The notes under the pieces are model-generated. The model had not been told where the DNA came from, did not search any database, and was given only the letters and a program-made list of their open reading frames with translations. The position numbers and the translations under genes are program-made. Below are positions 1 through 64,000 of a DNA stretch of 64,000 bases, one piece after another; the stretch's first letter is position 1, and each line of letters begins with the position of its first letter. Source of the stretch: Sinorhizobium sojae CCBAU 05684 (GTDB taxonomy: Bacteria; Pseudomonadota; Alphaproteobacteria; Rhizobiales; Rhizobiaceae). The stretch is taken from positions 434,001 through 498,000 of the forward strand of contig NZ_CP023067.1 of assembly GCF_002288525.1 (NCBI RefSeq), written 5' to 3'.

Positions 1-249
1 CCTGGCGGATCGCTTTACGGTAAATTAGAAGTTTCGACTGGACGAGGCGGCCGTGGATCGTTAGCTTCCGGTCGTCAGGCTACCGCTACGAGTGGTTGTG
101 CCATCGAACAGGCGCGGTTCGCAGCACCACACGTCCTGGTGCTTAACGGCTGCGATGACTGCGGGCGGCGGGCAGAGGTTCTGACAGGTCATGATGGCGA
201 AGGCAATCAGCACGCAATGCGACGTGCAGGTGCGGGAGGCGAGCGGAAG

Positions 250-990
250 ATGATTGATTTCAGCGCTGACATTTCCTCACTAATGCTCCCGAATGGCCGT
301 TCCGTGGCCGGATCGCTCGACAGCGAAGATGAAGTCAAGCGCGTTCTCGACCAGATATCTGATGCCTACGGCTTCCGCGGCTTTACGGTGCTGGCCGTTC
401 CGGATTCCGGATGCCACAGCCTTGCCGCGCAGGCGCCGCTGACGACGTGGCCCTCGGAGTTTTTCCGGCGCTATGACGGCGCTCGTCTGATGGATGGTAG
501 TCCGGTCATTCAAAAGCTGCGGCGCAGCACGATTCCCTTCACCTACGATGCGCATCAGCTGGCGCGCAGACGGCTGGACGGCAAAGGCGATGCCGCTGTC
601 AGCGTGTTCGAGGAGGCCAACATGCCGCGCGGTGTCTACCTGCCCGTCCATGATCCCGCCGGACATCGTGGCGCCATCGCCTTCGGCGGTGACAGGCCGG
701 TCGTCTCCAACGATGAGCTGCAGGCCCTCAACCTGTGGGCCGGGTTTCTTTATGGCCGCTGGGCCGAGGTCAGTAGTCGCGACAGGCGGGGCGCGGCTAG
801 CCTTTCCCGGCGCGAGATCGAATGCCTGCGCTGGGCCGCTGCCGGCAAGACGACGGTCGAGATGGCCCGCATCATGGCGCTGTCCGAGTATACGGTGAAC
901 CACTACCTGAACCGTGCGACTCGCAAATTGGACTCTGTCAATCGTGTCCAGACCGTCGCCAAGGCAATGCGTGCGGGCCTGATCAACTAG
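250..990 (+). CDS. LuxR-family regulator, autoinducer-binding-like plus GerE HTH (first of tandem pair)
   Basis: A 246-residue two-domain regulator. Residues about 25-170 resemble the autoinducer-binding domain and residues about 184-246 form a GerE/LuxR helix-turn-helix (LSRREIECLRWAAAGKT, then a recognition helix around TVNHYLNRATRKLD). The start is the ATG after GGGAGG at 234-239; the frame is open further upstream without a better ribosome site. In the ligand pocket the conserved Tyr is kept (RRYD, near 75), the first pocket Trp is Phe, the Asp-Pro pair is split by two residues (DGSP, 82-85), and the later Trp is absent. Classic acyl-homoserine-lactone binding is therefore doubtful. A paralogue follows 225 bp downstream. 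VisN/VisR in rhizobia are a precedent for paired LuxR proteins acting without AHL; that this pair works likewise is inference. Target genes are unknown. Confidence 0.85.
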   Translation: MIDFSADISSLMLPNGRSVAGSLDSEDEVKRVLDQISDAYGFRGFTVLAVPDSGCHSLAAQAPLTTWPSEFFRRYDGARLMDGSPVIQKLRRSTIPFTYDAHQLARRRLDGKGDAAVSVFEEANMPRGVYLPVHDPAGHRGAIAFGGDRPVVSNDELQALNLWAGFLYGRWAEVSSRDRRGAASLSRREIECLRWAAAGKTTVEMARIMALSEYTVNHYLNRATRKLDSVNRVQTVAKAMRAGLIN

Positions 991-1215
991 ACTCAGGAAC
1001 CGTTGGATTCGCCACGCGAGTGGAAAAATTGACGGGTCCCGAGCTTGGCCAAGCCGCCGTCTCGGTGCGCTCCCCTAGAAAAAGGGGGATGCTTTGGCCG
1101 TAAGCGCGAAATACACAGCCTTTTGCGAGGGAGAGGCGATGATTGTCGATCAGCGGTTGGCAATGGTCGCGGGCTCGGGCTATTTGAAAATTGATGATTG
1201 TCATGGAACGCGCGA

Positions 1216-1971
1216 ATGCAAGATACGATGACGACCGGGATGCATGACGTCGATCTCCCCCGGGGCGGTGATTTCGCGCCCGAAATCGCAGGGCTTGAGA
1301 CCCAGTTCGATATCATCCGCTATATGCGGCGGATCACGCAGATCTTCGGCTTCAGGACATTCCTCATTTGCTCGATTCCCGCCATCGATGTGGAGCGGCT
1401 CTCCACTGCCACGGTGATCTCCAATATGCCGGCCGAACTGCTCAACAAGTATGACAGCCTGTCGACGCTGCGCTTCAGCACGGGCGTGCGACGTTTGCGG
1501 GAGACAACGATGCCGTTCGAGATCACACTCAAGGAGTGGGAGCAGGAGGGCGGCAAGCCGGCATCGGCCGCAGATTACATTGCCATGCTGCGTGAGAATG
1601 GCATCTTTCAGGCGAATTATTTTCCCGTGCACGACGCCGAGGGCGGTCGCGGCGCGGTCATTTTTATGGGGCCGGAAGTGGATTTGCCGATGACGGCGGC
1701 GATGGAGCTGCAGATGATCGCAATCCACGTCTACAATCGCCTGGCCGAAATCGGTTCTGTCTGGAAAAGCGCCAATACGGCGCTCTCCGAGCGGGAAATT
1801 CAATGCCTGAGCTGGACGGCGGCCGGCAAGACGAGCGCGGAAATCGCCGGCATACTCGGCCTCTCGGAGCACACCGTCAATCACTACCTCAATCACGTCA
1901 CCAAGAAGCTCGACGCCGTGAACCGCACGCAGGCGGTCGTCAAGGCGATGAAGAAGGGCTACATCAGCTGA
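1216..1971 (+). CDS. LuxR-family regulator, degenerate autoinducer domain (second of tandem pair)
   Basis: A paralogue of the preceding gene, about 251 residues, with the same architecture: an N-terminal autoinducer-binding-like domain and a C-terminal GerE HTH (LSEREIQCLSWTAAGKT and the helix around HTVNHYLNHVTKKLD). The HTH is very close to its neighbour's, so the two may recognise similar sites. The ligand domain is more degenerate: the pocket Tyr remains (NKYD) but the Asp-Pro pair is replaced by FSTG and the pocket Trp residues are missing. The start is uncertain; in-frame ATGs lie at 1216, 1228 and 1240 and a TTG at 1198, none with a strong ribosome site. Inference: a ligand-independent or differently liganded partner of the first protein. 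Confidence 0.82.
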   Translation: MQDTMTTGMHDVDLPRGGDFAPEIAGLETQFDIIRYMRRITQIFGFRTFLICSIPAIDVERLSTATVISNMPAELLNKYDSLSTLRFSTGVRRLRETTMPFEITLKEWEQEGGKPASAADYIAMLRENGIFQANYFPVHDAEGGRGAVIFMGPEVDLPMTAAMELQMIAIHVYNRLAEIGSVWKSANTALSEREIQCLSWTAAGKTSAEIAGILGLSEHTVNHYLNHVTKKLDAVNRTQAVVKAMKKGYIS

Positions 1972-2348
1972 CGCTGGTTTCCGCCGGCTTTTCGGCCGCA
2001 CGGAAAGGGGGCAGCGCAAACGGTCTGCTCAATTGTCGCGCTGATGTCGTGCCTAAAGGGTGGGCATGCATGGAATTTAAGCGCAACACTTCCGCTCACC
2101 TGCTGCAAGCCTTTGTTAGCCCATTGAAATGGCAGGAGATATTGTGTGCCGGCGAAGTTGGCACGCATCCTGCATTCTCTTTGTCGTGTCCAGAGGGGAC
2201 CATAATAAGACAGCGCCCACGAAGGTCGCGAAGAATAGGGCCGCCGCCGATCGCCTGTGATCCCGGATGTACGGACACAAGGCCTTCGGCTGGCGGCCCT
2301 CATTTAATTGTCTGTCGCAATTGGCGAAGCGCCCCGCCTCGATTATCT

Positions 2349-2449
2349 GTTGCATGATCTTAAATCGAATCCGATTTGCGGATAAATTGTGCAGGAGTCC
2401 AAAGCGTTACAGTGGCCTTTGCGCCCCCGTCAGGGCGTCGCGCTGTTCG
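2349..2449. repeat. Degenerate RIME-like palindromic element upstream of mrp
   Basis: The 501 bp between the second luxR gene and mrp contains no convincing gene. Its last part holds a sequence with the layout of the better copies at 9286, 11782 and 41541: an imperfect palindrome starting TGCATGATCTT and ending near TTGTGCAG, then AAAGCGTTACAGTGGCCTTTGCGC, here broken as AAAGCGTTACAG and GTGGCCTTTGCGC, then a second GC-rich palindrome ending in CGCTGT. It lies just upstream of the mrp ribosome site, so the open frame extending upstream of mrp is repeat-derived. Family assignment is by resemblance. Confidence 0.5.
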
Positions 2450-2472
2450 CGAGGAAGAGACGAGAGGGCGAC

Positions 2473-3630
2473 ATGCCGGACGTGACCAGGGAAATGATTC
2501 TTGAAAAGCTGCGGAGCGTTCGCGGCCCCGACATGGAGGGCAATATCGTCGAGCTCGGCCTCGTCTCCGACGTCTTCATTTCGGACGGCAAGGCGTATTT
2601 CTCGATCACCGTGCCGGCAGAGCGGGCGAAGGAACTCGAACCGATGCGCGCCGCCGCCGAGCGGGTGGTGCGCGAAATCCCGGGCGTGAAGGCCGCAATG
2701 GTCGCGCTGACCGCCGACCGCAAGGCGGCACCAAAGGCCGCACCGGTCGAGCGGCCGCGACCGGCGCCCCCGTCCGGACAGCCGCATGGTCAGCGGCCGG
2801 CGGGCGGAACGCCGGCGAAGACCGGGATACCCGGCGTCGGGGCCATCATAGCCGTTGCATCGGGCAAGGGCGGTGTCGGCAAGTCGACGACCTCGGTGAA
2901 CCTCGCCTTGGCGCTCAAGGCGAATGGCCTCAAGGTCGGCCTTCTCGATGCCGATATCTACGGACCGTCGATGCCGCGCCTATTGAAGATTTCCGGCCGG
3001 CCGCAGCAGATCGAGGGCCGGCTCATCCGGCCGATGGAAAACTACGGCCTGAAGGTAATGTCGATGGGTTTCCTCGTCGACGAAGAGGTCGCTATGATCT
3101 GGCGCGGACCGATGATCCAGTCCGCGCTCCTGCAGATGTTGCGCGAAGTCGCCTGGGGCGAACTCGACGTGCTCGTCGTCGACATGCCGCCCGGCACCGG
3201 CGACGCGCAACTGACCATGGCCCAGCAAGTGCCGCTTGCCGGAGCCGTCATCGTCTCGACCCCCCAGGACTTGGCCCTCGTCGATGCCCGCAAGGGACTG
3301 GCCATGTTCCGCAAGGTCGAGGTACCGGTGCTCGGCATCGTCGAGAATATGAGCTATTTCATCGCGCCCGACACCGGCAAGCGCTACGACATTTTCGGCC
3401 ATGGCGGTGCACGCAAGGAAGCCGAACGCATCGGCGTGCCCTTCCTCGGGGAGGTCCCCCTGACTATGGCCATCCGCGAAACCTCCGACGCCGGAACGCC
3501 GCTGGTGGCTTCCGAGCCGGACGGCGAGGTTGCGCGGATCTTCCGCGACATCGCTGCAAAAGCCTGGGACCAGGTTTCGGCGGCACGGCAGGACAAGAGC
3601 CGCGCCATGCCGAACATTGTTTTCGAATAG
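2473..3630 (+). CDS. mrp: Mrp/ApbC-family Fe-S cluster carrier-like P-loop ATPase lacking the CxxC motif
   Basis: A 385-residue protein. Residues 1-80 form an FSCA (DUF59) domain, 85-120 a Pro/Ala-rich linker, and 123-370 a MinD-like ATPase with P-loop GKGGVGKST at 131-139, LLDADIYGPS for the switch region, and VVDMPPGTGD around 235-244. Family members deliver Fe-S clusters to apoproteins in the cytosol. The start is the ATG at 2473 behind GAGAGGG; the longer frame runs into a repeat. Notable: where E. coli Mrp/ApbC has the cluster-bridging CxxC after ENMS, this protein reads ENMSYFIAPDTGKRYDIFGH, with no cysteine. The ATPase appears intact, so the protein is probably functional but cannot bind a bridging cluster in the canonical way. 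Confidence 0.9.
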   Translation: MPDVTREMILEKLRSVRGPDMEGNIVELGLVSDVFISDGKAYFSITVPAERAKELEPMRAAAERVVREIPGVKAAMVALTADRKAAPKAAPVERPRPAPPSGQPHGQRPAGGTPAKTGIPGVGAIIAVASGKGGVGKSTTSVNLALALKANGLKVGLLDADIYGPSMPRLLKISGRPQQIEGRLIRPMENYGLKVMSMGFLVDEEVAMIWRGPMIQSALLQMLREVAWGELDVLVVDMPPGTGDAQLTMAQQVPLAGAVIVSTPQDLALVDARKGLAMFRKVEVPVLGIVENMSYFIAPDTGKRYDIFGHGGARKEAERIGVPFLGEVPLTMAIRETSDAGTPLVASEPDGEVARIFRDIAAKAWDQVSAARQDKSRAMPNIVFE

Positions 3631-4136
3631 CTAGCCCTCCGGCACACGTCGCCGCAACGCCTTGATCGAAACGGAGTTGCGGCTGGGGAACTGCCCGACC
3701 GTGCTGTTTCTCTCCATGGGCGTGCTGCGGCGCAGCAAATTATCATTGATTTTGAGCGAGCATTGTGCCATATGCCATGCCGCTTCCCGCGAGGGCGGCT
3801 GCACGGCACCGGCCGCCGGAGACGTTCTTTACGCCATCCGCCGAGTGCCGCGGCAGCGGTCTGACGGGCGCAACGGCATAGTCAAAGTCCTGTGGCGGCT
3901 GATCGGCGGGATCCCATTTGGTTCGCCGCGCCGGCCGCATCGAAAAGGCGGCTCTATGATCACAGGATATTGCGCCCACGGGAAGGCTGCCGCGCTCGCG
4001 ACGGCGGAACCGCCGGGATATCCACATGCCGCAATGGCTGGGCCGAATGCACGGCATGTCGAGCCGTGCTCCCTTCTGCGATGTTTCCCTTGTTCTTTCG
4101 GTGGAAAGGCTGGCTCTAAGAGCCTGTTGAACGCCC
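3631..4136. other. Non-coding interval between mrp and kup
   Basis: I see no convincing gene here; the open frames lack good ribosome sites and family resemblance. The only clear structure is the near-perfect palindrome GGCTCTAAGAGCC at 4112-4124, ending 12 bases before the kup start, where it could affect ribosome access or serve as an operator. Confidence 0.4.
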
Positions 4137-6038
4137 ATGTCTGAACTGTCTGCCCCTGCCGTGCCGGATTCCGAGAATACGCGTCGCCTGCTCGCATTGG
4201 CGCTCGGCTCCGTCGGCGTCGTCTACGGAGATATCGGTACGAGCCCGCTCTACGCGCTGCGGGAGGCGTTGCGGCCGGTCGCGGGAAACGGCGTTACGGA
4301 GGCGGAGATCATCGGGGTCATTTCGCTGATGATCTGGTCGCTGACGATCATCGTGACGATCAAATACGTGCTGTTCCTGCTGAGGGCCGACAACCAAGGG
4401 GAAGGCGGAACGCTGTCGCTATTGGCTCTCCTGATGAAGACGGCCAATGGTCATGCCCCTATCCTCTTCTTCATGGGGGTTGCGGGGGCGGCGCTCTTCG
4501 TTGGGGACGCAATGATCACCCCGGCGCTTTCGGTTCTCTCGGCCGTCGAGGGATTGAAGCTGGTGACGCCGGCCCTTTCGGATTATGTGATCCCCATTGC
4601 CGTCCTCATCCTGCTCGCCCTCTTTGCCGTCCAGTCCAAGGGGACTGGGGCCGTTTCCAAATTCTTCGGGCCGATCACGCTTGTCTGGTTCCTTTCCATG
4701 GGCGTGGCCGGGCTCATGCACATCGCCGACGACCTGTCGATATTCACGGCCTTGAATCCGCTCTACGCGGTGAGTTTCCTCTTTGGTGAGGGCTATGTCG
4801 GCATCGTCGTTCTCGGCGCCGTATTCCTGACCGTCACCGGGGCCGAAGCGCTCTATGCCGACCTCGGCCATTTCGGTCGGCGCCCGATCCAGCTGGCCTG
4901 GTTCAGCGTGGTCTTTCCGGCGCTGACCTTGAACTATCTCGGGCAGGGGGCCTTTGTCCTCAAGAATCCGGCGGCGATCTCCGATCCGTTCTTCCTGATG
5001 TTTCCGAAATGGGCGCTGCTTCCCATGGTCGTTCTTGCGACGGCGGCGACGATCATTGCCAGCCAGGCAGTGATCACCGGCGCCTTTTCGCTGACGCGCC
5101 AGGCGATCCATCTCGGCTTCCTGCCACGCATGGCGATCTTCCATACGTCCGAGACTCAAACGGGCCAGATCTACCTGCCGAACGTCAATACGCTCTTAAT
5201 GTTCGGCGTCATTGTGCTTGTCTTCGTTTTCGGCTCGTCCGAGTCGTTGGCGACGGCCTACGGCATTTCGGTCACCGGTGCGATGCTGGTCACGAGCTGC
5301 CTTGCATTCGAATTCCTTCGCGCCCGCTGGAACTGGTCCGCTGCCGGCGCCGCAGTCGCGCTGTTGCCGCTCTTCTTGCTGGAGCTCGTCTTTCTCGGCG
5401 CGAACATGCTGAAAGTTCATGACGGAGGCTATGTGCCGATCATGATCGCGGCGACCTTCACCGTCATCATGTGGACCTGGAGGCGCGGCACGGGAATTCT
5501 CCAGGCCAAGACCCGCCGGATAGACGTGCCTCTCGCGAGCTTCATCAAATCCGTCGAACGCGAGAGCGAACATGCGCCAGTAACCGTGCCGGGCACGGCG
5601 ATGTTCCTGACGAGCGATCCGGAGTCAACGCCCGCCGCACTCCTGCACAACATCAAGCACAATCATGTACTGCATCAGCAGAACTTCATCCTCACGATCC
5701 GCACAGCCAACACGCCCAAAATACCAAAAGAACAGCGTGTCAGCGTTCGGCAGCTGTCGGAACGCTTCGCCCTGCTCGAGATGAAGTTCGGTTTCATGGA
5801 GACGCAGAACGTTTCGCAGGCGCTGGGTCTCTTCCGCAAGTCGGGCATCAAGTTCGACATCATGTCTACGTCGTTCTATCTCGGCCGCCGCAAGCTCGTA
5901 CCGGACGCTGAATCCGGCATGCCGCATTGGCAGGACCGGCTGTTCATCGCCCTCGCCAATGCGGCCATCGATCCATCGGACTATTTCCGCCTGCCGACGA
6001 ACCGCGTCGTCGAACTCGGCTCGCACGTGATCATTTGA
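4137..6038 (+). CDS. kup: Kup-type low-affinity potassium transporter
   Basis: A 633-residue inner-membrane protein of the KUP/HAK/KT family, close to the 622 residues of E. coli Kup. The N-terminus carries the family signature [17 protein letters not shown], followed by about twelve hydrophobic segments through residue 450 or so and a cytoplasmic C-terminal domain that ends in a family-typical stretch ([11 protein letters not shown]). It takes up K+ with proton symport. The gene stands alone. No strong Shine-Dalgarno is visible before the ATG at 4137; a 13-base palindrome lies immediately upstream. Sinorhizobium genomes carry more than one kup gene, so no number is assigned. Confidence 0.95.
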
Positions 6039-6076
6039 TCGCGCGTGCCGAAGCGGCCTGTCCCCCCGGCAGGTCT

Positions 6077-6103
6077 GCATTAACCAAACATCAAGGTTAA
6101 TGC
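6077..6103. promoter_or_regulatory. Perfect 9-bp inverted repeat between kup and the cell wall hydrolase
   Basis: GCATTAACC and GGTTAATGC are separated by nine bases. It follows the kup stop by 39 bases and precedes the hydrolase start by 146. There is no T-run, so a factor-independent terminator is less likely than an operator. The TTAA half-sites recall CtrA boxes, but the spacing does not match TTAA-N7-TTAA. Confidence 0.4.
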
Positions 6104-6248
6104 TTCATCTTCAAAACTCGAAGGAAGCGGTCCCGGCAGGCCGTCCGATCGCTTCGAAACTTTGGCGTCCTCGCGTGGCATCGTGCCGTCGGCCTCCGGC
6201 CGGCTTGCGAGAACGCGCGCCCGAGTAAGAGTTGCGTGGAGCCGTACG

Positions 6249-7424
6249 GTGCGTAAGAGTCGTCAGTCGAGCCGCAAGTTTCGCATGTTCCCGGTCTGGC
6301 GCGCCCCGGCGACCATTGGGCTTGCCATTTTCCTCGGCTTTCCCTCGGCCGTCGCCTATTCGGACCTGGCTACCTTCCTGTCCGGCATCAACCGCGGCGG
6401 CGAGCGCTGGCGAATGTACATGACGCCGTCGCCGGCGGGCTCGGTGCATGAGGCCGAGATGGTGTTCTCCGATCCGGTCACGACCGGTGCTCTCGACGGA
6501 GGCGCCGGCATCACGCTGCCCGATGGCAGCCGCGTGGCGCTGACGGCGGAATCCAAGCGGCAGGGAGGAACGCCCGATGAGAATCGCGTCACCCGCAAGC
6601 TGAAGAAGGGCCGCGTCGTCGCCGTCAGCCCCGTGACGCCGCCGAAGGACTTCAGCGCCGGGTCGATCCTTCAGCGCACGAGTTCGCTGATCGAACCCGA
6701 TTTCGACGGTGCGGAAAGAATGGTCTTTGCGAAGCCGAAGATCAAAGGCAAGGAGATCGAGATCGCCACGGCCTTCTACCGGAAACAGCCGCCGACGCCC
6801 GACCGGGGCGTTTCGCCGATGCTCGCAAAGCTGGTGACCAACGACAAGGCCGATATTCTCGCCACCGCCTATGTCCCGGCCGATCCGGACTATGCGCGCG
6901 AATCGCCCTTCGATTCGATTCTTAGGGACGACGAACATGGCGGGCGCTTCATTCCAGACATCGCTCCCGATGATCATGCCTGGGCAGCGACCGCCCTGCC
7001 GCCGACCGTCTTCAACAAGGAAGAACAGACCTGCCTGGCAGAAGGCATCTATTTCGAAGCCCGCAGCGAGCCACTGAAAGGACAAGCGGCAGTCGCCCAG
7101 GTGATCCTCAACCGCGTCCGCAACCCCACCTATCCGAAAACCATCTGCGGTGTGGTCTACCAGAACAAGAATTGGCGCAACCGCTGTCAGTTTTCCTTCG
7201 CCTGCGACATGATCCGCGATCTGATCTATTCGCGTTCCCACTGGAAGGCAGCCAAGGAAGTGGCGATGGCCGTAACGGCGGGCAAGATCTGGCTGCCGGA
7301 AGTCGGCTCCGCGACGCACTACCACGCCACCTATGTGAACCCCGCCTGGGCCAGGACGATGAAGCGCGTCGGCCGGATCGGACTGCACATCTTCTACCGG
7401 ACCTACGGCGGCGGCTGGAGCTGA
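6249..7424 (+). CDS. Secreted cell wall hydrolase, SleB/Hydrolase_2 family
   Basis: About 391 residues from a GTG at 6249, which has GGAG seven bases upstream; an ATG at 6285 is an alternative. A basic N-terminus and a hydrophobic stretch (ATIGLAIFLGFPSAVAYS) look like a signal peptide or anchor. A long middle region of no known family precedes the C-terminal Hydrolase_2 domain, marked by CLAEGIYFEARSE, a segment around AAVAQVILNRV, and CQFSFACD. This is the catalytic domain of SleB-type peptidoglycan lytic enzymes, with the Glu of YFEAR as likely catalytic residue. In non-sporulating rhizobia the role is presumably wall remodelling. The gene is flanked by kup and the F0 ATP synthase cluster without evident operon linkage. 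Confidence 0.85.
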   Translation: MRKSRQSSRKFRMFPVWRAPATIGLAIFLGFPSAVAYSDLATFLSGINRGGERWRMYMTPSPAGSVHEAEMVFSDPVTTGALDGGAGITLPDGSRVALTAESKRQGGTPDENRVTRKLKKGRVVAVSPVTPPKDFSAGSILQRTSSLIEPDFDGAERMVFAKPKIKGKEIEIATAFYRKQPPTPDRGVSPMLAKLVTNDKADILATAYVPADPDYARESPFDSILRDDEHGGRFIPDIAPDDHAWAATALPPTVFNKEEQTCLAEGIYFEARSEPLKGQAAVAQVILNRVRNPTYPKTICGVVYQNKNWRNRCQFSFACDMIRDLIYSRSHWKAAKEVAMAVTAGKIWLPEVGSATHYHATYVNPAWARTMKRVGRIGLHIFYRTYGGGWS

Positions 7425-7754
7425 TCGATTCCCGGGCTCCGGATAGCGACCGGCCGCTTGTCTCCTGAAAATCGGCTGATAGGACGCCGACGCTGAAGGC
7501 TCGGGTTACCACTGAGACCGCCCGAAAGGCGACGATTCCCAGTGCCGCTTTGCCGCAGGTGCTCCAAAATATAGCTAACCTGTTGAAAAAGCTGAAAAAT
7601 ATTGTCCACCCCCAATGCTGTTCCATGCCTTGACTATGCAGAAGCCTAAAACTATGTTGCGCGCGACTTCAAAAGGGGCCGAACGTGGCGATTGCCGGCC
7701 GTTTGTATGACCGTGATCGCGTTTACACCGCGTGAGGCTGCAAAGGGGAGCCAT

Positions 7755-8114
7755 GTGACGGAGAAGCCGGAAGAGAGTATCGAGGCGCGGCTGAAGCGTC
7801 TTGGCGAGGACATCGCGTCCAGGCGGACGGATACTTCGGACAAGGCGGAGCTGCGCAGCGCGGAAAGCCGCAAAGGCTATGCAGAGGCGATGAAGCTTTC
7901 GGGCGAATTCATCGCCGGCATCGTTGTCGGGGCGTTTCTGGGCTATCTTCTGGACCATTTTGCGGGTACAGGGCCGTGGGGCATGATCGTCCTCCTGCTG
8001 CTCGGGTTCTGTGCCGGCATATTGAACGTGCTTCGTTCTGCCGGTCTGGTGGCTAAGCCCGACCAGAGTGGGCGTGGCCCTGAGAGTGAAACGAAGGACG
8101 GGGACGGCGCCTGA
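7755..8114 (+). CDS. atpI: ATP synthase protein I (AtpI)
   Basis: A small membrane protein of 119 residues if translation starts at the GTG at 7755, which has GGGGAG just upstream; an upstream ATG at 7707 is possible. It has an acidic/basic N-terminus, then two transmembrane segments (FIAGIVVGAFLGYLLD and a second around IVLLLLGFCAGILNVL) and a polar tail. This is the AtpI layout; AtpI assists assembly of the c-ring and Mg2+ supply. It is the first gene of the F0 cluster atpI-atpB-atpE-atpF'-atpF, 60 bp before atpB. F1 genes are absent here, as is usual in Rhizobiales. Confidence 0.9.
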   Translation: MTEKPEESIEARLKRLGEDIASRRTDTSDKAELRSAESRKGYAEAMKLSGEFIAGIVVGAFLGYLLDHFAGTGPWGMIVLLLLGFCAGILNVLRSAGLVAKPDQSGRGPESETKDGDGA

Positions 8115-8174
8115 GGTGTCGTCTGGAAGAGCACGGTTTCCGCTTGCGGGCGGGCAGAACGAAAGAGAAGCGCG

Positions 8175-8927
8175 GTGTCAAACGATCCGACCCACCAGTT
8201 CCTGGTCAACAAGATTGTCCCGATCGAGATTGGCGGAATTGACTTTTCCTTCACCAATGCATCGTTGTTCATGGTCGCGACCGTCGGCGCTGCTGCGGGC
8301 TTTCTCTATCTCACCACCTCGCAGCGCGGTCTGATTCCGACGCGCATGCAGTCGGTGTCAGAGATGTCCTACGAGTTCATCGCGTCGATGCTTCGCGAGG
8401 GTGCTGGCAGCCACGGGATGAAATTCTTCCCGATGGTCTTCTCGCTGTTTATGTTCATCCTGACGGCGAACCTGCTCGGCATGTTTCCCTATTTCTTCAC
8501 CGTCACCAGCCAGATCATCGTGACCTTTGCCCTTGCCGTCTTCGTGGTCGGCACGGTGATCCTCTACGGCTTCTACAAGCACGGTCTAGGTTTCCTGAAG
8601 CTTTTCGTGCCTCATGGTGTGCCGGGCGCACTTCTGCCGCTGGTGATCGCGATCGAAGTCATCTCGTTCCTTTCCCGTCCCATCAGCCTCTCGGTCCGTC
8701 TCTTCGCCAACATGCTGGCCGGCCATATCACGCTGAAGGTCTTCGCAGGCTTCGTCGCCTCGCTCAGCGCTTTTGGTGCGCTCGGCATCGGCGGCGCGGT
8801 CCTGCCGCTCATCATGACCGTCGCTCTCACCGGTCTTGAATTCCTGGTCGCCTTCCTCCAGGCCTATGTCTTTGCGGTGCTGACCTGCATGTACCTCAAT
8901 GATGCCGTCCACCCGGGAAGCCACTAG
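8175..8927 (+). CDS. atpB: F0F1 ATP synthase subunit a
   Basis: A 250-residue polytopic membrane protein starting at GTG. The essential Arg of the a-subunit lies in the conserved [14 protein letters not shown] segment (helix facing the c-ring), and the C-terminal helix contains [19 protein letters not shown]. It forms the proton half-channels of F0. It sits 60 bp after atpI and 82 bp before atpE and is presumably cotranscribed with them. Length is normal. Confidence 0.97.
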
Positions 8928-9009
8928 GGAATAACAGTCGCTCGCTTCCGGTCGGCTTGAGCCGCCGGGGGCGCATCCTAAGCCGCAACACCATTCGAAG
9001 GAGTCAATC

Positions 9010-9237
9010 ATGGACGCGGAAGCAGCAAAGTTCTTGGGTGCAGGTCTTGCATGCCTTGGTATGGCCGGCACGGCTCTCGGCCTCGGCAACATCTTCGGCA
9101 ACTATCTCGCTGGCGCCCTGCGCAATCCGTCGGCTGCTGACGGCCAGTTCGGTCGCCTCGTATTCGGCTTCGCCGTTACGGAAGCTCTGGGCATCTTCTC
9201 GCTGCTCGTAGCCCTGCTCCTCCTCTTCGCCGTCTAA
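9010..9237 (+). CDS. atpE: F0F1 ATP synthase subunit c
   Basis: A 75-residue two-helix proteolipid. The polar loop (ALRNPSAAD) and the proton-binding Glu in the second helix ([18 protein letters not shown]) are present, so it is the c-ring subunit of F0. The ATG follows AAGGAG with good spacing. A hairpin and a RIME-like repeat follow the stop codon, separating it from atpF'. That arrangement could raise c-subunit mRNA relative to b subunits, which matches the higher copy number of c in the complex (inference). Confidence 0.97.
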
Positions 9238-9254
9238 TTCCGGCTGGAGCTTCG

Positions 9255-9276
9255 GCCGCGGTCCTAGGGCCGCGGC
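9255..9276 (+). terminator. GC-rich stem-loop after atpE
   Basis: GCCGCGG at 9255-9261 pairs with CCGCGGC at 9270-9276 around an eight-base loop, 17 bases after the atpE stop. There is no T-run, so it is better seen as an RNA-stabilising or attenuating hairpin than as a strong terminator. It abuts the repeat at 9286. Confidence 0.45.
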
Positions 9277-9285
9277 TACGCATAT

Positions 9286-9392
9286 CTACTGCATGTCTCC
9301 TTGAATCGACCCCGACTTAAGGGCGAAGACATACAGCAATTCAAAGTGCTTCAGCGATTTTTGCACGTCTGATAAGACGCGCGGCGCTGTAG
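9286..9392. repeat. RIME1-like palindromic element inside the ATP synthase cluster
   Basis: A 107-bp element starting CTACTGCATGTCTCCTTGAA and ending GCGGCGCTGTAG. It has two imperfect palindromes: one between CTGCATGTCT and AAGACATACAG, and one around CGTCTGATAAGACG. Length and two-palindrome layout fit the published description of rhizobial RIME1 (about 108 bp); the match is from memory. It ends 20 bases before the atpF' start and leaves its ribosome site (GGAGGTGAGC) intact. Confidence 0.75.
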
Positions 9393-9412
9393 AAGTGCAC
9401 CTGGAGGTGAGC

Positions 9413-10027
9413 ATGTTTGTGACGGCGGCTTATGCCCAGTCAACCACCACCGAAGGCGCCGAAGCGCACGATGCCGCTGCTACCGGTGAGGTGCACACCG
9501 AAACGGGTGTGGCCCACGAAGGTGAGCATGGCTCCGGCGTGTTCCCGCCCTTCGATTCGAGCCATTTCGCATCGCAGCTGCTTTGGCTTGCGATCACGTT
9601 TGGACTTTTCTATCTCCTCATGTCGAAGGTCATCATTCCCCGTATCGGCGGAATTCTCGAGACGCGGCATGACCGGATTGCGCAGGATCTCGACGAGGCA
9701 TCCCGCCTGAAAGGTGAAGCCGATGCCGCCATTGCGGCATATGAGCAGGATTTGGCCAACGCGAAGGCCAAGGGCCATTCGATTGCAGATACCGCCCGCG
9801 AAGCAGCCAAGAACAAGGCGAATGCCGACCGGGTCGCCGTCGAGGCCGATCTCGCCAAGAAGATCGCTGCTGCCGAAACGCGCATCGCCGACGTCAAGGC
9901 CAAGGCGCTTTCCGACGTTGGCGCGATTGCCGAAGAGACGGCATCTGCCGTCGTTACGCAACTGATCGGCGGGACCGTCACCAAGGCCGAGATTTCCGCC
10001 GCCGTCAAGGCGTCTGCGGGCAACTGA
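9413..10027 (+). CDS. atpG: F0F1 ATP synthase subunit b' (second b-type subunit)
   Basis: 204 residues from the ATG at 9413 behind GGAGGTGAGC. An N-terminal Ala/Glu/His-rich stretch precedes one membrane helix ([20 protein letters not shown]) and a long charged Ala/Glu/Lys-rich coiled coil. This is the b' subunit of the heterodimeric peripheral stalk found in photosynthetic bacteria, cyanobacteria and Rhizobiales. It is followed 13 bp later by atpF. Symbol usage varies (atpG, atpF2, atpX), so the symbol is conventional rather than certain. Confidence 0.93.
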
Positions 10028-10040
10028 GGAGCGGCCAATT

Positions 10041-10526
10041 ATGGCTCTTGATGCGACTTTCTACGCCTTTGTCAGCCTGATCCTGTTCCTGGCTCTCATC
10101 GCCTATTTCAAGGTTCCGGCCATGATCGCCGGCGCACTCGATTCCCGCGCCGACAAGATCAGCAACGAGCTGGCGGAAGCCAAGCGACTGCGCGAAGAGG
10201 CGCAGGGCCTGGTTGCCGAATACCAGCGCAAGCGCAAGGATGCCGAGGCGGAAGCGGCCAGCATCGTCGCCGCCGCGCAACGTGAGGCGGAGATGCTGAC
10301 GGCGGAAGCCAAGCAGAAGACCGAGGAATATGTCGCTCGCCGCACGGCACTTTCCGAGCAGAAGATCAAGCAGGCCGAGAGCGATGCCATCAACGCGGTT
10401 CGCGCGGCCGCCGTCGACCTTGCGATCAGCGCCGCGGAGAAGGTTCTGGTGGCGAAGGCCGATTCCGGCGCACAGGAAGCGCTCTTCAAGCAGGCGATTG
10501 GCGAGGTCAAGTCGCGCCTGAACTGA
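10041..10526 (+). CDS. atpF: F0F1 ATP synthase subunit b
   Basis: 161 residues: one N-terminal membrane helix (AFVSLILFLALIAYFKVPAM) and a long coiled coil (residues about 30-160) typical of the peripheral stalk b subunit. It pairs with b' just upstream to connect F0 to F1. It closes the F0 cluster and is followed by a clear factor-independent terminator at 10554. Confidence 0.95.
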   Translation: MALDATFYAFVSLILFLALIAYFKVPAMIAGALDSRADKISNELAEAKRLREEAQGLVAEYQRKRKDAEAEAASIVAAAQREAEMLTAEAKQKTEEYVARRTALSEQKIKQAESDAINAVRAAAVDLAISAAEKVLVAKADSGAQEALFKQAIGEVKSRLN

Positions 10527-10553
10527 GATCGGGTTCCGGCTCGTCGGTTAGAG

Positions 10554-10576
10554 AGCCCCGCTTCGGCGGGGCTTTT
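10554..10576 (+). terminator. Factor-independent terminator of the F0 ATP synthase cluster
   Basis: A perfect 8-bp stem AGCCCCGC / GCGGGGCT with a TTCG tetraloop, followed by TTT(T)CT. It lies 27 bases past the atpF stop. Confidence 0.88.
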
Positions 10577-10956
10577 CTATTGGAGAGCGTGTCAAGAAGC
10601 CCATTGTAAAATGTCTGCCATGCAGGACTTTGCGGACGTTGGTCAGGCGCAATCGGGGCGGTCTGCGTGGGCTGGTTCATTTCCACCGCAAAGATTGGAA
10701 TTATGCTTCCTCGGCCGCGTGACGCCGACGGCGCGCCAGCTGCTTGCCGAACGGGCTGGGCTTAACCGGACGATCCGGCAGATCGCGGCTGGCGATGACG
10801 CCGGTTGAACATTAGTCCGCTTCCGCAAGCCAGTGCCGGTGATACCTTCCCCCGCAGCGAATCTGCATTGCCGTCGACTTATAGCGGATTGAGGATCTTC
10901 TTGCCGCCGCTCTTAAAAGTCTTCGCTTTATGGAGTCCTGCCGTAAGCGATCGCCC
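10577..10956. other. Interval between atpF terminator and rnhB with no clear gene
   Basis: Nothing was recognised. On the minus strand at about 10701-10815 a 37-codon open frame ends in FGKQLARRRRHAAEEA, with coding-like codon use, but it has no start codon after its upstream stop. It may be a gene remnant. Confidence 0.35.
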
Positions 10957-11607
10957 TCAGACCTGCCGGAAGGGGCGGAAGGTCATGCGGTGCAGCGAGC
11001 ATGGGCCATGGCTGTCGATCGCGGTGCGATGCTTCGCCGTTGCATAGCCGGCATGCAGGGCAAAGCCATAGGCAGGAAAGGTCGCATCGGCGCGCGCCAT
11101 CATGCGGTCGCGCGTAACCTTCGCGACGATTGATGCGGCAGCGATCGAAACGGAGCGGGAATCGCCTTTGACGATCGCCTTTGCGTGACAGGAAAGCCCC
11201 TGAGGCACATCGCGCCCATCGATCAGGACGAAGCGCGTCGCTGTCGCCAGACCGCAAATCGCCCGGCGCATGGCGTCGAGGCTGGCCTTGAGGATATCGG
11301 TGGCATCGATGTGCCTCGCCGAAGAGGACGCGATTGAGACCGTGGCCGTGGCCATGATCCGGTCGAACAACGCTTCGCGTTGCTCGGCGCTCAGGAGCTT
11401 GCTGTCGTTGAGACCGTCGGGGACCGCATCGGGATCGAGGATGACTGCGGCAGCGACCACCGGACCCGCGAGCGGCCCGCGGCCGACCTCATCGGCACCG
11501 GCAACGGGCCAGAAGCCGTCCCGCTTTGCCGCCAGTTCGAGAGCGAAATCCGGGACCACCGGATGGAGAGGAAAAAGAGGGGAATCGGGCGGTTTGCGAC
11601 GTGACAT
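10957..11607 (-). CDS. rnhB: Ribonuclease HII
   Basis: 216 residues of normal RNase HII layout: [19 protein letters not shown] with the first catalytic Asp-Glu, [20 protein letters not shown] with the third acidic residue, and the K-GD-R motif ([20 protein letters not shown]). It removes ribonucleotides from RNA/DNA hybrids in the cytosol. The start is ATG at 11607. It is convergent with the ATP synthase cluster and separated from the radical SAM gene upstream by a degenerate repeat. Confidence 0.95.
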
Positions 11608-11781
11608 GCGGGGGACCCTCGCATATCCGCCCGATTCCCTTCAAGCCCCCCGGCACGAGTGCGGCGGTGACCGGGAGGAAAACCAGCGTCATCCTGAGGC
11701 GGGAGGACGCCGGAGCTGAAATCCTGTCTGCGCTCACGGCGACATGCGTCCCACCGGACGCGGTTATGTCGCTCTAACCAC

Positions 11782-11860
11782 CTACTGCATGTCTCCGTGA
11801 ATTGACCTCGATTTGAGGACAAAGACATTGATCTTGCGCGTCCGATAAGCTGGGCGGCGA
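11782..11860. repeat. Partial RIME-like element between rnhB and the radical SAM gene
   Basis: CTACTGCATGTCTCCGTGAA followed by GAGGACAAAGACATT matches the first palindrome of the element at 9286; the second half (TTGCGCGTCCGATAAGCTGGGCGGCG) is shortened and imperfect. The rest of the 317-bp interval 11608-11924 shows no gene. Confidence 0.65.
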
Positions 11861-11924
11861 AGCGGCGCCCGCGTGAGAGCTGCCGTCCGTTGCCGCCTCG
11901 GTGCCCCGGAGATGCGCGGCGACC

Positions 11925-13082
11925 TCAAAGCAGCGACAATTGCATGCCCATTCCGAGTGGGGGCACGAAGAGATCGTTGCGCAGCTGGCGGCGCGTGAGA
12001 TTGAGGCCAAGCCGCTTGGCGGCGAGTTCGAAGCGCCGGCCGATCTGCCAGGCATAGGGGCCGGCGCCCTTCATCCGCTTGCCGAACTCCGCGTCATAGT
12101 CCTTGCCGCCGCGCATCGAGCGGATCAGCGACATCACGTGCCTGTAGCGATCAGGATAATTTCTCAACAGCCAGTCCCGAAACAGTGGGCTCACCTCCAG
12201 CGGCAGGCGCAGGAGCACATAGCTGGCCTCGGCAGCGCCGGCCGCCTTGGACGCGTCCAGTACGCGTTCGATTTCGTGGTCGTTCAAGGCGGGAATGACC
12301 GGCGCAACCAGGACAGCCGTTGGAATACCGGCCTCGGATACCGCGCGCATCGCCTCAAGTCTTTTGGCCGGCGTCGAGGCCCTGGGCTCCATAGTGCGTG
12401 CAAGCTTCCGGTCGAGGGTGGTCACCGAAATGCCGACACGCGCGAGACCCTTTTCCGCCATCGGTGCAAGCAGATCGATGTCGCGCGTCACCATGGCCGA
12501 TTTGGTAACAATCATCACCGGGTGGTTGGCCGCCTGGAGCACTTCGAGTATTTGGCGCATTATGCGCCATTCCTTTTCGATCGGCTGATAGGGATCGGTA
12601 TTGGTGCCTATCGCGATCGGCCGCAACTTGTAATCCGGCCGCGCCAGCTCTCGCTCCAGCAGGCGCGGGGCGTCCGGCTTGGCGAACAGCCTGGATTCGA
12701 AGTCGACGCCCGCAGAGAGACCCATATAGGAATGGGTGGGCCGCGCGAAGCAATAGATGCAGCCATGCTCGCAGCCGCGATAAGGATTTACTGAGCGGTC
12801 GAAAGGGATGTCGGGGGATTCGTTGCGGGTGATGACCGACCGGGGCTTCTCGATCTGGACCTCCGTTATGAAGGGCGGCAGATCCTTGATGGTCTGCCAG
12901 CCGTCGTCGAAGGTTTCACGGGTTACGGGCTCGAAACGCCCTGACATGTTGAGGCCGGCGCCGCGCCCGCGGCGGCGATCGACATCGATCCTGATGCCGC
13001 TTCCGGTCGCAATGGAGTCGGCGATCTCGGCGCTGTTGCCCGGCGCAAACGCGCCCTGCCTGAGTTGAGACAGTTCGTTCAT
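11925..13082 (-). CDS. Radical SAM protein of the PA0069/SplB-like family
   Basis: 385 residues. The SAM-binding cluster motif CxxxCxxC is clear in YRGCEHGCIYCFARP at about residues 102-116, after an N-terminal region with RRGRGAGLNMSGRF. The rest resembles spore photoproduct lyase-like radical SAM proteins of unknown substrate that are widespread in proteobacteria (PA0069 family). The start is ATG at 13082 behind GAGGAGATTTCC. It stands alone on the minus strand, divergent from the gene at 13254. The reaction is unknown. Confidence 0.85.
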   Translation of the reverse strand: MNELSQLRQGAFAPGNSAEIADSIATGSGIRIDVDRRRGRGAGLNMSGRFEPVTRETFDDGWQTIKDLPPFITEVQIEKPRSVITRNESPDIPFDRSVNPYRGCEHGCIYCFARPTHSYMGLSAGVDFESRLFAKPDAPRLLERELARPDYKLRPIAIGTNTDPYQPIEKEWRIMRQILEVLQAANHPVMIVTKSAMVTRDIDLLAPMAEKGLARVGISVTTLDRKLARTMEPRASTPAKRLEAMRAVSEAGIPTAVLVAPVIPALNDHEIERVLDASKAAGAAEASYVLLRLPLEVSPLFRDWLLRNYPDRYRHVMSLIRSMRGGKDYDAEFGKRMKGAGPYAWQIGRRFELAAKRLGLNLTRRQLRNDLFVPPLGMGMQLSLL

Positions 13083-13253
13083 GGAAATCTCCTCGAACCG
13101 ATTGGCGACTCTGTTCCGTTCTGATTATTTTCCTAGCGCAGGTAATGGAACAAAGCAAGAACAAAATTATTCGGTCGCGCAATCGGAGCGAGGCGATTGG
13201 CTTTGCCCCTGTAATCTTGTGGTATTTTCCTCTGCAATACGCTAGGAACGGCC

Positions 13254-13787
13254 ATGCTGACGATCATTATGGAAACGCGGGACAGCGAAGCGGAGCTAGC
13301 GCAAACGCTTTCCGCCCTTGTAACGGGTGCCGTGGAAGGGCTCGTCAGCGACGTCATTATTCTCGATCACGGTTCCAAGGACGGCTCGATGCATGTCGCC
13401 GACGCCGCCGGCTGTCGCTTCTGCCTCGACTGGGACCTCGTCGATGTCCTGCGCTCGGCACGTGGCGAGTGGCTGATGCTGCTCGAGCCGGGCGCCCGCC
13501 CTCTTGGCCGCTGGGTCGACGAGCTCCTCGAATATGTCTCGCTCAACAAGGCCCCGGCGCGCTTTTCTCCATCGAGAGTGCACAAGCGGCCTCTGCTCAG
13601 CCGCCTGTCGAGGAGGGCGCCTCCGCTCGAGGCTGGGTTCTTGATGCGCAAGCTCGACGCCGTCGCAATGGCGCGTGCCGATATGCGGTTGAGCGATATC
13701 GCCAATGCGCGTTCGGTGTGCAAGCTTGGGACCGAACTCGTTCCGGCCTGGGTTGCGCAAAGCCACCGGATGGCGGAGCGCGCCTGA
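13254..13787 (+). CDS. GT2-like glycosyltransferase-fold protein without a DxD motif
   Basis: 177 residues. The N-terminus looks like a family 2 glycosyltransferase GT-A fold: MLTIIMETRDSEAELAQTL, a segment around VSDVIILDHGSKDGS, and RGEWLMLLEPGARP. Where active enzymes have a metal-binding DxD after the LxxLD position, this reads LLEPGAR, and the protein ends far short of a full GT2 domain. It may be a degenerate or substrate-limited member; function is unassigned. No operon partner on this strand. A hairpin rich in G/C (GGGGTG...CACCCC near 13823-13845) follows. Confidence 0.7.
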   Translation: MLTIIMETRDSEAELAQTLSALVTGAVEGLVSDVIILDHGSKDGSMHVADAAGCRFCLDWDLVDVLRSARGEWLMLLEPGARPLGRWVDELLEYVSLNKAPARFSPSRVHKRPLLSRLSRRAPPLEAGFLMRKLDAVAMARADMRLSDIANARSVCKLGTELVPAWVAQSHRMAERA

Positions 13788-14076
13788 ATCGGGCCGGTAA
13801 AAAGCCGGGCCAACACGGAATAGGGGTGTGCCTTTCGGCACCCCCGAGTCAACGCTTAAATCATCTTTTTCGCGAAATGTCTTTGCCATGCACGCCCCTT
13901 TCCAAATGGCATGCATGTTGTATGTCTCCTGTTTCCCAACATATCCGGGAAAGAGGCGTCGTCGCATTCGTTCAAAGCGGAGAGTCGCTGCCTGCTGCGG
14001 CCGCTTCGCTCGAAGCTAACGGGAAAAATGTAGCGGCTCTTTCCGCCGGCGGCTGTTCCAAAGGGAACAGGCCTCC

Positions 14077-14619
14077 TCAGCTGCGCTTCAGGTGCTCGTC
14101 GAGCCGTGGCATGATCTCGACGAAATTGCATGGCATGTGCCGGTAATCGAGCTGCTGTTTTAGGATTCCATCCCATGCATCCTTGCAGGCCCCGGGCGAG
14201 CCGGGAAGCACGAAGACAAAAGTCGCGTTGGCAACCCCGCCGGTTGCTCGAGACTGGACCGTCGATGTGCCGATCTTGTCATAGGAGATGCGGTGGAAGA
14301 CCTCGGAAAAGCCGTCCATGCGCTTTTCGAAGAGCGGCTCCAGCGCCTCCGGTGTCACGTCGCGACCGGTGAAGCCTGTGCCGCCGGTGGTAATGACGAC
14401 GTCGATTTCGGGGTCGAGCGTCCAGGCTTTCACCTGGTCGAAGATCTTCTGCCGCTCGTCCGGGACGATTGCGCGCGCTTTGAGGAGATGACCCGCTTCG
14501 CGGATCCGCGCCTCGAGCGTATCGCCGGACTTGTCGTCCGCGCGTGTGCGCGTGTCGGAGACGGTCAGGACGGCGATGCCGACGGGAATGAAGCGGCGAG
14601 TCTCGTCGATGCCCGGCAT
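14077..14619 (-). CDS. moaB: MoaB/MogA-type molybdopterin adenylyltransferase-like protein
   Basis: 180 residues with the MoCF/MogA fold signatures: IAVLTVSDTRTRADDKSGD, VVITTGGTGFTGRDVTPEA and VFVLPGSPGACKDAW. The family binds molybdopterin and works in molybdenum cofactor maturation. It starts 6 bp after the ispE stop, so it is probably the last gene of the run polyprenyl synthase-TPR-ispE-moaB, though no metabolic link to isoprenoids is evident. Confidence 0.92.
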   Translation of the reverse strand: MPGIDETRRFIPVGIAVLTVSDTRTRADDKSGDTLEARIREAGHLLKARAIVPDERQKIFDQVKAWTLDPEIDVVITTGGTGFTGRDVTPEALEPLFEKRMDGFSEVFHRISYDKIGTSTVQSRATGGVANATFVFVLPGSPGACKDAWDGILKQQLDYRHMPCNFVEIMPRLDEHLKRS

Positions 14620-14625
14620 CTGGCC

Positions 14626-15537
14626 TTATCCTCTTTTTCCGGCGGTGCGGCTGGCTAGAACGTACCACCCCGTATGAGCGGCGGAAATACGCCGTGCAGC
14701 CGCAGCCGCCGCTTCGTCGCTGCTGAACAGGCCGAAGCAGGTGGCGCCCGAACCGGACATGCGCACGAGGTCTGCGCCCGCCGCGCTCAGGGCGTCGGAC
14801 ACGTGTTCGATCGCAGGTTCCAGGGTCCGCGCCGGCGGTTCCAGGTCGTTACGCATGCCGGCCAGAGCGCTCAGCCACTCCTCGGTCGTTTCAATGCCTT
14901 GCGGTAGCGCCAGCGGTGGGTTCGCCTTTCTGGCAAGCATGCTGAAGATCATCGGCGTTGACACGGCGACGAGCGGGTTGGCGAGCACGATGGAGAAGGA
15001 CGGCAGATCGGCGAGCGGGGTGATCACTTCGCCGATTCCCTTTGCCAGAAGTGCCCGGCCTTCCAGACACATCGGCACGTCGGCACCGAGCTCGAGGGCG
15101 AGCTCATTCAGCCTCTCGGGCTTGATGCTGGCATTCCAGAGCGCAAGCAGCCCCTTGAGCGCCGCTGCGGCGTCTGCCGAGCCCCCGCCAATGCCGGAGG
15201 CGATAGGTACGTTTTTTTCGAGATGTAGATGAACCGGGCCAGCGGCTGCTCCTCGCCCGGCAAGTTCCCGGCGCAGGAGATCGCGTGCGCGAAGGACCAG
15301 ATTGCCATCACGGTCATGAGCCGAGGTCGGCAAATCCAGCGAGAAGCGGCCCGAGACCGTGAAGCGGTCAGTCTCCGCCGGCGCCAAGCCCACTCGGTCG
15401 CCGTGATCGGCGAAGGTGACCAGACTTTCGAGTAGGTGGTGGCCGTCGGCACGCTGGCCGACGACATGCAGCGCCAGATTGATTTTGGCCGGCGCCGCAC
15501 AGTTCAGTGCGAAGCCGGAGAGGTCGCCAGCCCGCAT
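14626..15537 (-). CDS. ispE: 4-diphosphocytidyl-2-C-methyl-D-erythritol kinase
   Basis: 303 residues of the GHMP kinase family. PAKINLALHVVGQRADGHH lies near the N-terminus, the ATP loop is PIASGIGGGSADAAAAL, and the third motif is MSGSGATCFGLF. It phosphorylates CDP-methylerythritol in the MEP isoprenoid pathway. The start is ATG at 15537, only 4 bp after the upstream TPR gene stop, indicating coupling. dxs of the same pathway lies at 58.5-60.4 kb. Confidence 0.95.
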   Translation of the reverse strand: MRAGDLSGFALNCAAPAKINLALHVVGQRADGHHLLESLVTFADHGDRVGLAPAETDRFTVSGRFSLDLPTSAHDRDGNLVLRARDLLRRELAGRGAAAGPVHLHLEKNVPIASGIGGGSADAAAALKGLLALWNASIKPERLNELALELGADVPMCLEGRALLAKGIGEVITPLADLPSFSIVLANPLVAVSTPMIFSMLARKANPPLALPQGIETTEEWLSALAGMRNDLEPPARTLEPAIEHVSDALSAAGADLVRMSGSGATCFGLFSSDEAAAAAARRISAAHTGWYVLASRTAGKRG

Positions 15538-15541
15538 TCTA

Positions 15542-17374
15542 TCAAGATTTCTTGTCCGATGCGGCGGTTTCCGCGGCGCCCTTTTTCGGCAGGGTCTCCT
15601 TGGCATCCGCCGCGGCCGGAACGTTCTGCTCGAGCAGCGGCAGTCCGTTTTCGATCTTTGCCTTGATCTTCGGGATTTCCGCTTCCTCAGGCTCCAACTC
15701 CAGCGCCTGGTTCCATTGGAACACCGCCTCGAGCTTGCGTCCGACCCGCCAATAGGCGTCGCCGAGGTGATCGTTGATCGTCGGATCTCCGGCCATCAGC
15801 TCCGCCGCACGCTCGAGCTCGTCCACCGCCTCGTCGAAGCGGTTCATGCGGAAATAGGCCCAGCCGAGCGAATCGACAATGTAACCGTCGTCGGGCTTGA
15901 GCTCGACCGCCTTGCGGATCATCTCCAAGCCCTCTTCGAGGTTGATGTTCATGTCGACCCAGGAGTAGCCGAGATAGTTCAGAACCTGCGGCTGGTCGGG
16001 ATTGAGCTCCAGAGCCTTGCGGAAATTCGGCTCTGCCTTCTCCCAGAGCTTCTGGCGCTCGTAAGCAATTCCGCGCTGGAAGAAGACGGTCCAGTCGCTG
16101 CGGTTCGGAACCGGCCCGATCGCCTCGACCGCGCGGTCGTAAAGCTCGCCCATTTCCTTGTAGGCCTTGGCATCGGAAAGCACGCTGCCATAGGCAAGAT
16201 AGTTGCGGATGTTCTTGGGATCGAGTTCGATCAGCCCCTGCAGATGCTTCTTCGCCTCGTCGACCTTGCCGATGCCGGCAAGGGCGAGGCCCAGCTGCAG
16301 TTCCGAGACGCGGCGCATCGGCGAGTCTTCCGGCACGCTCTTGTAAAGTGCGATTGCCTCATCTTCCTTCTTCAGGTTTTCGGCAATGCCTCCCAGCATC
16401 ACCAGGACATCAGCACTGCCGGGATCGAGCCGGCGCGCCGTCTGCAGGTAGAGCGATACGATGTCCTCGGCCCCCTCGCGGTTGAGCGCGCCACCGATCG
16501 AGAAAAGCACGGCAGCCGCGCCCTGCACGGCCGTGCGCACCTGCTGCTCCTGGTGCTTGCCGTCTTCGATGCTCTTCCTGAGCGCCTCGAGAGGGGTGTA
16601 ATTGTTGACGAGGTTCTCGCCGACTGAGACCGTATCGAGCGCCTTCTGCTTGTTGCCCTCGCGCGCCTCGAAGCGCGCCAGCGCCTCGACCGCACGCATG
16701 AAGGTGTCCGGCGCGGCACCTCCGCCTTCCCGGTCTAGAATGGCGTCGTTCAGCCGCGCACGCGCCGTCGCCTTGTCGCCGGCGGCCAGAGCAATCGCTC
16801 CGGCATGATAGTTCTTGAACACCCGGAACCATTCCGGCCCGTCGAGCGCCTTGATCTGCGCAAGCGCTTCCTTCGGTCTGCCCTGACCGAATTTCGCCCA
16901 GGCGGAGAGCAGAGTGCTCATCAAACGGTCGAGGTCGTTGGGGCCTTCATATTTCAGCAGCTTCTGCGCCGTGCGGTATTCGCGTTTGCGGATCGCGTCG
17001 ATCGCGCGCACGATCGTGGTGATCCGTTCGACGGCCCGATCGGATTTCAGCTCCTCGGCAATCTTGACGCCTTCATCGAATTCGCCGCCGATCAACAGCG
17101 TGATCATCAGGCGCTGCTTGACGTCCCGGTTGTCCGGCTCGAATTGCAATGCGATTCGGTAGAGGTCTGCCGCCATCGCATAGTCGCGATCGACGTCGGC
17201 CGTCCGCGCCGCCAGGAAGGCGCCGGCGAAGGTATTTGCGCTCCTGAGGTCGAAAGGTTCGGCGTCCTCGACCGCAGTCGCTTCTTCAGCGAAGGCGTAA
17301 TGGCTGCCGGTCGTCGCCACGAGGGCCAGCATTGCCGCGCCGCTGAGAAGGCGAAGGAGTTTGTTCTGCCGCAT
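15542..17374 (-). CDS. Secreted/periplasmic tetratricopeptide repeat protein
   Basis: 610 residues from the ATG at 17374 (AAAGG upstream). An N-terminal signal peptide (LLSGAAMLALVATTGSHYAFA) precedes many helix-pair repeats of TPR type; the clearest are in the C-terminal half, for example KAEPNFRKALELNPDQPQVL, YSWVDMNINLEEGLEMIRKA and the following PDDGYIVDSLGWAYFRMNRF unit. Such proteins scaffold complexes in the envelope. It lies between polyprenyl diphosphate synthase and ispE, 4 bp from the latter. Specific function unknown. Confidence 0.85.
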   Translation of the reverse strand: MRQNKLLRLLSGAAMLALVATTGSHYAFAEEATAVEDAEPFDLRSANTFAGAFLAARTADVDRDYAMAADLYRIALQFEPDNRDVKQRLMITLLIGGEFDEGVKIAEELKSDRAVERITTIVRAIDAIRKREYRTAQKLLKYEGPNDLDRLMSTLLSAWAKFGQGRPKEALAQIKALDGPEWFRVFKNYHAGAIALAAGDKATARARLNDAILDREGGGAAPDTFMRAVEALARFEAREGNKQKALDTVSVGENLVNNYTPLEALRKSIEDGKHQEQQVRTAVQGAAAVLFSIGGALNREGAEDIVSLYLQTARRLDPGSADVLVMLGGIAENLKKEDEAIALYKSVPEDSPMRRVSELQLGLALAGIGKVDEAKKHLQGLIELDPKNIRNYLAYGSVLSDAKAYKEMGELYDRAVEAIGPVPNRSDWTVFFQRGIAYERQKLWEKAEPNFRKALELNPDQPQVLNYLGYSWVDMNINLEEGLEMIRKAVELKPDDGYIVDSLGWAYFRMNRFDEAVDELERAAELMAGDPTINDHLGDAYWRVGRKLEAVFQWNQALELEPEEAEIPKIKAKIENGLPLLEQNVPAAADAKETLPKKGAAETAASDKKS

Positions 17375-17527
17375 ATCAAACCTTTCGTTGCCGAGGGTCC
17401 GGCGCATTGCGCCATCGCTCATTGCTGCGGAGTCGATTGGAAGATCCGGACGCAAGTCTCAAAAAACAGAATGGCTTTTTTGGCGCAGCCCGGCAAGAAA
17501 TTCCTCAAGGAAACGCTGATGTGCGGC

Positions 17528-18535
17528 TCAGCTCACCCGTTCGATGCAGAAATCGATCACCTCGGTTAGCGCCGACTTCCAGGGGGAAGCCGGCAGGGGC
17601 GCGAGCGCATCGCGCGCGATCGTGCCGTAGTGCTGGGCGCGCGCAATCGTATCGGTCAGCCCGCCGTAGCGGTGGATGAGGCCGAGCGCCTTTTCGAGAT
17701 TGGCCGCATCGCTGGCGCCGCCTTCGATGGCTTCGCGCCAGAAGGCGCGGTCCTGCGGCGTGCCGCGACGATAGGAGAGGATGACCGGCAGCGTGATCTT
17801 GCCCTCGCGGAAGTCGTCGCCGACATTCTTGCCGAGATCGCTCGACGAGCCACCATAGTCGAGAACGTCGTCGACGAGTTGAAAGGCGAGGCCGAGATTC
17901 ATGCCGTAGGACTTCAGCGCGTTGCGATCGGCCTTGCTCGCAGCCGCAACGATGGGGCCGACCTCGGAGGCCGCGGCGAAAAGCGCGGCCGTCTTGGCGC
18001 GGATCACCTGCAGATAGTCGTCCTCGGTGGTCTCCATGTTTTTGGCCACGGAGAGTTGGAGAACTTCACCCTCCGCGATCACCGATGCGGCGGTTGACAG
18101 CACGTCGAGCGCATCCAACGAACCGACATCCACCATCATGCGGAAGGCCTGCCCGAGCAGGAAGTCTCCGACGAGCACGCTCGCCTGGTTGCCCCAGATC
18201 GTCCGCGCCGTCGACTTGCCGCGCCTGAGATCGCTTTCGTCGACCACATCGTCGTGCAGAAGCGTCGCCGTATGCATGAACTCGACGCTAGTCGCGAGCT
18301 TGACATGCGCGTCGCCGTCATAGCCGAACATCGAAGCGGCGGCGAGCGTCAGCATCGGCCGCAGGCGCTTGCCGCCCGAGGAAATCAGGTGGTTGGCGAC
18401 CTCCGGAATCATCTGCACGTCGGAGCCCGCCTTGGAAAGAATAAGCTGGTTGACCCGCTCCATGTCCGACGCCGTGAGCCCGACGAGCGGCTTCACGGAC
18501 GCCTGTTTGTTTTTATTGTCTTCCAGCGGTATCAC
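17528..18535 (-). CDS. ispB: Trans polyprenyl (probably octaprenyl/decaprenyl) diphosphate synthase
   Basis: 335 residues from a GTG at 18535; the open frame continues upstream but overlaps the divergent DUF2007 gene. Both aspartate-rich motifs are present: LLHDDVVDESDLRRG (DDxxD) and FQLVDDVLDYGG, with GGKRLRPML upstream. The enzyme makes the long side chain of ubiquinone, which the ubiA product in this window (34.6 kb) attaches to 4-hydroxybenzoate. Chain length cannot be read from sequence; rhizobia generally make Q10, so decaprenyl is likely. Confidence 0.92.
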   Translation of the reverse strand: MIPLEDNKNKQASVKPLVGLTASDMERVNQLILSKAGSDVQMIPEVANHLISSGGKRLRPMLTLAAASMFGYDGDAHVKLATSVEFMHTATLLHDDVVDESDLRRGKSTARTIWGNQASVLVGDFLLGQAFRMMVDVGSLDALDVLSTAASVIAEGEVLQLSVAKNMETTEDDYLQVIRAKTAALFAAASEVGPIVAAASKADRNALKSYGMNLGLAFQLVDDVLDYGGSSSDLGKNVGDDFREGKITLPVILSYRRGTPQDRAFWREAIEGGASDAANLEKALGLIHRYGGLTDTIARAQHYGTIARDALAPLPASPWKSALTEVIDFCIERVS

Positions 18536-18656
18536 TACGCCCAACGCCCCGGACTCCTGTTTCTTGCTCGGTTGTGACAATAGTAAAGAGGTGGCTTGTG
18601 CGGCAAGAGGCGAATTGCCTCGCCCGCTGGAATTTGAGGGAGGAGACCCGATCCCG

Positions 18657-18878
18657 ATGAAGGAACTCATCCGCACCAACGATGCCGTCGTTCTCTCCTT
18701 CGCAGAAAGCCTGATGAAGGATGCCGGGATCGCCTGTTTCGTCGCCGATCGCGACATGAGCATCCTTGAAGGCTCGCTCGGCCTGCTGCCGCGACGCTTC
18801 CTGGTGGCCGAGGAGGATGCCGAGCGGGCTCGGCGCATTCTGATCGAGGCGGGTCTGGAAAAGGAGCTGCGGCAGTGA
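18657..18878 (+). CDS. DUF2007 family small protein
   Basis: 73 residues from the ATG at 18657 behind GGGAGGAGACCC. It reads MKELIRTNDAVVLSFAESLM, then a segment ending RRFLVAEEDAERARRILIEA, the pattern of DUF2007 (a ferredoxin-like fold putative signal-transducing domain). Function is unknown. It is divergent from the polyprenyl synthase and 49 bp before the methyltransferase, suggesting cotranscription with it. Confidence 0.82.
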   Translation: MKELIRTNDAVVLSFAESLMKDAGIACFVADRDMSILEGSLGLLPRRFLVAEEDAERARRILIEAGLEKELRQ

Positions 18879-18927
18879 ATGAGGCATCTCCGCGGACCGG
18901 CCGCTATGCTCGCGCCGAGTGGAAACC

Positions 18928-19707
18928 ATGACGACGGCGATCAAGGAAACCGTGGATGCATTCCACCGCGGCGGCTTTCACCTGATCCAGCCGCTCGGTC
19001 AGGGGCATCGCTCCGGCATGGATGCAATGCTGCTTGCGTCCCTCGTTTCCTGCGACGGCGCTTGCCGCGTCGCCGATCTCGGCGCAGGGGCGGGGGCGGC
19101 CGGCATGGCGGTCGCCTCGCGCGTCGAATTGGCTGAGGTGCTGCTCGTCGAACGCTCGCCGATCATGGCGGACTTTGCCCGTCGCAGCCTCGCATTGCCC
19201 GCAAATTCGCATTTTGCGGCACGCGTCGCCGTTCTCGAGGCGGATGTGACGCTGACCGGCAAGGCACGCACAGCGGCCGGCTTTGCCGACGACAGCTTTG
19301 ATCACGTCATCATGAACCCGCCATTCAACGATGCCGCCGATCGCCGGACGCCGGATCGCCTGAAGGCCGAGGCCCATGCGATGAGCGACGGTCTGTTCGA
19401 GACCTGGATCAAGACCGCGGGCGCGGTCATGAAGCCTGGTGGGCAGCTTTCGCTGATAGCCCGGCCGGAGTCGATTGCCGAGATCATTGCGGCCTGTGGC
19501 CGCCGCTTCGGCGGCATCGAGATCACGCCGCTCCTGCCGCGCGCCGGCGAGAACGCAGTTCGTATCCTGGTGACCGCGATCAAGCAGAGCCGCAAGCGAT
19601 TGGCGCTGCGCGCACCGCTCGTGATGCACGGGGAGGGGACGCACCGTTTCTCCACGGAAGTCGACGACCTCAACAACGGCCGAACCGCTTATCCTCGTCG
19701 GCGATAA
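18928..19707 (+). CDS. TrmN6-like SAM-dependent methyltransferase
   Basis: About 259 residues from ATG 18928; a GTG at 18919 is an alternative. The SAM site VADLGAGAGAAGMAVASR and the N6-adenine-type catalytic motif IMNPPFND are clear. FHLIQPLGQGHRSGMDAMLL near the N-terminus is typical of the tRNA1(Val) adenine-37 N6-methyltransferase (YfiC/TrmN6) group. The substrate is inferred from family resemblance. Followed 75 bp later by the S49 peptidase gene. Confidence 0.82.
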   Translation: MTTAIKETVDAFHRGGFHLIQPLGQGHRSGMDAMLLASLVSCDGACRVADLGAGAGAAGMAVASRVELAEVLLVERSPIMADFARRSLALPANSHFAARVAVLEADVTLTGKARTAAGFADDSFDHVIMNPPFNDAADRRTPDRLKAEAHAMSDGLFETWIKTAGAVMKPGGQLSLIARPESIAEIIAACGRRFGGIEITPLLPRAGENAVRILVTAIKQSRKRLALRAPLVMHGEGTHRFSTEVDDLNNGRTAYPRRR

Positions 19708-19782
19708 ACGGCAAGTACGGCATTGCGTTTGCTGCGGCAGTGCATACATGCAGGGTCAAATTTCGTATGAGCAGGAGTTGAA

Positions 19783-20649
19783 ATGGCCGGGTTCTTTAAA
19801 AAATTGCTTCCGAGGCGTTTTCGCACCGACGGGCTAACGATCCCGGCGATCCGTCTCCACGGCGCAATCATGGCGGGGGGAAGCCAGTTCCGTCCTGCTC
19901 TCAATCTCGCGACCGTGGCGCCGCTACTTGAGAAGGCCTTCGCCGTCAAGGAGGCTCCGGCCGTTGTCATCTCCGTCAACTCGCCCGGCGGCTCACCGGT
20001 GCAGTCGCGCCTGATCTACCAGCGTATCCGCGATCTCGCCGAGGAGAAGAAAAAGCGGGTCCTGATCTTCGTCGAGGACGTGGCAGCCTCAGGCGGCTAC
20101 ATGATTGCGCTTGCCGGTGACGAGATCATTGCCGATCCGAATTCGATCGTCGGCTCGATCGGCGTCGTGTCCGGCGGCTTCGGCTTTCCGGAGCTGTTGA
20201 AGAAGATCGGCGTCGAACGCCGCATCTACACGGCTGGCGAGAACAAGGTGGTCCTTGATCCATTCCAGCCGGAGAAGGAGCGGGACGTCGAGTTCCTGAA
20301 ATCCCTTCAGCTCGATGTCCACGACACCTTCATCGAAATGGTCAAGTCCCGGCGCGGCACGCTGCTGAGTGACCATCCCGATATTTTCTCGGGTCTCTTC
20401 TGGACCGGCCGGCGCGGGCGGGAGCTTGGCCTCGTCGATGGCCTCGGCGACATGCGCGGAGAGGTCAAGAGGCGCTATGGCGAAAAGGCGCGGCTTGAAC
20501 TCATCCAGCCGAGCCGCAGCCTCTTCGGGTGGCGCCAGCCGGGGGCGGCGGTCGCGGGGTCTCTTGCGGCGCCACTCGCCGCATCGGCTGCTGCCGGACT
20601 TGTCGAGGTGATAGAAGAAAGGGCGCTATGGGCGCGCTTCGGGCTGTGA
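19783..20649 (+). CDS. S49 family peptidase (SppA/SohB-like)
   Basis: 288 residues. The S49 core is present: VISVNSPGGSPVQSRLIYQR, catalytic serine in EDVAASGGYMIALAGDEI, and a downstream Lys-containing segment (RIYTAGENKVVLDPF). Unlike full SppA it is a single-domain form. The short N-terminus has no strong signal peptide, but the C-terminus is Ala-rich and could associate with membrane. A role in signal peptide or misfolded membrane protein degradation is inferred from family. It is followed by a small membrane protein gene. Confidence 0.9.
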   Translation: MAGFFKKLLPRRFRTDGLTIPAIRLHGAIMAGGSQFRPALNLATVAPLLEKAFAVKEAPAVVISVNSPGGSPVQSRLIYQRIRDLAEEKKKRVLIFVEDVAASGGYMIALAGDEIIADPNSIVGSIGVVSGGFGFPELLKKIGVERRIYTAGENKVVLDPFQPEKERDVEFLKSLQLDVHDTFIEMVKSRRGTLLSDHPDIFSGLFWTGRRGRELGLVDGLGDMRGEVKRRYGEKARLELIQPSRSLFGWRQPGAAVAGSLAAPLAASAAAGLVEVIEERALWARFGL

Positions 20650-20750
20650 GACCCACGGCGACAAATGTTGGTCAGCTGCGCACTGCCCGATCACGGAATT
20701 GCTGCTCCAACCGGTATTATGTCTGATCCGGCAGGCGCAGAGGAGGAAAC

Positions 20751-20942
20751 ATGCCGCAGATCATCCTGCTCTTGATCATCGCCGCTATCGCCTGGATCGG
20801 CTACCGCAAGTTCATTGCCGATGCCGAGAGGCTCACGCGCCAGAGCGAGCGCCTGCGCCGGGAACGCGAGAGCGGCGCCGATGGAACACTCGTCAAAGAC
20901 CCGAAAACCGGTGAATACCGCCTCAGGCGCGACGACGAGTGA
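20751..20942 (+). CDS. Small single-pass membrane protein, unknown
   Basis: 63 residues behind an excellent ribosome site (GAGGAGGAAAC). One N-terminal hydrophobic helix (IILLLIIAAIAWIGYRKF) is followed by a charged segment rich in Arg and Glu and ending DPKTGEYRLRRDDE. No family was recognised. It lies between the S49 peptidase and glyQ on the same strand. Confidence 0.75.
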   Translation: MPQIILLLIIAAIAWIGYRKFIADAERLTRQSERLRRERESGADGTLVKDPKTGEYRLRRDDE

Positions 20943-21046
20943 CAATTGCCCAGGCCGAGGCGTAAGCCGTGGATCGGCCAAGGCGCTTGACCCTTGTTCT
21001 CCGGCATGGCACCTGTCGCGGCAAATCGAAGAATTCGGACGATCCC

Positions 21047-22009
21047 ATGACCGCTGCCCCCCTCCCGGACCATATGAACCCGAAGCGCTCGTTCCAGGCC
21101 TTGATCCTAACGCTGCACAACTATTGGGCGGACAAGGGATGCGCGGTGCTCCAGCCCTATGACATGGAGGTCGGCGCCGGTACCTTCCATCCGGCGACGA
21201 CGCTCCGCGCGCTCGGGCCGAAGCCGTGGCGTGCGGCCTATGTTCAACCCTCGCGGCGTCCGACCGACGGCCGCTACGGAGAGAACCCCAATCGGCTCCA
21301 GCACTACTATCAGTACCAGGTGATCCTGAAGCCGAACCCGACCAATCTCCAGGAACTTTACCTCGGCTCGCTCGAGGCGATCGGCCTCGATCCGCTGCTG
21401 CACGATATCCGCTTCGTCGAGGATGACTGGGAAAGCCCGACGCTCGGCGCGTGGGGCCTTGGTTGGGAGTGCTGGTGTGATGGCATGGAAGTGTCGCAGT
21501 TCACCTATTTCCAGCAGGTCTGCGGCATCGAATGTTCGCCGGTTTCCGGCGAACTGACCTATGGCCTCGAGCGCCTGGCGATGTACGTCCAGGGCGTCGA
21601 CAATGTCTACGACCTCAATTTCAACGGCCGCGAGGGCGCCGAGAAGATCACCTATGGCGATGTCTTTCTGCAGGCGGAGCAGGAATATTCCAGGCATAAT
21701 TTCGAATACGCCAACACGGCGATGCTGCATCAGCATTTCATCGATGCGGAGAAGGAATGCCTGGCGCTTCTTGCCGCCGGCGCGCCCGGCGACGGCGGCA
21801 ACGATCGCCTGCACAAATGCGTCTTGCCCGCCTATGACCAGTGCATCAAGGCGAGCCACGTCTTCAATCTTCTCGATGCGCGCGGCGTGATCTCGGTGAC
21901 GGAGCGCCAGAGCTACATCCTGCGCGTGCGCACCCTCGCCAAGGCCTGCGGCGAGGCTTTCCTGCTGACCGATGCAGGCGGTGCGAATTGCAAACAGGAG
22001 GCGGCCTGA
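21047..22009 (+). CDS. glyQ: Glycyl-tRNA synthetase alpha subunit
   Basis: 320 residues, with the characteristic start region [20 protein letters not shown] and [20 protein letters not shown], plus [20 protein letters not shown]. It forms the catalytic alpha subunit of the alpha2beta2 bacterial GlyRS. The start is ATG 21047 (an inner ATG at 21074 is possible). The beta subunit gene glyS lies 3.1 kb downstream, with three other genes between. Confidence 0.97.
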
Positions 22010-22048
22010 CAAGGTTGGTGGGCGCCGCAGGGGAGGCCCGGTTTGCGA

Positions 22049-22240
22049 TCAAATCAGATCGCCGTTTTCGATATGCTGGACTGGCTTCATGAGGGGAGAG
22101 GCGCCGGCCTGCAACGCCCTCGCATAGGTTTCCAGCGCGCGGCGGACGCCGTCCGGCCTCTCGACCTGCTCTACGCTCGCATAGGCAACGAAGAGCCCCG
22201 CAAAGGCGATCGCGTTGATGAGAGTTGCGAGCGATTTCAT
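22049..22240 (-). CDS. Small secreted or membrane-anchored protein, unknown
   Basis: 63 residues antisense to the glyQ-glyS direction. The N-terminus looks like a signal/anchor (MKSLATLINAIAFAGLFVAY) followed by a helical charged part. AAGGG lies seven bases before the ATG. No family recognised. Support is the signal-like start and ribosome site; it could be spurious. Confidence 0.5.
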   Translation of the reverse strand: MKSLATLINAIAFAGLFVAYASVEQVERPDGVRRALETYARALQAGASPLMKPVQHIENGDLI

Positions 22241-22566
22241 CGGGGAGCCCTTGCGTCCTAGCGTTGTTGATAGATCGACTATCCCCCAATTGCGGCCCAG
22301 TCGCCGTTACCGGGGATACAGGCCGGACGGCAGCCAATTCGATGAGCCGGCAGCAGCCGCGGCGCATGTGGAACGCCCGCTCCCTCGTGCCGCTTCAATT
22401 CGGGCAGCGCCTTCACGCGCTTCGTCGGAATGTCGCTGAAGCTGCCCGTGCGCCGAGTGCGGGGTCGCGGCAGCGCTTTGAATCGCTGCAGGCTTTTGTT
22501 CGTTAATCGATTTCGATTCGAGGAATCATGCAGTAAGCTCCGGCGGGTGCAAAAGGAGGGTTCTTC

Positions 22567-23115
22567 ATGCTCGGGCTGGCAATCGGTGTCGCCGTGATCC
22601 TTTATCTTGTCTACGTCTACAACAGCCTCGTCAGGGCGCGTCAGATGACGCAGGAGGCCTGGTCCGGCATCGACGTGCAGTTGAAACGCCGCGCCGATCT
22701 CATCCCCAATCTCATCGAGACGGTGAAGGGCTATGCGGCGCACGAGAAGTCGACGCTTGAGGAGGTGGTCGCGCTGCGTAACCGGGCACAGGCAGTGCCG
22801 GAAGGCGACGTAGCCAGCCGGGCCTCCGTCGAGGGTGCGCTGTCGCAGGCGCTCGGCCGCCTTTTTGCGCTCGCCGAAGCCTATCCCGACCTGAAGGCCA
22901 ACCAGAATTTCGCCGAACTGCAGCGTTCGCTGGAGACGATCGAAGGCGAGATCCAGATGTCCCGCCGCTATTACAACGGCGCCGCCCGCGACCTCAACGT
23001 GAAGGTCGAGAGCTTCCCGTCAAACCTGGTTGCGAACATATTCCGCTTTGCCCGGGCCACCTACTTCGAGATCACCAACGAAGCGGATCGTGCCGTGCCG
23101 TCGGTCAGGTTCTGA
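22567..23115 (+). CDS. lemA: LemA family protein
   Basis: 182 residues. An N-terminal membrane helix ([19 protein letters not shown]) precedes the LemA helical domain with [20 protein letters not shown] and [20 protein letters not shown]. LemA proteins are membrane-anchored with an external N-terminus; their role is unsettled. It is followed 31 bp later by a DUF2207 membrane protein, a very common partner. AAGGAGGG lies upstream of the ATG. Confidence 0.93.
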
Positions 23116-23146
23116 TGCGTGCCGCGGTGAGGAAGAGGGCGTTGCA

Positions 23147-25081
23147 GTGACGCGGCTTTTCGCGACGCTGGCGATCGCATTGCCCCTCCTGGTGACGTCG
23201 GCCGCTGCGGCGGCAGAGATCATCTCCGCTTTTCATTCGGTGATCGACGTCGCCAAGGACGGCACGCTCACGGTCACGGAAACGATCACGGCAAATGTGG
23301 AAGGCAAGGAGATCCGACGCGGCATCTACCGCGATTTTCCCTTGACCTTCCTCGACGAGAACGGCCGTCGGGCCCGCGTGGACTTCAAGGTCGTTTCCGT
23401 CGAACGTGACGGCGAACAGGAGGAATACCGCACGGAGGCGATCAGCGGCGGCATCCGCGTTTACACCGGTGAGGCCGACGTCTTCCTGCCGCATGGCGAA
23501 CATACGTTCCAGATCTCCTACGAGACCGGGCGGCAAATACGCTTCTTCGACGACCACGACGAACTCTATTGGAACGTGACCGGAACCGAGTGGATGTTTC
23601 CGATCGAGGAGGCAACGGCAACCGTGACCCTGCCATCGGGGGTCAGGGTACAGGCGCTCGACGTCTTCACCGGCGGTTACGGCGCCACCGGCAAGGATGC
23701 GCGCGTCGTGGAAGAGGGCGACGAGATCTTCTTTGCGACGACGCGCAGACTGCTTCCACAGGAAGGATTGTCGATCGCGATCATGATGCCGAAGGGCAGC
23801 ATCGACCGGCCTAGCGCTGCACAGGAAAACATCTGGTGGCTGCGCGACCGTCTGGCGCCGGTCATCGCCGGGGTCGGTCTCCTGCTCGTCACCCTCTATT
23901 ACGGGCGTGCCTGGGTCCGCGTCGGCCGCGATCCCGCCCGTGGCGTGATGGTGCCGCGCTGGGACCCGCCGGACGGAATTTCGCCAGCTCTCGTCAACTA
24001 TATCGACAGTAAGGGCTTTTCCGGCCAGGGTTGGACGGCGTTTTCTGCGGCCGTGCTCAACCTTGCCGTGAAGGGCTATGTCGTCCTCGACGATCTGAAG
24101 AGCGCCATCGTCATTTCCACCACCGGCAAGGACGGAGGAGAGCGGCTGCCGACCGGCGAGGCAGCAGTGATGAAAGCGATCGCCTCGGCCGACGGCAAGC
24201 TTACGATCGATCGGGCGAACGGGAAGGAGGTCGAGGCGGCGGGGTCGGGCTTTCGCCGCGCAATGGAGCGCGAACATCGCGACAAATACTACCGCGCCAA
24301 TACCGGATACGTCATCGGTGGCGTCCTGCTTTCGATGGTTGCGCTGGCCGCACTGTTCATCTTCGGCGATCTAAACGAGGACAAGATCCCCCTCGTTTTC
24401 GTGCCGGTCGTCTTTGCCATTCTTGTTTCGAGCCTGGCGGTCTCCTTGGGCAAATCGTTCCGGCGCGGCTCGAGCCTCGTGCGCCGCATCCTGTCCATCG
24501 TCGTGCTTGCCTTTATCGGCTTCGTGCTCTTCTCCGTCTTCTCGAGCATCCTGGCGGTCGTCGTCTTTTCGACGACCGATCCGGACGACCTGCCGCTGCT
24601 CTTTGCGATCGGGGGCATCCTGCTGGTCAACTTGCTCTTCTTTTTCCTGATGGGGGCGCCGACGCCGCTCGGCACCCGCATGATGGATGGCATCGACGGC
24701 CTCAGGCAATATATGTCGCTTGCCGAAAAGGATCGCTTGAACATGCAAGGCGCACCGGAAATGTCGCCGCGGCACTTCGAGACGCTCTTGCCCTATGCCG
24801 TCGCGCTCGGGGTCGAGACGCCGTGGACGGAGACCTTCGATCGCTGGCTGCTGGCCGCGGCAGGCGGTGCAGCCGCCGCGGCCTACCAACCGGCCTGGTA
24901 TCACGGCGACTCCTTCGGTCCGGGGTCTTTCGCCGATACGATCGGCGGCTTCGCTGGCTCCATGGCCGATACGATGACGTCTTCGCTGCCGCCTCCGCCC
25001 AAGAGCTCGTCATCGGGATTTTCGTCCGGTGGCGGCTTCTCCGGCGGCGGCGGTGGCGGCGGCGGTGGTGGCGGCTGGTAG
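23147..25081 (+). CDS. DUF2207 membrane protein with glycine-rich tail
   Basis: 644 residues starting with GTG at 23147. It has a signal peptide ([20 protein letters not shown]), a DUF2207 beta-rich extracytoplasmic domain (residues about 25-240), a transmembrane segment ([17 protein letters not shown]), a cytoplasmic region, further hydrophobic segments around residues 425-540, and a C-terminal stretch of Ser then Gly residues ending in Trp. The Gly-rich end is typical of the family. It is paired with lemA; the two likely act together in the envelope. Function is unknown. Confidence 0.88.
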
Positions 25082-25173
25082 CGGCGGCAATTTCCTCACT
25101 GCACTTGATGACATTTTCTCTAGAGCTTGCTAAGTCCCGCGCCAACGGTCCGGAACAGAACAAAGTCGAATTC

Positions 25174-27339
25174 ATGCCTGATCTTCTTATCGAACTGCGC
25201 TCCGAAGAAATTCCTGCCCGCATGCAGCGCAAGGCGGCTGGTGACCTCAAGAAGCTGGTGACGGACGCGCTGGTGGGGGCCGGCCTCACCTATGAGGGCG
25301 CGCGCGAATACTGGTCGCCGCGCCGGCTGACGCTCGACATTCGCGGCCTGAATGCCCGCTCCGCCGATGTCCGCGAGGAGCGCAAGGGGCCGCGCACCGA
25401 CGCCAACGAAAAGGCGATCGAAGGCTTCCTGCGCGCCGCAGGCCTCTCCTCGATCGGTGAAGCGCATGTTCACAGCGATCCGAAGAAGGGCGAATTCTAC
25501 GTCGCCCATATCGTGAGGCCCGGCCGCGCGGCAGAAGACATCATTGCCGATGTGATGCCGGCAATCATCCGAGACTTCCCTTGGCCGAAATCGATGCGCT
25601 CCGGCGCCGCTTCCGCGAGGCCGGGCAGCCTGCGCTGGGTGCGCCCGCTGCAATCGATCGTCTGCACCTTCGGCGCTGAAACCGAAGAGACGAAGGTGAT
25701 CCCGTTCGAGGTCGACGGCATCGTCGCCGGGAATGTCACCTACGGCCACCGGTTCCATGCGCCGGAGGCGATCAGCGTTCGCCGCTTTGCCGATTATTCG
25801 GAGCAGCTCGAAAAGGCGAAGGTCGTGCTCGATGCCGAACGCCGCAAGCAGATGATCTCCGCGGACGCCCACAACATCGCCTTCGCCAACGGCCTCGAAC
25901 TGGTCGAGGACGAGGGGCTGCTCGAGGAGGTTGCGGGCTTGGTCGAGTGGCCGCGCGTGCTGATGGGAAGCTTCGACGAGGGCTATCTGGATATCCCTTC
26001 CGAGATCATCCGTCTAACGATCAAGACCAACCAGAAATGCTTCGTTACGCGCAGGGCCGGCGCCGCAACGCTTTCTAACAAGTTCATCCTCGTCGCCAAT
26101 ATCGAGGCGAGCGACGGCGGTCAGGAGATCATCCACGGCAACGGCAAAGTCGTACGCGCCCGTCTCTCCGATGCGGCGCATTTCTGGAAGCGCGACCAGG
26201 GCGATCTGCCGGACCTAGAAACGCTGCAAGCGTCGGCGGAGAAGTTCGCCCTCGATCTTGAGAAACCGCTCGACCAGCGCATGGCTAAGCTCGACACGCT
26301 GAACGTCACCTTCCATGCCAAGCTTGGAACTCAGGGCGAGCGCGTCGCCCGCATCCGTGCCTTGGCCGCCGCACTTGCTGAGGTCACCGGGGCCGATGCA
26401 GCCCTGGTGGATCGCGCCGCCGTCCTCGCCAAGGCGGATCTGCGCACCGAAGCCGTCGGTGAATTCCCGGAGCTTCAGGGCATCATGGGCCACAAATATG
26501 CGGCCTTGCAGGGCGAGGAACGGGCCGTCGCCGACGCGATCGAGGACCATTACAAGCCTCAGGGCCCCTCGGACCGTGTGCCGACCGATCCTGTATCGGT
26601 CACCGTTGCGCTTGCGGATAAGCTCGATACGCTCGTCGGCTTCTGGGCGATCGATGAAAAGCCGACAGGCTCGAAGGACCCTTATGCGCTTCGCCGCGCC
26701 GCTCTCGGCGTGATCCGGCTCGTGCTCGAAGGCAAGGCGCGCCTGCCGATGCTGCCCTTTTTCGATGTCGCACTTGCAGGGCTCAAGGCTCAGCGGCCCG
26801 ATATTGCCGGGGAAATCGGCGGGGACCTCCTCGCCTTCTTCCATGACCGCCTGAAGGTCTATCTGCGCGATCTCGGGGCGCGCTACGACCTGATCGATGC
26901 GGTGCTGACGCCGGGGGCCGACGACCTGTTGATGATCGCCCGCCGCGTCGAGGCGCTGACGGCCTTCATCACGGCCGAAGAGGGCAAGAACCTGCTCGCC
27001 GGCACGAAGCGTGCGACGCAGATTCTTGCGGCCGAGGAGAAGAAGGGCACCGAGGTAGCCGCGAGAGTGGACGAGAAGCTCTTCCGGCTCGATGCCGAGC
27101 GCACGTTGCACGCTTCGATCATGATCGCCTCCGATGACGCGCGCCAGGCGATCGTCAAGGAGGACTTCCGCTCGGCTATGGAGGCACTTTCCAGGCTGCG
27201 CGAGCCGGTCGATGTCTTCTTCAACGCCGTGCTCGTCAATGACGAGGATATGGCGATCCGCGCCAACCGTCTGGCGCTGTTGGGCTTGATCCGCACGGCG
27301 ACCGGTGAGGTCGCGGATTTCTCGAAGATCGCCGGATAG
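25174..27339 (+). CDS. glyS: Glycyl-tRNA synthetase beta subunit
   Basis: 721 residues from the ATG at 25174 ([18 protein letters not shown]). Conserved segments include [21 protein letters not shown] and the HD-like region, and the C-terminus holds an anticodon-binding DALR-like domain. It binds tRNA and completes the alpha2beta2 enzyme with GlyQ. The much longer open frame reaching back to 24031 is an out-of-frame reading of the DUF2207 gene and is not part of the protein. DUF523 follows 20 bp later. Confidence 0.97.
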
Positions 27340-27359
27340 ACTGGAGAGGGGCTGATGGG

Positions 27360-27857
27360 ATGACCGCCCGAATTCTCGTCAGTGCCTGTCTCATGGGACA
27401 TGCGGTGCGCTACGACGGTGCGGCGAAGCCGCTCAACCATCCGGCAATCGAGCGCTGGCGGGAGGAGGGGCGGCTGGTGATCATCTGTCCCGAGATGGCC
27501 GCCGGCATGCCGGTGCCGCGCCCGCCGGCGGAAATCGAGCCCGGCGCGACCGGTGCCGCGGTGCTGGCCGGCGATGCTCGCGTCGTCGAAAAGACCGGCG
27601 GCGACGTGACGGCCGCGTTTCGCCAGGCGGCTGAAAACGCGCTTGCTCTTGCGCGTCGTACGAACTGCCGCTTTGCGCTTATGATCGATGGCAGTCCGTC
27701 CTGCGGCTCAAGCCTCGTCTATGACGGCAGCTTCAGCGGCACACGGGTTCCCGGCGAGGGAGTGACGGCGGCACTGCTCCGCGCGAACGGCATAGAGGTC
27801 TTTTCCGATCGGGAGATCGAGAGGCTAGCAGGGCGGATCGAGGAATTCGGTTTCTGA
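27360..27857 (+). CDS. DUF523 domain protein
   Basis: 165 residues matching DUF523: ILVSACLMGHAVRYDG at the start, LVIICPEMAAGMPVPRPP, and LMIDGSPSCGSSLVYDG with conserved cysteines. These Cys-containing motifs suggest metal or Fe-S binding, but the function is not established here. It lies 20 bp after glyS and is followed by a terminator at 27868. Confidence 0.9.
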   Translation: MTARILVSACLMGHAVRYDGAAKPLNHPAIERWREEGRLVIICPEMAAGMPVPRPPAEIEPGATGAAVLAGDARVVEKTGGDVTAAFRQAAENALALARRTNCRFALMIDGSPSCGSSLVYDGSFSGTRVPGEGVTAALLRANGIEVFSDREIERLAGRIEEFGF

Positions 27858-27867
27858 CAAAAGATTA

Positions 27868-27897
27868 CGCCCCTGCTTCTCTCAGGGGCGCAACCTT
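27868..27897 (+). terminator. Stem-loop terminator after the glyS-DUF523 unit
   Basis: CGCCCCTG and CAGGGGCG form a perfect 8-bp stem with a seven-base loop, followed by CAACCTTTTC. It lies 10 bases after the DUF523 stop; the T-run is short and displaced. Confidence 0.7.
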
Positions 27898-27970
27898 TTC
27901 GCCATTGCAGCGAAATGCCCGTCGGCCCTGAAACCTGGCCGATGGGGCAGGGAACTCGAATGATATGGTA

Positions 27971-28468
27971 TCAATCTAGCCGAAGTGCGAAGGCGGACGG
28001 ATCAAATTCCCGTGAAGCGCCCGCCATAGCCGCGTTCACCGGTTCCACGCGCGAGGTGCCGACCGAGGAGGTCTTCGCCGTCACGTCGATCGCCACGGAA
28101 GGCGGGGCGGACGGGCTTGTCGACGCATGGGCAGGATGCGGTTGATCCGCTTCGAGTGCCGCGGCCGTGATCGCTTCCTCCGACGCTTTGCTGACGAAGA
28201 CCACCGGCGAGCCGCCGAGCCAGGCCTCCGTGCGGACCGACTTCAGCTCCCCATCGATTTCCTTGAGCTCGACCCGCTCCGTTCCGGGCGCGAGCTCGGG
28301 CACGACATAGGAGCTCTTCTTCTTCGGTTGCAGCGGAGGGCACTCAGCGCAGGAGATCGTCGCGACGCTGGAATTGACGGCCCCGCCGGAAACCACGTCC
28401 TCGATCGAGGATGCTGCCGCTGTGCCGGCGGCGAAAAAGAGGGCGGCGGTGATCAGCAGGGAACGCAT
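27971..28468 (-). CDS. Small secreted protein with a CxxC, rhizobial, unknown role
   Basis: 165 residues with a clear signal peptide (MRSLLITAALFFAAGTAAAS). The mature part contains ATISCAECPP (a CxxC) and a segment VELKEIDGELKSVRTEAWLG, then a low-complexity Ala/Ser/Pro/Thr tail. I associate this with rhizobial proteins named HPE1-like plant virulence effector domain proteins, but that is a weak recollection and no effector role should be assumed. It is convergent with the glyS unit and downstream of purD on the same strand, with an inverted repeat between. Confidence 0.72.
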   Translation of the reverse strand: MRSLLITAALFFAAGTAAASSIEDVVSGGAVNSSVATISCAECPPLQPKKKSSYVVPELAPGTERVELKEIDGELKSVRTEAWLGGSPVVFVSKASEEAITAAALEADQPHPAHASTSPSAPPSVAIDVTAKTSSVGTSRVEPVNAAMAGASREFDPSAFALRLD

Positions 28469-28534
28469 CGGTCTCTCCTCGCTAGCTTCACGAGATCCGG
28501 GTTGCCCTCAGGTCATCGTGATCGGTTCCGGTAG

Positions 28535-28585
28535 CTGGAGCGGGACGGTGCGCGAAAACCGCGCAGGCTTCTTACCCCGCTCCAG
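28535..28585. terminator. 10-bp inverted repeat between purD and the secreted protein gene
   Basis: CTGGAGCGGG (28535-28544) and CCCGCTCCAG (28576-28585) enclose an inner hairpin TGCGCG...CGCGCA. It is 86 bases past the purD stop and 67 before the secreted protein start. It could terminate purD transcripts or regulate the next gene. Confidence 0.45.
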
Positions 28586-28670
28586 TTCGAGGGGGAGAAT
28601 ATGAGCTTTCCCTTACCTTCTCGTCAGGAGAATTGGTAAAAATTGAATGATGCGGCAGAAGTTCCGCCGT

Positions 28671-29942
28671 TCATGTCGTCTCGCGTGCGACCGCGCGCCA
28701 GCCGATGTCGGCACGGTAGAAGCCGTTTTCCCACGAAACCCCTTGGAGCGCCGCGTAGGCAGCCTTCTTGGCGTCGCCGACGCTGCGCCCCGTGGCCGTG
28801 ACGTTCAGGACCCGACCGCCGGTGGCGACCAGTCGGCCGTCCCTCATCGCTGTCCCGGCATGAAACACCTTGGTCGTGGCGGACGCCTCCGGCAGCGCGG
28901 AGATGGGCGTGTTCTTCTCGTAGGTACCGGGATAGCCGCGTGAAGCCATGACGACCGTCAGCGCCGCTTCATCACGCCACTCGGCCTTCATGCCGTCGAG
29001 CGTGCCTGTCGCTGCCGCATAGAGCAGCGGCAGGAGGTCGCTCTTCAGGCGCATCATCAGGACCTGGCATTCCGGGTCGCCGAAGCGGACATTGTATTCG
29101 ATGAGTTCCGGCCCTTTCTCGGTGATCATCAGTCCGGCGAAGAAGACACCGGTGAACGGGTGCCCGCTTTCGGCCATGCCGCGCACCGTCGGCTCGATGA
29201 TCTCCCTCATCGTCCGCTCGACCATTTCCTCCGTCATCACCGGGGCAGGCGAATAGGCACCCATGCCGCCGGTGTTTGGTCCCGTATCGCCGTCGCCGAC
29301 GCGCTTGTGATCCTGTGCAGAGCCAAGCGGCAGCACTGTCTTGCCGTCGCAGAGGCAGAAGAAGCTTGCCTCTTCGCCGTCGAGATAGGCTTCGACGACG
29401 ACCTCCGCACCGGCGGCGCCGAAGGCCCCTGCAAAGCAGTCGTCGATGGCGGCAAGCGCCTCATCCAGCGTCGTCGCGACCGTCACGCCCTTGCCGGCTG
29501 CAAGCCCGTCCGCCTTGATGACGATCGGTGCCCCCTGTTCGCGGACATAGGCCTTGGCCGGTTCGGCTGTGGTGAACCGCTGGTAGGCGCCGGTCGGAAT
29601 TCCGTATCTGGCGCAAAGGTCCTTGGTGAAGCCCTTCGAGCCTTCGAGCTGGGCTGCGGCAGCCGATGGGCCGAAAACGGGGATCTTTGCGGCGCGAAGC
29701 ACGTCCGCAAGGCCCGCGACGAGCGGCGCCTCGGGCCCGACGACGACAAAGTCGATCGCCTGTTGGCGGCAGAAGTCGAGAACGGCCGAATGGTCCTCGG
29801 TATCGAGCCCGACGATGGTTGCTTCTTCGGCGATGCCGGGGTTGCCAGGCGCGGCATAGAGCGCGGTAAGCTTCGGCGATTGCGCGACCTTCCACGCAAG
29901 CGCATGTTCGCGTCCGCCCGATCCGATCAGAAGAACCTTCAT
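28671..29942 (-). CDS. purD: Phosphoribosylamine-glycine ligase
   Basis: 423 residues from the ATG at 29942 behind GGGGATAG. The start [17 protein letters not shown] is typical of GARS; the ATP-grasp part contains [28 protein letters not shown], and [10 protein letters not shown]. It joins phosphoribosylamine and glycine in purine synthesis. It stands alone on the minus strand, just downstream of the GGDEF-EAL gene's opposite side (convergent spacing about 110 bp, same strand order reversed: that gene is downstream). Confidence 0.97.
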
Positions 29943-30051
29943 CGCTATCCCCGCCATCTGCTGGTCGATGCGCTGCGGTTAGGACGGGGAATGGGGCTAG
30001 GTCAAGGAAAAAGCGGTCTGCATGCACAATTCCCGGACCGCCCCGGAATGT

Positions 30052-32430
30052 TCAAGCCTCGCCGGCCGCGGCGGGCCGATCGCGGAAACGATTGGCGGCG
30101 AGGGTCGGTGCATGCCGCGCCGTTCTGGTCAGGGCCCAGATTGCCAGATCATCGAGGGCAAGGGGCTTGCTGATGAGATATCCCTGGAAACGGTCGCAGC
30201 CGGCCGCCGTCAGCATTGCGAGCTTTTCGGGGGTGTCCACGCCTTCGCCGACCACGGACATGTCCTTCGCATGGCAGAGCGCCACGACCGCCTTCAGCAC
30301 GGGGAGCGCGTGCGACGCGGCGAGGTCCGCAACAAGCGCCCGATCCAGCTTGATCGTGTCGGCGGCATAGTCGATGATCTGCTGGACGGACGTATAGCCG
30401 GCGCCGAAATCATCGATCGAGAGGCGGAAGCCATTGCGCCGCAGCTCCTCGATGTTTTCCCGCAGTTGATCGCTGACCTTGACGGCGAAAGTCTCCGTCA
30501 GCTCGATATCGATCGACTGCGGCTCGAGCCCGTGGTGCACCAGGCGCTCCGAGAAATAGTCGTTGATCGCGCTCGAATGCAGCTCCGCCGAGGAGATGTT
30601 GATCGCCACCACCGTGTCGGGTCCGAAGAACGCCTTCAACTGGTGGCAATCGGCCATGGCCCTGTCGATGACCCACCAGTCGATCTTCGAAAAGAGACCG
30701 GAGCTTTCCGCTATCGGCACGAACTCGTCCGGCGTCACATTGCCGAGAACCGGGGAATGCCAGCGCAACAGCGCTTCACAGCCGGTTACCTGACCTTGAG
30801 CGTTCACGATCGGCATGTAGACGAGGTGAAACTGTTCGTTCGGGTCGATGGCGCGCAACTCCTCCTGGATCTGGCGCTGCCTTGTGCGCTTGTCATGGAG
30901 CGCACGGGAGAACCGGGCAGACCGGTTCTTGCCGCCGGTCTTTGCCTGATACATGGCGGCGTCGGCATTGGAGATCAGCTCGGCGACCGTGGTTGCGTCG
31001 CCGGGGCATATGGCAACGCCGATGCTGGCCGTGACCGGATAGCTTTTGTCCGATACTTCGAAGCCGCCATCGAAGAGAGCGAGGATGGCGGAAGACATCT
31101 CGCGAACGGTCCCGTCTCCCGGCTGCGAGCGGGCGAGGACAGCGAATTCGTCGCCCGAGAGGCGAGCGATGATGGACGGCGCCTGGCCCCTTCTCCTGCT
31201 GATGGCTTCCACGCAGTCGGTGATGCGGGTGGCGAGGGTTTTCAGCAGGTCGTCGCCGACTTCGTGGCCATATTTGTCGTTGACGAATTTGAAGTTGTCG
31301 ATGTCGATGAACAGCAGGCTGCACTTGCCGCCGGAAGTCAGCACGTTATCGACGACGCCCGCGGCAAGCGTATTGAAGCGGCCGCGATTGGCGATGCCTG
31401 TGAGCGTATCGGTCCAGGACTTCTGCTGCGCGAGCCTGAGGGAATTGAGGGACTGGCGGTGAAGCTCGCGGATGTTCTGCGTCAGGCGGCCGATTTCGCC
31501 GATGGTGCCTGTGCCTGTGATTTCGTCGTGCTCGCCGGTCATGACCGCAGTCACATTGGCATCGAGCGTCGCGATCGGACCGGTGATGAAGCGCCTGATC
31601 AGGAGGACGATCAGGCAGATGGATATCAGGCTCATGACAATCGCGCCGAAGGCAAGCTGCATCTTCTGCTGCAGCATCTGCGCGTCGAAGTGCGAGTCCG
31701 GTACGGCGATCGTCGCGTAAAGCTGCGGCCCGAGAGGTACGCTCGCCGAAAGCGCGTCCGTCACGGCGAGCGGCCATGGTTGGACGACGATGTCGGCTCC
31801 ATACTCCTTCTTCAGGGCGGCCTGCATGTGCAGGAAACGGTCCGGCAGCACGGCTATCTGCATTAGCAACGCCTTTGACTTGCTGCTTGGCATGGGACGG
31901 CGAAAGGTGACCGGATCGACGAAGAGGGAGTAGACGATCCGCGGCCGCTCACCGGTGGGCTCGAGATAGGTCAGGTCGCTCAGCCGCTTGCTTGCGATCA
32001 ACTTCCTTGCAAGATCACCTTGTGGCCTGTCGATCTGCGCAAAGGGATCCCAGCTGTTCTCGAAGTAGTATTCGACTTCTCCTCGGGCATTGAGGATAGC
32101 GAATGACAGATACGCGATCGGATCGTCCGACAGCGATCTGATGCTCTCCTGCAGACGAACGCCGAGCGCGGCAATGCGGTAGCGCTCGTCGGTCTCCGCC
32201 ACGAATTGGCGTAACGCATTGCCATTCAGCAGGGCGTTGAGAAAACCCTCGCTGCGCTGGATTTCGTATTGGAAGACGGCGGCTGCGTGTTCCAGCCGCT
32301 GCGAAAGCTTCGCCTGTTCCAGTGCGCGGATGGATTGCTTTTCGGCGTAGTGAACCGAGAGGGCCGCGAGAAAATAACCGGCAAGCACTACGGGAAAGAT
32401 CAGGAAAAGTGCGCGCTTGCCGAGTGTCAC
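30052..32430 (-). CDS. Membrane GGDEF-EAL c-di-GMP protein, MbaA-like
   Basis: About 792 residues from the GTG at 32430. Layout: TM1 at 7-27, a periplasmic domain of about 230 residues, TM2 at 259-280, a HAMP-like linker to about 332, GGDEF domain about 338-505 with motif SGDEF at 425-429, and EAL domain about 525-780. The EAL domain keeps CEALLRW, DIELTETF, LSIDDFGAGYTS, KLDR and a GEGVDT glutamate, so phosphodiesterase activity is expected; the cyclase motif starts with Ser, not Gly, and its activity is uncertain. Its GTG overlaps the stop of the PotD-like gene by four bases (GTGA), indicating translational coupling. The open frame upstream of this GTG is an out-of-frame reading of that gene. 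The arrangement is that of Vibrio NspS-MbaA, where a periplasmic polyamine-binding protein controls the c-di-GMP enzyme; I recall the pair being reported in S. meliloti too. Confidence 0.92.
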   Translation of the reverse strand: MTLGKRALFLIFPVVLAGYFLAALSVHYAEKQSIRALEQAKLSQRLEHAAAVFQYEIQRSEGFLNALLNGNALRQFVAETDERYRIAALGVRLQESIRSLSDDPIAYLSFAILNARGEVEYYFENSWDPFAQIDRPQGDLARKLIASKRLSDLTYLEPTGERPRIVYSLFVDPVTFRRPMPSSKSKALLMQIAVLPDRFLHMQAALKKEYGADIVVQPWPLAVTDALSASVPLGPQLYATIAVPDSHFDAQMLQQKMQLAFGAIVMSLISICLIVLLIRRFITGPIATLDANVTAVMTGEHDEITGTGTIGEIGRLTQNIRELHRQSLNSLRLAQQKSWTDTLTGIANRGRFNTLAAGVVDNVLTSGGKCSLLFIDIDNFKFVNDKYGHEVGDDLLKTLATRITDCVEAISRRRGQAPSIIARLSGDEFAVLARSQPGDGTVREMSSAILALFDGGFEVSDKSYPVTASIGVAICPGDATTVAELISNADAAMYQAKTGGKNRSARFSRALHDKRTRQRQIQEELRAIDPNEQFHLVYMPIVNAQGQVTGCEALLRWHSPVLGNVTPDEFVPIAESSGLFSKIDWWVIDRAMADCHQLKAFFGPDTVVAINISSAELHSSAINDYFSERLVHHGLEPQSIDIELTETFAVKVSDQLRENIEELRRNGFRLSIDDFGAGYTSVQQIIDYAADTIKLDRALVADLAASHALPVLKAVVALCHAKDMSVVGEGVDTPEKLAMLTAAGCDRFQGYLISKPLALDDLAIWALTRTARHAPTLAANRFRDRPAAAGEA

Positions 32431-33467
32431 TGGAAATTCGCCAATGTGCTGATGATGCGCCGGCGCGCCTGCACCGAATGGAGTGAAAGCTCTTGCTGGT
32501 ATTGACTTCTCGCCAGGACCTCTTCCGGCGGATAGATTTCCGGGTCGGAGCGTACCGCCTCCGGCAGCAGCTTCTGCGCCGCACTGCTCGGGGTCGGCAT
32601 GTTCAGCGACAGCGCATTGGCGGCAGCGCTTTCGGGCGAACCGATGTATCTGAGGAATTCCAGCGCCTGCTGCTTGTGGAGAGAGGCGGCAGTAACGGAA
32701 ATGCAGTCGAGCCAGGAGAGCGTGCCCTCCGTCGGAACGGCGTAGCGCCACAGGCCGGGCTTGCCGACCTTCTCATTGAGAACGTGCTGATCGCCGCTGT
32801 AGCCGAGCGCCATATGGATGTCTTGGCGTATCGCCGGATCCTGAATGGCGGTGACGACATAGTCGTAGGTCAGGACGAACGGCGCCTGCGCCTTCAACAG
32901 CTCGAAGGCGGCCTTCAGGCTCTCCGTGTCGTTGGCATTGATGGAAGCGCCGAGCAGCATCAGCGGCGGCACGAAGAGCTCGCTATAGTCGTCGAACATC
33001 GCAATGCGCTTCTTGAGCGCGGGCGCCGGACGCATCATGTCCTGCCAGGAGTTCGGCGGTTGCTTGAGGACATCGGAACGATAGAGAATGCCGACCGTGC
33101 CGGACAGATAGGGAAGACCGTATCCGGCGCAGCGCTCACGCCACTCAGGCGCATAGTCCGCGAGCGCCGGCAGATTGCTGTCGGAGAGGGGCTCGAGGAT
33201 ACCCCTGTTGCCGAACAGCGATGCGCCATACTCATCGACCATGACCAGGTCGATGTGGTTAGTCGGGTCAGCCAGAATCTCGTCGCGTGCGTCGTCGCTG
33301 TCGAAATTGATCTGGTGTATCGAAATACCGGTCTTTTGCGTCCAGCGGTCGACAAGGCCCTGGTCGATATAGGCTTCCCAGATCAACAGGTTCAGGGTCT
33401 CGGCATGGGACGCGGATGCGCCGACAAGCGTTGCCAGTAAGACGGAAATTGCAGCACGCCCTTTCAT
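32427..33467 (-). CDS. Orphan PotD-like periplasmic solute-binding protein, NspS-like
   Basis: 346 residues from the ATG at 33467. A signal peptide (KGRAAISVLLATLVGASASHA) precedes a type-II periplasmic binding fold. PotD-like landmarks are LNLLIWEAYIDQGLVDRW at the mature start, LSGTVGILYRSDVL, and EGTLSWLDCISVTAASLHK, where Trp and Asp match polyamine-contacting positions in PotD. No permease or ATPase gene is adjacent; the only partner is the coupled GGDEF-EAL gene. The protein is therefore more likely a receptor than a transporter component. Polyamine as ligand is inferred from the PotD resemblance. A MipA/OmpV-like gene is divergent, 261 bp away. Confidence 0.9.
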   Translation of the reverse strand: MKGRAAISVLLATLVGASASHAETLNLLIWEAYIDQGLVDRWTQKTGISIHQINFDSDDARDEILADPTNHIDLVMVDEYGASLFGNRGILEPLSDSNLPALADYAPEWRERCAGYGLPYLSGTVGILYRSDVLKQPPNSWQDMMRPAPALKKRIAMFDDYSELFVPPLMLLGASINANDTESLKAAFELLKAQAPFVLTYDYVVTAIQDPAIRQDIHMALGYSGDQHVLNEKVGKPGLWRYAVPTEGTLSWLDCISVTAASLHKQQALEFLRYIGSPESAAANALSLNMPTPSSAAQKLLPEAVRSDPEIYPPEEVLARSQYQQELSLHSVQARRRIISTLANFQ

Positions 33468-33728
33468 CCTCAGCCCCCCGCTCATTGCCCAATGGGCTGA
33501 CCTTATGAGTGAATAATTGAGGAATGCTTACGGGAACGCGCCGTCGCCGCCGCGCTTCTATCCTGAGTGTCATATGGGCTTGCTTGGTGGCCGGCGAGGA
33601 AAACAAAATCTGAAGTGATCTGGTTAACGGAATCGTAGGGACACGGCGCCAATAAGCGCCGTCCTGTCAAATCCTGTCGTTCCGCCCCTCCAGGTCGGCC
33701 CCGGTACGGATTCACCCGGAGTTGTTCA

Positions 33729-34535
33729 TTGCGTATTCCCATTGCTTTCCTTCTGACTGGAGCTTTTCTCTTGCCGGCCAGCAGCGCTTGCGCTGAAGAT
33801 GGCCGCTATTTCTGGTCCGGCGACTGGTACCTGAAGATCGGAGCTACCGGCTTTCTTGGCCCCAAATACGAGGGCGCGCCCAAACGCATGCTTCAGGCCG
33901 CTCCCCTCGTCTCGCTCGGGAAAGCCGGCAGCACGGTTCGTTTCTCGTCGCGCAACGACAACATGTCCTATGCCTTCTTCGACCAGGGTAGCTTCCGGGC
34001 CGGCGTCACGGGCAAGCTGATCTTTAGGCGGGACGAGGACACTTCCAGCGATCTCGAGGGGCTCGAGCCGGTCAAGTTCGGTGGCGAGCTTGGCGGCTTC
34101 GCCGAAGTCTATCCGACGGACTGGATGCGCGTTCGTGCCGAAGTCCGCCACGGTGTCCGCAGCCACCACGGCGTCGCCGCCGATGTCGCGGCCGACGCGT
34201 TCGCCGATGTCAGCAGTAATGTCCGCATATCCGGCGGTCCGCGCCTGACCGCGGCCACGCGCGATTATTTCGACGCCTATTACGGCGTCAATGCCACCGA
34301 GTCCGCCGCCTCCGGCCTCAGCACCTACGAACCGTATGGCGGCCTTCACTCCGTTGGCCTCGGTGCCGCTATCACCTGGGCTGCGACGGACAGGCTGGAG
34401 ACCATCGCCTATGCGGAATATCGACGGCTTATGGGTGCTGCCGCCGATTCAAGCCTGGTGCGCGAACGCGGCAGCCGCAATCAGTTGCTCGTCGGCCTCG
34501 GCGCAACCTATCGCTTCGACTTCACCCTGCCTTGA
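33729..34535 (+). CDS. MipA/OmpV family outer membrane protein
   Basis: 268 residues starting at TTG 33729, supported by GGAG at 33718-33721. A signal peptide (IPIAFLLTGAFLLPASSACA) precedes a beta-rich outer membrane domain of the MipA/OmpV family, with typical GDWYLKIGATGFLGPKYEGA near the start and a terminal aromatic-containing strand (LLVGLGATYRFDF). Family members are outer membrane scaffolds or porin-like proteins; function here is unassigned. It is divergent from the PotD-like receptor gene, so the 261-bp interval holds promoters for both. Confidence 0.83.
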   Translation: MRIPIAFLLTGAFLLPASSACAEDGRYFWSGDWYLKIGATGFLGPKYEGAPKRMLQAAPLVSLGKAGSTVRFSSRNDNMSYAFFDQGSFRAGVTGKLIFRRDEDTSSDLEGLEPVKFGGELGGFAEVYPTDWMRVRAEVRHGVRSHHGVAADVAADAFADVSSNVRISGGPRLTAATRDYFDAYYGVNATESAASGLSTYEPYGGLHSVGLGAAITWAATDRLETIAYAEYRRLMGAAADSSLVRERGSRNQLLVGLGATYRFDFTLP

Positions 34536-34591
34536 TCGCCTGGCGCGGCCTAGAGCTTGACCGCCGGATTTTGCGGCGCCAAACAGGGAGC

Positions 34592-35551
34592 ATGAGCACC
34601 TCGCCTGTCGATTCCGGCCGCGTACATGACGCGCCATCCACCAATTGGGTCTATCGTGCGCTGCCGCGCGCGCTCTGGCCCTATGCGCAACTTGCCCGCT
34701 GGGACAGGCCGATCGGTTGGCAACTGTTGATGTGGCCATGCCTCTGGTCCGCGGCCCTGGCTTCAGGAACGGCCGCGAGCCTCGGCAGTTTTTCTCCGGG
34801 CCGCTTCCTCCTCCATGTCTTTCTCTTCGTCGCCGGGGCGATCGCCATGCGCGGCGCCGGCTGCACCTACAATGACCTCGTCGATCATGAGATCGACATG
34901 GAGGTGGCGCGTACGCGCTCGCGGCCGCTGCCGTCCGGCCGCGTCACACGCGCCCAGGCCAAGGGCTTCATGATCCTGCAGGCGCTTGCGGGCTTCGTCA
35001 TTCTGCTGCAGTTCAATGGCTTCACCATTTTTCTCGGCATTCTCTCCCTGGCGCTGGTCGCAATCTACCCCTTTGCCAAGCGGTTCACGGATTGGCCGCA
35101 ACTCTTCCTCGGTCTTGCCTTCTCCTGGGGAGCGATCATGGGCTGGGCTGCGGAGTTCGGCACCCTGTCGGTTGCAGCCGTGATCCTCTACGCCGCAGCC
35201 ATCGCCTGGACCATCGGCTATGACACGATCTATGCCTATCAGGATCGCGAGGATGACGCACTGATCGGCGTCCGTTCCACCGCGCGCCGCTTCGGCGAGA
35301 ACCCCCAGCCGTGGCTGATCGGGCTCTATGGATTGGCCGTCCTGCTGATGTTCTTCGCGTTCCTTGCGGCGGGCGCCGGCTTCTTCGCCTATGTCGGGCT
35401 TTTGATTGCGGCGGTGATGCTCGCCTACCAGATCCTGGTGCTGAATATCCACGATCCGCTGCAATGCCTGGCGCTGTTCAAGTTCAACAGCACCGTCGGC
35501 CTTATCGTCTTTGCGGGGCTAGTCCTGGCGCTTCTCCTGCGCCTCTTATGA
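34592..35551 (+). CDS. ubiA: 4-hydroxybenzoate polyprenyltransferase
   Basis: 319 residues, from the ATG at 34592 preceded by CAGGGAG. Polytopic membrane prenyltransferase with both Asp motifs: YNDLVDHEIDMEVARTRSR (NDxxDxxxD) and a second at TIYAYQDREDDALIGVRS. It attaches the polyprenyl chain to 4-hydroxybenzoate in ubiquinone synthesis, using the product of the polyprenyl synthase at 17.5 kb. The gene is 56 bp after the OmpV-like gene. Confidence 0.95.
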   Translation: MSTSPVDSGRVHDAPSTNWVYRALPRALWPYAQLARWDRPIGWQLLMWPCLWSAALASGTAASLGSFSPGRFLLHVFLFVAGAIAMRGAGCTYNDLVDHEIDMEVARTRSRPLPSGRVTRAQAKGFMILQALAGFVILLQFNGFTIFLGILSLALVAIYPFAKRFTDWPQLFLGLAFSWGAIMGWAAEFGTLSVAAVILYAAAIAWTIGYDTIYAYQDREDDALIGVRSTARRFGENPQPWLIGLYGLAVLLMFFAFLAAGAGFFAYVGLLIAAVMLAYQILVLNIHDPLQCLALFKFNSTVGLIVFAGLVLALLLRLL

Positions 35552-35568
35552 AGAATCCTCCGGATGCG

Positions 35569-35673
35569 CTATCCCCAGCTTGATTCAGTATCGACCTGGC
35601 GCTGCCTTTCAGCGATGCGAGCGCGTATGATGGCGCGGATAGCGGCGAAAGTGGTCAGCAGTGGTCTGCGCAT
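35569..35673 (-). CDS. Possible 34-residue basic small protein
   Basis: A short frame reading MRRPLLTTFAAIRAIIRARI and ending VDTESSWG, preceded by a strong Shine-Dalgarno (AAGGAGACGCCG, ATG). It is amphipathic and Arg-rich. It sits between ubiA (opposite strand) and the DUF6101-like gene. No family recognised; support is only the ribosome site and composition. Confidence 0.4.
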   Translation of the reverse strand: MRRPLLTTFAAIRAIIRARIAERQRQVDTESSWG

Positions 35674-35805
35674 CGGCGTCTCCTTCTTTCATGTCCTGGC
35701 ACGGTTTGTGACAGGAAGAACGCGTCTATGCTGTTTCTGCGGTAACACTCTCCCTTTTCAGGATCGTTCGGTCGCGGGCCGGCGATCACGACGCCCGACG
35801 CAAGC

Positions 35806-35832
35806 GAGCCGGCCACTGTTGGTGGCCGGCTC
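35806..35832 (-). terminator. Perfect 11-bp stem-loop downstream of the DUF6101-like gene
   Basis: GAGCCGGCCAC pairs with GTGGCCGGCTC around TGTTG, 26 bases past the stop of the minus-strand gene. No T-run follows, so it may act with Rho or as a 3' end stabiliser. Confidence 0.6.
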
Positions 35833-35857
35833 CCATGACGTGACGGGACTGATCAGG

Positions 35858-36430
35858 TCAGTGGCGCGCGATGATTTCGCGGCCGTCGATCTTCATGTGC
35901 ACGCCCAGCTGGCCGGTGGAACGGCGCACGAGGAAGCGCGGCCGGCGTTCGGCGAAGAAGGAATGGCGCCGGCGCGGCTTTGCCGGTGCGGTGCGCACGT
36001 CTCCGAGATGTTCTTCGAGGGGGCGCGCAACCCCGTCCGCCTCGACCATCAGCATCGGAATACGATAGGCCTCCGCCCAGGCGCGCCAGTCGGCCGCAAT
36101 GTCGGACAGATCATGTGCCACGAGCAGTGGGATGCATAAGTCCGGATCGTCGTGATGGAGCTCTAGCGTCACTGTAACCTCTCCGTCCCCGTGGTCGATG
36201 GCCCGCGCCGCCACGCCCCTGAAGGCGCGTGCCGGTAACGCGATTGAAAGCGGCAGTCCGCTGGATGGTAACACCTTGCGCAGCACCGCGCCACGATGGT
36301 CGAGGTTGATGCTGACATTCCCCACTTCGCCATGCAAGATGTAGCTCGCCTGCTGCGGGAAACGCTTTGGATCCAGTCGCAGCGTATTTTCGACCCAAGC
36401 CGGTTGAGAGAGTGTATTGCCCATTTCCAT
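35858..36430 (-). CDS. DUF6101-like conserved rhizobial protein
   Basis: 190 residues (188 from the second ATG at 36424). N-terminal part is PilZ-like or beta-rich in appearance (LRLDPKRFPQQASYILHGEV, then VSINLDHRGAVLRKVLPS), followed by a hydrophilic segment and a basic tail (PRRRHSFFAERRPRFLVRR). I recognise it as a conserved rhizobial protein usually beside ubiA and believe it is DUF6101; function unknown. It is divergent from the DUF1217 gene across 308 bp. Confidence 0.7.
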   Translation of the reverse strand: MEMGNTLSQPAWVENTLRLDPKRFPQQASYILHGEVGNVSINLDHRGAVLRKVLPSSGLPLSIALPARAFRGVAARAIDHGDGEVTVTLELHHDDPDLCIPLLVAHDLSDIAADWRAWAEAYRIPMLMVEADGVARPLEEHLGDVRTAPAKPRRRHSFFAERRPRFLVRRSTGQLGVHMKIDGREIIARH

Positions 36431-36738
36431 CGCCCTTGTTTTCCTTGAGAGCCGGATGCCGGTCGTCTCGTCGGGACTTTTCGTCCTCTATGGGCGGGAG
36501 GATAGGCGGGGCCTGTTCCGGGCGACTTAAGAATTGCGGTTAAAAAAACTTTGCGTTGCCCGATGGTTAGCAAAAGCCGAGCCGGAAAGGTTTCTCGTTC
36601 GTGAACGGAATGGAGGGCATTTTTTGCGTCAGTGCCGAGACCGGCCGAACAGCCCCGCGCAAGCGTCCTGCTTCACGCTGAAGCGGTTTGAACGATGATC
36701 GGAGACGGCGCGTCGGCTGTCTGGTGGAGCGGCCTCGC
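36431..36738. other. Divergent promoter interval, DUF6101-like and DUF1217 genes
   Basis: No gene seen. It contains an AT-rich segment around 36525-36555 (CTTAAGAATTGCGGTTAAAA) that stands out from the GC-rich surroundings and is a plausible promoter core, but no consensus was matched. The ribosome site GGTGGAG for the DUF1217 gene is at its right end. Confidence 0.4.
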
Positions 36739-39048
36739 ATGGTTTCGACTTATCTCGACTACAATCTCATCGCGCGGGACATGAAGGTCAGCCTCAAGCG
36801 TGTCTCGGAGCAGACCCTCGTCTCCCGCGACACGCAATACTTCAAAGAAAACATCGGCAATGTGACTTCGGTCGATGAGTTCCTCGACGATTTTCGCCTG
36901 TATTCTTACGCGATGACGGCGTTTGGGTTGGGGGAGATGATCGATTCGGTCGCCTTCATACGCAAGGTGCTGGAGAGCGACCTTTCCGACCAGGACAGTT
37001 TCGCCAATAAGCTGACGGATGAGCGCTATCGCGAATTCGCAATGGCGTACAGCTTCAGCAGCGGGACCGCCGTCTCGCAGACCGAGGCGCAACTCGATGA
37101 AGTAATCGGCCTTTACAACACGAGCATCGCAAATCTCGCGGCGACCCAGAAAGAGGAGACCCGCTACTACAACGTCATGATCGACAAGATCACCAGCGTC
37201 GATCAACTGCTGAACAACGACCGCCTGCGCGCCTACGTGTTTACCGCCTTCGGCATCGACGAGAGCACCTATTCCCGACAGACGATCCGCAGCGTGCTTT
37301 CCAGCAATTCGGACGATGCGGACAGCTACGAGAATACGGTGATTGCGCCCCAGCTCTCCAATCTCGAGACGGCGAAGGCAGAGGCGCAGGCGGAGCTTTC
37401 GGCCGGAGGCCTGACCGAGGAAGAGCAAAAACAGCTCCGGCGCAAGATAACGACCTATACGAATTCCATCGCCACGCTAAACAACTATCTCGACCTCGCT
37501 GCGGCCTTCGATTTTGGCTCTGACGGAACCGCGACGGCAGGCTCCGCGCAGACGGCCGAGAACAAGCTCGCCACCAACGACCGCTATATTTCCAGCAACT
37601 CCCGCGTCACGCCACAGGCGGCCCTTTTGAACAAGGCCTATTTCGAGGAGCAGATCGCGAGCATTACGACTGTCGATGAGCTCGTCGCCGATACGCGCCT
37701 TTACAACTACATCAGGACCGCCTTCGACCTGACCGCCGTCACGATCGTTCCTGCGACGATCAAGAACATTCTCACGAGCGATCCGGATGATCCGGACAGC
37801 TACATCAACACGATCGGCGGCGGCGACGAGAGTTACATAGCCCTCGCCAATGCCTTCAATTTCCAGGAGGACGGGACGCTCTCCCCCGGCGACACCGCCC
37901 AGACTGCCGTGCAAACGACACTCACCTCCAATCGCTACATGACGCGCTACAACGACAAGGACGAAGAGGCGGACGAGAAGGCAATCAGCGCCTACGAGAC
38001 CGCCGTTTCCGACCTGACGTCCGTCGACGACTTCGTCGGCACCGCTTCGATCTACGATTTCGCGCTGACGGCAGTCGGTCTTAATCCCGATACGGAAAGC
38101 GCGCGCACCATCAAGCGGGTATTGACCAGCGACCTGACCGATCCGGAGAGCTTCGTTTACACGCTCAAGGACGAGCGATACCTGACGCTTGCCCAACTGT
38201 TCAACTTTACGACAGAGGGTGAAATTGGCGTTCCCGCACTCGCCCAATCCGAAACGCAAATCCAGGAAACGGCGAAAAGCTACATCGTCAACAAGTCCCG
38301 TTTTGGGTCGGAGGACGACAAGGCTGCTGCCGAGGAGGAAAGCGATTATTACACGGCCGAGGTTCCCAAGCTTGCGTCGCTCGACGAATTCCTGGCGGAT
38401 TCCCGCCTGGTGAGCTTCGCGCTCGAAGCCAATGGGATCGACCCGGAAAGCGTAACAGTGGACGCGCTTCGCCAGATATTCGCCTCCGCTATCGACGATC
38501 CGGAAAGCCTTATCAATCAGCAGGAGAATTCCGCCGCTTATATCTCGGTGGTAACCTCCTTCAACTTCGACACCGAAGGAAATCTGCTGCGCCAGCGGAA
38601 TGAAGCTATCGTCACCCGCCAAGGGTTCTATGAGACGCTCGATCAATATCTGCACCAGACCCTGGAGGAGCAGGCGGGCGAGGAAAACGAGGCCGTCCGC
38701 CTTGCGCTCTATTTCGAACGGATGGCGGGGTCATTGGTCGACGCCTACGACCTTCTGGCTGATGATGCTCTGGCCGAGGTATTCCGCACCATCTTCAGCT
38801 TGCCCGATGAGTTCAGTTCCATGGATATCGATCAGCAGGCGAAGATCGTCGACAAGAACCTCGAGCTCGAAACCCTCAGCGACCCGGCCGAGTTGAAGAA
38901 GCTTCTCGCACGATTTGCCGTGCTCTATGATCTGGAGAACAACACGGCGGTCGACCCGGTCGTGTCGATCCTGTCGAGCAGTGGCAGCAGCGTCGGGATC
39001 AGTGCCGATACGCTTCTGACCCTTTCGCAGCTTCGGGTGGGTGGCTAA
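36739..39048 (+). CDS. DUF1217 repeat protein, possibly flagellum-related
   Basis: 769 residues from the ATG at 36739. The protein is built from about five clear and one degenerate copies of a unit near 110-120 residues. Each has a TSVDEFL-x-RLY-(Y/F)-TAFGL block, an IRKVL-SDL-DPDSF block, and an AxAFNFxxDG block; starts are near residues 42, 150, 305, 427, 545 and 660. This matches DUF1217, which occurs in rhizobial flagellar/motility loci. No flagellar genes are next to it here, so a motility role is only family inference. It is acidic, lacks a signal peptide and has no membrane segment. Confidence 0.85.
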   Translation: MVSTYLDYNLIARDMKVSLKRVSEQTLVSRDTQYFKENIGNVTSVDEFLDDFRLYSYAMTAFGLGEMIDSVAFIRKVLESDLSDQDSFANKLTDERYREFAMAYSFSSGTAVSQTEAQLDEVIGLYNTSIANLAATQKEETRYYNVMIDKITSVDQLLNNDRLRAYVFTAFGIDESTYSRQTIRSVLSSNSDDADSYENTVIAPQLSNLETAKAEAQAELSAGGLTEEEQKQLRRKITTYTNSIATLNNYLDLAAAFDFGSDGTATAGSAQTAENKLATNDRYISSNSRVTPQAALLNKAYFEEQIASITTVDELVADTRLYNYIRTAFDLTAVTIVPATIKNILTSDPDDPDSYINTIGGGDESYIALANAFNFQEDGTLSPGDTAQTAVQTTLTSNRYMTRYNDKDEEADEKAISAYETAVSDLTSVDDFVGTASIYDFALTAVGLNPDTESARTIKRVLTSDLTDPESFVYTLKDERYLTLAQLFNFTTEGEIGVPALAQSETQIQETAKSYIVNKSRFGSEDDKAAAEEESDYYTAEVPKLASLDEFLADSRLVSFALEANGIDPESVTVDALRQIFASAIDDPESLINQQENSAAYISVVTSFNFDTEGNLLRQRNEAIVTRQGFYETLDQYLHQTLEEQAGEENEAVRLALYFERMAGSLVDAYDLLADDALAEVFRTIFSLPDEFSSMDIDQQAKIVDKNLELETLSDPAELKKLLARFAVLYDLENNTAVDPVVSILSSSGSSVGISADTLLTLSQLRVGG

Positions 39049-39087
39049 GGCCTGTCGGCCAAAGTGTTGGGGCAAGGCGCGCCCGGC

Positions 39088-40521
39088 TCATTCAGCCCGA
39101 AGCACCTTGTCCGGGTTCATGATTCCGGCCGGATCGAAAGCATGTTTGATCCGACGCATCAGCTCGATTTCGATCGGAGAACGGATCGCAGCGAGTTCGT
39201 CGCGCTTCAGTTGGCCGATGCCGTGTTCGGCCGAAATCGAGCCGTCATATTTCAGCACGACGGCGTGCACGATCGCGTTCATCTCGCGCCAGCGATCGAG
39301 GAAGGCGCGGGTGTCGGCGCCGACCGGCTGGGAAATGTTGTAGTGGATGTTGCCGTCGCCCATATGGCCGAAAGCACAGATGCGGGCGCCGGGCATCGCT
39401 TTCAGGACGGCCGCATCGGCCTCCGCCATGAAGGCGGGAATGCTCGATACGGGGACGGAGACATCGTGCTTGATCGAGCCGCCCTCGGGCTTCTGCGCTG
39501 GCGACATGCTCTCGCGCATGTGCCACAGCGCCTTGCTCTGCGCTTCGCTCCGGGCGACGACGGCATTCTCGACGAGCCCGTCTCCGATGCCGGCTTCCAG
39601 CACGCTTTGCACCATCCGATCTGCGCTTTCGGCGGAGTCCGAGGTGGAGATGTCGATCAGCGCATACCAGGGATGAACTGACCCCATCGGATCCCGCACG
39701 CCTGGTATATGGCGCGTGGTGAATTCTATGCCGAGCCTCGGCATCAGCTCGAAGCCGGTGAGCGCCGGGCCGCAGAGGCTCGATGCCCGGTCGAAAAGTT
39801 CGAGCGCATCCTCGACGCTCGCCAGTCCGGCAAAAGCCACCTGGTGGCCGCGCGGTTTCGGGAAAAGCTTCAGCACGGCGCCGGTGATCACGCCGAGTGT
39901 CCCTTCCGCGCCAATGAAGAGGTCGCGCAGATCGTAGCCGGTATTGTCCTTCTTGAGCCGGCGGAGACCATCCCATACCTCGCCGGTCGGAAGCACGACC
40001 TCGAGCCCCAGGCAGAGCTGGCGCATATTGCCGTAGGCGAGCACCGCCGCGCCGCCGGCATTGGTGGAGAGATTGCCGCCGATCCGTGCCGACCCCTCCG
40101 ATCCGAGCGACAAGGGAAAGAGTCGGTCGACGCCGTCGGCGGCCTTCTGAATATCGGCGAGGATGCAGCCGGCATCGGCAACGATGACATTGCCCACGGG
40201 ATCGATATCCCGGATCCGGTTCAGCCGTTCGAGTGACAGGACGACGTCCGCCTTGTCTTCGCGCGGAACCCCGCCCGCCACATGTCCGGTATTTCCGCCC
40301 TGCGGTACGATCGCCGTTCGGGTGTCAGTCGCGATCCGCAGGATGCGGGAGACTTCGTCGACGGAGCCGGGCTTCAGCACGAGCGGCGTGGTGCCGCGAT
40401 AGAGCCCGCGCGATTCAGCGAGATAGGGCGCAACCTCCCCTGCGCCCGTCAGGGCATTGTCGGGGCCGACGATGTCGGTGAAGGAGGCGATCAGTTCGGG
40501 AGAAGGAATTACGCTTGTCAT
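39088..40521 (-). CDS. FAD-linked 2-hydroxyacid dehydrogenase (GlcD/D2HGDH-like)
   Basis: 477 residues with the FAD_binding_4 domain (AIVPQGGNTGHVAGGVP) and a C-terminal FAD-oxidase domain with ICAFGHMGDGNIHYNIS and SAEHGIGQLKRDEL. The layout fits D-2-hydroxyglutarate or D-lactate type dehydrogenases; the substrate cannot be fixed from sequence. The start is ATG 40521, 18 bp after the TsaC gene stop on the same strand, so the two are probably cotranscribed. Confidence 0.88.
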   Translation of the reverse strand: MTSVIPSPELIASFTDIVGPDNALTGAGEVAPYLAESRGLYRGTTPLVLKPGSVDEVSRILRIATDTRTAIVPQGGNTGHVAGGVPREDKADVVLSLERLNRIRDIDPVGNVIVADAGCILADIQKAADGVDRLFPLSLGSEGSARIGGNLSTNAGGAAVLAYGNMRQLCLGLEVVLPTGEVWDGLRRLKKDNTGYDLRDLFIGAEGTLGVITGAVLKLFPKPRGHQVAFAGLASVEDALELFDRASSLCGPALTGFELMPRLGIEFTTRHIPGVRDPMGSVHPWYALIDISTSDSAESADRMVQSVLEAGIGDGLVENAVVARSEAQSKALWHMRESMSPAQKPEGGSIKHDVSVPVSSIPAFMAEADAAVLKAMPGARICAFGHMGDGNIHYNISQPVGADTRAFLDRWREMNAIVHAVVLKYDGSISAEHGIGQLKRDELAAIRSPIEIELMRRIKHAFDPAGIMNPDKVLRAE

Positions 40522-40538
40522 GACCCCTGCCTCGATGG

Positions 40539-41513
40539 TCAGCCTCTGGGCGCGGCCGCCCGCTGCAGGCGGTCGATGATGGCTTCGCCCAACCCTTCGC
40601 TCGGGATCGGCCCGAATGCAATCGTGGCGGCGCCGCTCGCGTCCGCCTTCTTCATGTAGTCGAAAAGATTGGCGGCCGCCTCGCGGAGATTGCCGGCCGG
40701 GCTCAGGTCGAGCACCATCGCCGCCTCACTCTCGCCGGGAAGCGGTCTGCCGCCGAAGCGGACGAGCGCTTCTCCCTTGCCGACGTCCTTTGCATCGAGC
40801 CGCACCGCAGCACCCGGCGCATAATGCGAGGCGAGCATGCCAGGCGCCTCGATGGTCGCGCCGGCGCCTTCCGGGCGCTCCACCACCAGGCCCGTCACAG
40901 CCTCGATCTCCGCCGCATCGAGCCCGCCCGGCCGGAGCAGCCGGAGCCTCTCTTCCTCGACCTTGATGATCGTCGACTCGAGGCCAATCTCGGCCGGGCC
41001 CGCGTCAAGGATGAGTTTCAGCTTCGATCCGAGATCCGCCTGCACATGGGCCGCGCTGGTCGGGCTGATCCTGCCAGAGGTGTTGGCGCTTGGCGCCGCC
41101 AGCGGCCGCCCGAAGCGCGCGATCACGCGGCGCGAGAAGCCCTCAGGCATGCGCAGGCCGAGCGTGTCGAGACCGGCGGAGGCGAGCGCATGCACGCTGC
41201 TTTTCGGCCGCTGCGGCAGGATCAGCGTCAGCGGACCGGGCCAGAAGGCCTCCGCCAGTTGCCGCGAAACCGCATCGAAGACCACATGCTCCTCAGCCAT
41301 CGCCGTGTCCGAGACATGGCAGATCAGCGGATTGAAACGGGGCCGGCCCTTCATCTCGTAGATTCGGCTGATAGCCTCTGCATTGGTCGCATCCGCCGCC
41401 AGGCCGTAGACTGTTTCGGTCGGGATCGCGACGGGCTCGCCTGCGGAAAGCACCGCACAGGCCGTCTCGATCGCCCGGTCGGGTTCGCTGCGCGTGTCGA
41501 TGATTTCGGCCAT
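40539..41513 (-). CDS. tsaC: L-threonylcarbamoyladenylate synthase, Sua5-type
   Basis: 324 residues: the YrdC domain (LSAGEPVAIPTETVYGLAAD, KGRPRFNPLICHVS, and PSANTSGRISPTSAAHV) occupies about 1-205, and a Sua5 C-terminal domain follows (ETP... region with a hydrophobic end). It makes threonylcarbamoyl-AMP for t6A modification of tRNAs. Sua5 forms are longer than TsaC/YrdC and this one has the Sua5 length. A RIME-like mosaic lies directly upstream at 41541. Confidence 0.93.
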   Translation of the reverse strand: MAEIIDTRSEPDRAIETACAVLSAGEPVAIPTETVYGLAADATNAEAISRIYEMKGRPRFNPLICHVSDTAMAEEHVVFDAVSRQLAEAFWPGPLTLILPQRPKSSVHALASAGLDTLGLRMPEGFSRRVIARFGRPLAAPSANTSGRISPTSAAHVQADLGSKLKLILDAGPAEIGLESTIIKVEEERLRLLRPGGLDAAEIEAVTGLVVERPEGAGATIEAPGMLASHYAPGAAVRLDAKDVGKGEALVRFGGRPLPGESEAAMVLDLSPAGNLREAAANLFDYMKKADASGAATIAFGPIPSEGLGEAIIDRLQRAAAPRG

Positions 41514-41540
41514 GGGCGTTCGTCTTCCTTTCCGCAGCTT

Positions 41541-41712
41541 CCTACTGCATGTTTCCTTGAATCGGAACCGATTTGAGGAAACATGCAGCGATTCAAAGTG
41601 CTATAGCGGCCTTTTTTTTGCGCGTCTTTTCAGACGCGCAAAGGTCGCTGCAACTCTTTAAATCTGCGCATCGAGCTTTCCGAAAATCGGGTACGACTTT
41701 CGGGCCGATGCG
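41541..41712. repeat. Mosaic of RIME-like palindromes, three hairpins
   Basis: The best-preserved repeat of the window. Palindrome 1: CTGCATGTTTCCT (41545) and AGGAAACATGCAG (41576-41588), with inner AATCGG/CCGATT. Palindrome 2: TTTGCGCGTCT (41617) and AGACGCGCAAA (41632-41642). Palindrome 3: CGCATCG (41667) and CGATGCG (41706-41712) enclosing CCGAAA/TTTCGG. The third unit is a different module from the first two and it directly abuts the stop codon of the hypothetical gene. This tandem of modules is what 'mosaic element' means in RIME. It lies upstream of tsaC. Confidence 0.8.
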
Positions 41713-42309
41713 CTAGAGACTGCGTATGATCTTGCGCAGCGCCTCGTCGCGTGCGCCAAGCATGAGCACGTTCTTCAGCGCCACCTTCGGGTCCTGCGTA
41801 CGGAAGATCAGGCCGTTGCCGCGCACATTGCGGTTGACGACCATCCGCCCTTCGTCCGTGCCGGGCTCGATGGCAACGGCAAAATACATGCGCGAATACC
41901 CGGCCTGGATCCGGTCGAAGAAGTGCGTCTCGTCGCCGAGATCGGAAAAGAAATTGGCGAAATAGAAAGCCCAGGTCACGTCTTGCGATCGAGCGAGCCG
42001 GGTCGTAGCGGCCGTCACGTGGCAATAGCCAAGATGCGGGCTCGCGGCGAGCGTCCGGTGAAAGATCATCTTCGGGAAATTGATCGAGGCGTGAAAGCTG
42101 TTGATCCGCCTGTAAGTCGCTTCTCCCGCGGCGGTCAGCTTGCGTCCGGTCTTCTCCGCCACCTCCTCATAGCTCAGATAGCGCCGCTGCTCGGGCGTTT
42201 GGCGCCGTCGCTCGATGCGGCCGGTTCGCAGGAACTCGGTGTGGACGGCCGCTTTTGTCACCGGTGACGGCGCCTTTTCAGAGGCGTCGTAATATCTGAG
42301 CTTTGCCAT
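41713..42309 (-). CDS. Conserved hypothetical protein
   Basis: 198 residues from ATG 42309 (MAKLRYYDASEKAPSPVTKA). No family was identified with confidence; segments such as SFHASINFPKMIFHRTLAAS and VTWAFYFANFFSDLGDETH are distinctive and the composition looks coding throughout. Ends in LRKIIRSL. It lies between the riboswitch-controlled locus (divergent) and the repeat upstream of tsaC. Confidence 0.7.
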   Translation of the reverse strand: MAKLRYYDASEKAPSPVTKAAVHTEFLRTGRIERRRQTPEQRRYLSYEEVAEKTGRKLTAAGEATYRRINSFHASINFPKMIFHRTLAASPHLGYCHVTAATTRLARSQDVTWAFYFANFFSDLGDETHFFDRIQAGYSRMYFAVAIEPGTDEGRMVVNRNVRGNGLIFRTQDPKVALKNVLMLGARDEALRKIIRSL

Positions 42310-42528
42310 CGACCTCTGCGCGCCTTCGCGAAAAAAGCGGGGTTGAACCGTCGTCGGACGCTAAACCATCAGGGTTAACAGAGTATTTTTCGTACCTTCT
42401 GCGCTAGGCTCGTTCACAGGCCTCGTCGCAAACGGGATGCTTGCTTTCGCGCTTGGGCAGGCGCTGACGAAAAAATTATCAGTCGACCAGCAATTGCCCT
42501 ATCGCCTTGTTTATTATGGAGAAAAACA

Positions 42529-42615
42529 ATGTGTTCGTCACAAAGTGCCGCGGCAAGGGGTCTGTCGTCTTTCCAGAATGGAATGTCGTTTATCGGCACT
42601 TGTGCGGGCTGCTAG
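42529..42615 (+). CDS. Possible 28-residue leader ORF before the cobalamin riboswitch
   Basis: ATG at 42529 with GGAG eight bases upstream, encoding MCSSQSAAARGLSSFQNGMS and ending in TCAGC then TAG, 20 bases before the riboswitch. A leader role is speculation. The rest of 42310-42634 has no gene. Confidence 0.3.
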   Translation: MCSSQSAAARGLSSFQNGMSFIGTCAGC

Positions 42616-42634
42616 ACCGCTTAGATGGGGACAC

Positions 42635-42808
42635 TCGAGGTGCCGCCCTGAGCGGGGCGGAGAATTGGGAAGCCGGTCAAATCCCGGCGCTGCCCCCGCA
42701 ACGGTGGTGGAGTGAGGCCACGGCACCAAGCCACTGGACGTCAATGTCCGGGAAGGCGCCGGGGCGGGTCCTTCGCGGGACGGCTCCAGAGCCCGGAAAC
42801 CAGCCTTG
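42635..42808 (+). promoter_or_regulatory. Cobalamin (B12) riboswitch
   Basis: The aptamer landmarks are in order: GGTGCCG at 42639-42645; GGGAAGCCGGT with AAATCCCGGC and GCTGCCCCCGCAACGGT at 42667-42705; and the B12-box-like GAGCCCGGAAACCAGCC at 42789-42805. It precedes the Rieske oxygenase start by about 120 bases. Downstream, AACAGG and CCTGTT can pair in the expression platform near the start region. In the family, adenosylcobalamin binding normally lowers expression of the downstream genes. Confidence 0.93.
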
Positions 42809-42925
42809 AGCACATCGACCGTAACAGGTTGCGGCGGGCAGCCGGACGGAGCCATGGCGCACGGCCTGTTGCCGTGGGCGGTTCCTGTCCTGCCTCTCCG
42901 AATCATGGCGAACGAGGATATGGGC

Positions 42926-44170
42926 ATGGACATTCAGAGCGAAATGCTGCGCAAGCTGAAGACCCGTCGCGAAGGCTATAGCCTCGACCGGGACTTCTAT
43001 ATCGATCCCGACTATTATCGTCAGGATCTGGAAAACATCTGGTACAAGGATTGGCTTTTCATCGGCCACGATTGCGAGATCCCGCGGGCCGGCAACTATT
43101 TCACGGTGCAGGTCGGCGACTATCCGATCGTCATCGTTCGCGACCGGCAGGGAACGATCCGGGCGCTCCATAATTCCTGCCGCCATCGCGGCTCGCGCGT
43201 CTGCACGCAGCACAAGGGCTCTTCGGCCAAGCTCGTTTGTCCCTACCATCAATGGACCTACGAGCTGGACGGAAAGCTGCTATTCGCGCGGCAGATGCCG
43301 GACGGCTTCGATCTGGCGGCGCACAGCCTGAAGCCGGTGCATTGCGAGACCGTCGGCGGCTACATCTTCATCAGCCTTGCCGACGAGCCGATGAATTTCC
43401 AGCCGTTCCGCGACGTGGCTTCCGGCTACCTTGCGCCGCATCGTATCGGCGAGACGAAGGTCGCCTTCGAAAGCACGATCATCGAGAAGGGCAATTGGAA
43501 GCTCGTCTGGGAGAACAACCGGGAGTGCTACCACTGCGCGGCCAATCATCCCGAGCTGTGCCGCACCTATCCCGAAGCGCCGACGGTGACGGGGGTGCAT
43601 GGCGCGATGAATGATCCGGAGATCAACGCCCATTGGCAAAAATGCGAGGCGGCCGGCCTGCCGAGCGCCTTCAAGATCGGATCGGCCGGGCAGTTCCGCA
43701 TGACACGCATGCCGCTGATCAACGGTGCCGAGAGTTACACCATGTCGGGTCAGAGGGCCGTGGAAAAGCCGCTTTCCTCCGACGCGAGGACAGGCGGCAT
43801 CGGCACATTGCTGCTCTTCCATTATCCGACGACGTGGAACCATATTCTCGGTGACCATGCGATCACCTTCCGCGTGCTGCCCCTCGGCCCCGAAACAACC
43901 CAGGTGACGACCAAGTGGCTCGTCAACAAGGAGGCGGTCGAAGGCGTCGACTATAAGCTTGACGACCTCATCCATGTCTGGACCGAGACCAACGATCAGG
44001 ACCGCCAGATCGTCGAGGAGAACGCCTTCGGCATCCGCTCGCCGGCTTACCAGCCGGGTCCCTATTCGGTCGAGCACGAGGGCGGCGTGATGCAATTCGT
44101 CGAATGGTATTCACGCTACATGCTTGAGCGCCTTGAGCGCGGCGCAACGCCTCTTTCGCGGGTGGCATGA
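42926..44170 (+). CDS. gbcA: Rieske oxygenase, glycine betaine demethylase (GbcA) type
   Basis: 414 residues from the ATG at 42926, eight bases after GAGG; ATGs at 42905 and 42920 and a TTG inside the riboswitch are less likely starts. Rieske ligands are Cys85, His87, Cys105 and His108 (SCRHRGSR and CPYHQW). The mononuclear iron His203 and His208 lie in ENNRECYHCAANHPELC. Family: quaternary-amine demethylases such as GbcA, which oxidise glycine betaine to dimethylglycine and formaldehyde. Stachydrine demethylase-like or another betaine is possible. The gene follows the B12 riboswitch and overlaps the reductase gene by 4 bp (ATGA). Confidence 0.88.
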   Translation: MDIQSEMLRKLKTRREGYSLDRDFYIDPDYYRQDLENIWYKDWLFIGHDCEIPRAGNYFTVQVGDYPIVIVRDRQGTIRALHNSCRHRGSRVCTQHKGSSAKLVCPYHQWTYELDGKLLFARQMPDGFDLAAHSLKPVHCETVGGYIFISLADEPMNFQPFRDVASGYLAPHRIGETKVAFESTIIEKGNWKLVWENNRECYHCAANHPELCRTYPEAPTVTGVHGAMNDPEINAHWQKCEAAGLPSAFKIGSAGQFRMTRMPLINGAESYTMSGQRAVEKPLSSDARTGGIGTLLLFHYPTTWNHILGDHAITFRVLPLGPETTQVTTKWLVNKEAVEGVDYKLDDLIHVWTETNDQDRQIVEENAFGIRSPAYQPGPYSVEHEGGVMQFVEWYSRYMLERLERGATPLSRVA

Positions 44171-45264
44171 TCATGGAAATGGCCCGTTCCTTCCATCATT
44201 TCGACGAGCTCAGTCCCTGGATCGACCGCCAGCACATGCTCGAATGCATCTCGGTGGTGGCCGAGACGGCGGATGTGATGACCTTCACCTTCCGCTCCGA
44301 CAGGCCGGCCTGGTTCCGCTACCTGCCCGGGCAGTTCGTAACTCTCGAACTGCCCGTCGGGGAGGAGCCGGTGATGCGCACCTATACGCTCTCGTCCTCG
44401 CCGTCGCGGCCGCTCTCCGTTTCGATCACCGCCAAGGCGCAACGGGACAGCATCGGCACCCGCTGGATGTTCGACAATCTGAAGCCGGGCATGGTGCTGA
44501 AGGCGTTCGGTCCGCTCGGCGACTTCAGCTTCGTGCGCCATACGGGCGAAAAATATCTCTTTATCTCAGCCGGCTCGGGCATCACGCCGATGATGTCGAT
44601 GATACGCTGGATGGCGGATTGCGCGCCGGATTCCGATGTCACCTTCATTTCCTGCGCGAGGCGCCCGGAGGATCTCTTGTTCAAGCCGGAACTGGAGATC
44701 CTCGCCCGGCAGATGCCGCATCTCAATCTCGGCTTCCTGGTCGAGGGGCACGAGGCGCGTCATGGTTGGCACGGGCTGCGCGGCCGTATCGACGCCACGA
44801 AGCTGCCGCTGCTCGCGCCGGATTTCCTGGACCGAACGGTCTTCTGCTGCGGTCCCGAGCCCTTCATGCGCGGCGTCCGGGAGATGCTCCAGTCCGTCGG
44901 GTTCGACCTGGCCCGCTACCACCAGGAAAGCTTCCAGCCAGCGGCGGCACCCGCTGCCGAAGAACTCGCCATCCGAGCCGGTGCGCCGGGCGCCGAGGCG
45001 GGAACGTCGAAGGTGATTTTCACCATGAGCGGCAAAGAAGTGGAGGCGATCCCGGGCCAGACCATTCTCCAGACCGCGCGTGCCAACGGCGTCCGGATCG
45101 GAGCTGCTTGCGAAGGTGGCATTTGCGGCACATGCCGGGTGTTGAAGATCGCCGGCGAAGTGGACATGAACCACAATGGCGGCATTCTCGACGATGAGGT
45201 CGAAGAGGGCTACATCCTGGCCTGCTGTTCGCGCCCGCGCGGGGACGTGCAAATCGAGGCGTAG
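44167..45264 (+). CDS. gbcB: Ferredoxin reductase component (GbcB type)
   Basis: 365 residues. A flavin domain (RTYTLSSSPSR at 71-81) and NAD domain (SAGSGITPMMSMI at 135-147) are followed by a linker and a 2Fe-2S ferredoxin domain with Cys315, Cys320, Cys323 and Cys353 or 354 (ACEGGICGTC, ILACC). It supplies NAD(P)H electrons to the Rieske oxygenase. The start ATG is inside the stop of gbcA, so translation is coupled. It is followed by a large inverted repeat at 45289. Confidence 0.88.
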   Translation: MIMEMARSFHHFDELSPWIDRQHMLECISVVAETADVMTFTFRSDRPAWFRYLPGQFVTLELPVGEEPVMRTYTLSSSPSRPLSVSITAKAQRDSIGTRWMFDNLKPGMVLKAFGPLGDFSFVRHTGEKYLFISAGSGITPMMSMIRWMADCAPDSDVTFISCARRPEDLLFKPELEILARQMPHLNLGFLVEGHEARHGWHGLRGRIDATKLPLLAPDFLDRTVFCCGPEPFMRGVREMLQSVGFDLARYHQESFQPAAAPAAEELAIRAGAPGAEAGTSKVIFTMSGKEVEAIPGQTILQTARANGVRIGAACEGGICGTCRVLKIAGEVDMNHNGGILDDEVEEGYILACCSRPRGDVQIEA

Positions 45265-45288
45265 CCGAAGAGCCGACTATTTGGATCC

Positions 45289-45321
45289 TACAGCGCCGTG
45301 GCTCCCGCTATCGGCGCTGTA
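45289..45321. terminator. 10-bp inverted repeat between convergent gbcB and GH25 genes
   Basis: TACAGCGCCG and CGGCGCTGTA (45289-45298, 45312-45321), 13-base loop, framed by direct repeats TTTGGATCC at 45280-45288 and 45327-45335. It could serve both genes as terminator; the flanking repeats suggest a small inserted element. Confidence 0.6.
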
Positions 45322-45451
45322 CGTCTTTGGATCCACGCACTATGCGGGGCTGCGTCCTCAAGCGGTCTAGCGGAAGCACCCTCTCTGCCCGAATCTTATA
45401 GGGGCGAAAGCCGGCAGGGCAGGGGCATTCCCCTGGCTCCCTGATATAAAC

Positions 45452-46525
45452 CTAGCGCCGCTCGGTCCGATTGGGCAGCCGCGCCTCCGCAGCCTTTATG
45501 TCGATCGTGCCGGTGACCGTCGTATCCACGGCCCCGTCGACGCCGCTGCCGGAGCCGCTCTCCGCATCGGCACGGCTGATCAGCAGCGGTTGCGCCAAGG
45601 CGGTGGCGGCTGCGGCGCTTGCGGTCGGTGACATGCCGACGGTCGCCGACGCGACCACGGTCAGCGCCGGCGGCTTTTCCGGTAGCAGATCTCCATGCGG
45701 CCAGATCGTCTTCAGTTGTGCGGCACTCATCGCCGCCACGTTCACGTCGATGTCGTTGAGGGTGCCGGGCACGCGGTAAGGGCAGCGTTTCTTCCCGCAA
45801 TTATGCCCCGACGAGAACTGCCAGAGCGCGTATTCCTCCCAGTTTCCCATCGGAAAGACCTTGCGGATGTCGGGCTTGTAGCGCGCATACCAAAGCGGCA
45901 GGCGGGACAAAAGCCGATGCTTGAAGCGATTGTCGGCAATGTATTTCGCCGTGACATGGTTGGTATAGAGAATGGGATAGCGCCCGGTACGGGCCTTGAT
46001 GTGCCCGGCGAAGATCGCGGCGTCTTCGAGCGACATGAACTGCTCGGGATCGATGCCTTCGATATCGAGGACCATCAATTCGTCTTCGCGCGGATCCGCA
46101 TAGTCGAGGAAGTGGTTTGCCTGGTCGACGGGATTGCCCGGCCGAGCCAGATGATACGCGCCCCAGAGCAGGCCGTGCAAACGGGCGATCATGCGCCGCG
46201 TCTGGTATAGCTCCCGGCTAACCGCATATTTCCGCCACATCGTCTTGCAATGGGCGACCGTGTCGCCGCCGTGGTCGCCGGTGCAGCTGAAGCTTTCGGG
46301 CAGCCCGTCCGAGGCCTTGGCGATGAATCCGGCGATGCGCTTGTCCTTCAGCATCGCTTCCCAGTCGATGCCGTTCAATTCATAGGCATCGATGATGATG
46401 GCGTTCTGCGATTCTTTCCAGGGTTCGGTGTTGGCGGCGCGTGCATTCGCCGCCGCGAAGGTCAGGCCCATCAGGACCGCCAGGCGCAAGATCGTCCCCG
46501 AGATCGAGAGTCCCCGCTTTTCCAT
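45452..46525 (-). CDS. Secreted GH25 lysozyme-like muramidase
   Basis: 357 residues from ATG 46525. Signal peptide (LRLAVLMGLTFAAANARAA) followed by a GH25 domain: AIIIDAYELNGIDWEAML, GFIAKASDG, LLWGAYHLARPG and the catalytic-type LMVLDIEGIDPEQF with Asp and Glu. The C-terminus is Ala/Ser/Thr-rich and poorly conserved. Predicted to cleave peptidoglycan in the periplasm or outside. The open frame continues 117 codons upstream but has no signal and no good start. Confidence 0.87.
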   Translation of the reverse strand: MEKRGLSISGTILRLAVLMGLTFAAANARAANTEPWKESQNAIIIDAYELNGIDWEAMLKDKRIAGFIAKASDGLPESFSCTGDHGGDTVAHCKTMWRKYAVSRELYQTRRMIARLHGLLWGAYHLARPGNPVDQANHFLDYADPREDELMVLDIEGIDPEQFMSLEDAAIFAGHIKARTGRYPILYTNHVTAKYIADNRFKHRLLSRLPLWYARYKPDIRKVFPMGNWEEYALWQFSSGHNCGKKRCPYRVPGTLNDIDVNVAAMSAAQLKTIWPHGDLLPEKPPALTVVASATVGMSPTASAAAATALAQPLLISRADAESGSGSGVDGAVDTTVTGTIDIKAAEARLPNRTERR

Positions 46526-46868
46526 TCTCTGAGATTGCCGACTTCGAGTTAAAAGGTCGTAAATCCCAGCCCCGCCGGCATCCTGCGCGAGACCGTCGCG
46601 CCTGTACACTGACCTATGACTGTAAACGTCGGTCCGTCTCGGCGCAGGATTGCAATGAAAACGGGAAGGGGCAGACAGCGCGACCGCGGAACGAACGGTG
46701 CCACTCATGCGTTTGCGGGTTAAGTCACGGAATCGGGAAGACGCGGCCCGATCACGTAATCCTGAAAGTTCGAGGATGAATCCAGGCGGGAAACTGCACG
46801 CTTTCCTGTTCCAACGCGTGCTCGTATGGCGAGCATATGCACGAGCTCCAACAAACATGGAGGAGAGA
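46526..46868. other. Divergent interval, GH25 and BA14K genes
   Basis: No gene seen; the open frames here are extensions of the two genes. It must hold both promoters. The BA14K ribosome site GGAGGAGAG sits at the right end. Confidence 0.35.
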
Positions 46869-47255
46869 ATGAGCATGACCAGAGGCAGGTGGCTTTCCTG
46901 CGCGGTCGCGGTCCTCGCGTTCGCGGCGTCGGCGGCCCCTTCGCAAGCCTTGACGCCTTTGCCCTCGAAGGTCGTCGTCCAAAGCGACGTGATCGATGCT
47001 CAGATCCGCTTCCGGCGCGGCGATTCCTTCAACGGTTATCGTGGCTACCGGTACTATCGGCCCGGCTACCGCTATTATAGGGGATTGTGGTATCCGAGGG
47101 CGGCGTTCAGGCGTGAGTTCATCCGGCCGCCAATGCGTCTCAACACCCGGCATATCGACTGGTGCTACGATCGCTATCGGTCCTACAGGGCTTCTGACAA
47201 CACTTACCAGCCCTATAATGGCCCGCGCCGGCAATGCTATTCGCCCTATAACTAG
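46869..47255 (+). CDS. BA14K family secreted protein
   Basis: 128 residues from the ATG at 46869 just behind GGAGGAG. A signal peptide (WLSCAVAVLAFAASAAPSQA) precedes a region rich in Tyr, Arg and Gly, then the BA14K motif HIDWCYDRYRSYRASDNTYQ and PYNGPRRQCYSPY with two cysteines. BA14K is named after a Brucella immunoreactive protein; lectin-like activity has been reported in that family. Role here unknown, envelope-located. Confidence 0.88.
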   Translation: MSMTRGRWLSCAVAVLAFAASAAPSQALTPLPSKVVVQSDVIDAQIRFRRGDSFNGYRGYRYYRPGYRYYRGLWYPRAAFRREFIRPPMRLNTRHIDWCYDRYRSYRASDNTYQPYNGPRRQCYSPYN

Positions 47256-47454
47256 AGCGGGATGGGCCTGCACGCGTCCACCCCGCTTCATCTGAAATTC
47301 CTGCGACTGTCATGAGACTATGCTGGCCTCGCAATCAGCTTCAGACTTGGCGGATGTCGGTCGCTCAGCGGCCGTGCTCCATGTTGCGTCGTGGTTTCGA
47401 GTGCGGTGCGGATCGGGATATGCACAGCCCGTGCGACGGCTGCGCAAGTCAACA

Positions 47455-47476
47455 TTGACGTTTACGTAAAAATCAA
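47455..47476. promoter_or_regulatory. Palindromic operator candidate upstream of acyl-CoA dehydrogenase
   Basis: TTGACG directly followed by TTTACGTAAA and then AATCAA makes a 22-bp near-perfect palindrome: the outer TTGA/TCAA and the central ten bases match. It is 67 bases before the acyl-CoA dehydrogenase start. TTTACGTAAA-cored palindromes are reported for MerR-family LiuR and similar regulators of acyl-CoA catabolism; which regulator binds here is unknown. Confidence 0.6.
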
Positions 47477-47542
47477 TAGTGTGCCTGTATGGAGCATGAG
47501 CGAAGCGGTCCCAAGCACTGGCCGCGCGCGAGGAGGAGCAGC

Positions 47543-49324
47543 ATGTACAAGGCACCGGTCGATGAGATCGCATTTACCTTGAAGCACGTGGCCGGCATGG
47601 CGGACGCCTTGGGTGCAGGGATGTTCGGCGAGCTAGGCGAGGACCTCGTCGACGCGATCCTTTCGGAAGCAGGGCGCTTTGCCACGGAAGAGGTGGCGCC
47701 GCTCGGCGACGTTGGCGACAGACAGGGAGCCCGCCTCGTGGATGGGTCGGTGAAGACGCCGGACGGCTGGCGCGAACTTTACCACAACTGGATCGCCGGC
47801 GGCTGGAACGGGCTTACGGCGCCGGAGGACTTCGGCGGTCAGAACCTGCCGCATATGCTGCACGTCGCCGCCATGGAGATGTGGAACAGCGGTTCGATGG
47901 CCTTTGCGCTGGGCCCGACGCTGACCATGGGTGCGATCGAGGCATTGGAGAAGCACGGCACCAACGCGCTGAAGGAAACTTTTCTGCCGAAGATGGTCTC
48001 CGGCGAGTGGATGGGGACGATGAACCTCACGGAGCCGCATGCGGGATCCGACCTCGGCGTGCTCAAAACCCGCGCCGAGCGCCGCGACGACGGCACCTAC
48101 CGCATCTTCGGGCAGAAGATCTTCATCACCTGGGGCGAGCACGACTTCACCGACAATATCGTCCACCTCGTGCTGGCGCGCTTGCCGGATGCACCGCCCG
48201 GCACGAAAGGCATCTCGCTGTTCCTCGTGCCGAAGTTCCTCGTCAATCAGGACGGCTCGATCGGCGCGCGCAATGATGTCTTCTGCCATGCGCTCGAGCA
48301 CAAGCTCGGCATTCACGGTTCGCCGACCTGCACGATGATCTATGGCGACGGCAAGTATGGCGGGGAAAAGGGCGCGATCGGCTATCTCGTGGGCGAGGAA
48401 AATCGCGGGCTCGCCTGTATGTTCACGATGATGAACAATGCCCGGCTCGCCGTCGGCATGCAGGGTGTCGCGATCGCCGAGGCCGCGACCCAGAAGGCGG
48501 TTGCCTATGCCAAGGAACGGACGCAGGGCCGGGCGCCCGGATGGGAGGGTGAGGGCATGAGCCCGATCATCGAGCACCCGGACGTCGCCCGCACGCTGCT
48601 GACGATGAAGGCGGTGACGCAAGGTGCGCGCGCCATCGCCTATGCCTGCGCCCATGCAGTCGATATGGCACATGCGAGCGAGGGCGACGCGGCGCTTCAC
48701 TGGCAGGAGCGCTCAAGCCTGCTGACGCCCATCGCCAAGTCTTTTGCCACCGACGTCGGGTTCGACGTCGCCTCGCTCGGCATTCAGGTGCATGGCGGCA
48801 TGGGCTTCATCGAGGAGACCGGCGCCGCCCGTTACTTGCGCGACGCGCGCATCGCGTCGATTTACGAGGGCACCAACGGTATCCAGGCGATCGATCTCGT
48901 CACGCGCAAGCTGCCGCTCTCCGAAGGCTCGCAAGTGCGCGGTTTCATCGGAGAGCTCCGGCAGACCGCGACTGCCGTCAGGGCATCGAATCGTCAAGGC
49001 TTCGGGGAAACGGCCTCGCGGCTCGATGCGGCGCTTGCCGAGCTTGACGAGGCGACCAACTGGCTCCTCGCGACGCTTGCCGCCGGCAGGCACGCCGATG
49101 CGCTCGCCAGCGCCACCGCCTATCAGCGCCTCTTCGGTCTGACACTGACCGGCGTCTACCTCGCCAAGGGCGGACTTGCCGAAGCTGGCGATGGCAGGCA
49201 GGAGGCGCGAATTGCTCTCTGCCGTTTCGCGGCGGAGAACCTCCTGGCGGAAACGGCGGCGTTCAAGGACAGCGTCGTGAACGGAGCCGCGAGCCTCGCG
49301 GCCGCCCGCGCCATTCTTGACTGA
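47543..49324 (+). CDS. Acyl-CoA dehydrogenase, long DmdC-like form
   Basis: 593 residues from ATG 47543 behind GAGGAGGAGCAGC. Longer than the 380-residue short forms because of an added C-terminal domain, like DmdC-type dehydrogenases. Acyl-CoA dehydrogenase motifs: MNLTEPHAGSDLGVLKTRA, GQKIFITWGEHDF, and IYEGTNGIQAIDLVTRK with the conserved Glu. FAD-dependent alpha-beta dehydrogenation of an acyl-CoA; the substrate is unassigned. It precedes a crotonase gene by 11 bp, and lies behind the palindromic operator. Confidence 0.9.
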   Translation: MYKAPVDEIAFTLKHVAGMADALGAGMFGELGEDLVDAILSEAGRFATEEVAPLGDVGDRQGARLVDGSVKTPDGWRELYHNWIAGGWNGLTAPEDFGGQNLPHMLHVAAMEMWNSGSMAFALGPTLTMGAIEALEKHGTNALKETFLPKMVSGEWMGTMNLTEPHAGSDLGVLKTRAERRDDGTYRIFGQKIFITWGEHDFTDNIVHLVLARLPDAPPGTKGISLFLVPKFLVNQDGSIGARNDVFCHALEHKLGIHGSPTCTMIYGDGKYGGEKGAIGYLVGEENRGLACMFTMMNNARLAVGMQGVAIAEAATQKAVAYAKERTQGRAPGWEGEGMSPIIEHPDVARTLLTMKAVTQGARAIAYACAHAVDMAHASEGDAALHWQERSSLLTPIAKSFATDVGFDVASLGIQVHGGMGFIEETGAARYLRDARIASIYEGTNGIQAIDLVTRKLPLSEGSQVRGFIGELRQTATAVRASNRQGFGETASRLDAALAELDEATNWLLATLAAGRHADALASATAYQRLFGLTLTGVYLAKGGLAEAGDGRQEARIALCRFAAENLLAETAAFKDSVVNGAASLAAARAILD

Positions 49325-49335
49325 AAGGGCTGCCC

Positions 49336-50088
49336 ATGACCGACCACGTGCTCGTCGAACGCCCGGAGGCCTATCCCGGCGTCCAGGTCATCCGCTTTAA
49401 CCGGCCCGAAAAGAAGAACGCCATCACGCGCGAGATGTATGCGAAGATGACGACCGCTTTGACCGTGGCGCAATCGGATCCGGCAATCCGGGTGACGGCT
49501 TTCCTCGGAACCGAAGGCTGCTTCTCCGCCGGCAACGACATGACCGATTTCTTAGCCGTCGCCATGGGCGGAAGCATGGGGCGCGAGGTACTCGATTTCC
49601 TTCGGGCGCTCGCGAGTGCGGCAAAGCCGATCGTTTCCGGCGTCGACGGCCTGGCGATCGGCATCGGCACGACGATTCATCTACATTGCGATCTGACGGT
49701 CGCCTCCGCGCGGTCGCTCTTCAGGACGCCCTTCGTCGACCTCGCGCTCGTGCCGGAGGCGGCATCGAGCCTGATCGCGCCGCGCATCATCGGGCACCAG
49801 CGCGCCTTCGCGCTTCTTGCCGCCGGCGAGCCGCTCGAAGCCGCCGAGGCCGTGACGGCCGGACTGATCTGGAAGATTGTCGACGCGGCGAGCGTCGAGG
49901 GGACGACGCTGTCGCTTGCCGCAGGGCTCGCTGCAAAGCCGCGGGAGGCGTTGCGCATCGCCCGCGATCTCATCCGCGGCGACCGCACGGACGTCCTCGC
50001 CCGCATCGACGAGGAGGCCGAGCACTTCGCAGCGCAGCTGAAGAGCGCCGAAGCGCGCGCCGCCTTCGAGGCCTTCATGCGCCGTTGA
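49336..50088 (+). CDS. Enoyl-CoA hydratase/isomerase family protein
   Basis: 250 residues of the crotonase fold: oxyanion segment FSAGNDMTDFL, the second oxyanion loop GLAIGIGTTIHLHCDLTVAS, then FRTPFVDLALVPEAASS. The Glu of classical hydratases in the second loop (GGGCE) is Thr here, while the later Glu (VPEAAS) is present. That single-Glu pattern is more common in isomerase-type members, so calling it a hydratase outright would be unsafe. Starts 11 bp after the acyl-CoA dehydrogenase stop. Confidence 0.87.
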   Translation: MTDHVLVERPEAYPGVQVIRFNRPEKKNAITREMYAKMTTALTVAQSDPAIRVTAFLGTEGCFSAGNDMTDFLAVAMGGSMGREVLDFLRALASAAKPIVSGVDGLAIGIGTTIHLHCDLTVASARSLFRTPFVDLALVPEAASSLIAPRIIGHQRAFALLAAGEPLEAAEAVTAGLIWKIVDAASVEGTTLSLAAGLAAKPREALRIARDLIRGDRTDVLARIDEEAEHFAAQLKSAEARAAFEAFMRR

Positions 50089-50418
50089 TTCCCGGCCGAT
50101 CGTGGGGGCATGGCGAAAGGCCCGTCTTGCGCAGGCCTGTGCGGGAGATGGCGTTTTGACGCCCTAAGCTTCTTCGTGGCAAATCAGTCTGGTTTCGACC
50201 CATAGCCGCTGTTGGCGACAAGCGCTTACGAACTCGCGGCGGATTGCTGCGGAGCTCTAATTCGCGGGTCGTACGGGAGCGGAATCCTCGTGTGTTCCCG
50301 GCACCGTGCTTGAGTTCCAGCACTCGGCCATCACGCCACAGGAGAGGGCATCTCCTCACGGACGAGCATGCCGAGCGAGCGGTGATGGGAGAGGCAGCAC
50401 GGCAACGTTTCAGGGCAG
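50089..50418. other. Interval after the crotonase gene
   Basis: No gene, repeat or hairpin was recognised. Base composition becomes less GC-rich than in flanking operons, marking the start of an accessory stretch. Confidence 0.35.
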
Positions 50419-50766
50419 CTACGTTGCTCGGCCAAAACCCAGCTTCCGCAGGACCACTTGTGCACGCTCAAAGGCGGCTAAGAGGTCGCGTTCAGCGTCG
50501 ATCAATTGCTGCACAAGAGTGCAGCGTTGCTCGGCAATTATCCGATACTTAGTTGCCAGTGCGTCCAGCTCTGAGGCGGGCGCCTTCTTGGCCTGGTGAT
50601 CAATCCATTCCTGCAGTATGGCTCGCCCTTGCCTGTCGAGCTCGTGCTTCCGCAGTCGAAGTCGGTCAGCGTGGCATTCTGCCTTGTTGTATCGTTTGAG
50701 CGCCATCGCAGCTTCAAGTCTCAACCTCATCGGGAGAGGCCCGACAAGCGGGTTGGCTTTTCCCAT
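50419..50766 (-). CDS. Hypothetical helical protein
   Basis: 115 residues from ATG 50766, GGAG nine bases upstream. Charged, almost entirely helical and probably a coiled coil (RYNKAECHADRLRLRKHELD, LVQQLIDAERDLLAAFERAQ). No family. It lies in the accessory-looking stretch. Confidence 0.5.
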   Translation of the reverse strand: MGKANPLVGPLPMRLRLEAAMALKRYNKAECHADRLRLRKHELDRQGRAILQEWIDHQAKKAPASELDALATKYRIIAEQRCTLVQQLIDAERDLLAAFERAQVVLRKLGFGRAT

Positions 50767-50897
50767 AAATGCAGCTCCGATTACCAGGAGGATTGCCGTT
50801 CAACCTTTAGTTGGCGCATGGTTCAGGATCAGGAAAAACGCAGAACGAGCAGACGTCGGCCGATAGGAGGACCTCACGCGTTCAGCCTCGTAATTCC

Positions 50898-51188
50898 TCA
50901 TGGAAATCTTGGTTGGCGACGTTCCGCCTCCTCAACCAATTTGAAGGGAAAGCTCTCATGGTAATGATTGACTTCCCCGAGTGTAAGCCTGCCATCCAGA
51001 AACACGTTCAAAAAGCGCTGACAGATGTCCCTTGCCATTGCATTTCGATTAGAGAACGACGTCCCGACGAGATCGGATTCTTTGAACTCCGGTACCATTA
51101 ACGACAAGCATTTGGCCACGAACTCTTCGGTGGCCCCTGGGCGCTTGCGCAACGCGGCGGCGGCTCTCTCGTACTCAGCATACGTCAT
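50898..51188 (-). CDS. Hypothetical protein
   Basis: 96 residues (MTYAEYERAAAALRKRPGAT and onward), ribosome site weak. Soluble, no recognised family. Same strand and 131 bp upstream of the previous hypothetical; the two may be cotranscribed. Confidence 0.45.
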   Translation of the reverse strand: MTYAEYERAAAALRKRPGATEEFVAKCLSLMVPEFKESDLVGTSFSNRNAMARDICQRFLNVFLDGRLTLGEVNHYHESFPFKLVEEAERRQPRFP

Positions 51189-51555
51189 AGCCTGCGGAGC
51201 CGATCAAGGCGCAAACTGGAAAAGTGCGACAATGCACAATAACCCGATTGCCATGCTCCCGGCCACGAGACGAATGTTCATCGAATTGCTCAGCCGAAGG
51301 CCGTTGACCTGACACTGCTTAAATCAATCTTGCCGTGCAACCAAGTCTCTCCCTCCTCGACACCGCCCACTCACACCGAAGTAGACACATCTATCGGGGC
51401 CGCATAAATGCGGCGATGGAATCACTGAGTCAGAGCCACAATCTGGCGTCGTTGACGCCCGGAGCACGAATGGCCTGATTGAGCCCCGTTGTGGTGGCAC
51501 GGTTTCGGCCCTCTGCGGTCATAGGCCTACCGCCGCGACTCGTGCGGATGTCCTC
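51189..51555. other. Interval without recognised gene in the accessory stretch
   Basis: Open frames here are short and lack ribosome sites. No repeat was found. Confidence 0.3.
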
Positions 51556-53124
51556 CTAACCCGACAGAACAACACAGCGCTCCCATCGTCGGGCTGCCAC
51601 GTCCGCAGCAGGAGCCATGATGACCAGATCATTGGCATCCCAAAACACCAGGCCTGTTGCCGAGCCAGCGCGTAACCGAACGAGGACGATCCAGTCGTCC
51701 GGGTTACTTAGATCGGCCCAGCCCTCAGACACGCCCCATCTCGCCGCCTCTTCACGGCAGTCGATGCCACCTTGGATCGTTGCGTGGCCAAGCATCTGAT
51801 GGACCTGAGGCTTCCCCGAACCGGCGTGCGGCCCGGTCAGTGCACGCTCGAACGCCTCATGGGTTCCGGCAAGGTCATCGAGCGACCCCATCTCGGTCTC
51901 CTCGATCCTCAACTTTGCGGCCGAGGCGTCAAAGGACCGGGTGCGCCGCGGCCGCAGGCGGGTGTAGGCCACACTCGCCCAACGATCGTCCGACAGCGCC
52001 TCGAATGAGCTTCCAGGGTCGCCCACCGCCCAGACCGGATCAAGCGTATGTGCGAACCTTAGGGTGCCGTCCGCAATCAGTTCCGCCGTCACCAGGTCTC
52101 CCTCTGAATGCGGCAAAGGCCCTGGCGGCGTGGCGGGGTCGAGATCCGAAGATATGGCGATCGCACCGACCGAGGCTTCGAGGATGGCTTCGGACATTGC
52201 ATGACGCACGAGAGGTGCGCCAGGCGGTGTGTAAACAAAATCGACCAGCAGAGCATCGTCGTGGACGAAGAACGACAATAGACCGTCGTGCGGTAGATGC
52301 TCCATCGGCCCGTCCAGTGCTGTGACCTCGGCGAAGTTGATCTGCAGCAGGAACGGGTGACGCATCCCACGCTCGTTGCTCGGCCACACGTCCGGCGGCA
52401 GATCGGGCCCGCCGCCGATGCGGCTGGCACCCAAGGGAGCTTCTTCACCGTATGGCTCCTCCACCAAGGATGCTGCCCCGGCGAAGAAATGCGCCGCCGT
52501 GGAGGGCTCACTTGCTCCCATGGCCGCCGCAAACCGCTGGCCCCATGCACTATCCGTCGGATCGGGCTCGGCATCTTCGCCCGTATGCCCTGCGTTGATC
52601 GCTTCGATTGTGGCGCGGCGCTTCTTCTCCTGGCCGTGGTATTGCGACAGCAGCATCTTTTCGCCGACCCGATCGCTGCGTGCCTGCAGCCCTTGCATGA
52701 ACACGCCGAAATGCCTCTCGGCCATGTCTCGATCGCTCACGGCCGAACGCCAGCCAAACGCCCAGATGCGATTGCCCCGACCTCGCACTAGCGTCAGGCC
52801 CGCGGCTTCCTCGCCCGCCTTTCGAGATGACGATATTCCCGTTCCATATCGTCCCTCACGTCCAAGTACCTGAACAGGGGCAATAGACCAGTCGATCGGA
52901 CCTTCTGCCCCGATGAGATCTACCGCAATGGGGGCGAGGCTCTCATCGAGATCCCATGGCTCGCCTTTGTCGAGCGCCATAACAAAAAGCGACGGATGCT
53001 CCCTGTCGGGCGGGTACGGCCGGAGGAAGAAGCGCTCGGGTTGGAGTGCAACAACGTCGGGAAAGGCTGGTGGCGCAGTGAAAACGAAGTCACGAGTCAT
53101 CCATCGTTGCAGTCTATAGGCCAT
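51556..53124 (-). CDS. DUF1963 (YwqG-like) protein with extra N-terminal domain
   Basis: 522 residues from ATG 53124, GGAG upstream. The C-terminal half is DUF1963: SRIGGGPDLPPDVWP, HPFLLQINFAEVTALDG, DGLLSFFVHDD and a HQMLGHATIQG segment near the end. The N-terminal 150 residues (FTAPPAFPDVVALQPERFFL, through GRGNRIWAFGW) look like a compact DcrB/DUF1795-type fold, but that is a guess from pattern. DUF1963 proteins occur near contact-dependent toxin loci; no toxin is adjacent here. It lies in an accessory stretch. Confidence 0.75.
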   Translation of the reverse strand: MAYRLQRWMTRDFVFTAPPAFPDVVALQPERFFLRPYPPDREHPSLFVMALDKGEPWDLDESLAPIAVDLIGAEGPIDWSIAPVQVLGREGRYGTGISSSRKAGEEAAGLTLVRGRGNRIWAFGWRSAVSDRDMAERHFGVFMQGLQARSDRVGEKMLLSQYHGQEKKRRATIEAINAGHTGEDAEPDPTDSAWGQRFAAAMGASEPSTAAHFFAGAASLVEEPYGEEAPLGASRIGGGPDLPPDVWPSNERGMRHPFLLQINFAEVTALDGPMEHLPHDGLLSFFVHDDALLVDFVYTPPGAPLVRHAMSEAILEASVGAIAISSDLDPATPPGPLPHSEGDLVTAELIADGTLRFAHTLDPVWAVGDPGSSFEALSDDRWASVAYTRLRPRRTRSFDASAAKLRIEETEMGSLDDLAGTHEAFERALTGPHAGSGKPQVHQMLGHATIQGGIDCREEAARWGVSEGWADLSNPDDWIVLVRLRAGSATGLVFWDANDLVIMAPAADVAARRWERCVVLSG

Positions 53125-53390
53125 TCGCGATTGCTCCGTCTTAACACTTGGTTGGTCTTTGGCACGTTGATGTCACGTCTGGCGACGCCTGCGAAAATAC
53201 GACAGGAGCATTCTCTGAGTACAGCAATGGCACCTATGGCGCGTCTGCGTCATGACGACAGTCGACCCATTGCGGTCGTTACCGCCACACCTGGCAACGC
53301 CTGCAGACGTGAAACAAAGCTGTCTCCAGGCACGTACGCCCGGGGTCGAGAAATCAGCGCTGATGTCGTCGCGTTTAACCATGCATGACA

Positions 53391-54340
53391 CTACCTTGGC
53401 CGACTTTGAGTACCTTCACTGCACCGCGTAGGAACTGCGGGCTGCCCCGCTGAATTGCGAGAAACCAGAGCAATCGCCGTGATCACGAGCAGGCTGCCCG
53501 GCAGCCACTGCCAGCCTATGACGTCCGGCCGAGTCACGAACAGCAATAGCATTGAAACGAACGGGACAAGATAGCTGTACGCTGTCACCGCCCCCGGCGT
53601 GAGCGCGCCGGTCGCACGCTGCATCAGCCAGAAGGTCGCTCCGCTTGAAAAGACACCGAGATAGGCGACCAGCAACACGTCTCCAATACGCATTCGCCAC
53701 ATTGCGGCAACCGGCTCGGCGATAAATCCGACCAGGGCGATCAGAACGCCGCCCGCAGCCAGGCTCCAGAACGTGCGTACGGCCGCGTCGGGCGACAGAA
53801 TGCCCCGCCCTAGCCCCCATTTGGACAGGACCGGATAAAGCGCCGACGCGATGCATCCCAGGAAGAAGGCGGTCTCGCCCCAGCCGAACTGCAACTTCGC
53901 CAGATCGCCACCGGTCTGGGCGAGCGCCAGCGCCAGGGCCCCGACCGCCCCCAGTGCGAGGATGGCCAGCAGGCGATGGGCGCGCGGTTCCACACCGAAA
54001 ACCCGGCCAAGCCCATAAGCCAGTAGCGGCATGGAAACGAAAAGGGCCGACATGGAAAGTGCGCTCACCCGATGGGCGCCCAGAACATGACACCGAAGAA
54101 GCCGGCGAGGCAGAGCCCCATGACCGCGTAAAGCAGCCCACCCTGCAGGTTCGGTACCTCCGGCCCCGCGCGCCATGCCATCGGCAGCATCGCAAATGCT
54201 GCGATTGCAAAGCGCATCGCCGTCAGAAGCAGCGACGGGAGCCCGTCGCTCAGGAGGCCGACAACCGGAAAGGACGCACCGACGATCAAGGCCCAGAGCA
54301 GCATCCCCAGATGCGCGCCCGTCACACTACTGTTCCTCAT
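53391..54340 (-). pseudogene. EamA/DMT-family transporter interrupted by a frameshift
   Basis: The N-terminal part (from ATG 54340, behind AAGGAGAAGGG) encodes helices through LCLAGFFGVMFWA and then runs into a stop at 54065. The remainder, from AHRVSALSMSALFVSMPLLA to about residue 290 of the full protein, continues in another frame to 53391. Inserting one base near 54068-54078 would join them to a normal ten-helix EamA exporter. Either a real pseudogene or a sequencing error; the rest of the coding sequence is otherwise intact, so the lesion is recent or artefactual. Confidence 0.8.
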
Positions 54341-54459
54341 TGCCCTTCTCCTTCATCGGCACATACCGTCTCCTGCCCCACGCATCGAAAGCGCGATTTG
54401 GTCAGGCCCCTTTTTGGCTGGTGGCGAACGTGGTGGTGGATAAGCGATGCCAGGTCGGC

Positions 54460-55077
54460 TCAGATGGTTTCCAGGACACGGGAAACCGGCAGTCTCGGTT
54501 TTTGCGGCCAATTGCCTTTGCGGGCGTGGCCCACTGCAATCAGCACCACCGGGATCTCGTCGGCGGCAAGACCGAATTTGCGCGCGACGGCCGTCGGGTC
54601 GAAGCCGACCATCGGCCCGGTGGCGAGCCCGTGCGCCTCCGCCGCCAACATCAGAAAGGCGGCGCCGAGCGTTGCCGTGCGAACCGCCTCGTCCCGCTGC
54701 ATTTGCGGATTGTCGCCATAGGTGCTTTCCACCGCCTCCGTCCATGCGCCGACCATCTCCGCCGGCATGAAGCCCGCCTCGACGGAGGGGCGAAGGCGCC
54801 CTTCAATGACCGTGTGCGAGGGTAGCTGTCCGCAGACGATGTAGGTTACCGCGGCTTCCGTCACCTTGGCCTGCCCGTAGGCGGCGGCCTGAAGGCGCGC
54901 TTTCGCCTCGCCTGTTCTGACGGCGATGAAGCGCCAGTTCTGGAGATTGTAGGCAGTGGGTGCGCGCGTCGCAAGCCTTACAAGCTCCTTGATCTGTTCA
55001 TCGGTAAGCGCCTTGTCGGCATCGAACATGTTTGTGGAGACGCGGCTTTCGATGGCGGCGATGATCGGATTCTTCAT
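54460..55077 (-). CDS. Nitroreductase family protein
   Basis: 205 residues from ATG 55077. Nitroreductase (FMN-binding) features: ESRVSTNMFD with the first-helix Arg, RAPTAYNLQNWRFIAV typical of the flavin site, and GLATGPMVGFDPTAVARKFG near the end. Reduces nitro or quinone-type substrates with NAD(P)H; substrate unknown. It is divergent from the LysR gene, so that regulator probably controls it. Confidence 0.9.
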   Translation of the reverse strand: MKNPIIAAIESRVSTNMFDADKALTDEQIKELVRLATRAPTAYNLQNWRFIAVRTGEAKARLQAAAYGQAKVTEAAVTYIVCGQLPSHTVIEGRLRPSVEAGFMPAEMVGAWTEAVESTYGDNPQMQRDEAVRTATLGAAFLMLAAEAHGLATGPMVGFDPTAVARKFGLAADEIPVVLIAVGHARKGNWPQKPRLPVSRVLETI

Positions 55078-55190
55078 CTGTCTCGTCCTTTGGCAATTCT
55101 TGAGTTTCTTTGTCCTGGCGGGCGTGCCGCTGGCGAGGTCGAGATAATTCCTTCCAACCATTTTGATAATTCTCTATCCAGTACCGAAAC

Positions 55191-55206
55191 TCACAACTGT
55201 TGGTGA
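55191..55206. promoter_or_regulatory. Palindromic LysR-binding candidate in the divergent promoter
   Basis: TCACAACTGTTGGTGA, an imperfect palindrome (TCAC/GTGA ends and AAC/GTT inner arms), ends 9 bases before the LysR start and 115 bases from the nitroreductase start. It is the best operator in the 138-bp interval; autoregulation is a reasonable inference. Confidence 0.45.
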
Positions 55207-55215
55207 ACAATAATC

Positions 55216-56109
55216 ATGGATCAATTGCAGGCCATCAGGGTGTTTCGCCAAACGGTGGAGCAGGGTTCCTTCGCAGAAGCCGCGCGCCGGATGGCGCTTT
55301 CGCCCGCTGCCGTCAGCAAGAATATCCGGGAGCTGGAGACGCATTTGCGCGTGCGCCTCCTCAACCGCACCACGCGCCGAATGAGCCTGACGGAAGCCGG
55401 TGAGCGTTACTATGAACAGATCGCCCGCATTCTCGACGATCTTTCGGAAGCCGACAGTTCGCTCGGGCCCCTCCAGCGCATGCCGAGCGGGATCTTGCGC
55501 GTCAGCGCGCCGATGGCCTTCACGCTGACGCGCCTGTCGGATGCGATCGTCGGCTTTCTTGCCCGCTATCCCGATCTGACACTCGACCTGAAGCTCGAGG
55601 ATCGACGGGTGGACCTCGTCAAGGAGAGGATCGATCTTGCCATTCGCGGCAGCGACCGGCTGGAAGACTCCAGCCTGATCGCGCGCAAGCTGATGACGCT
55701 GCGCCATGTGATCTGTGCCTCGCCGGGCTATTTCTTTCGTAACGGTCGGCCGCGCGAGCCAGAGGATCTGCGTTCGCACAATTGCGTGCAGTTCACGCTC
55801 TCCGGCCATGTTCAGGAATGGTCTTTTGCACGGGAGGGGCGCACTGTGCAGGTGGCGATCGGGGGCCGCTACAGGGTCACGACCAGCCTTGCGGTCCGCG
55901 ACGCTCTGCTTGCCGGCTTCGGGCTGAGCCTCATTCCGCGCATCTATGTGGAAAAGGACATCGAGGAAGGAAGGCTCACGACGGCGCTGGACGACTGGGC
56001 GCCCGTCGAGACCTCCATCTATGTGGTCTACCCGTCCCGTGAGTATGTCCTGCCCAAGGTGCGTGCCTTCGTAGATTTCCTCGTCGACGAGATGCAGGAG
56101 GAGGCCTGA
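55216..56109 (+). CDS. LysR-type transcriptional regulator
   Basis: 297 residues. N-terminal winged HTH (FRQTVEQGSFAEAARRMALS, PAAVSKNIRELETHLRVRLL, NRTTRRMSLTEAGERYYEQI) followed by a substrate-binding domain. Belongs to the group that typically represses or activates a divergent redox gene; here the nitroreductase is divergent. Effector unknown. Confidence 0.93.
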   Translation: MDQLQAIRVFRQTVEQGSFAEAARRMALSPAAVSKNIRELETHLRVRLLNRTTRRMSLTEAGERYYEQIARILDDLSEADSSLGPLQRMPSGILRVSAPMAFTLTRLSDAIVGFLARYPDLTLDLKLEDRRVDLVKERIDLAIRGSDRLEDSSLIARKLMTLRHVICASPGYFFRNGRPREPEDLRSHNCVQFTLSGHVQEWSFAREGRTVQVAIGGRYRVTTSLAVRDALLAGFGLSLIPRIYVEKDIEEGRLTTALDDWAPVETSIYVVYPSREYVLPKVRAFVDFLVDEMQEEA

Positions 56110-56344
56110 TCGGCTCGACCCTGCGATTTTGGCCATGTAGCGATCGAGGCTCGGTCGAGGTCCGGAATGTGCCGCAAAAGCGGCTGTCCCGCGCCTTCGA
56201 ACTGGGCTTCGGCTATCCACCCAACACGGAACTCGCGAGAAGGGCGCTGCGGCAGGAGCAAATCGCGTCGTTCCCGTGACGATTCCAGTTCGTCCCTGTG
56301 AACACTGGGCAGTGATCCGAAGCCACAACGGCGAAGCGCCGTAA

Positions 56345-57592
56345 TTATTTTTCGAGCGTCGCCACCGTCTCGACATGCGCCGACCAGAGAAACTGGTCGA
56401 TCGGCGTCACCGATGTGATGCGATAGCCGGCGGTCACCAGGATCGAGAGATCCCTGGCAAGGGTCACCGGATTGCAGGAGACCGCCGCGATTTTCTTCAC
56501 GCCGGAGCGGGCAAGCTCATGGCACTGCGCTTCTGCCCCGGCGCGGGGCGGGTCGAAGACGACGGCATCGAAGACCTTCAGTTCCTGCGCCATCATCGGG
56601 CGGCGGAAAAGGTCGCGTTTCTCCACCGTCACCGGCTTCAGCCCCTGCGTGTTGCGCGCGGCGAAATCGAGCGCCTTCAAGGCCTTGTCCTCGCCTTCGA
56701 CGGCGTGCACGCGCGCAGTGTGCGCGATCCGCAACGCAAAGGTGCCGATGCCGGCGAAGAGATCGGCGACGCGTTTCGCCTTGCCGAGATGGTCGAGCAC
56801 GAGCGTGGCCATGGCTTCTTCCGCCGGGCGCGTCGCCTGCGTGAACGCGCCGGGCGGAGGCGAGACCGTGACGCCGCCGAAGTCGATGCTGGGCTTGACC
56901 GGCTCGATGATGATTTCGCCATTGAGGCTGACGCGGGCGACGCCCCGCTCGCCAAGAACAGCCTCGACTGTCGCGCGCCGCTGCCGGTCGCTGAGCTTGA
57001 GTCCCTCGAAGGCGAGATCGAGGCCGGTCTCGGTCTCAAGCACGGTGATACGAAACGGTTCGGAACCCGACGCCATGGCCGCGGCGATCTTGCGAATGGT
57101 GGCAAGCCGCGAGACGATGCCCGAGCTTGTGATGGGACATTCGCTGATCGCGACGATGTGATGGCTTTGCGCCTGATTGTAGCCGAGCAGCAGTTCCTTT
57201 TCCGTGTGCCGGGCGGTGAAGACGGCACGGCGGCGTTCGCCCGGCCGGGCGACGACGAGGGGGGCGACCTCCGGCGTCAGCCCCTTGGATTTTAAGGCGT
57301 CGATCACGAGGTTGCGCTTGAAGCCGTGATAGAGCGCATCGGACGCGTGCTGCAGGCTGCAGCCGCCGCAGGTGCCGTTGACACCCTCCGGCCCGAAATG
57401 CCGGCATTTCGGCTGGACGCGCTCCGGAGAAGCCTCTCTCAGCGAGATCAGCGTGCCTTGGTTCCTGTTGACGGCAAGTGCCACGATTTCTCCGGGTAGG
57501 GTGAAGGGAGCGTAGACGGCGCCCGACTCGGTCTTGGCGATGCCGTCGCCCTGCGCACCCAGGCGGTTGATCGTGACGATCTCGGTGCTCAT
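56345..57592 (-). CDS. TrmA/RlmD-family 5-methyluridine RNA methyltransferase
   Basis: 415 residues from ATG 57592. TRAM-like N-terminus (INRLGAQGDGIAKTESGAVY), an Fe-S motif spread over KCRHFGP and TCGGCSLQH with a longer spacer than in E. coli RlmD, SAM site VADLFAGIGTFALRIA, FDPPRAGAEAQC and the catalytic AVSCNPVTLARDL. It methylates uridine in 23S rRNA or tRNA. Its ATG overlaps the tlyA stop by 4 bp (ATGA), so translation is coupled. Confidence 0.9.
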   Translation of the reverse strand: MSTEIVTINRLGAQGDGIAKTESGAVYAPFTLPGEIVALAVNRNQGTLISLREASPERVQPKCRHFGPEGVNGTCGGCSLQHASDALYHGFKRNLVIDALKSKGLTPEVAPLVVARPGERRRAVFTARHTEKELLLGYNQAQSHHIVAISECPITSSGIVSRLATIRKIAAAMASGSEPFRITVLETETGLDLAFEGLKLSDRQRRATVEAVLGERGVARVSLNGEIIIEPVKPSIDFGGVTVSPPPGAFTQATRPAEEAMATLVLDHLGKAKRVADLFAGIGTFALRIAHTARVHAVEGEDKALKALDFAARNTQGLKPVTVEKRDLFRRPMMAQELKVFDAVVFDPPRAGAEAQCHELARSGVKKIAAVSCNPVTLARDLSILVTAGYRITSVTPIDQFLWSAHVETVATLEK

Positions 57593-58344
57593 GGCTTCTG
57601 CCCCGCAAGAAGAAACTCCCTGTTGCCGTCGCCGCCTGCAATCGGCGAGGGCACCAGGCCAAGGCTTCGCCAGCCCATGTCCTCGACGAGCCAGCGTTCG
57701 AGCTCGGCCGCCACCGTCGGGGCGCTCTCCGGTTCCTTGAGCAGCCCCGCCTTGCTGATCGCGTCGCGCCCGGCCTCGAATTGCGGCTTGACGAGCAGAA
57801 TGCACCGCGCTTCGGGTGCGGCCAGGGAGAGCGCCGGCGGAAGCGCCAGTTTCAGAGAGATGAAAGAGACGTCGGAAACGATGAAAGTGACTGGACGGTC
57901 ACCGATATCCTCCGCCTTCATCGCCCGGGCGTTCAGACCTTCGATATTGGTGACGCGCGGATCGCCGGCAATGCGCGGATGCATCTGCCCATGGCCAACG
58001 TCAACGGCAACCACATGGGCCGCCCCACGCTGGAGCAGGACCTCGGTGAAGCCGCCGGTCGAGGCACCGATATCGAGACAGATCTCACCCACCGGATCGA
58101 AGCCGAAATGGTCGAGCGCGGCGACGAGCTTCAGCGCCGCGCGCGAGACATAGGCCTGCGCCGGATCATCGATGGTGATCGCCACGCCTTCGGCAAAGGA
58201 GGCGGCCGGCTTGGTGACGGTGCGGCCGTCGACCTTCACGGTGCCGCGCTGGATGGCGTCGCGGGCGCGGGCGCGGCTTGCGACGAGCCCCTTGTTCAGG
58301 AGCAATTGGTCGAGGCGGGTCATGCTGTGGTTTTCGTTGGACAT
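57589..58344 (-). CDS. tlyA: TlyA-family rRNA 2'-O-methyltransferase
   Basis: 251 residues. An S4 RNA-binding domain (TRLDQLLLNKGLVASRARAR) is followed by an FtsJ-like methyltransferase domain (ICLDIGASTGGFTEVLLQRG, VVAVDVGHGQMHP, VTFIVSDVSFISLKLALPP). TlyA 2'-O-methylates rRNA cytidines; the old haemolysin label is a misnomer. Start 58344 or 58323. Downstream of dxs and coupled to the next methyltransferase. Confidence 0.92.
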   Translation of the reverse strand: MSNENHSMTRLDQLLLNKGLVASRARARDAIQRGTVKVDGRTVTKPAASFAEGVAITIDDPAQAYVSRAALKLVAALDHFGFDPVGEICLDIGASTGGFTEVLLQRGAAHVVAVDVGHGQMHPRIAGDPRVTNIEGLNARAMKAEDIGDRPVTFIVSDVSFISLKLALPPALSLAAPEARCILLVKPQFEAGRDAISKAGLLKEPESAPTVAAELERWLVEDMGWRSLGLVPSPIAGGDGNREFLLAGQKP

Positions 58345-58481
58345 GGGCCGTCATCGCCCGTCGCGCGCCGCAATGCAAGGGCCGCTATTCAAGTCACGGA
58401 TGATGACCATGGCAGCGAAACCCCTCTGGCCTGCAGACTGGGGGCGCGGAGACTGAGCTTAAGCTCGTGGAAGGGCACTCC

Positions 58482-60419
58482 TCAACCGGCCGCGCCGAAA
58501 CCGACCGAGTGCTTCTGCCCGAGCGCCGTGAAGACCGTCGAGACGATGCCGGCGCGATCAAGTCCGGCGAGGGCATACATTGCTTCGGGTTTCGCCTGTT
58601 CCATCCAGATATCCGGCATCACCATCGGCCGCACCCGAAGACCGCCGTCGAGCAGGCCCTCTTCGGCCAGGAAATGCAAGACGTGGCTGGCGAAACCGCC
58701 GATCGAACCCTCCTCGATGGTAATCAGCACTTCGTGGTGCCGCGCAAGCTGGCGGATCAGGTCCTGGTCGAGCGGCTTGGCGAAGCGAGCGTCTGCGACT
58801 GTCGTCGAGAGGCCGGCGGCATCGAGGTCCTCGGCGGCCATCAGACAGTCGGCAAGCCGCGTGCCGAAGGAAAGCAGCGCGACCTTCGTGCCCTCCTTGA
58901 GGATGCGGCCCTTGCCGATCGCGAGGACATCGCCCCGCTCCGGCAGCTCGACGCCGACGCCTTCGCCGCGCGGATATCGGAAGGAAATCGGGCCTTCGTC
59001 ATAGGCCGCGGCGGTGCGCACCATGTGCTTCAGTTCCGCCTCGTCGGCTGCCGCCATCACCACGAAGCCCGGCAGCGATGCGAGATAGGTCGTGTCGAAG
59101 GAACCGGCGTGGGTCGGACCATCGGCGCCGACGAAGCCGGCGCGGTCGATCGGGAAGCGCACCGGCAGGCCTTGGATCGCCACGTCATGCACGACCTGAT
59201 CATAGGCGCGCTGCAGGAAGGTGGAATAGAGCGCCGCGAAGGGCTTGTATCCTTCCGCCGCCAGGCCGGCGGCGAAGGTCACGGCGTGCTGCTCGGCAAT
59301 GCCGACGTCGAAACAGCGCGAGGGATGCACGGCCGCGAACCGGTCGAGCCCGGTGCCGGACGGCATGGCCGCGGTGATCGCCACGATCTTGTCGTCGAGC
59401 GCCGCTTCCTGGACAAGTGCGTCTGCAAAGACCGAGGTGTAGGCGGGCGCGTTCGGCTTCGCCTTGGCCTGGGCACCGGTGATCACATCGAACTTGTTGA
59501 CGCCGTGATATTTGTCGGCAGCGGCCTCCGCCGGCGGATAGCCCTTGCCCTTCTGCGTCACGACATGGATCAGGACCGGGCCTCTCGCGTTGTCGCGGAC
59601 ATTGCGCAGGACCGGCAGCAGATGGTCGAAGGAATGCCCGTCGATCGGGCCGATATGGTAGAAGCCCATCTCCTCGAAGAGCGTGCCGCCGGTGACGTAG
59701 CCGCGCGCATGCTCGACGGCGCGGGTGATAGCGCGATCGACGGTCTTGCCGAGATAGGCAGTCAGCTTCTTGCCGACCTCGCGGATGCCCATGTAGGTCC
59801 GGCCCGAGGCCAGCCGCGCCAGATAGGCGCTCATGGCGCCCGTCGGCGGCGCGATCGACATGTCGTTGTCGTTGAGGATGACGATCAGGCGGGCGTCGAG
59901 AGCCCCGGCATTGTTGAGCGCCTCATAGGCCATGCCGGCCGACAATGCGCCGTCGCCGATGACGGCGATGACATTGCGGTTCTTGCCGTCGAGATCGGCG
60001 GCGACAGCCATGCCGAGGCCGGCGGAAATCGAGGTCGAGGAATGCGCGGCGCCGAAGGGATCGTATTCGCTTTCGGCGCGTCGGGTGAAGCCGGAAAGCC
60101 CGCCCTCCTGGCGCAGCGTGCGGATCCGGTCGCGACGCCCGGTGAGAATCTTGTGGGGATAGCACTGGTGCCCGACATCGAAGATCAGCCGGTCATGCGG
60201 CGTATCGAAGATCTTGTGGATGGCGATCGTCAGTTCGACGACGCCAAGGCCGGCGCCGAGGTGGCCGCCGGTGCGCGACACCGCGTCGATCATTTCCGCG
60301 CGCAATTCGCTTGCCAGCTGCGGCAGGTCCCGGTCGTCAATCCTCTTCAGATCGTCAGGGACATTGACCTTGTCGAGCAAAGGAGTTGCAGGCATTGGAG
60401 TGGTCGGCAATTGTGTCAC
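58482..60419 (-). CDS. dxs: 1-deoxy-D-xylulose-5-phosphate synthase
   Basis: 645 residues from a GTG at 60419; an ATG at 60395 ([10 protein letters not shown]) is an alternative, neither has a clear ribosome site. Thiamine diphosphate transketolase features: [15 protein letters not shown], the diphosphate motif [18 protein letters not shown] with downstream [17 protein letters not shown], and the pyrimidine domain [18 protein letters not shown]. First enzyme of the MEP pathway; ispE is at 14.6 kb. tlyA follows 137 bp downstream. Confidence 0.97.
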
Positions 60420-60554
60420 GCTTATCGCCCTGTGCGCACCGGCCCTCGGGCGCGATCCTTGTTGTTGTGTCCGTCAAGACGGCTGTTTAGACGCAATCGC
60501 CGTTGAATGCAAAATTGGGCTTTCCTGCGTCTTTGACCGAGAACTTAACGAAAA

Positions 60555-61478
60555 TTAGCCTGCGGGCAAAGGGATGAAGTCCGTTTCATCCCCCGGAACG
60601 ATATCGAATCGTCCACTTCGCCATTCTTCTTTCGCCTTGTCGATCCGCTCCTTGGAGGAGGAGACGAAATTCCACCAGATATGGCGGGGCGAACCGAGCG
60701 CCGCGCCGCCGAAGAGCATGACGTGGCAGCCGGTCGGACCGGCCGTGATGGTGATCTCGTCGCCCGGTCGAAAGACGAGAAGCCGGTTGTCGGTAAAGTG
60801 ATCGCCGGCGATGATCGCCTCGCCCGACAGAATATAGAGCGCACGCTCCTCCCATTGAGCCGCAAAGGGCGCGCTTCTGCCTGCGTCGATCGTGAGGTCG
60901 ACATAGATCGTCTCGGTGAAGACTGAGACGGGCGAGACTGCACCCTCGAACTGGCCAATGACGACCCTTGCGCGCACGCCCCGATCGGCGAGATGCGGCA
61001 GCATTCGCTCCTCCGTATGGGTGAAGATCGGATCGATCTCTTCCTTGTCGTCGGGCAGCGCCAGCCAGGTCTGCAATCCGGAGAGCGAGCGATCGTGTCC
61101 GCGCTGGTTTTCCGGCGAGCGCTCGGAATGGACGATGCCGCACCCGGCCGTCATCAGGTTCACGTCGCCCGGCCGAATCACCATCTCGGTACCGAGACTG
61201 TCTCGATGCTTGATCTGGCCGTCGAACAGATAGGTGACGGTCGAAAGCCCGATATGCGGATGCGGCCGCACGTCGATCGCTTCGCCCGCTCGCATAAGGG
61301 CCGGCCCCATCCTGTCGAAGAAGATGAACGGCCCGACGAGCCGCCGCCGCGCCGTCGGCAGGGCGCGACGCACCTCCAGCCCGCCAATATCGCTGGTGCG
61401 CGGAATGATCAGATGCTCGATGGCGTCACAGGCCGGCTTGTCGCCGGCAAGCGGGTCGGGACCGGGAAAGAAGGACAT
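60555..61478 (-). CDS. Pirin family protein
   Basis: 307 residues of the cupin-type pirin. Metal ligands are visible in VRPHPHIGLSTVTYLFDG and GCGIVHSERSPE, with the His-x-His and His/Glu pattern. Quercetinase-like or regulatory roles are described for pirins; no substrate can be assigned. It lies between the repeat at 61554 and dxs on the same strand. Confidence 0.92.
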   Translation of the reverse strand: MSFFPGPDPLAGDKPACDAIEHLIIPRTSDIGGLEVRRALPTARRRLVGPFIFFDRMGPALMRAGEAIDVRPHPHIGLSTVTYLFDGQIKHRDSLGTEMVIRPGDVNLMTAGCGIVHSERSPENQRGHDRSLSGLQTWLALPDDKEEIDPIFTHTEERMLPHLADRGVRARVVIGQFEGAVSPVSVFTETIYVDLTIDAGRSAPFAAQWEERALYILSGEAIIAGDHFTDNRLLVFRPGDEITITAGPTGCHVMLFGGAALGSPRHIWWNFVSSSKERIDKAKEEWRSGRFDIVPGDETDFIPLPAG

Positions 61479-61553
61479 GGCACGCGCTCCGTCTGGTGGT
61501 CAGCTTCAACTTACCGTGTCCACTGCTCGCGGTCGAAACGCGAGTGCGCGATT

Positions 61554-61695
61554 TGCCCCTCACCCTCACCCTCTCCCCGCAGGCGGGCAGAGGGGACTGA
61601 GACGCTGCGGCAAGGCCCTTCGCCCCGCTTGCGGGGAGAAGGTGCCGGTCCACCCTCCGCAACTGCTGCGGAGGACGGGCAGGCGGATGAGGGCA
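61554..61695. repeat. Large palindromic rhizobial intergenic repeat
   Basis: Outer arms TTGCCCCTCA and TGAGGGCAA enclose several hairpins, including CCCCGCTTGCGGGGAGAAGG and CCCTCCGCAACTGCTGCGGA. The 'ctccccgca...gcggggagaaggtgccgg' wording is a familiar repeated intergenic motif in rhizobial genomes. It separates xseB from pirin in an otherwise same-strand run and may end transcription from xseB. Confidence 0.75.
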
Positions 61696-61722
61696 ATTTC
61701 GGCAAGCGGGCCCTCTCGTCCC

Positions 61723-61977
61723 TTACTGCTCCGCATCCAGCGGATCGACGCCCTGGGGACGGCCGGCACGGTCGAGGCGGATCTTTTCGATGCGGTCCTC
61801 GGCCGCCTTCAACAGTGTCTCGCAATGCTTCTTCAAGGCCTCGCCGCGCTCGTATATCTCGATGGACTTGTCGAGCGCCACATCACCGCGTTCGAGCGCC
61901 GAGACGATGCGCTCCAGTTCCTCGACGGCCTGCTCGAAGGAGAGGGTGGAGACGTCCGGTTGTGCGTTGGTGTTCAT
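61723..61977 (-). CDS. xseB: Exodeoxyribonuclease VII small subunit
   Basis: 84 residues from ATG 61977. Typical Xse[50 protein letters not shown]. Small regulatory subunit of the ssDNA exonuclease VII; xseA is not in the window. Starts 3 bp after the deacetylase stop. Confidence 0.94.
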
Positions 61978-61980
61978 CAA

Positions 61981-62910
61981 TTACCCTCTCATCAGTCTCA
62001 GTATGTGCATGGCGGCTGATTCGGCGAGCCCTTCGAGATCATAGCCGCCCTCGAGCAAACTGACGACGCGATTGCCGGAGCTCTTGCCGGCAACCTCCAT
62101 CAGGCGTCCCGTTGCCCAATCGAAATCCTCCGCCATCAGGTTGAGCTGCGCCAAAGGATCGCGGTAATGCGCGTCGAAGCCGGCGGAGATCAGCACGAGG
62201 TCCGGGCGGAAATTGTCGAGTGAGGTCAGAATGCGAGCGCGGAATGCGTCGCGGAAATGCTCGCTGCCGCTGTTGGGCGACAGCGGAGCATTGACTATGT
62301 TGTGCTTTACGCCCGTCTCCTCCTTGGCACCGGTGCCGGGATAGAGCGGCATCTGGTGGGTGGAGCAGAAGAGCACCGAAGGGTCGTTCCAGAAGATGTC
62401 CTGTGTGCCGTTGCCGTGGTGCACGTCCCAATCGACGATCGCCACCCGCTCGACGCCATGCGCCCGCTGCGCGTGACGCGCGGCGATCGCGACCGTGTTG
62501 AAGAAGCAGAAGCCCATCGGCCTGTTCTTCTCCGCGTGATGGCCGGGCGGGCGAGCCGCGATAAAGGCATTGTCCGCCTCGCCGGAGAAGACGGCATCCA
62601 CGGCCGCGACTGCGGCGCCAATGCCTGTCATGGCTGCATCGAGGCTCGATGGGCAGGCAAAGGTGTCCGCTTCGATCTGCGAGATATCCTCTTCCGGAAT
62701 CCATTTCTTGATCGAGCACAGATGCTCCTCGGTATGGGCAAGAAGAACCAGATCCTCGCTGCCTTTCGGCGCCTCTACCCTCTTCAGCTCGGCAAAGTTC
62801 GGGTGCTCCAGCGCAAGGTTCAGTGCCTTCAGCCGATCCGGCCTTTCGGGGTGTCCTTCCGGAACGATATGTTCCAGAAAAATCGGATTTTCATAGAGCT
62901 GCGTGGTCAT
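61981..62910 (-). CDS. Histone deacetylase-family (acetylpolyamine amidohydrolase-like) protein
   Basis: 309 residues from ATG 62910. HDAC-fold zinc hydrolase: [37 protein letters not shown] with the zinc-binding Asp/His, and [19 protein letters not shown]. In bacteria such enzymes deacetylate polyamines or small acetylated compounds or proteins; substrate unassigned. Tight coupling to xseB (3 bp) is a known arrangement in rhizobia and related bacteria. Confidence 0.9.
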
Positions 62911-62973
62911 CTGCGCAAAGCTAGTGCGCGCGCCCGTCAAAATCCATGGCAGCGACCACAATTCTGCCGATTT

Positions 62974-63942
62974 TCAACAGCGCGGATCGATGAGGATCTT
63001 GCCGTCCCGATGCGGATCGGCTTGGTGCGCCAGGGCATCGGCGAGCCGTCCCAAGGGATAGGTAGCGGCAACCGGGCTTGAAAAGAGCCCGTCGCGCAGT
63101 CCCGCGAAGCTTCGGGCAAAAGCGGCATCGATCGCGCCGCGACCGGCGGAATGTACCCAGTTTCTCAGCCACAGGAAGGCAAAGCGGACATCGGGCCGGG
63201 CGGCGATTGCCGCCGGCGGCACCGGAACGTTGCTCAGCGCTCCATACTGGATCAAAGTGCCACCGGGATGAATGGACCGGCGGATCAGTTCGCCGGCAAA
63301 CGTGCCGCCGACCGCGTCGAGCACCGCTTCGAAGATCGTTGCCGGGGGAAGCCCGCTGCCATCGGTGACGATGACCCTCTGCTCCGCGTCGAAGCGGCCG
63401 CGGCTTTTGTCGCTGCGAAGGATCGCCGTCGGCACCGCACCTTCGCGTTCAACGAGCTTCATCAGCATGCCGCCGATTGCCGAGCCCGCCGCGGTGACGG
63501 CGACCGAGCGGCCCGCCAGAGAGCCGAAATATCTGCGCAGATCCTCGACCAGCCGAAGCGCCGTCAGCGGGTTGACATAGCTCATGGCGGCTTCGCTGTC
63601 GCTGATATCGTCCGGCACGCGAAAGCACCATTCGGCCGGGCGCACGAGAAACTGCTGCCACAGCCCGCTCGCGCCGATCGGGATCACACGATCGCCGGGA
63701 TTGAGATCGCGGACGCCCGGGCCGATGCGGCTCACCACGCCGACACCCTCGAAACCGGGCACGAAGGGCAGTTCGGTGCGGGCGCGATAGGCGCCGGTGA
63801 CCGGGATGAGGTCCGAAGGATTGATCGCCGCGAGCGCGATTTCGATCTCCACTTCCCCGGCTGCCGGCTCAATGAGGGGGGCGTCCACAAGCTCTATCAC
63901 TTGTTCCGGATCGCCAAACTGTCTAACCAGGGTGGAGCGCAT
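62974..63942 (-). CDS. Zinc-independent MDR oxidoreductase (quinone/enoyl reductase-like)
   Basis: 322 residues of the medium-chain dehydrogenase/reductase family: a GroES-like N-terminus (INPSDLIPVTGAYRART, LPFVPGFEGVGVVSRIGPGV) and a Rossmann NADPH-binding C-terminus (GRSVAVTAAGSAIGGMLMKL). No catalytic zinc cysteines are seen, which suits quinone or trans-2-enoyl-CoA reductase-like members. Start ATG 63942. Same strand as the deacetylase gene, 63 bp upstream. Confidence 0.87.
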   Translation of the reverse strand: MRSTLVRQFGDPEQVIELVDAPLIEPAAGEVEIEIALAAINPSDLIPVTGAYRARTELPFVPGFEGVGVVSRIGPGVRDLNPGDRVIPIGASGLWQQFLVRPAEWCFRVPDDISDSEAAMSYVNPLTALRLVEDLRRYFGSLAGRSVAVTAAGSAIGGMLMKLVEREGAVPTAILRSDKSRGRFDAEQRVIVTDGSGLPPATIFEAVLDAVGGTFAGELIRRSIHPGGTLIQYGALSNVPVPPAAIAARPDVRFAFLWLRNWVHSAGRGAIDAAFARSFAGLRDGLFSSPVAATYPLGRLADALAHQADPHRDGKILIDPRC

Positions 63943-63956
63943 GGGAAGGGTCTCGC

Positions 63957-64000
63957 ATGGACGGCATCAAGCGGGAGAATGTCACGGAAATCCGCATTCC
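63957..64000 (+). CDS. Possible start of a gene cut by the window end
   Basis: ATG at 63957 with GAAGGG upstream, reading MDGIKRENVTEIRI to the edge. Divergent start only 14 bp from the MDR gene start. Too short to judge. Confidence 0.25.
   Translation, partial: MDGIKRENVTEIRI

Follow-up and report, generated by a model that had tools for sequence, protein, structure and literature searches.

A cobalamin riboswitch ahead of a gbcAB-like operon in Sinorhizobium sojae is kept together with MtgB/MtgC homologues across related genomes

The nrdAB genes are one example of a B12-independent isozyme controlled by a B12 riboswitch. A cobalamin riboswitch before a B12-independent isozyme is likewise described, in the text available from the literature, for metE beside metH and for nrdDG beside nrdJ (PMC2211319; PMC545781; PMC3766115), and the B12-switched pairs in these sources make methionine or DNA precursors. 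For betaine, the accessible text of PMC12478193, which deals with MtgBCDE of Ruegeria and Sinorhizobium meliloti, describes MtgB as a B12-dependent betaine methyltransferase with MtgC as its corrinoid protein, proposes that MtgBCD passes methyl groups on, and assigns to MtgBCD the second betaine pathway of S. meliloti, to which a bmt mutant had pointed in 2006. The same text describes Bhmt and MtgBCDE in S. meliloti and in these sections mentions neither a GbcAB homologue nor a riboswitch; the S. meliloti record in our set (L009) has both the operon and the riboswitch discussed here.

The locus under study lies in a 64-kb stretch of S. sojae DNA, analysed as a whole and referred to as the window (features in Table 1). 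As with metE/metH, a riboswitch stands ahead of a B12-free enzyme in a genome that also has a putative B12-dependent counterpart; unlike metE/metH and nrdDG/nrdJ, the pair would be catabolic and chemically unrelated, combining O2-dependent demethylation with corrinoid methyl transfer. We consider it probable that GbcAB is a B12-independent stand-in for the B12-dependent MtgBCD, whose genes lie at another place in this genome, and we lean towards a catabolic isozyme pair chosen by B12 status, in which the methyl group is either passed on or burned to formaldehyde. By analogy with MetE beside MetH, ample B12 would keep GbcAB repressed. Such isozyme pairs are known in principle, and this particular pair was not found in the literature searched.

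Table 1. Features of the gbcAB locus (window coordinates)
Feature	Position	Strand	Basis
Two TGTCGY half-sites 21 bases apart, probable activator operator	42563-42589	+	motif scan
TTAGAT, -10-like hexamer	42621-42626	+	half-site spacing across loci
Cobalamin riboswitch aptamer, RF00174	42621-42822	+	106.7 bits, model positions 1-189 of 189
CCCCC within conserved CTGCCCCCGCAACGGT stretch, taken as loop L5	42693-42697	+	(nearly) invariant in 27 aligned aptamers
B12 box core GCCACTGG	42730-42737	+	invariant in 27 of 27 aligned aptamers, which were selected by a motif including most of this core
Hairpin GGTTGC-GGCGG-GCAGCC, probable P13/L13 kissing hairpin	42827-42843	+	leader comparison
Helix 42887-42895 with 42915-42925 over ribosome-binding site GAGGA (42914-42918)	42887-42925	+	leader comparison
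gbcA-like Rieske oxygenase, 414 aa	42926-44170	+	NCBIfam and domain matches, tree clade
gbcB-like reductase, 365 aa	44167-45264	+	NCBIfam and domain matches; 4-base overlap with gbcA

A sequence-only reading of this DNA had placed a B12 aptamer ahead of the operon and proposed an RF00174 search, which bears the claim out: the match lies far above the gathering score of 31.5 bits (E 9.9e-26), covers the whole model and is the sole one in the window at gathering thresholds. The start given in that reading, 42635, is 14 bases late, and its "near-complete" aptamer is in fact complete. In the aptamer alignment, 18 of 40 pairs show compensatory changes, which indicates covarying stems. The window aptamer scores 156.5 bits against a riboswitch model of our own, built from the 27 motif-found aptamers, the window sequence included, whose rows match the model by construction. 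On these comparisons a complete cobalamin riboswitch is confirmed, and its ligand would be cobalamin itself. The CCCCC stretch is, as we take it, L5, the loop that kisses L13.

Between the aptamer and gbcA, the hairpin that we name P13/L13 is probably the kissing hairpin, the contact itself being putative: the loop pattern [GC]CGG[CT]GGG[CT] is present in 94 of 97 riboswitch-positive leaders, and over these 94 the six-pair stem covaries with both-sided changes, pair 2 being A-U in 47 and G-C in 46, and pair 4 C-G in 47 and U-A in 37. The helix over the ribosome-binding site has nine pairs, every one of them standard in at least 24 of the 25 Sinorhizobium/Ensifer leaders compared, among which no both-sided change was seen. 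The single-sequence fold gives a rival register, with the same 5' strand over the start codon and three pairs over the ribosome-binding site. Given the weak folding z-scores (-1.43 for the leader alone, -1.14 for the leader with the aptamer) and the absence of the P13/L13 hairpin from energy-based folds of the leader, we base the expression platform on comparison. The covarying hairpin and the helix over the ribosome-binding site suggest that control of gbcAB by the riboswitch is probably translational; transcription termination was rejected as the mode of control after a search found no terminator-like site.

Further upstream, TGTCGY-N15-TGTCGY matches once in the window, where 0.03 matches are expected. 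With 14-16 bases allowed between half-sites, the 600 bases before gbcA contain such a pair at 35 of the 55 family loci that have the riboswitch and at 25 of the 26 where it is absent or weak; the pair was also found at 2 of 24 class loci, at none of 16 canonical GbcA loci and in none of 706 background pieces. To our eye the pair resembles ArgR/GbdR-type sites of the AraC family, and its distribution makes it a probable operator for a putative activator. In many loci, whether or not they have the riboswitch, the half-sites stand at -58 and -37 from TTAGAT; this hexamer is missing from many others, and in the window it was not picked up by the promoter scan. Transcription probably begins at the aptamer's 5' edge. 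An activator site common to gbcA and the mtg cluster was rejected, since the mtg promoters have no match: the only one there falls within a formyltransferase-type ORF and has a 14-base spacer, and the S. meliloti mtg counterpart has none.

The coupled oxygenase and reductase proposed from the sequence are real by their domains (Rieske and Ring_hydroxyl_A in one; FAD_binding_6, NAD_binding_1 and Fer2 in the other) and by the overlap of their ORFs, and they share with GbcAB of Pseudomonas and Chromohalobacter the make-up of a Rieske oxygenase with a flavin/2Fe-2S reductase. Unlike those enzymes, they have a riboswitch in front and fall below the equivalog cut-offs. Their best NCBIfam matches are GbcA (NF058607; 512.8 bits, cut-off 670) and GbcB (388.2 bits, cut-off 500), so that the earlier label "glycine betaine demethylase-type" stands as a resemblance and fails as a family call. 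The oxygenase is 54% identical to Stc2, the S. meliloti enzyme adjoining stc4, and 45% and 48% identical to two canonical GbcA proteins that score over the GbcA cut-off; apart from 3n0q, the nearest solved enzymes are structures 3vca and 4qup, both presumably Stc2. In a quickly built tree, in which 30 forks are open and the outer rows have long branches, the window protein belongs to an 85-row branch (support 98), whereas Stc2 and HpbB1 form a separate 11-row branch (support 99). Orthology to Stc2 was rejected on this placement, and the stc4 and hpb gene neighbourhoods were not seen at the window locus.

In the same tree the window clade is nearer to the proline-betaine enzymes Stc2/HpbB1 than to canonical GbcA, and together with the scores below the GbcA and GbcB cut-offs this means that the substrate of GbcAB could be a different betaine from that of MtgB. 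The B12 coupling would then be real, with GbcAB using another trimethylammonium compound such as proline betaine and a paralogue of MtgB matching it, a reading that could draw on the identity to Stc2 and on the four MTTB-family genes that score over cut-off in this genome. We think this unlikely, given that the window clade stands apart from the Stc2/HpbB1 branch, that riboswitches also occur on the branch adjoining canonical GbcA (L073-L076), and that the 69% identical orthologue of Paracoccus versutus has for neighbours a GbdR-like regulator, a DAO-FAO_M-GCV_T protein, folD, purU, fdhA and a BCCT transporter, a set that fits the conversion of glycine betaine to glycine. From this resemblance and context, we infer betaine or a near relative as the substrate of GbcAB.

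The stand-in role proposed for GbcAB calls on a B12-dependent partner, and this genome has mtgB and mtgC homologues in one stretch, alongside a gene for a homocysteine methyltransferase. The identification of MtgB is by homology and gene neighbours only, its best NCBIfam model being trimethylamine methyltransferase at 286.9 of 525, below cut-off, and the MtgC match is likewise below cut-off at 206.6 of 370.

Across genomes, the gbcA riboswitch is kept with MtgB/MtgC and missing without them, and the two states have changed jointly and repeatedly. Among genus relatives the oxygenase was found at about 85% identity or more in 31 of 32 searched, with 29 strong riboswitch matches (>150 bits) and two weak ones (L019 and L030, 52 and 35 bits). 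In the family, 81 of 198 genomes have GbcA at about 65% identity or more, and the comparison of upstream regions, which had also been proposed, finds the riboswitch intact in 55 of them. MtgB is present in 55/55 of these and in 2/26 of the others (Fisher 1.4e-18, a statistic that ignores relatedness), with the weak-match genomes G526 and G594 scored as negative and L105 (G498; 100 bits, lacking the L13 loop) as positive. MtgC occurs in exactly the same genomes as MtgB (56 of 80 tested, leaving out G000, the source of the mtgC query). A second set of genome records with names, which partly overlaps the first so that the two counts are not independent, gave MtgB in 25/25 riboswitch-positive and 1/24 riboswitch-negative loci; 50 of its 80 loci were covered (24 negative, 1 weak and 25 positive), the remaining 30 being positive. 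For other members of the class, with MtgB called present at 60% identity or more and the best GbcA-like gene used where there were two, the figures are 11/11 and 3/13, and G208 (55%) and G104 (42%) count as MtgB-absent because of this cut-off. The tree provides 11 well-supported independent contrasts, on average 9.3 concordant, 0 opposed and 1.7 showing no difference (median p 0.004), and the family alone provides 9, with 8 concordant, 0 opposed and 1 showing no difference (p 0.008).

Some genomes speak against the link. MtgB occurs without a gbcA riboswitch in G533 and G599, which belong to one genus, in Ciceribacter lividus (L201), and in the class members G150, G092 and G289. An unfiltered model search for a hidden riboswitch found none at L201 (best 8.1 bits, on the wrong strand) or at L139 (the locus of G533; 4.7 bits), and L134 was covered by the default search. 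Decayed gbcA riboswitches persist in the MtgB-less L102, L103 and L183.

These distributions bear on the purpose that the sequence-only reading had assigned to the switch, namely that low B12 turns on betaine oxidation to supply methyl groups and glycine for ALA and the corrin ring. The proposal has pathway logic, and in this genome the riboswitch class of gbcAB is shared with cobP-type, btuF-type, bluB-type and cbtA genes. A riboswitch serving such an aim would be expected wherever B12 metabolism is kept, yet the 26 family genomes lacking an intact one at gbcA all retain B12 riboswitches at other genes, 24 of them have MetH, and 24 lack MtgB/MtgC. Judged by these two markers, the riboswitch-negative genomes have not given up B12, and MetH does not track the gbcA riboswitch (44/54 positive against 24/26 negative genomes, p 0.32, leaving out G015). 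Moreover, GbcAB would release formaldehyde, whereas MtgBCD is proposed in the available text of PMC12478193 to pass the methyl group on, so that a switch made at low B12 would give up methyl transfer. We rejected corrin-precursor supply as the main reason and regard it as very improbable, while control of a betaine oxidation by low B12, also part of that reading, is plausible; the general remark in the same reading, that B12 riboswitches control B12-independent alternative enzymes, agrees with the co-occurrence of MtgB/MtgC. That MtgB-losing lineages merely happen to have lost the riboswitch through shared ancestry seems hardly credible, for although close relatives dominate the counts and the tree is a quick one, most of the independent contrasts agree, none is opposed, and MetH does not follow.

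Since the riboswitch occurs where a B12-requiring betaine-type enzyme is also encoded, it looks like a backup switch for B12 shortage. We suggest a scenario in which betaine or a near relative would induce the operon through the upstream activator site; with adenosylcobalamin plentiful, the aptamer would bind it, L5 would kiss L13 and the ribosome-binding site would stay buried, while MtgB/MtgC would demethylate betaine and hand the methyl group to folate or methionine. A fall in B12 would open translation, and GbcAB would take the methyl group off with O2 as formaldehyde, which could save what B12 is left for MetH and other enzymes that need it. If this is true, the isozyme rule extends to the breakdown of a major osmolyte, betaine use in rhizobia is B12-sparing, and S. 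meliloti has a further betaine route beyond Bmt and MtgBCD; B12 supply would be predicted to direct where the carbon and methyl groups of betaine go in rhizobia and their relatives. The absence of a partner enzyme across genomes could also serve to read the purpose of other riboswitches.

Surveys from 2003 (Vitreschak; Rodionov) reportedly list an alphaproteobacterial operon, "ardX-frdX", that carries a B12 element and which we suppose may be this very operon, given there without a function; a literature search for these names returned an unrelated frdX only. As to genomic position, the idea that riboswitch-negative genomes have their gbcA at another locus was rejected for most of them: of six neighbours used as markers (FAD-binding oxidoreductase, threonylcarbamoyl-AMP synthase, DUF6656, GH25, acyl-CoA dehydrogenase and enoyl-CoA hydratase), two or more are present at 22 of the 24 negative named loci and at 25 of the 55 positive ones. 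The other 30 positive loci, mostly from Mesorhizobium and relatives, have no marker neighbour, as is also the case for L249 and L251.

A full-length cobalamin riboswitch, the sole Rfam match in the window at gathering thresholds, stands ahead of a gbcA-like Rieske oxygenase gene and an overlapping gbcB-like reductase gene, and the B12 aptamer and coupled gene pair described by the sequence-only reading are thereby confirmed.

Features of the gbcAB leader and operon (window positions)
Feature	Position	Detail
TGTCGY half-site pair	42563-42589	half-sites 21 bases apart; one match in window, 0.03 expected
TTAGAT hexamer	42621	3' of TGTCGY pair
Cobalamin riboswitch	42621-42822	full-length
Ribosome-binding site GAGGA	42914-42918	for Rieske oxygenase
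Rieske oxygenase	ATG 42926	414 residues; 103 bases 3' of riboswitch
Reductase		365 residues; 4-base overlap with Rieske oxygenase gene

The whole genome (6.09 Mb, three contigs) holds six RF00174 matches over the cut-off. Four of the five others precede genes matching CobU, Peripla_BP_2, Nitroreductase and CbtA, the first three of which we read as candidates for cobP, btuF and bluB, respectively, with putative B12-transport genes 3' of the btuF candidate; the fifth lies ahead of a DUF1636-matching gene. With the DUF1636 gene set aside, gbcAB is the genome's only riboswitch-led operon not evidently linked to the supply of B12 or cobalt. The riboswitch leading the DUF1636-matching gene is the genome's strongest (132.2 bits; locus L001, contig C1:1957784-1957997, minus strand).

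The best explanation, and judging from gene content quite a probable one, is that GbcAB serves as a B12-free substitute for MtgBCD, with a common substrate presumed and the cobalamin riboswitch as the control. Earlier work states for metE and nrdDG that B12 riboswitches repress B12-free isozymes (PMC2211319, PMC545781, PMC3766115), and a 2025 report proposes the B12-dependent MtgBCDE as a betaine demethylation set in Ruegeria and S. meliloti (PMC12478193). The open-access literature searched, with few subscription journals covered, yielded no account of a B12 riboswitch paired with a betaine demethylase or gbcA. Surveys of B12 elements from 2003 reportedly list an 'ardX-frdX' operon in alphaproteobacteria; if this is the same operon, the riboswitch was noted by 2003, and the novelty would be confined to its pairing with MtgBCD.

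If GbcAB replaces MtgB without B12, the riboswitch is expected to accompany MtgB. Our test set was the 81 of 198 family genomes that carry this GbcA, with leaders scored by a model built from 27 aptamers. Comparison of regions upstream of gbcA orthologues, as the sequence-only reading had suggested, found an intact riboswitch in 55 of the 81, and MtgB was present in all 55 of these intact-riboswitch genomes versus 2 of the 26 others; across the family genomes searched, MtgC was distributed identically to MtgB, genome by genome. Among named records, which are partly unclassified isolates or MAGs, MtgB occurred in 25/25 positives and 1/24 negatives, one weak case lacking it, and 24 other genomes of the class gave 11/11 and 3/13. 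MtgB without a gbcA riboswitch, seen in G533 and G599 (genomes of one genus), Ciceribacter lividus and three genomes of the outer class, was counted against the substitution. Two members of the window's own genus (G030 with loci L019 and L170; G013 with L030 and L169) have the usual gbcAB with a weak riboswitch match and a second gbcA, ~70% identical, with a strong one (L170, L169).

The riboswitch state changed at least 17 times on the tree. Of 11 independent contrasts on supported branches, an average of 9.3 had MtgB changing in step with the riboswitch, 0 had it changing in the opposite sense and 1.7 showed no MtgB difference (median p 0.004); the nine within-family contrasts gave 8, 0 and 1. 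All 26 negatives have an RF00174 match over the cut-off, so they still use B12; only G526 and G594 among them have one at gbcA itself, and these are weak (61 and 56 bits). MetH, the B12-dependent control, was found in 24/26 negatives and 44/54 positives. Two or more out of a set of six marker neighbours accompany 22/24 negative and 25/55 positive named loci, and thus in many genomes one gene at one place differs in having the switch. Three leaders (L102, L103, L183), whose genomes lack MtgB, retain riboswitches that can still be recognised but are broken: the CCCCC loop has changed and the B12 box has been lost.

Four genes of the MTTB family score over the cut-off in this genome, one of which adjoins a B12-binding MtgC-like gene, with a homocysteine methyltransferase gene in the same 15-kb stretch; by homology, it is the candidate MtgB. 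The MtgC homologue scores under its curated cut-off, and the putative activator motif, the TGTCGY pair, was not seen at any mtg-cluster promoter, the sole match there falling inside an ORF; both were counted against. A second MTTB-family gene (C1:425109-426602, L047) lies ~50 kb 5' of gbcA, just beyond the window edge.

Both window enzymes fall below the cut-offs of their best curated matches (GbcA, 512.8 bits versus 670; GbcB, 388.2 versus 500). The oxygenase belongs, in a quick 121-sequence tree, to an 85-row branch (support 98) separate from canonical GbcA and from the proline-betaine demethylases Stc2/HpbB1, and nearer to the latter. The branch adjoining canonical GbcA also holds riboswitch-led members (L073-L076), counted as extra support. 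The best substrate clue comes from Paracoccus versutus, whose orthologue (69% identical) lies inside the window oxygenase's branch. Its gbcAB neighbours are a GlxA-family regulator (best model GbdR, 188 bits versus a cut-off of 480), a DAO-FAO_M-GCV_T protein read as a dimethylglycine/sarcosine dehydrogenase type, electron-transfer flavoprotein genes, folD, purU, fdhA and a BCCT transporter, a set that fits conversion of glycine betaine to glycine. A regulator gene located ~7 kb past the mtg cluster of one S. meliloti record likewise has GbdR as best model (353.9 bits versus 480).

As is general for this riboswitch class, cobalamin acts by repression, and for this reason we assign the same direction to gbcAB, whose translation cobalamin would repress. 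In the Sinorhizobium/Ensifer group the ribosome-binding site lies under a nine-pair helix, with standard pairing at every position in 24 or 25 of 25 leaders. The single-sequence fold gives a rival register that covers the start codon, which slightly lowers confidence in the best explanation. No terminator-like site was found in the leader. A hairpin with the loop [GC]CGG[CT]GGG[CT] follows the aptamer in 94/97 positive leaders, and its six-pair stem shows both-sided changes (one pair A-U in 47 and G-C in 46; another C-G in 47 and U-A in 37); we take it for a putative kissing hairpin L13, although it is absent from the energy-based folds. The TGTCGY pair precedes gbcA in 35/55 riboswitch-positive and 25/26 riboswitch-negative or weak family loci, versus 0/706 background pieces; since it occurs in both, transcriptional control seems independent of the riboswitch. 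At L053, three TGTCGY half-sites in 21-base steps (5041-5088; 0.01 pairs expected) lie close to the 3' terminus of ORF 2987-5194; an acyl-CoA dehydrogenase-like ORF comes before them and an enoyl-CoA hydratase-like one directly after, as read from sequence. L062 (3189-3362) and L063 (3178-3360) carry a second, weaker riboswitch match on the opposite strand beside the gbcA-leading one.

MetH was detected in 68 family genomes; in 10 of 13 inspected by hand, all with MetH on gbcA's contig, it lies within 10 kb of gbcA, which was counted as extra support. At L124, L127 and L121 (genomes G601, G535 and G624), metH, a B12 riboswitch and gbcAB are consecutive on one strand, with ~490 bases between the MetH domain end and gbcA and the riboswitch in between. 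In Cereibacter azotoformans, a homocysteine methyltransferase gene and a MetH-like protein adjoin the riboswitch-led gbcAB, and genes for cobalt transport are close by. One 3.7-Mb record (L009, CP090106.1) is labelled S. meliloti Ak57 pSymB; its cob, mtg and housekeeping genes match the largest contig of the window genome, so the label looks wrong.
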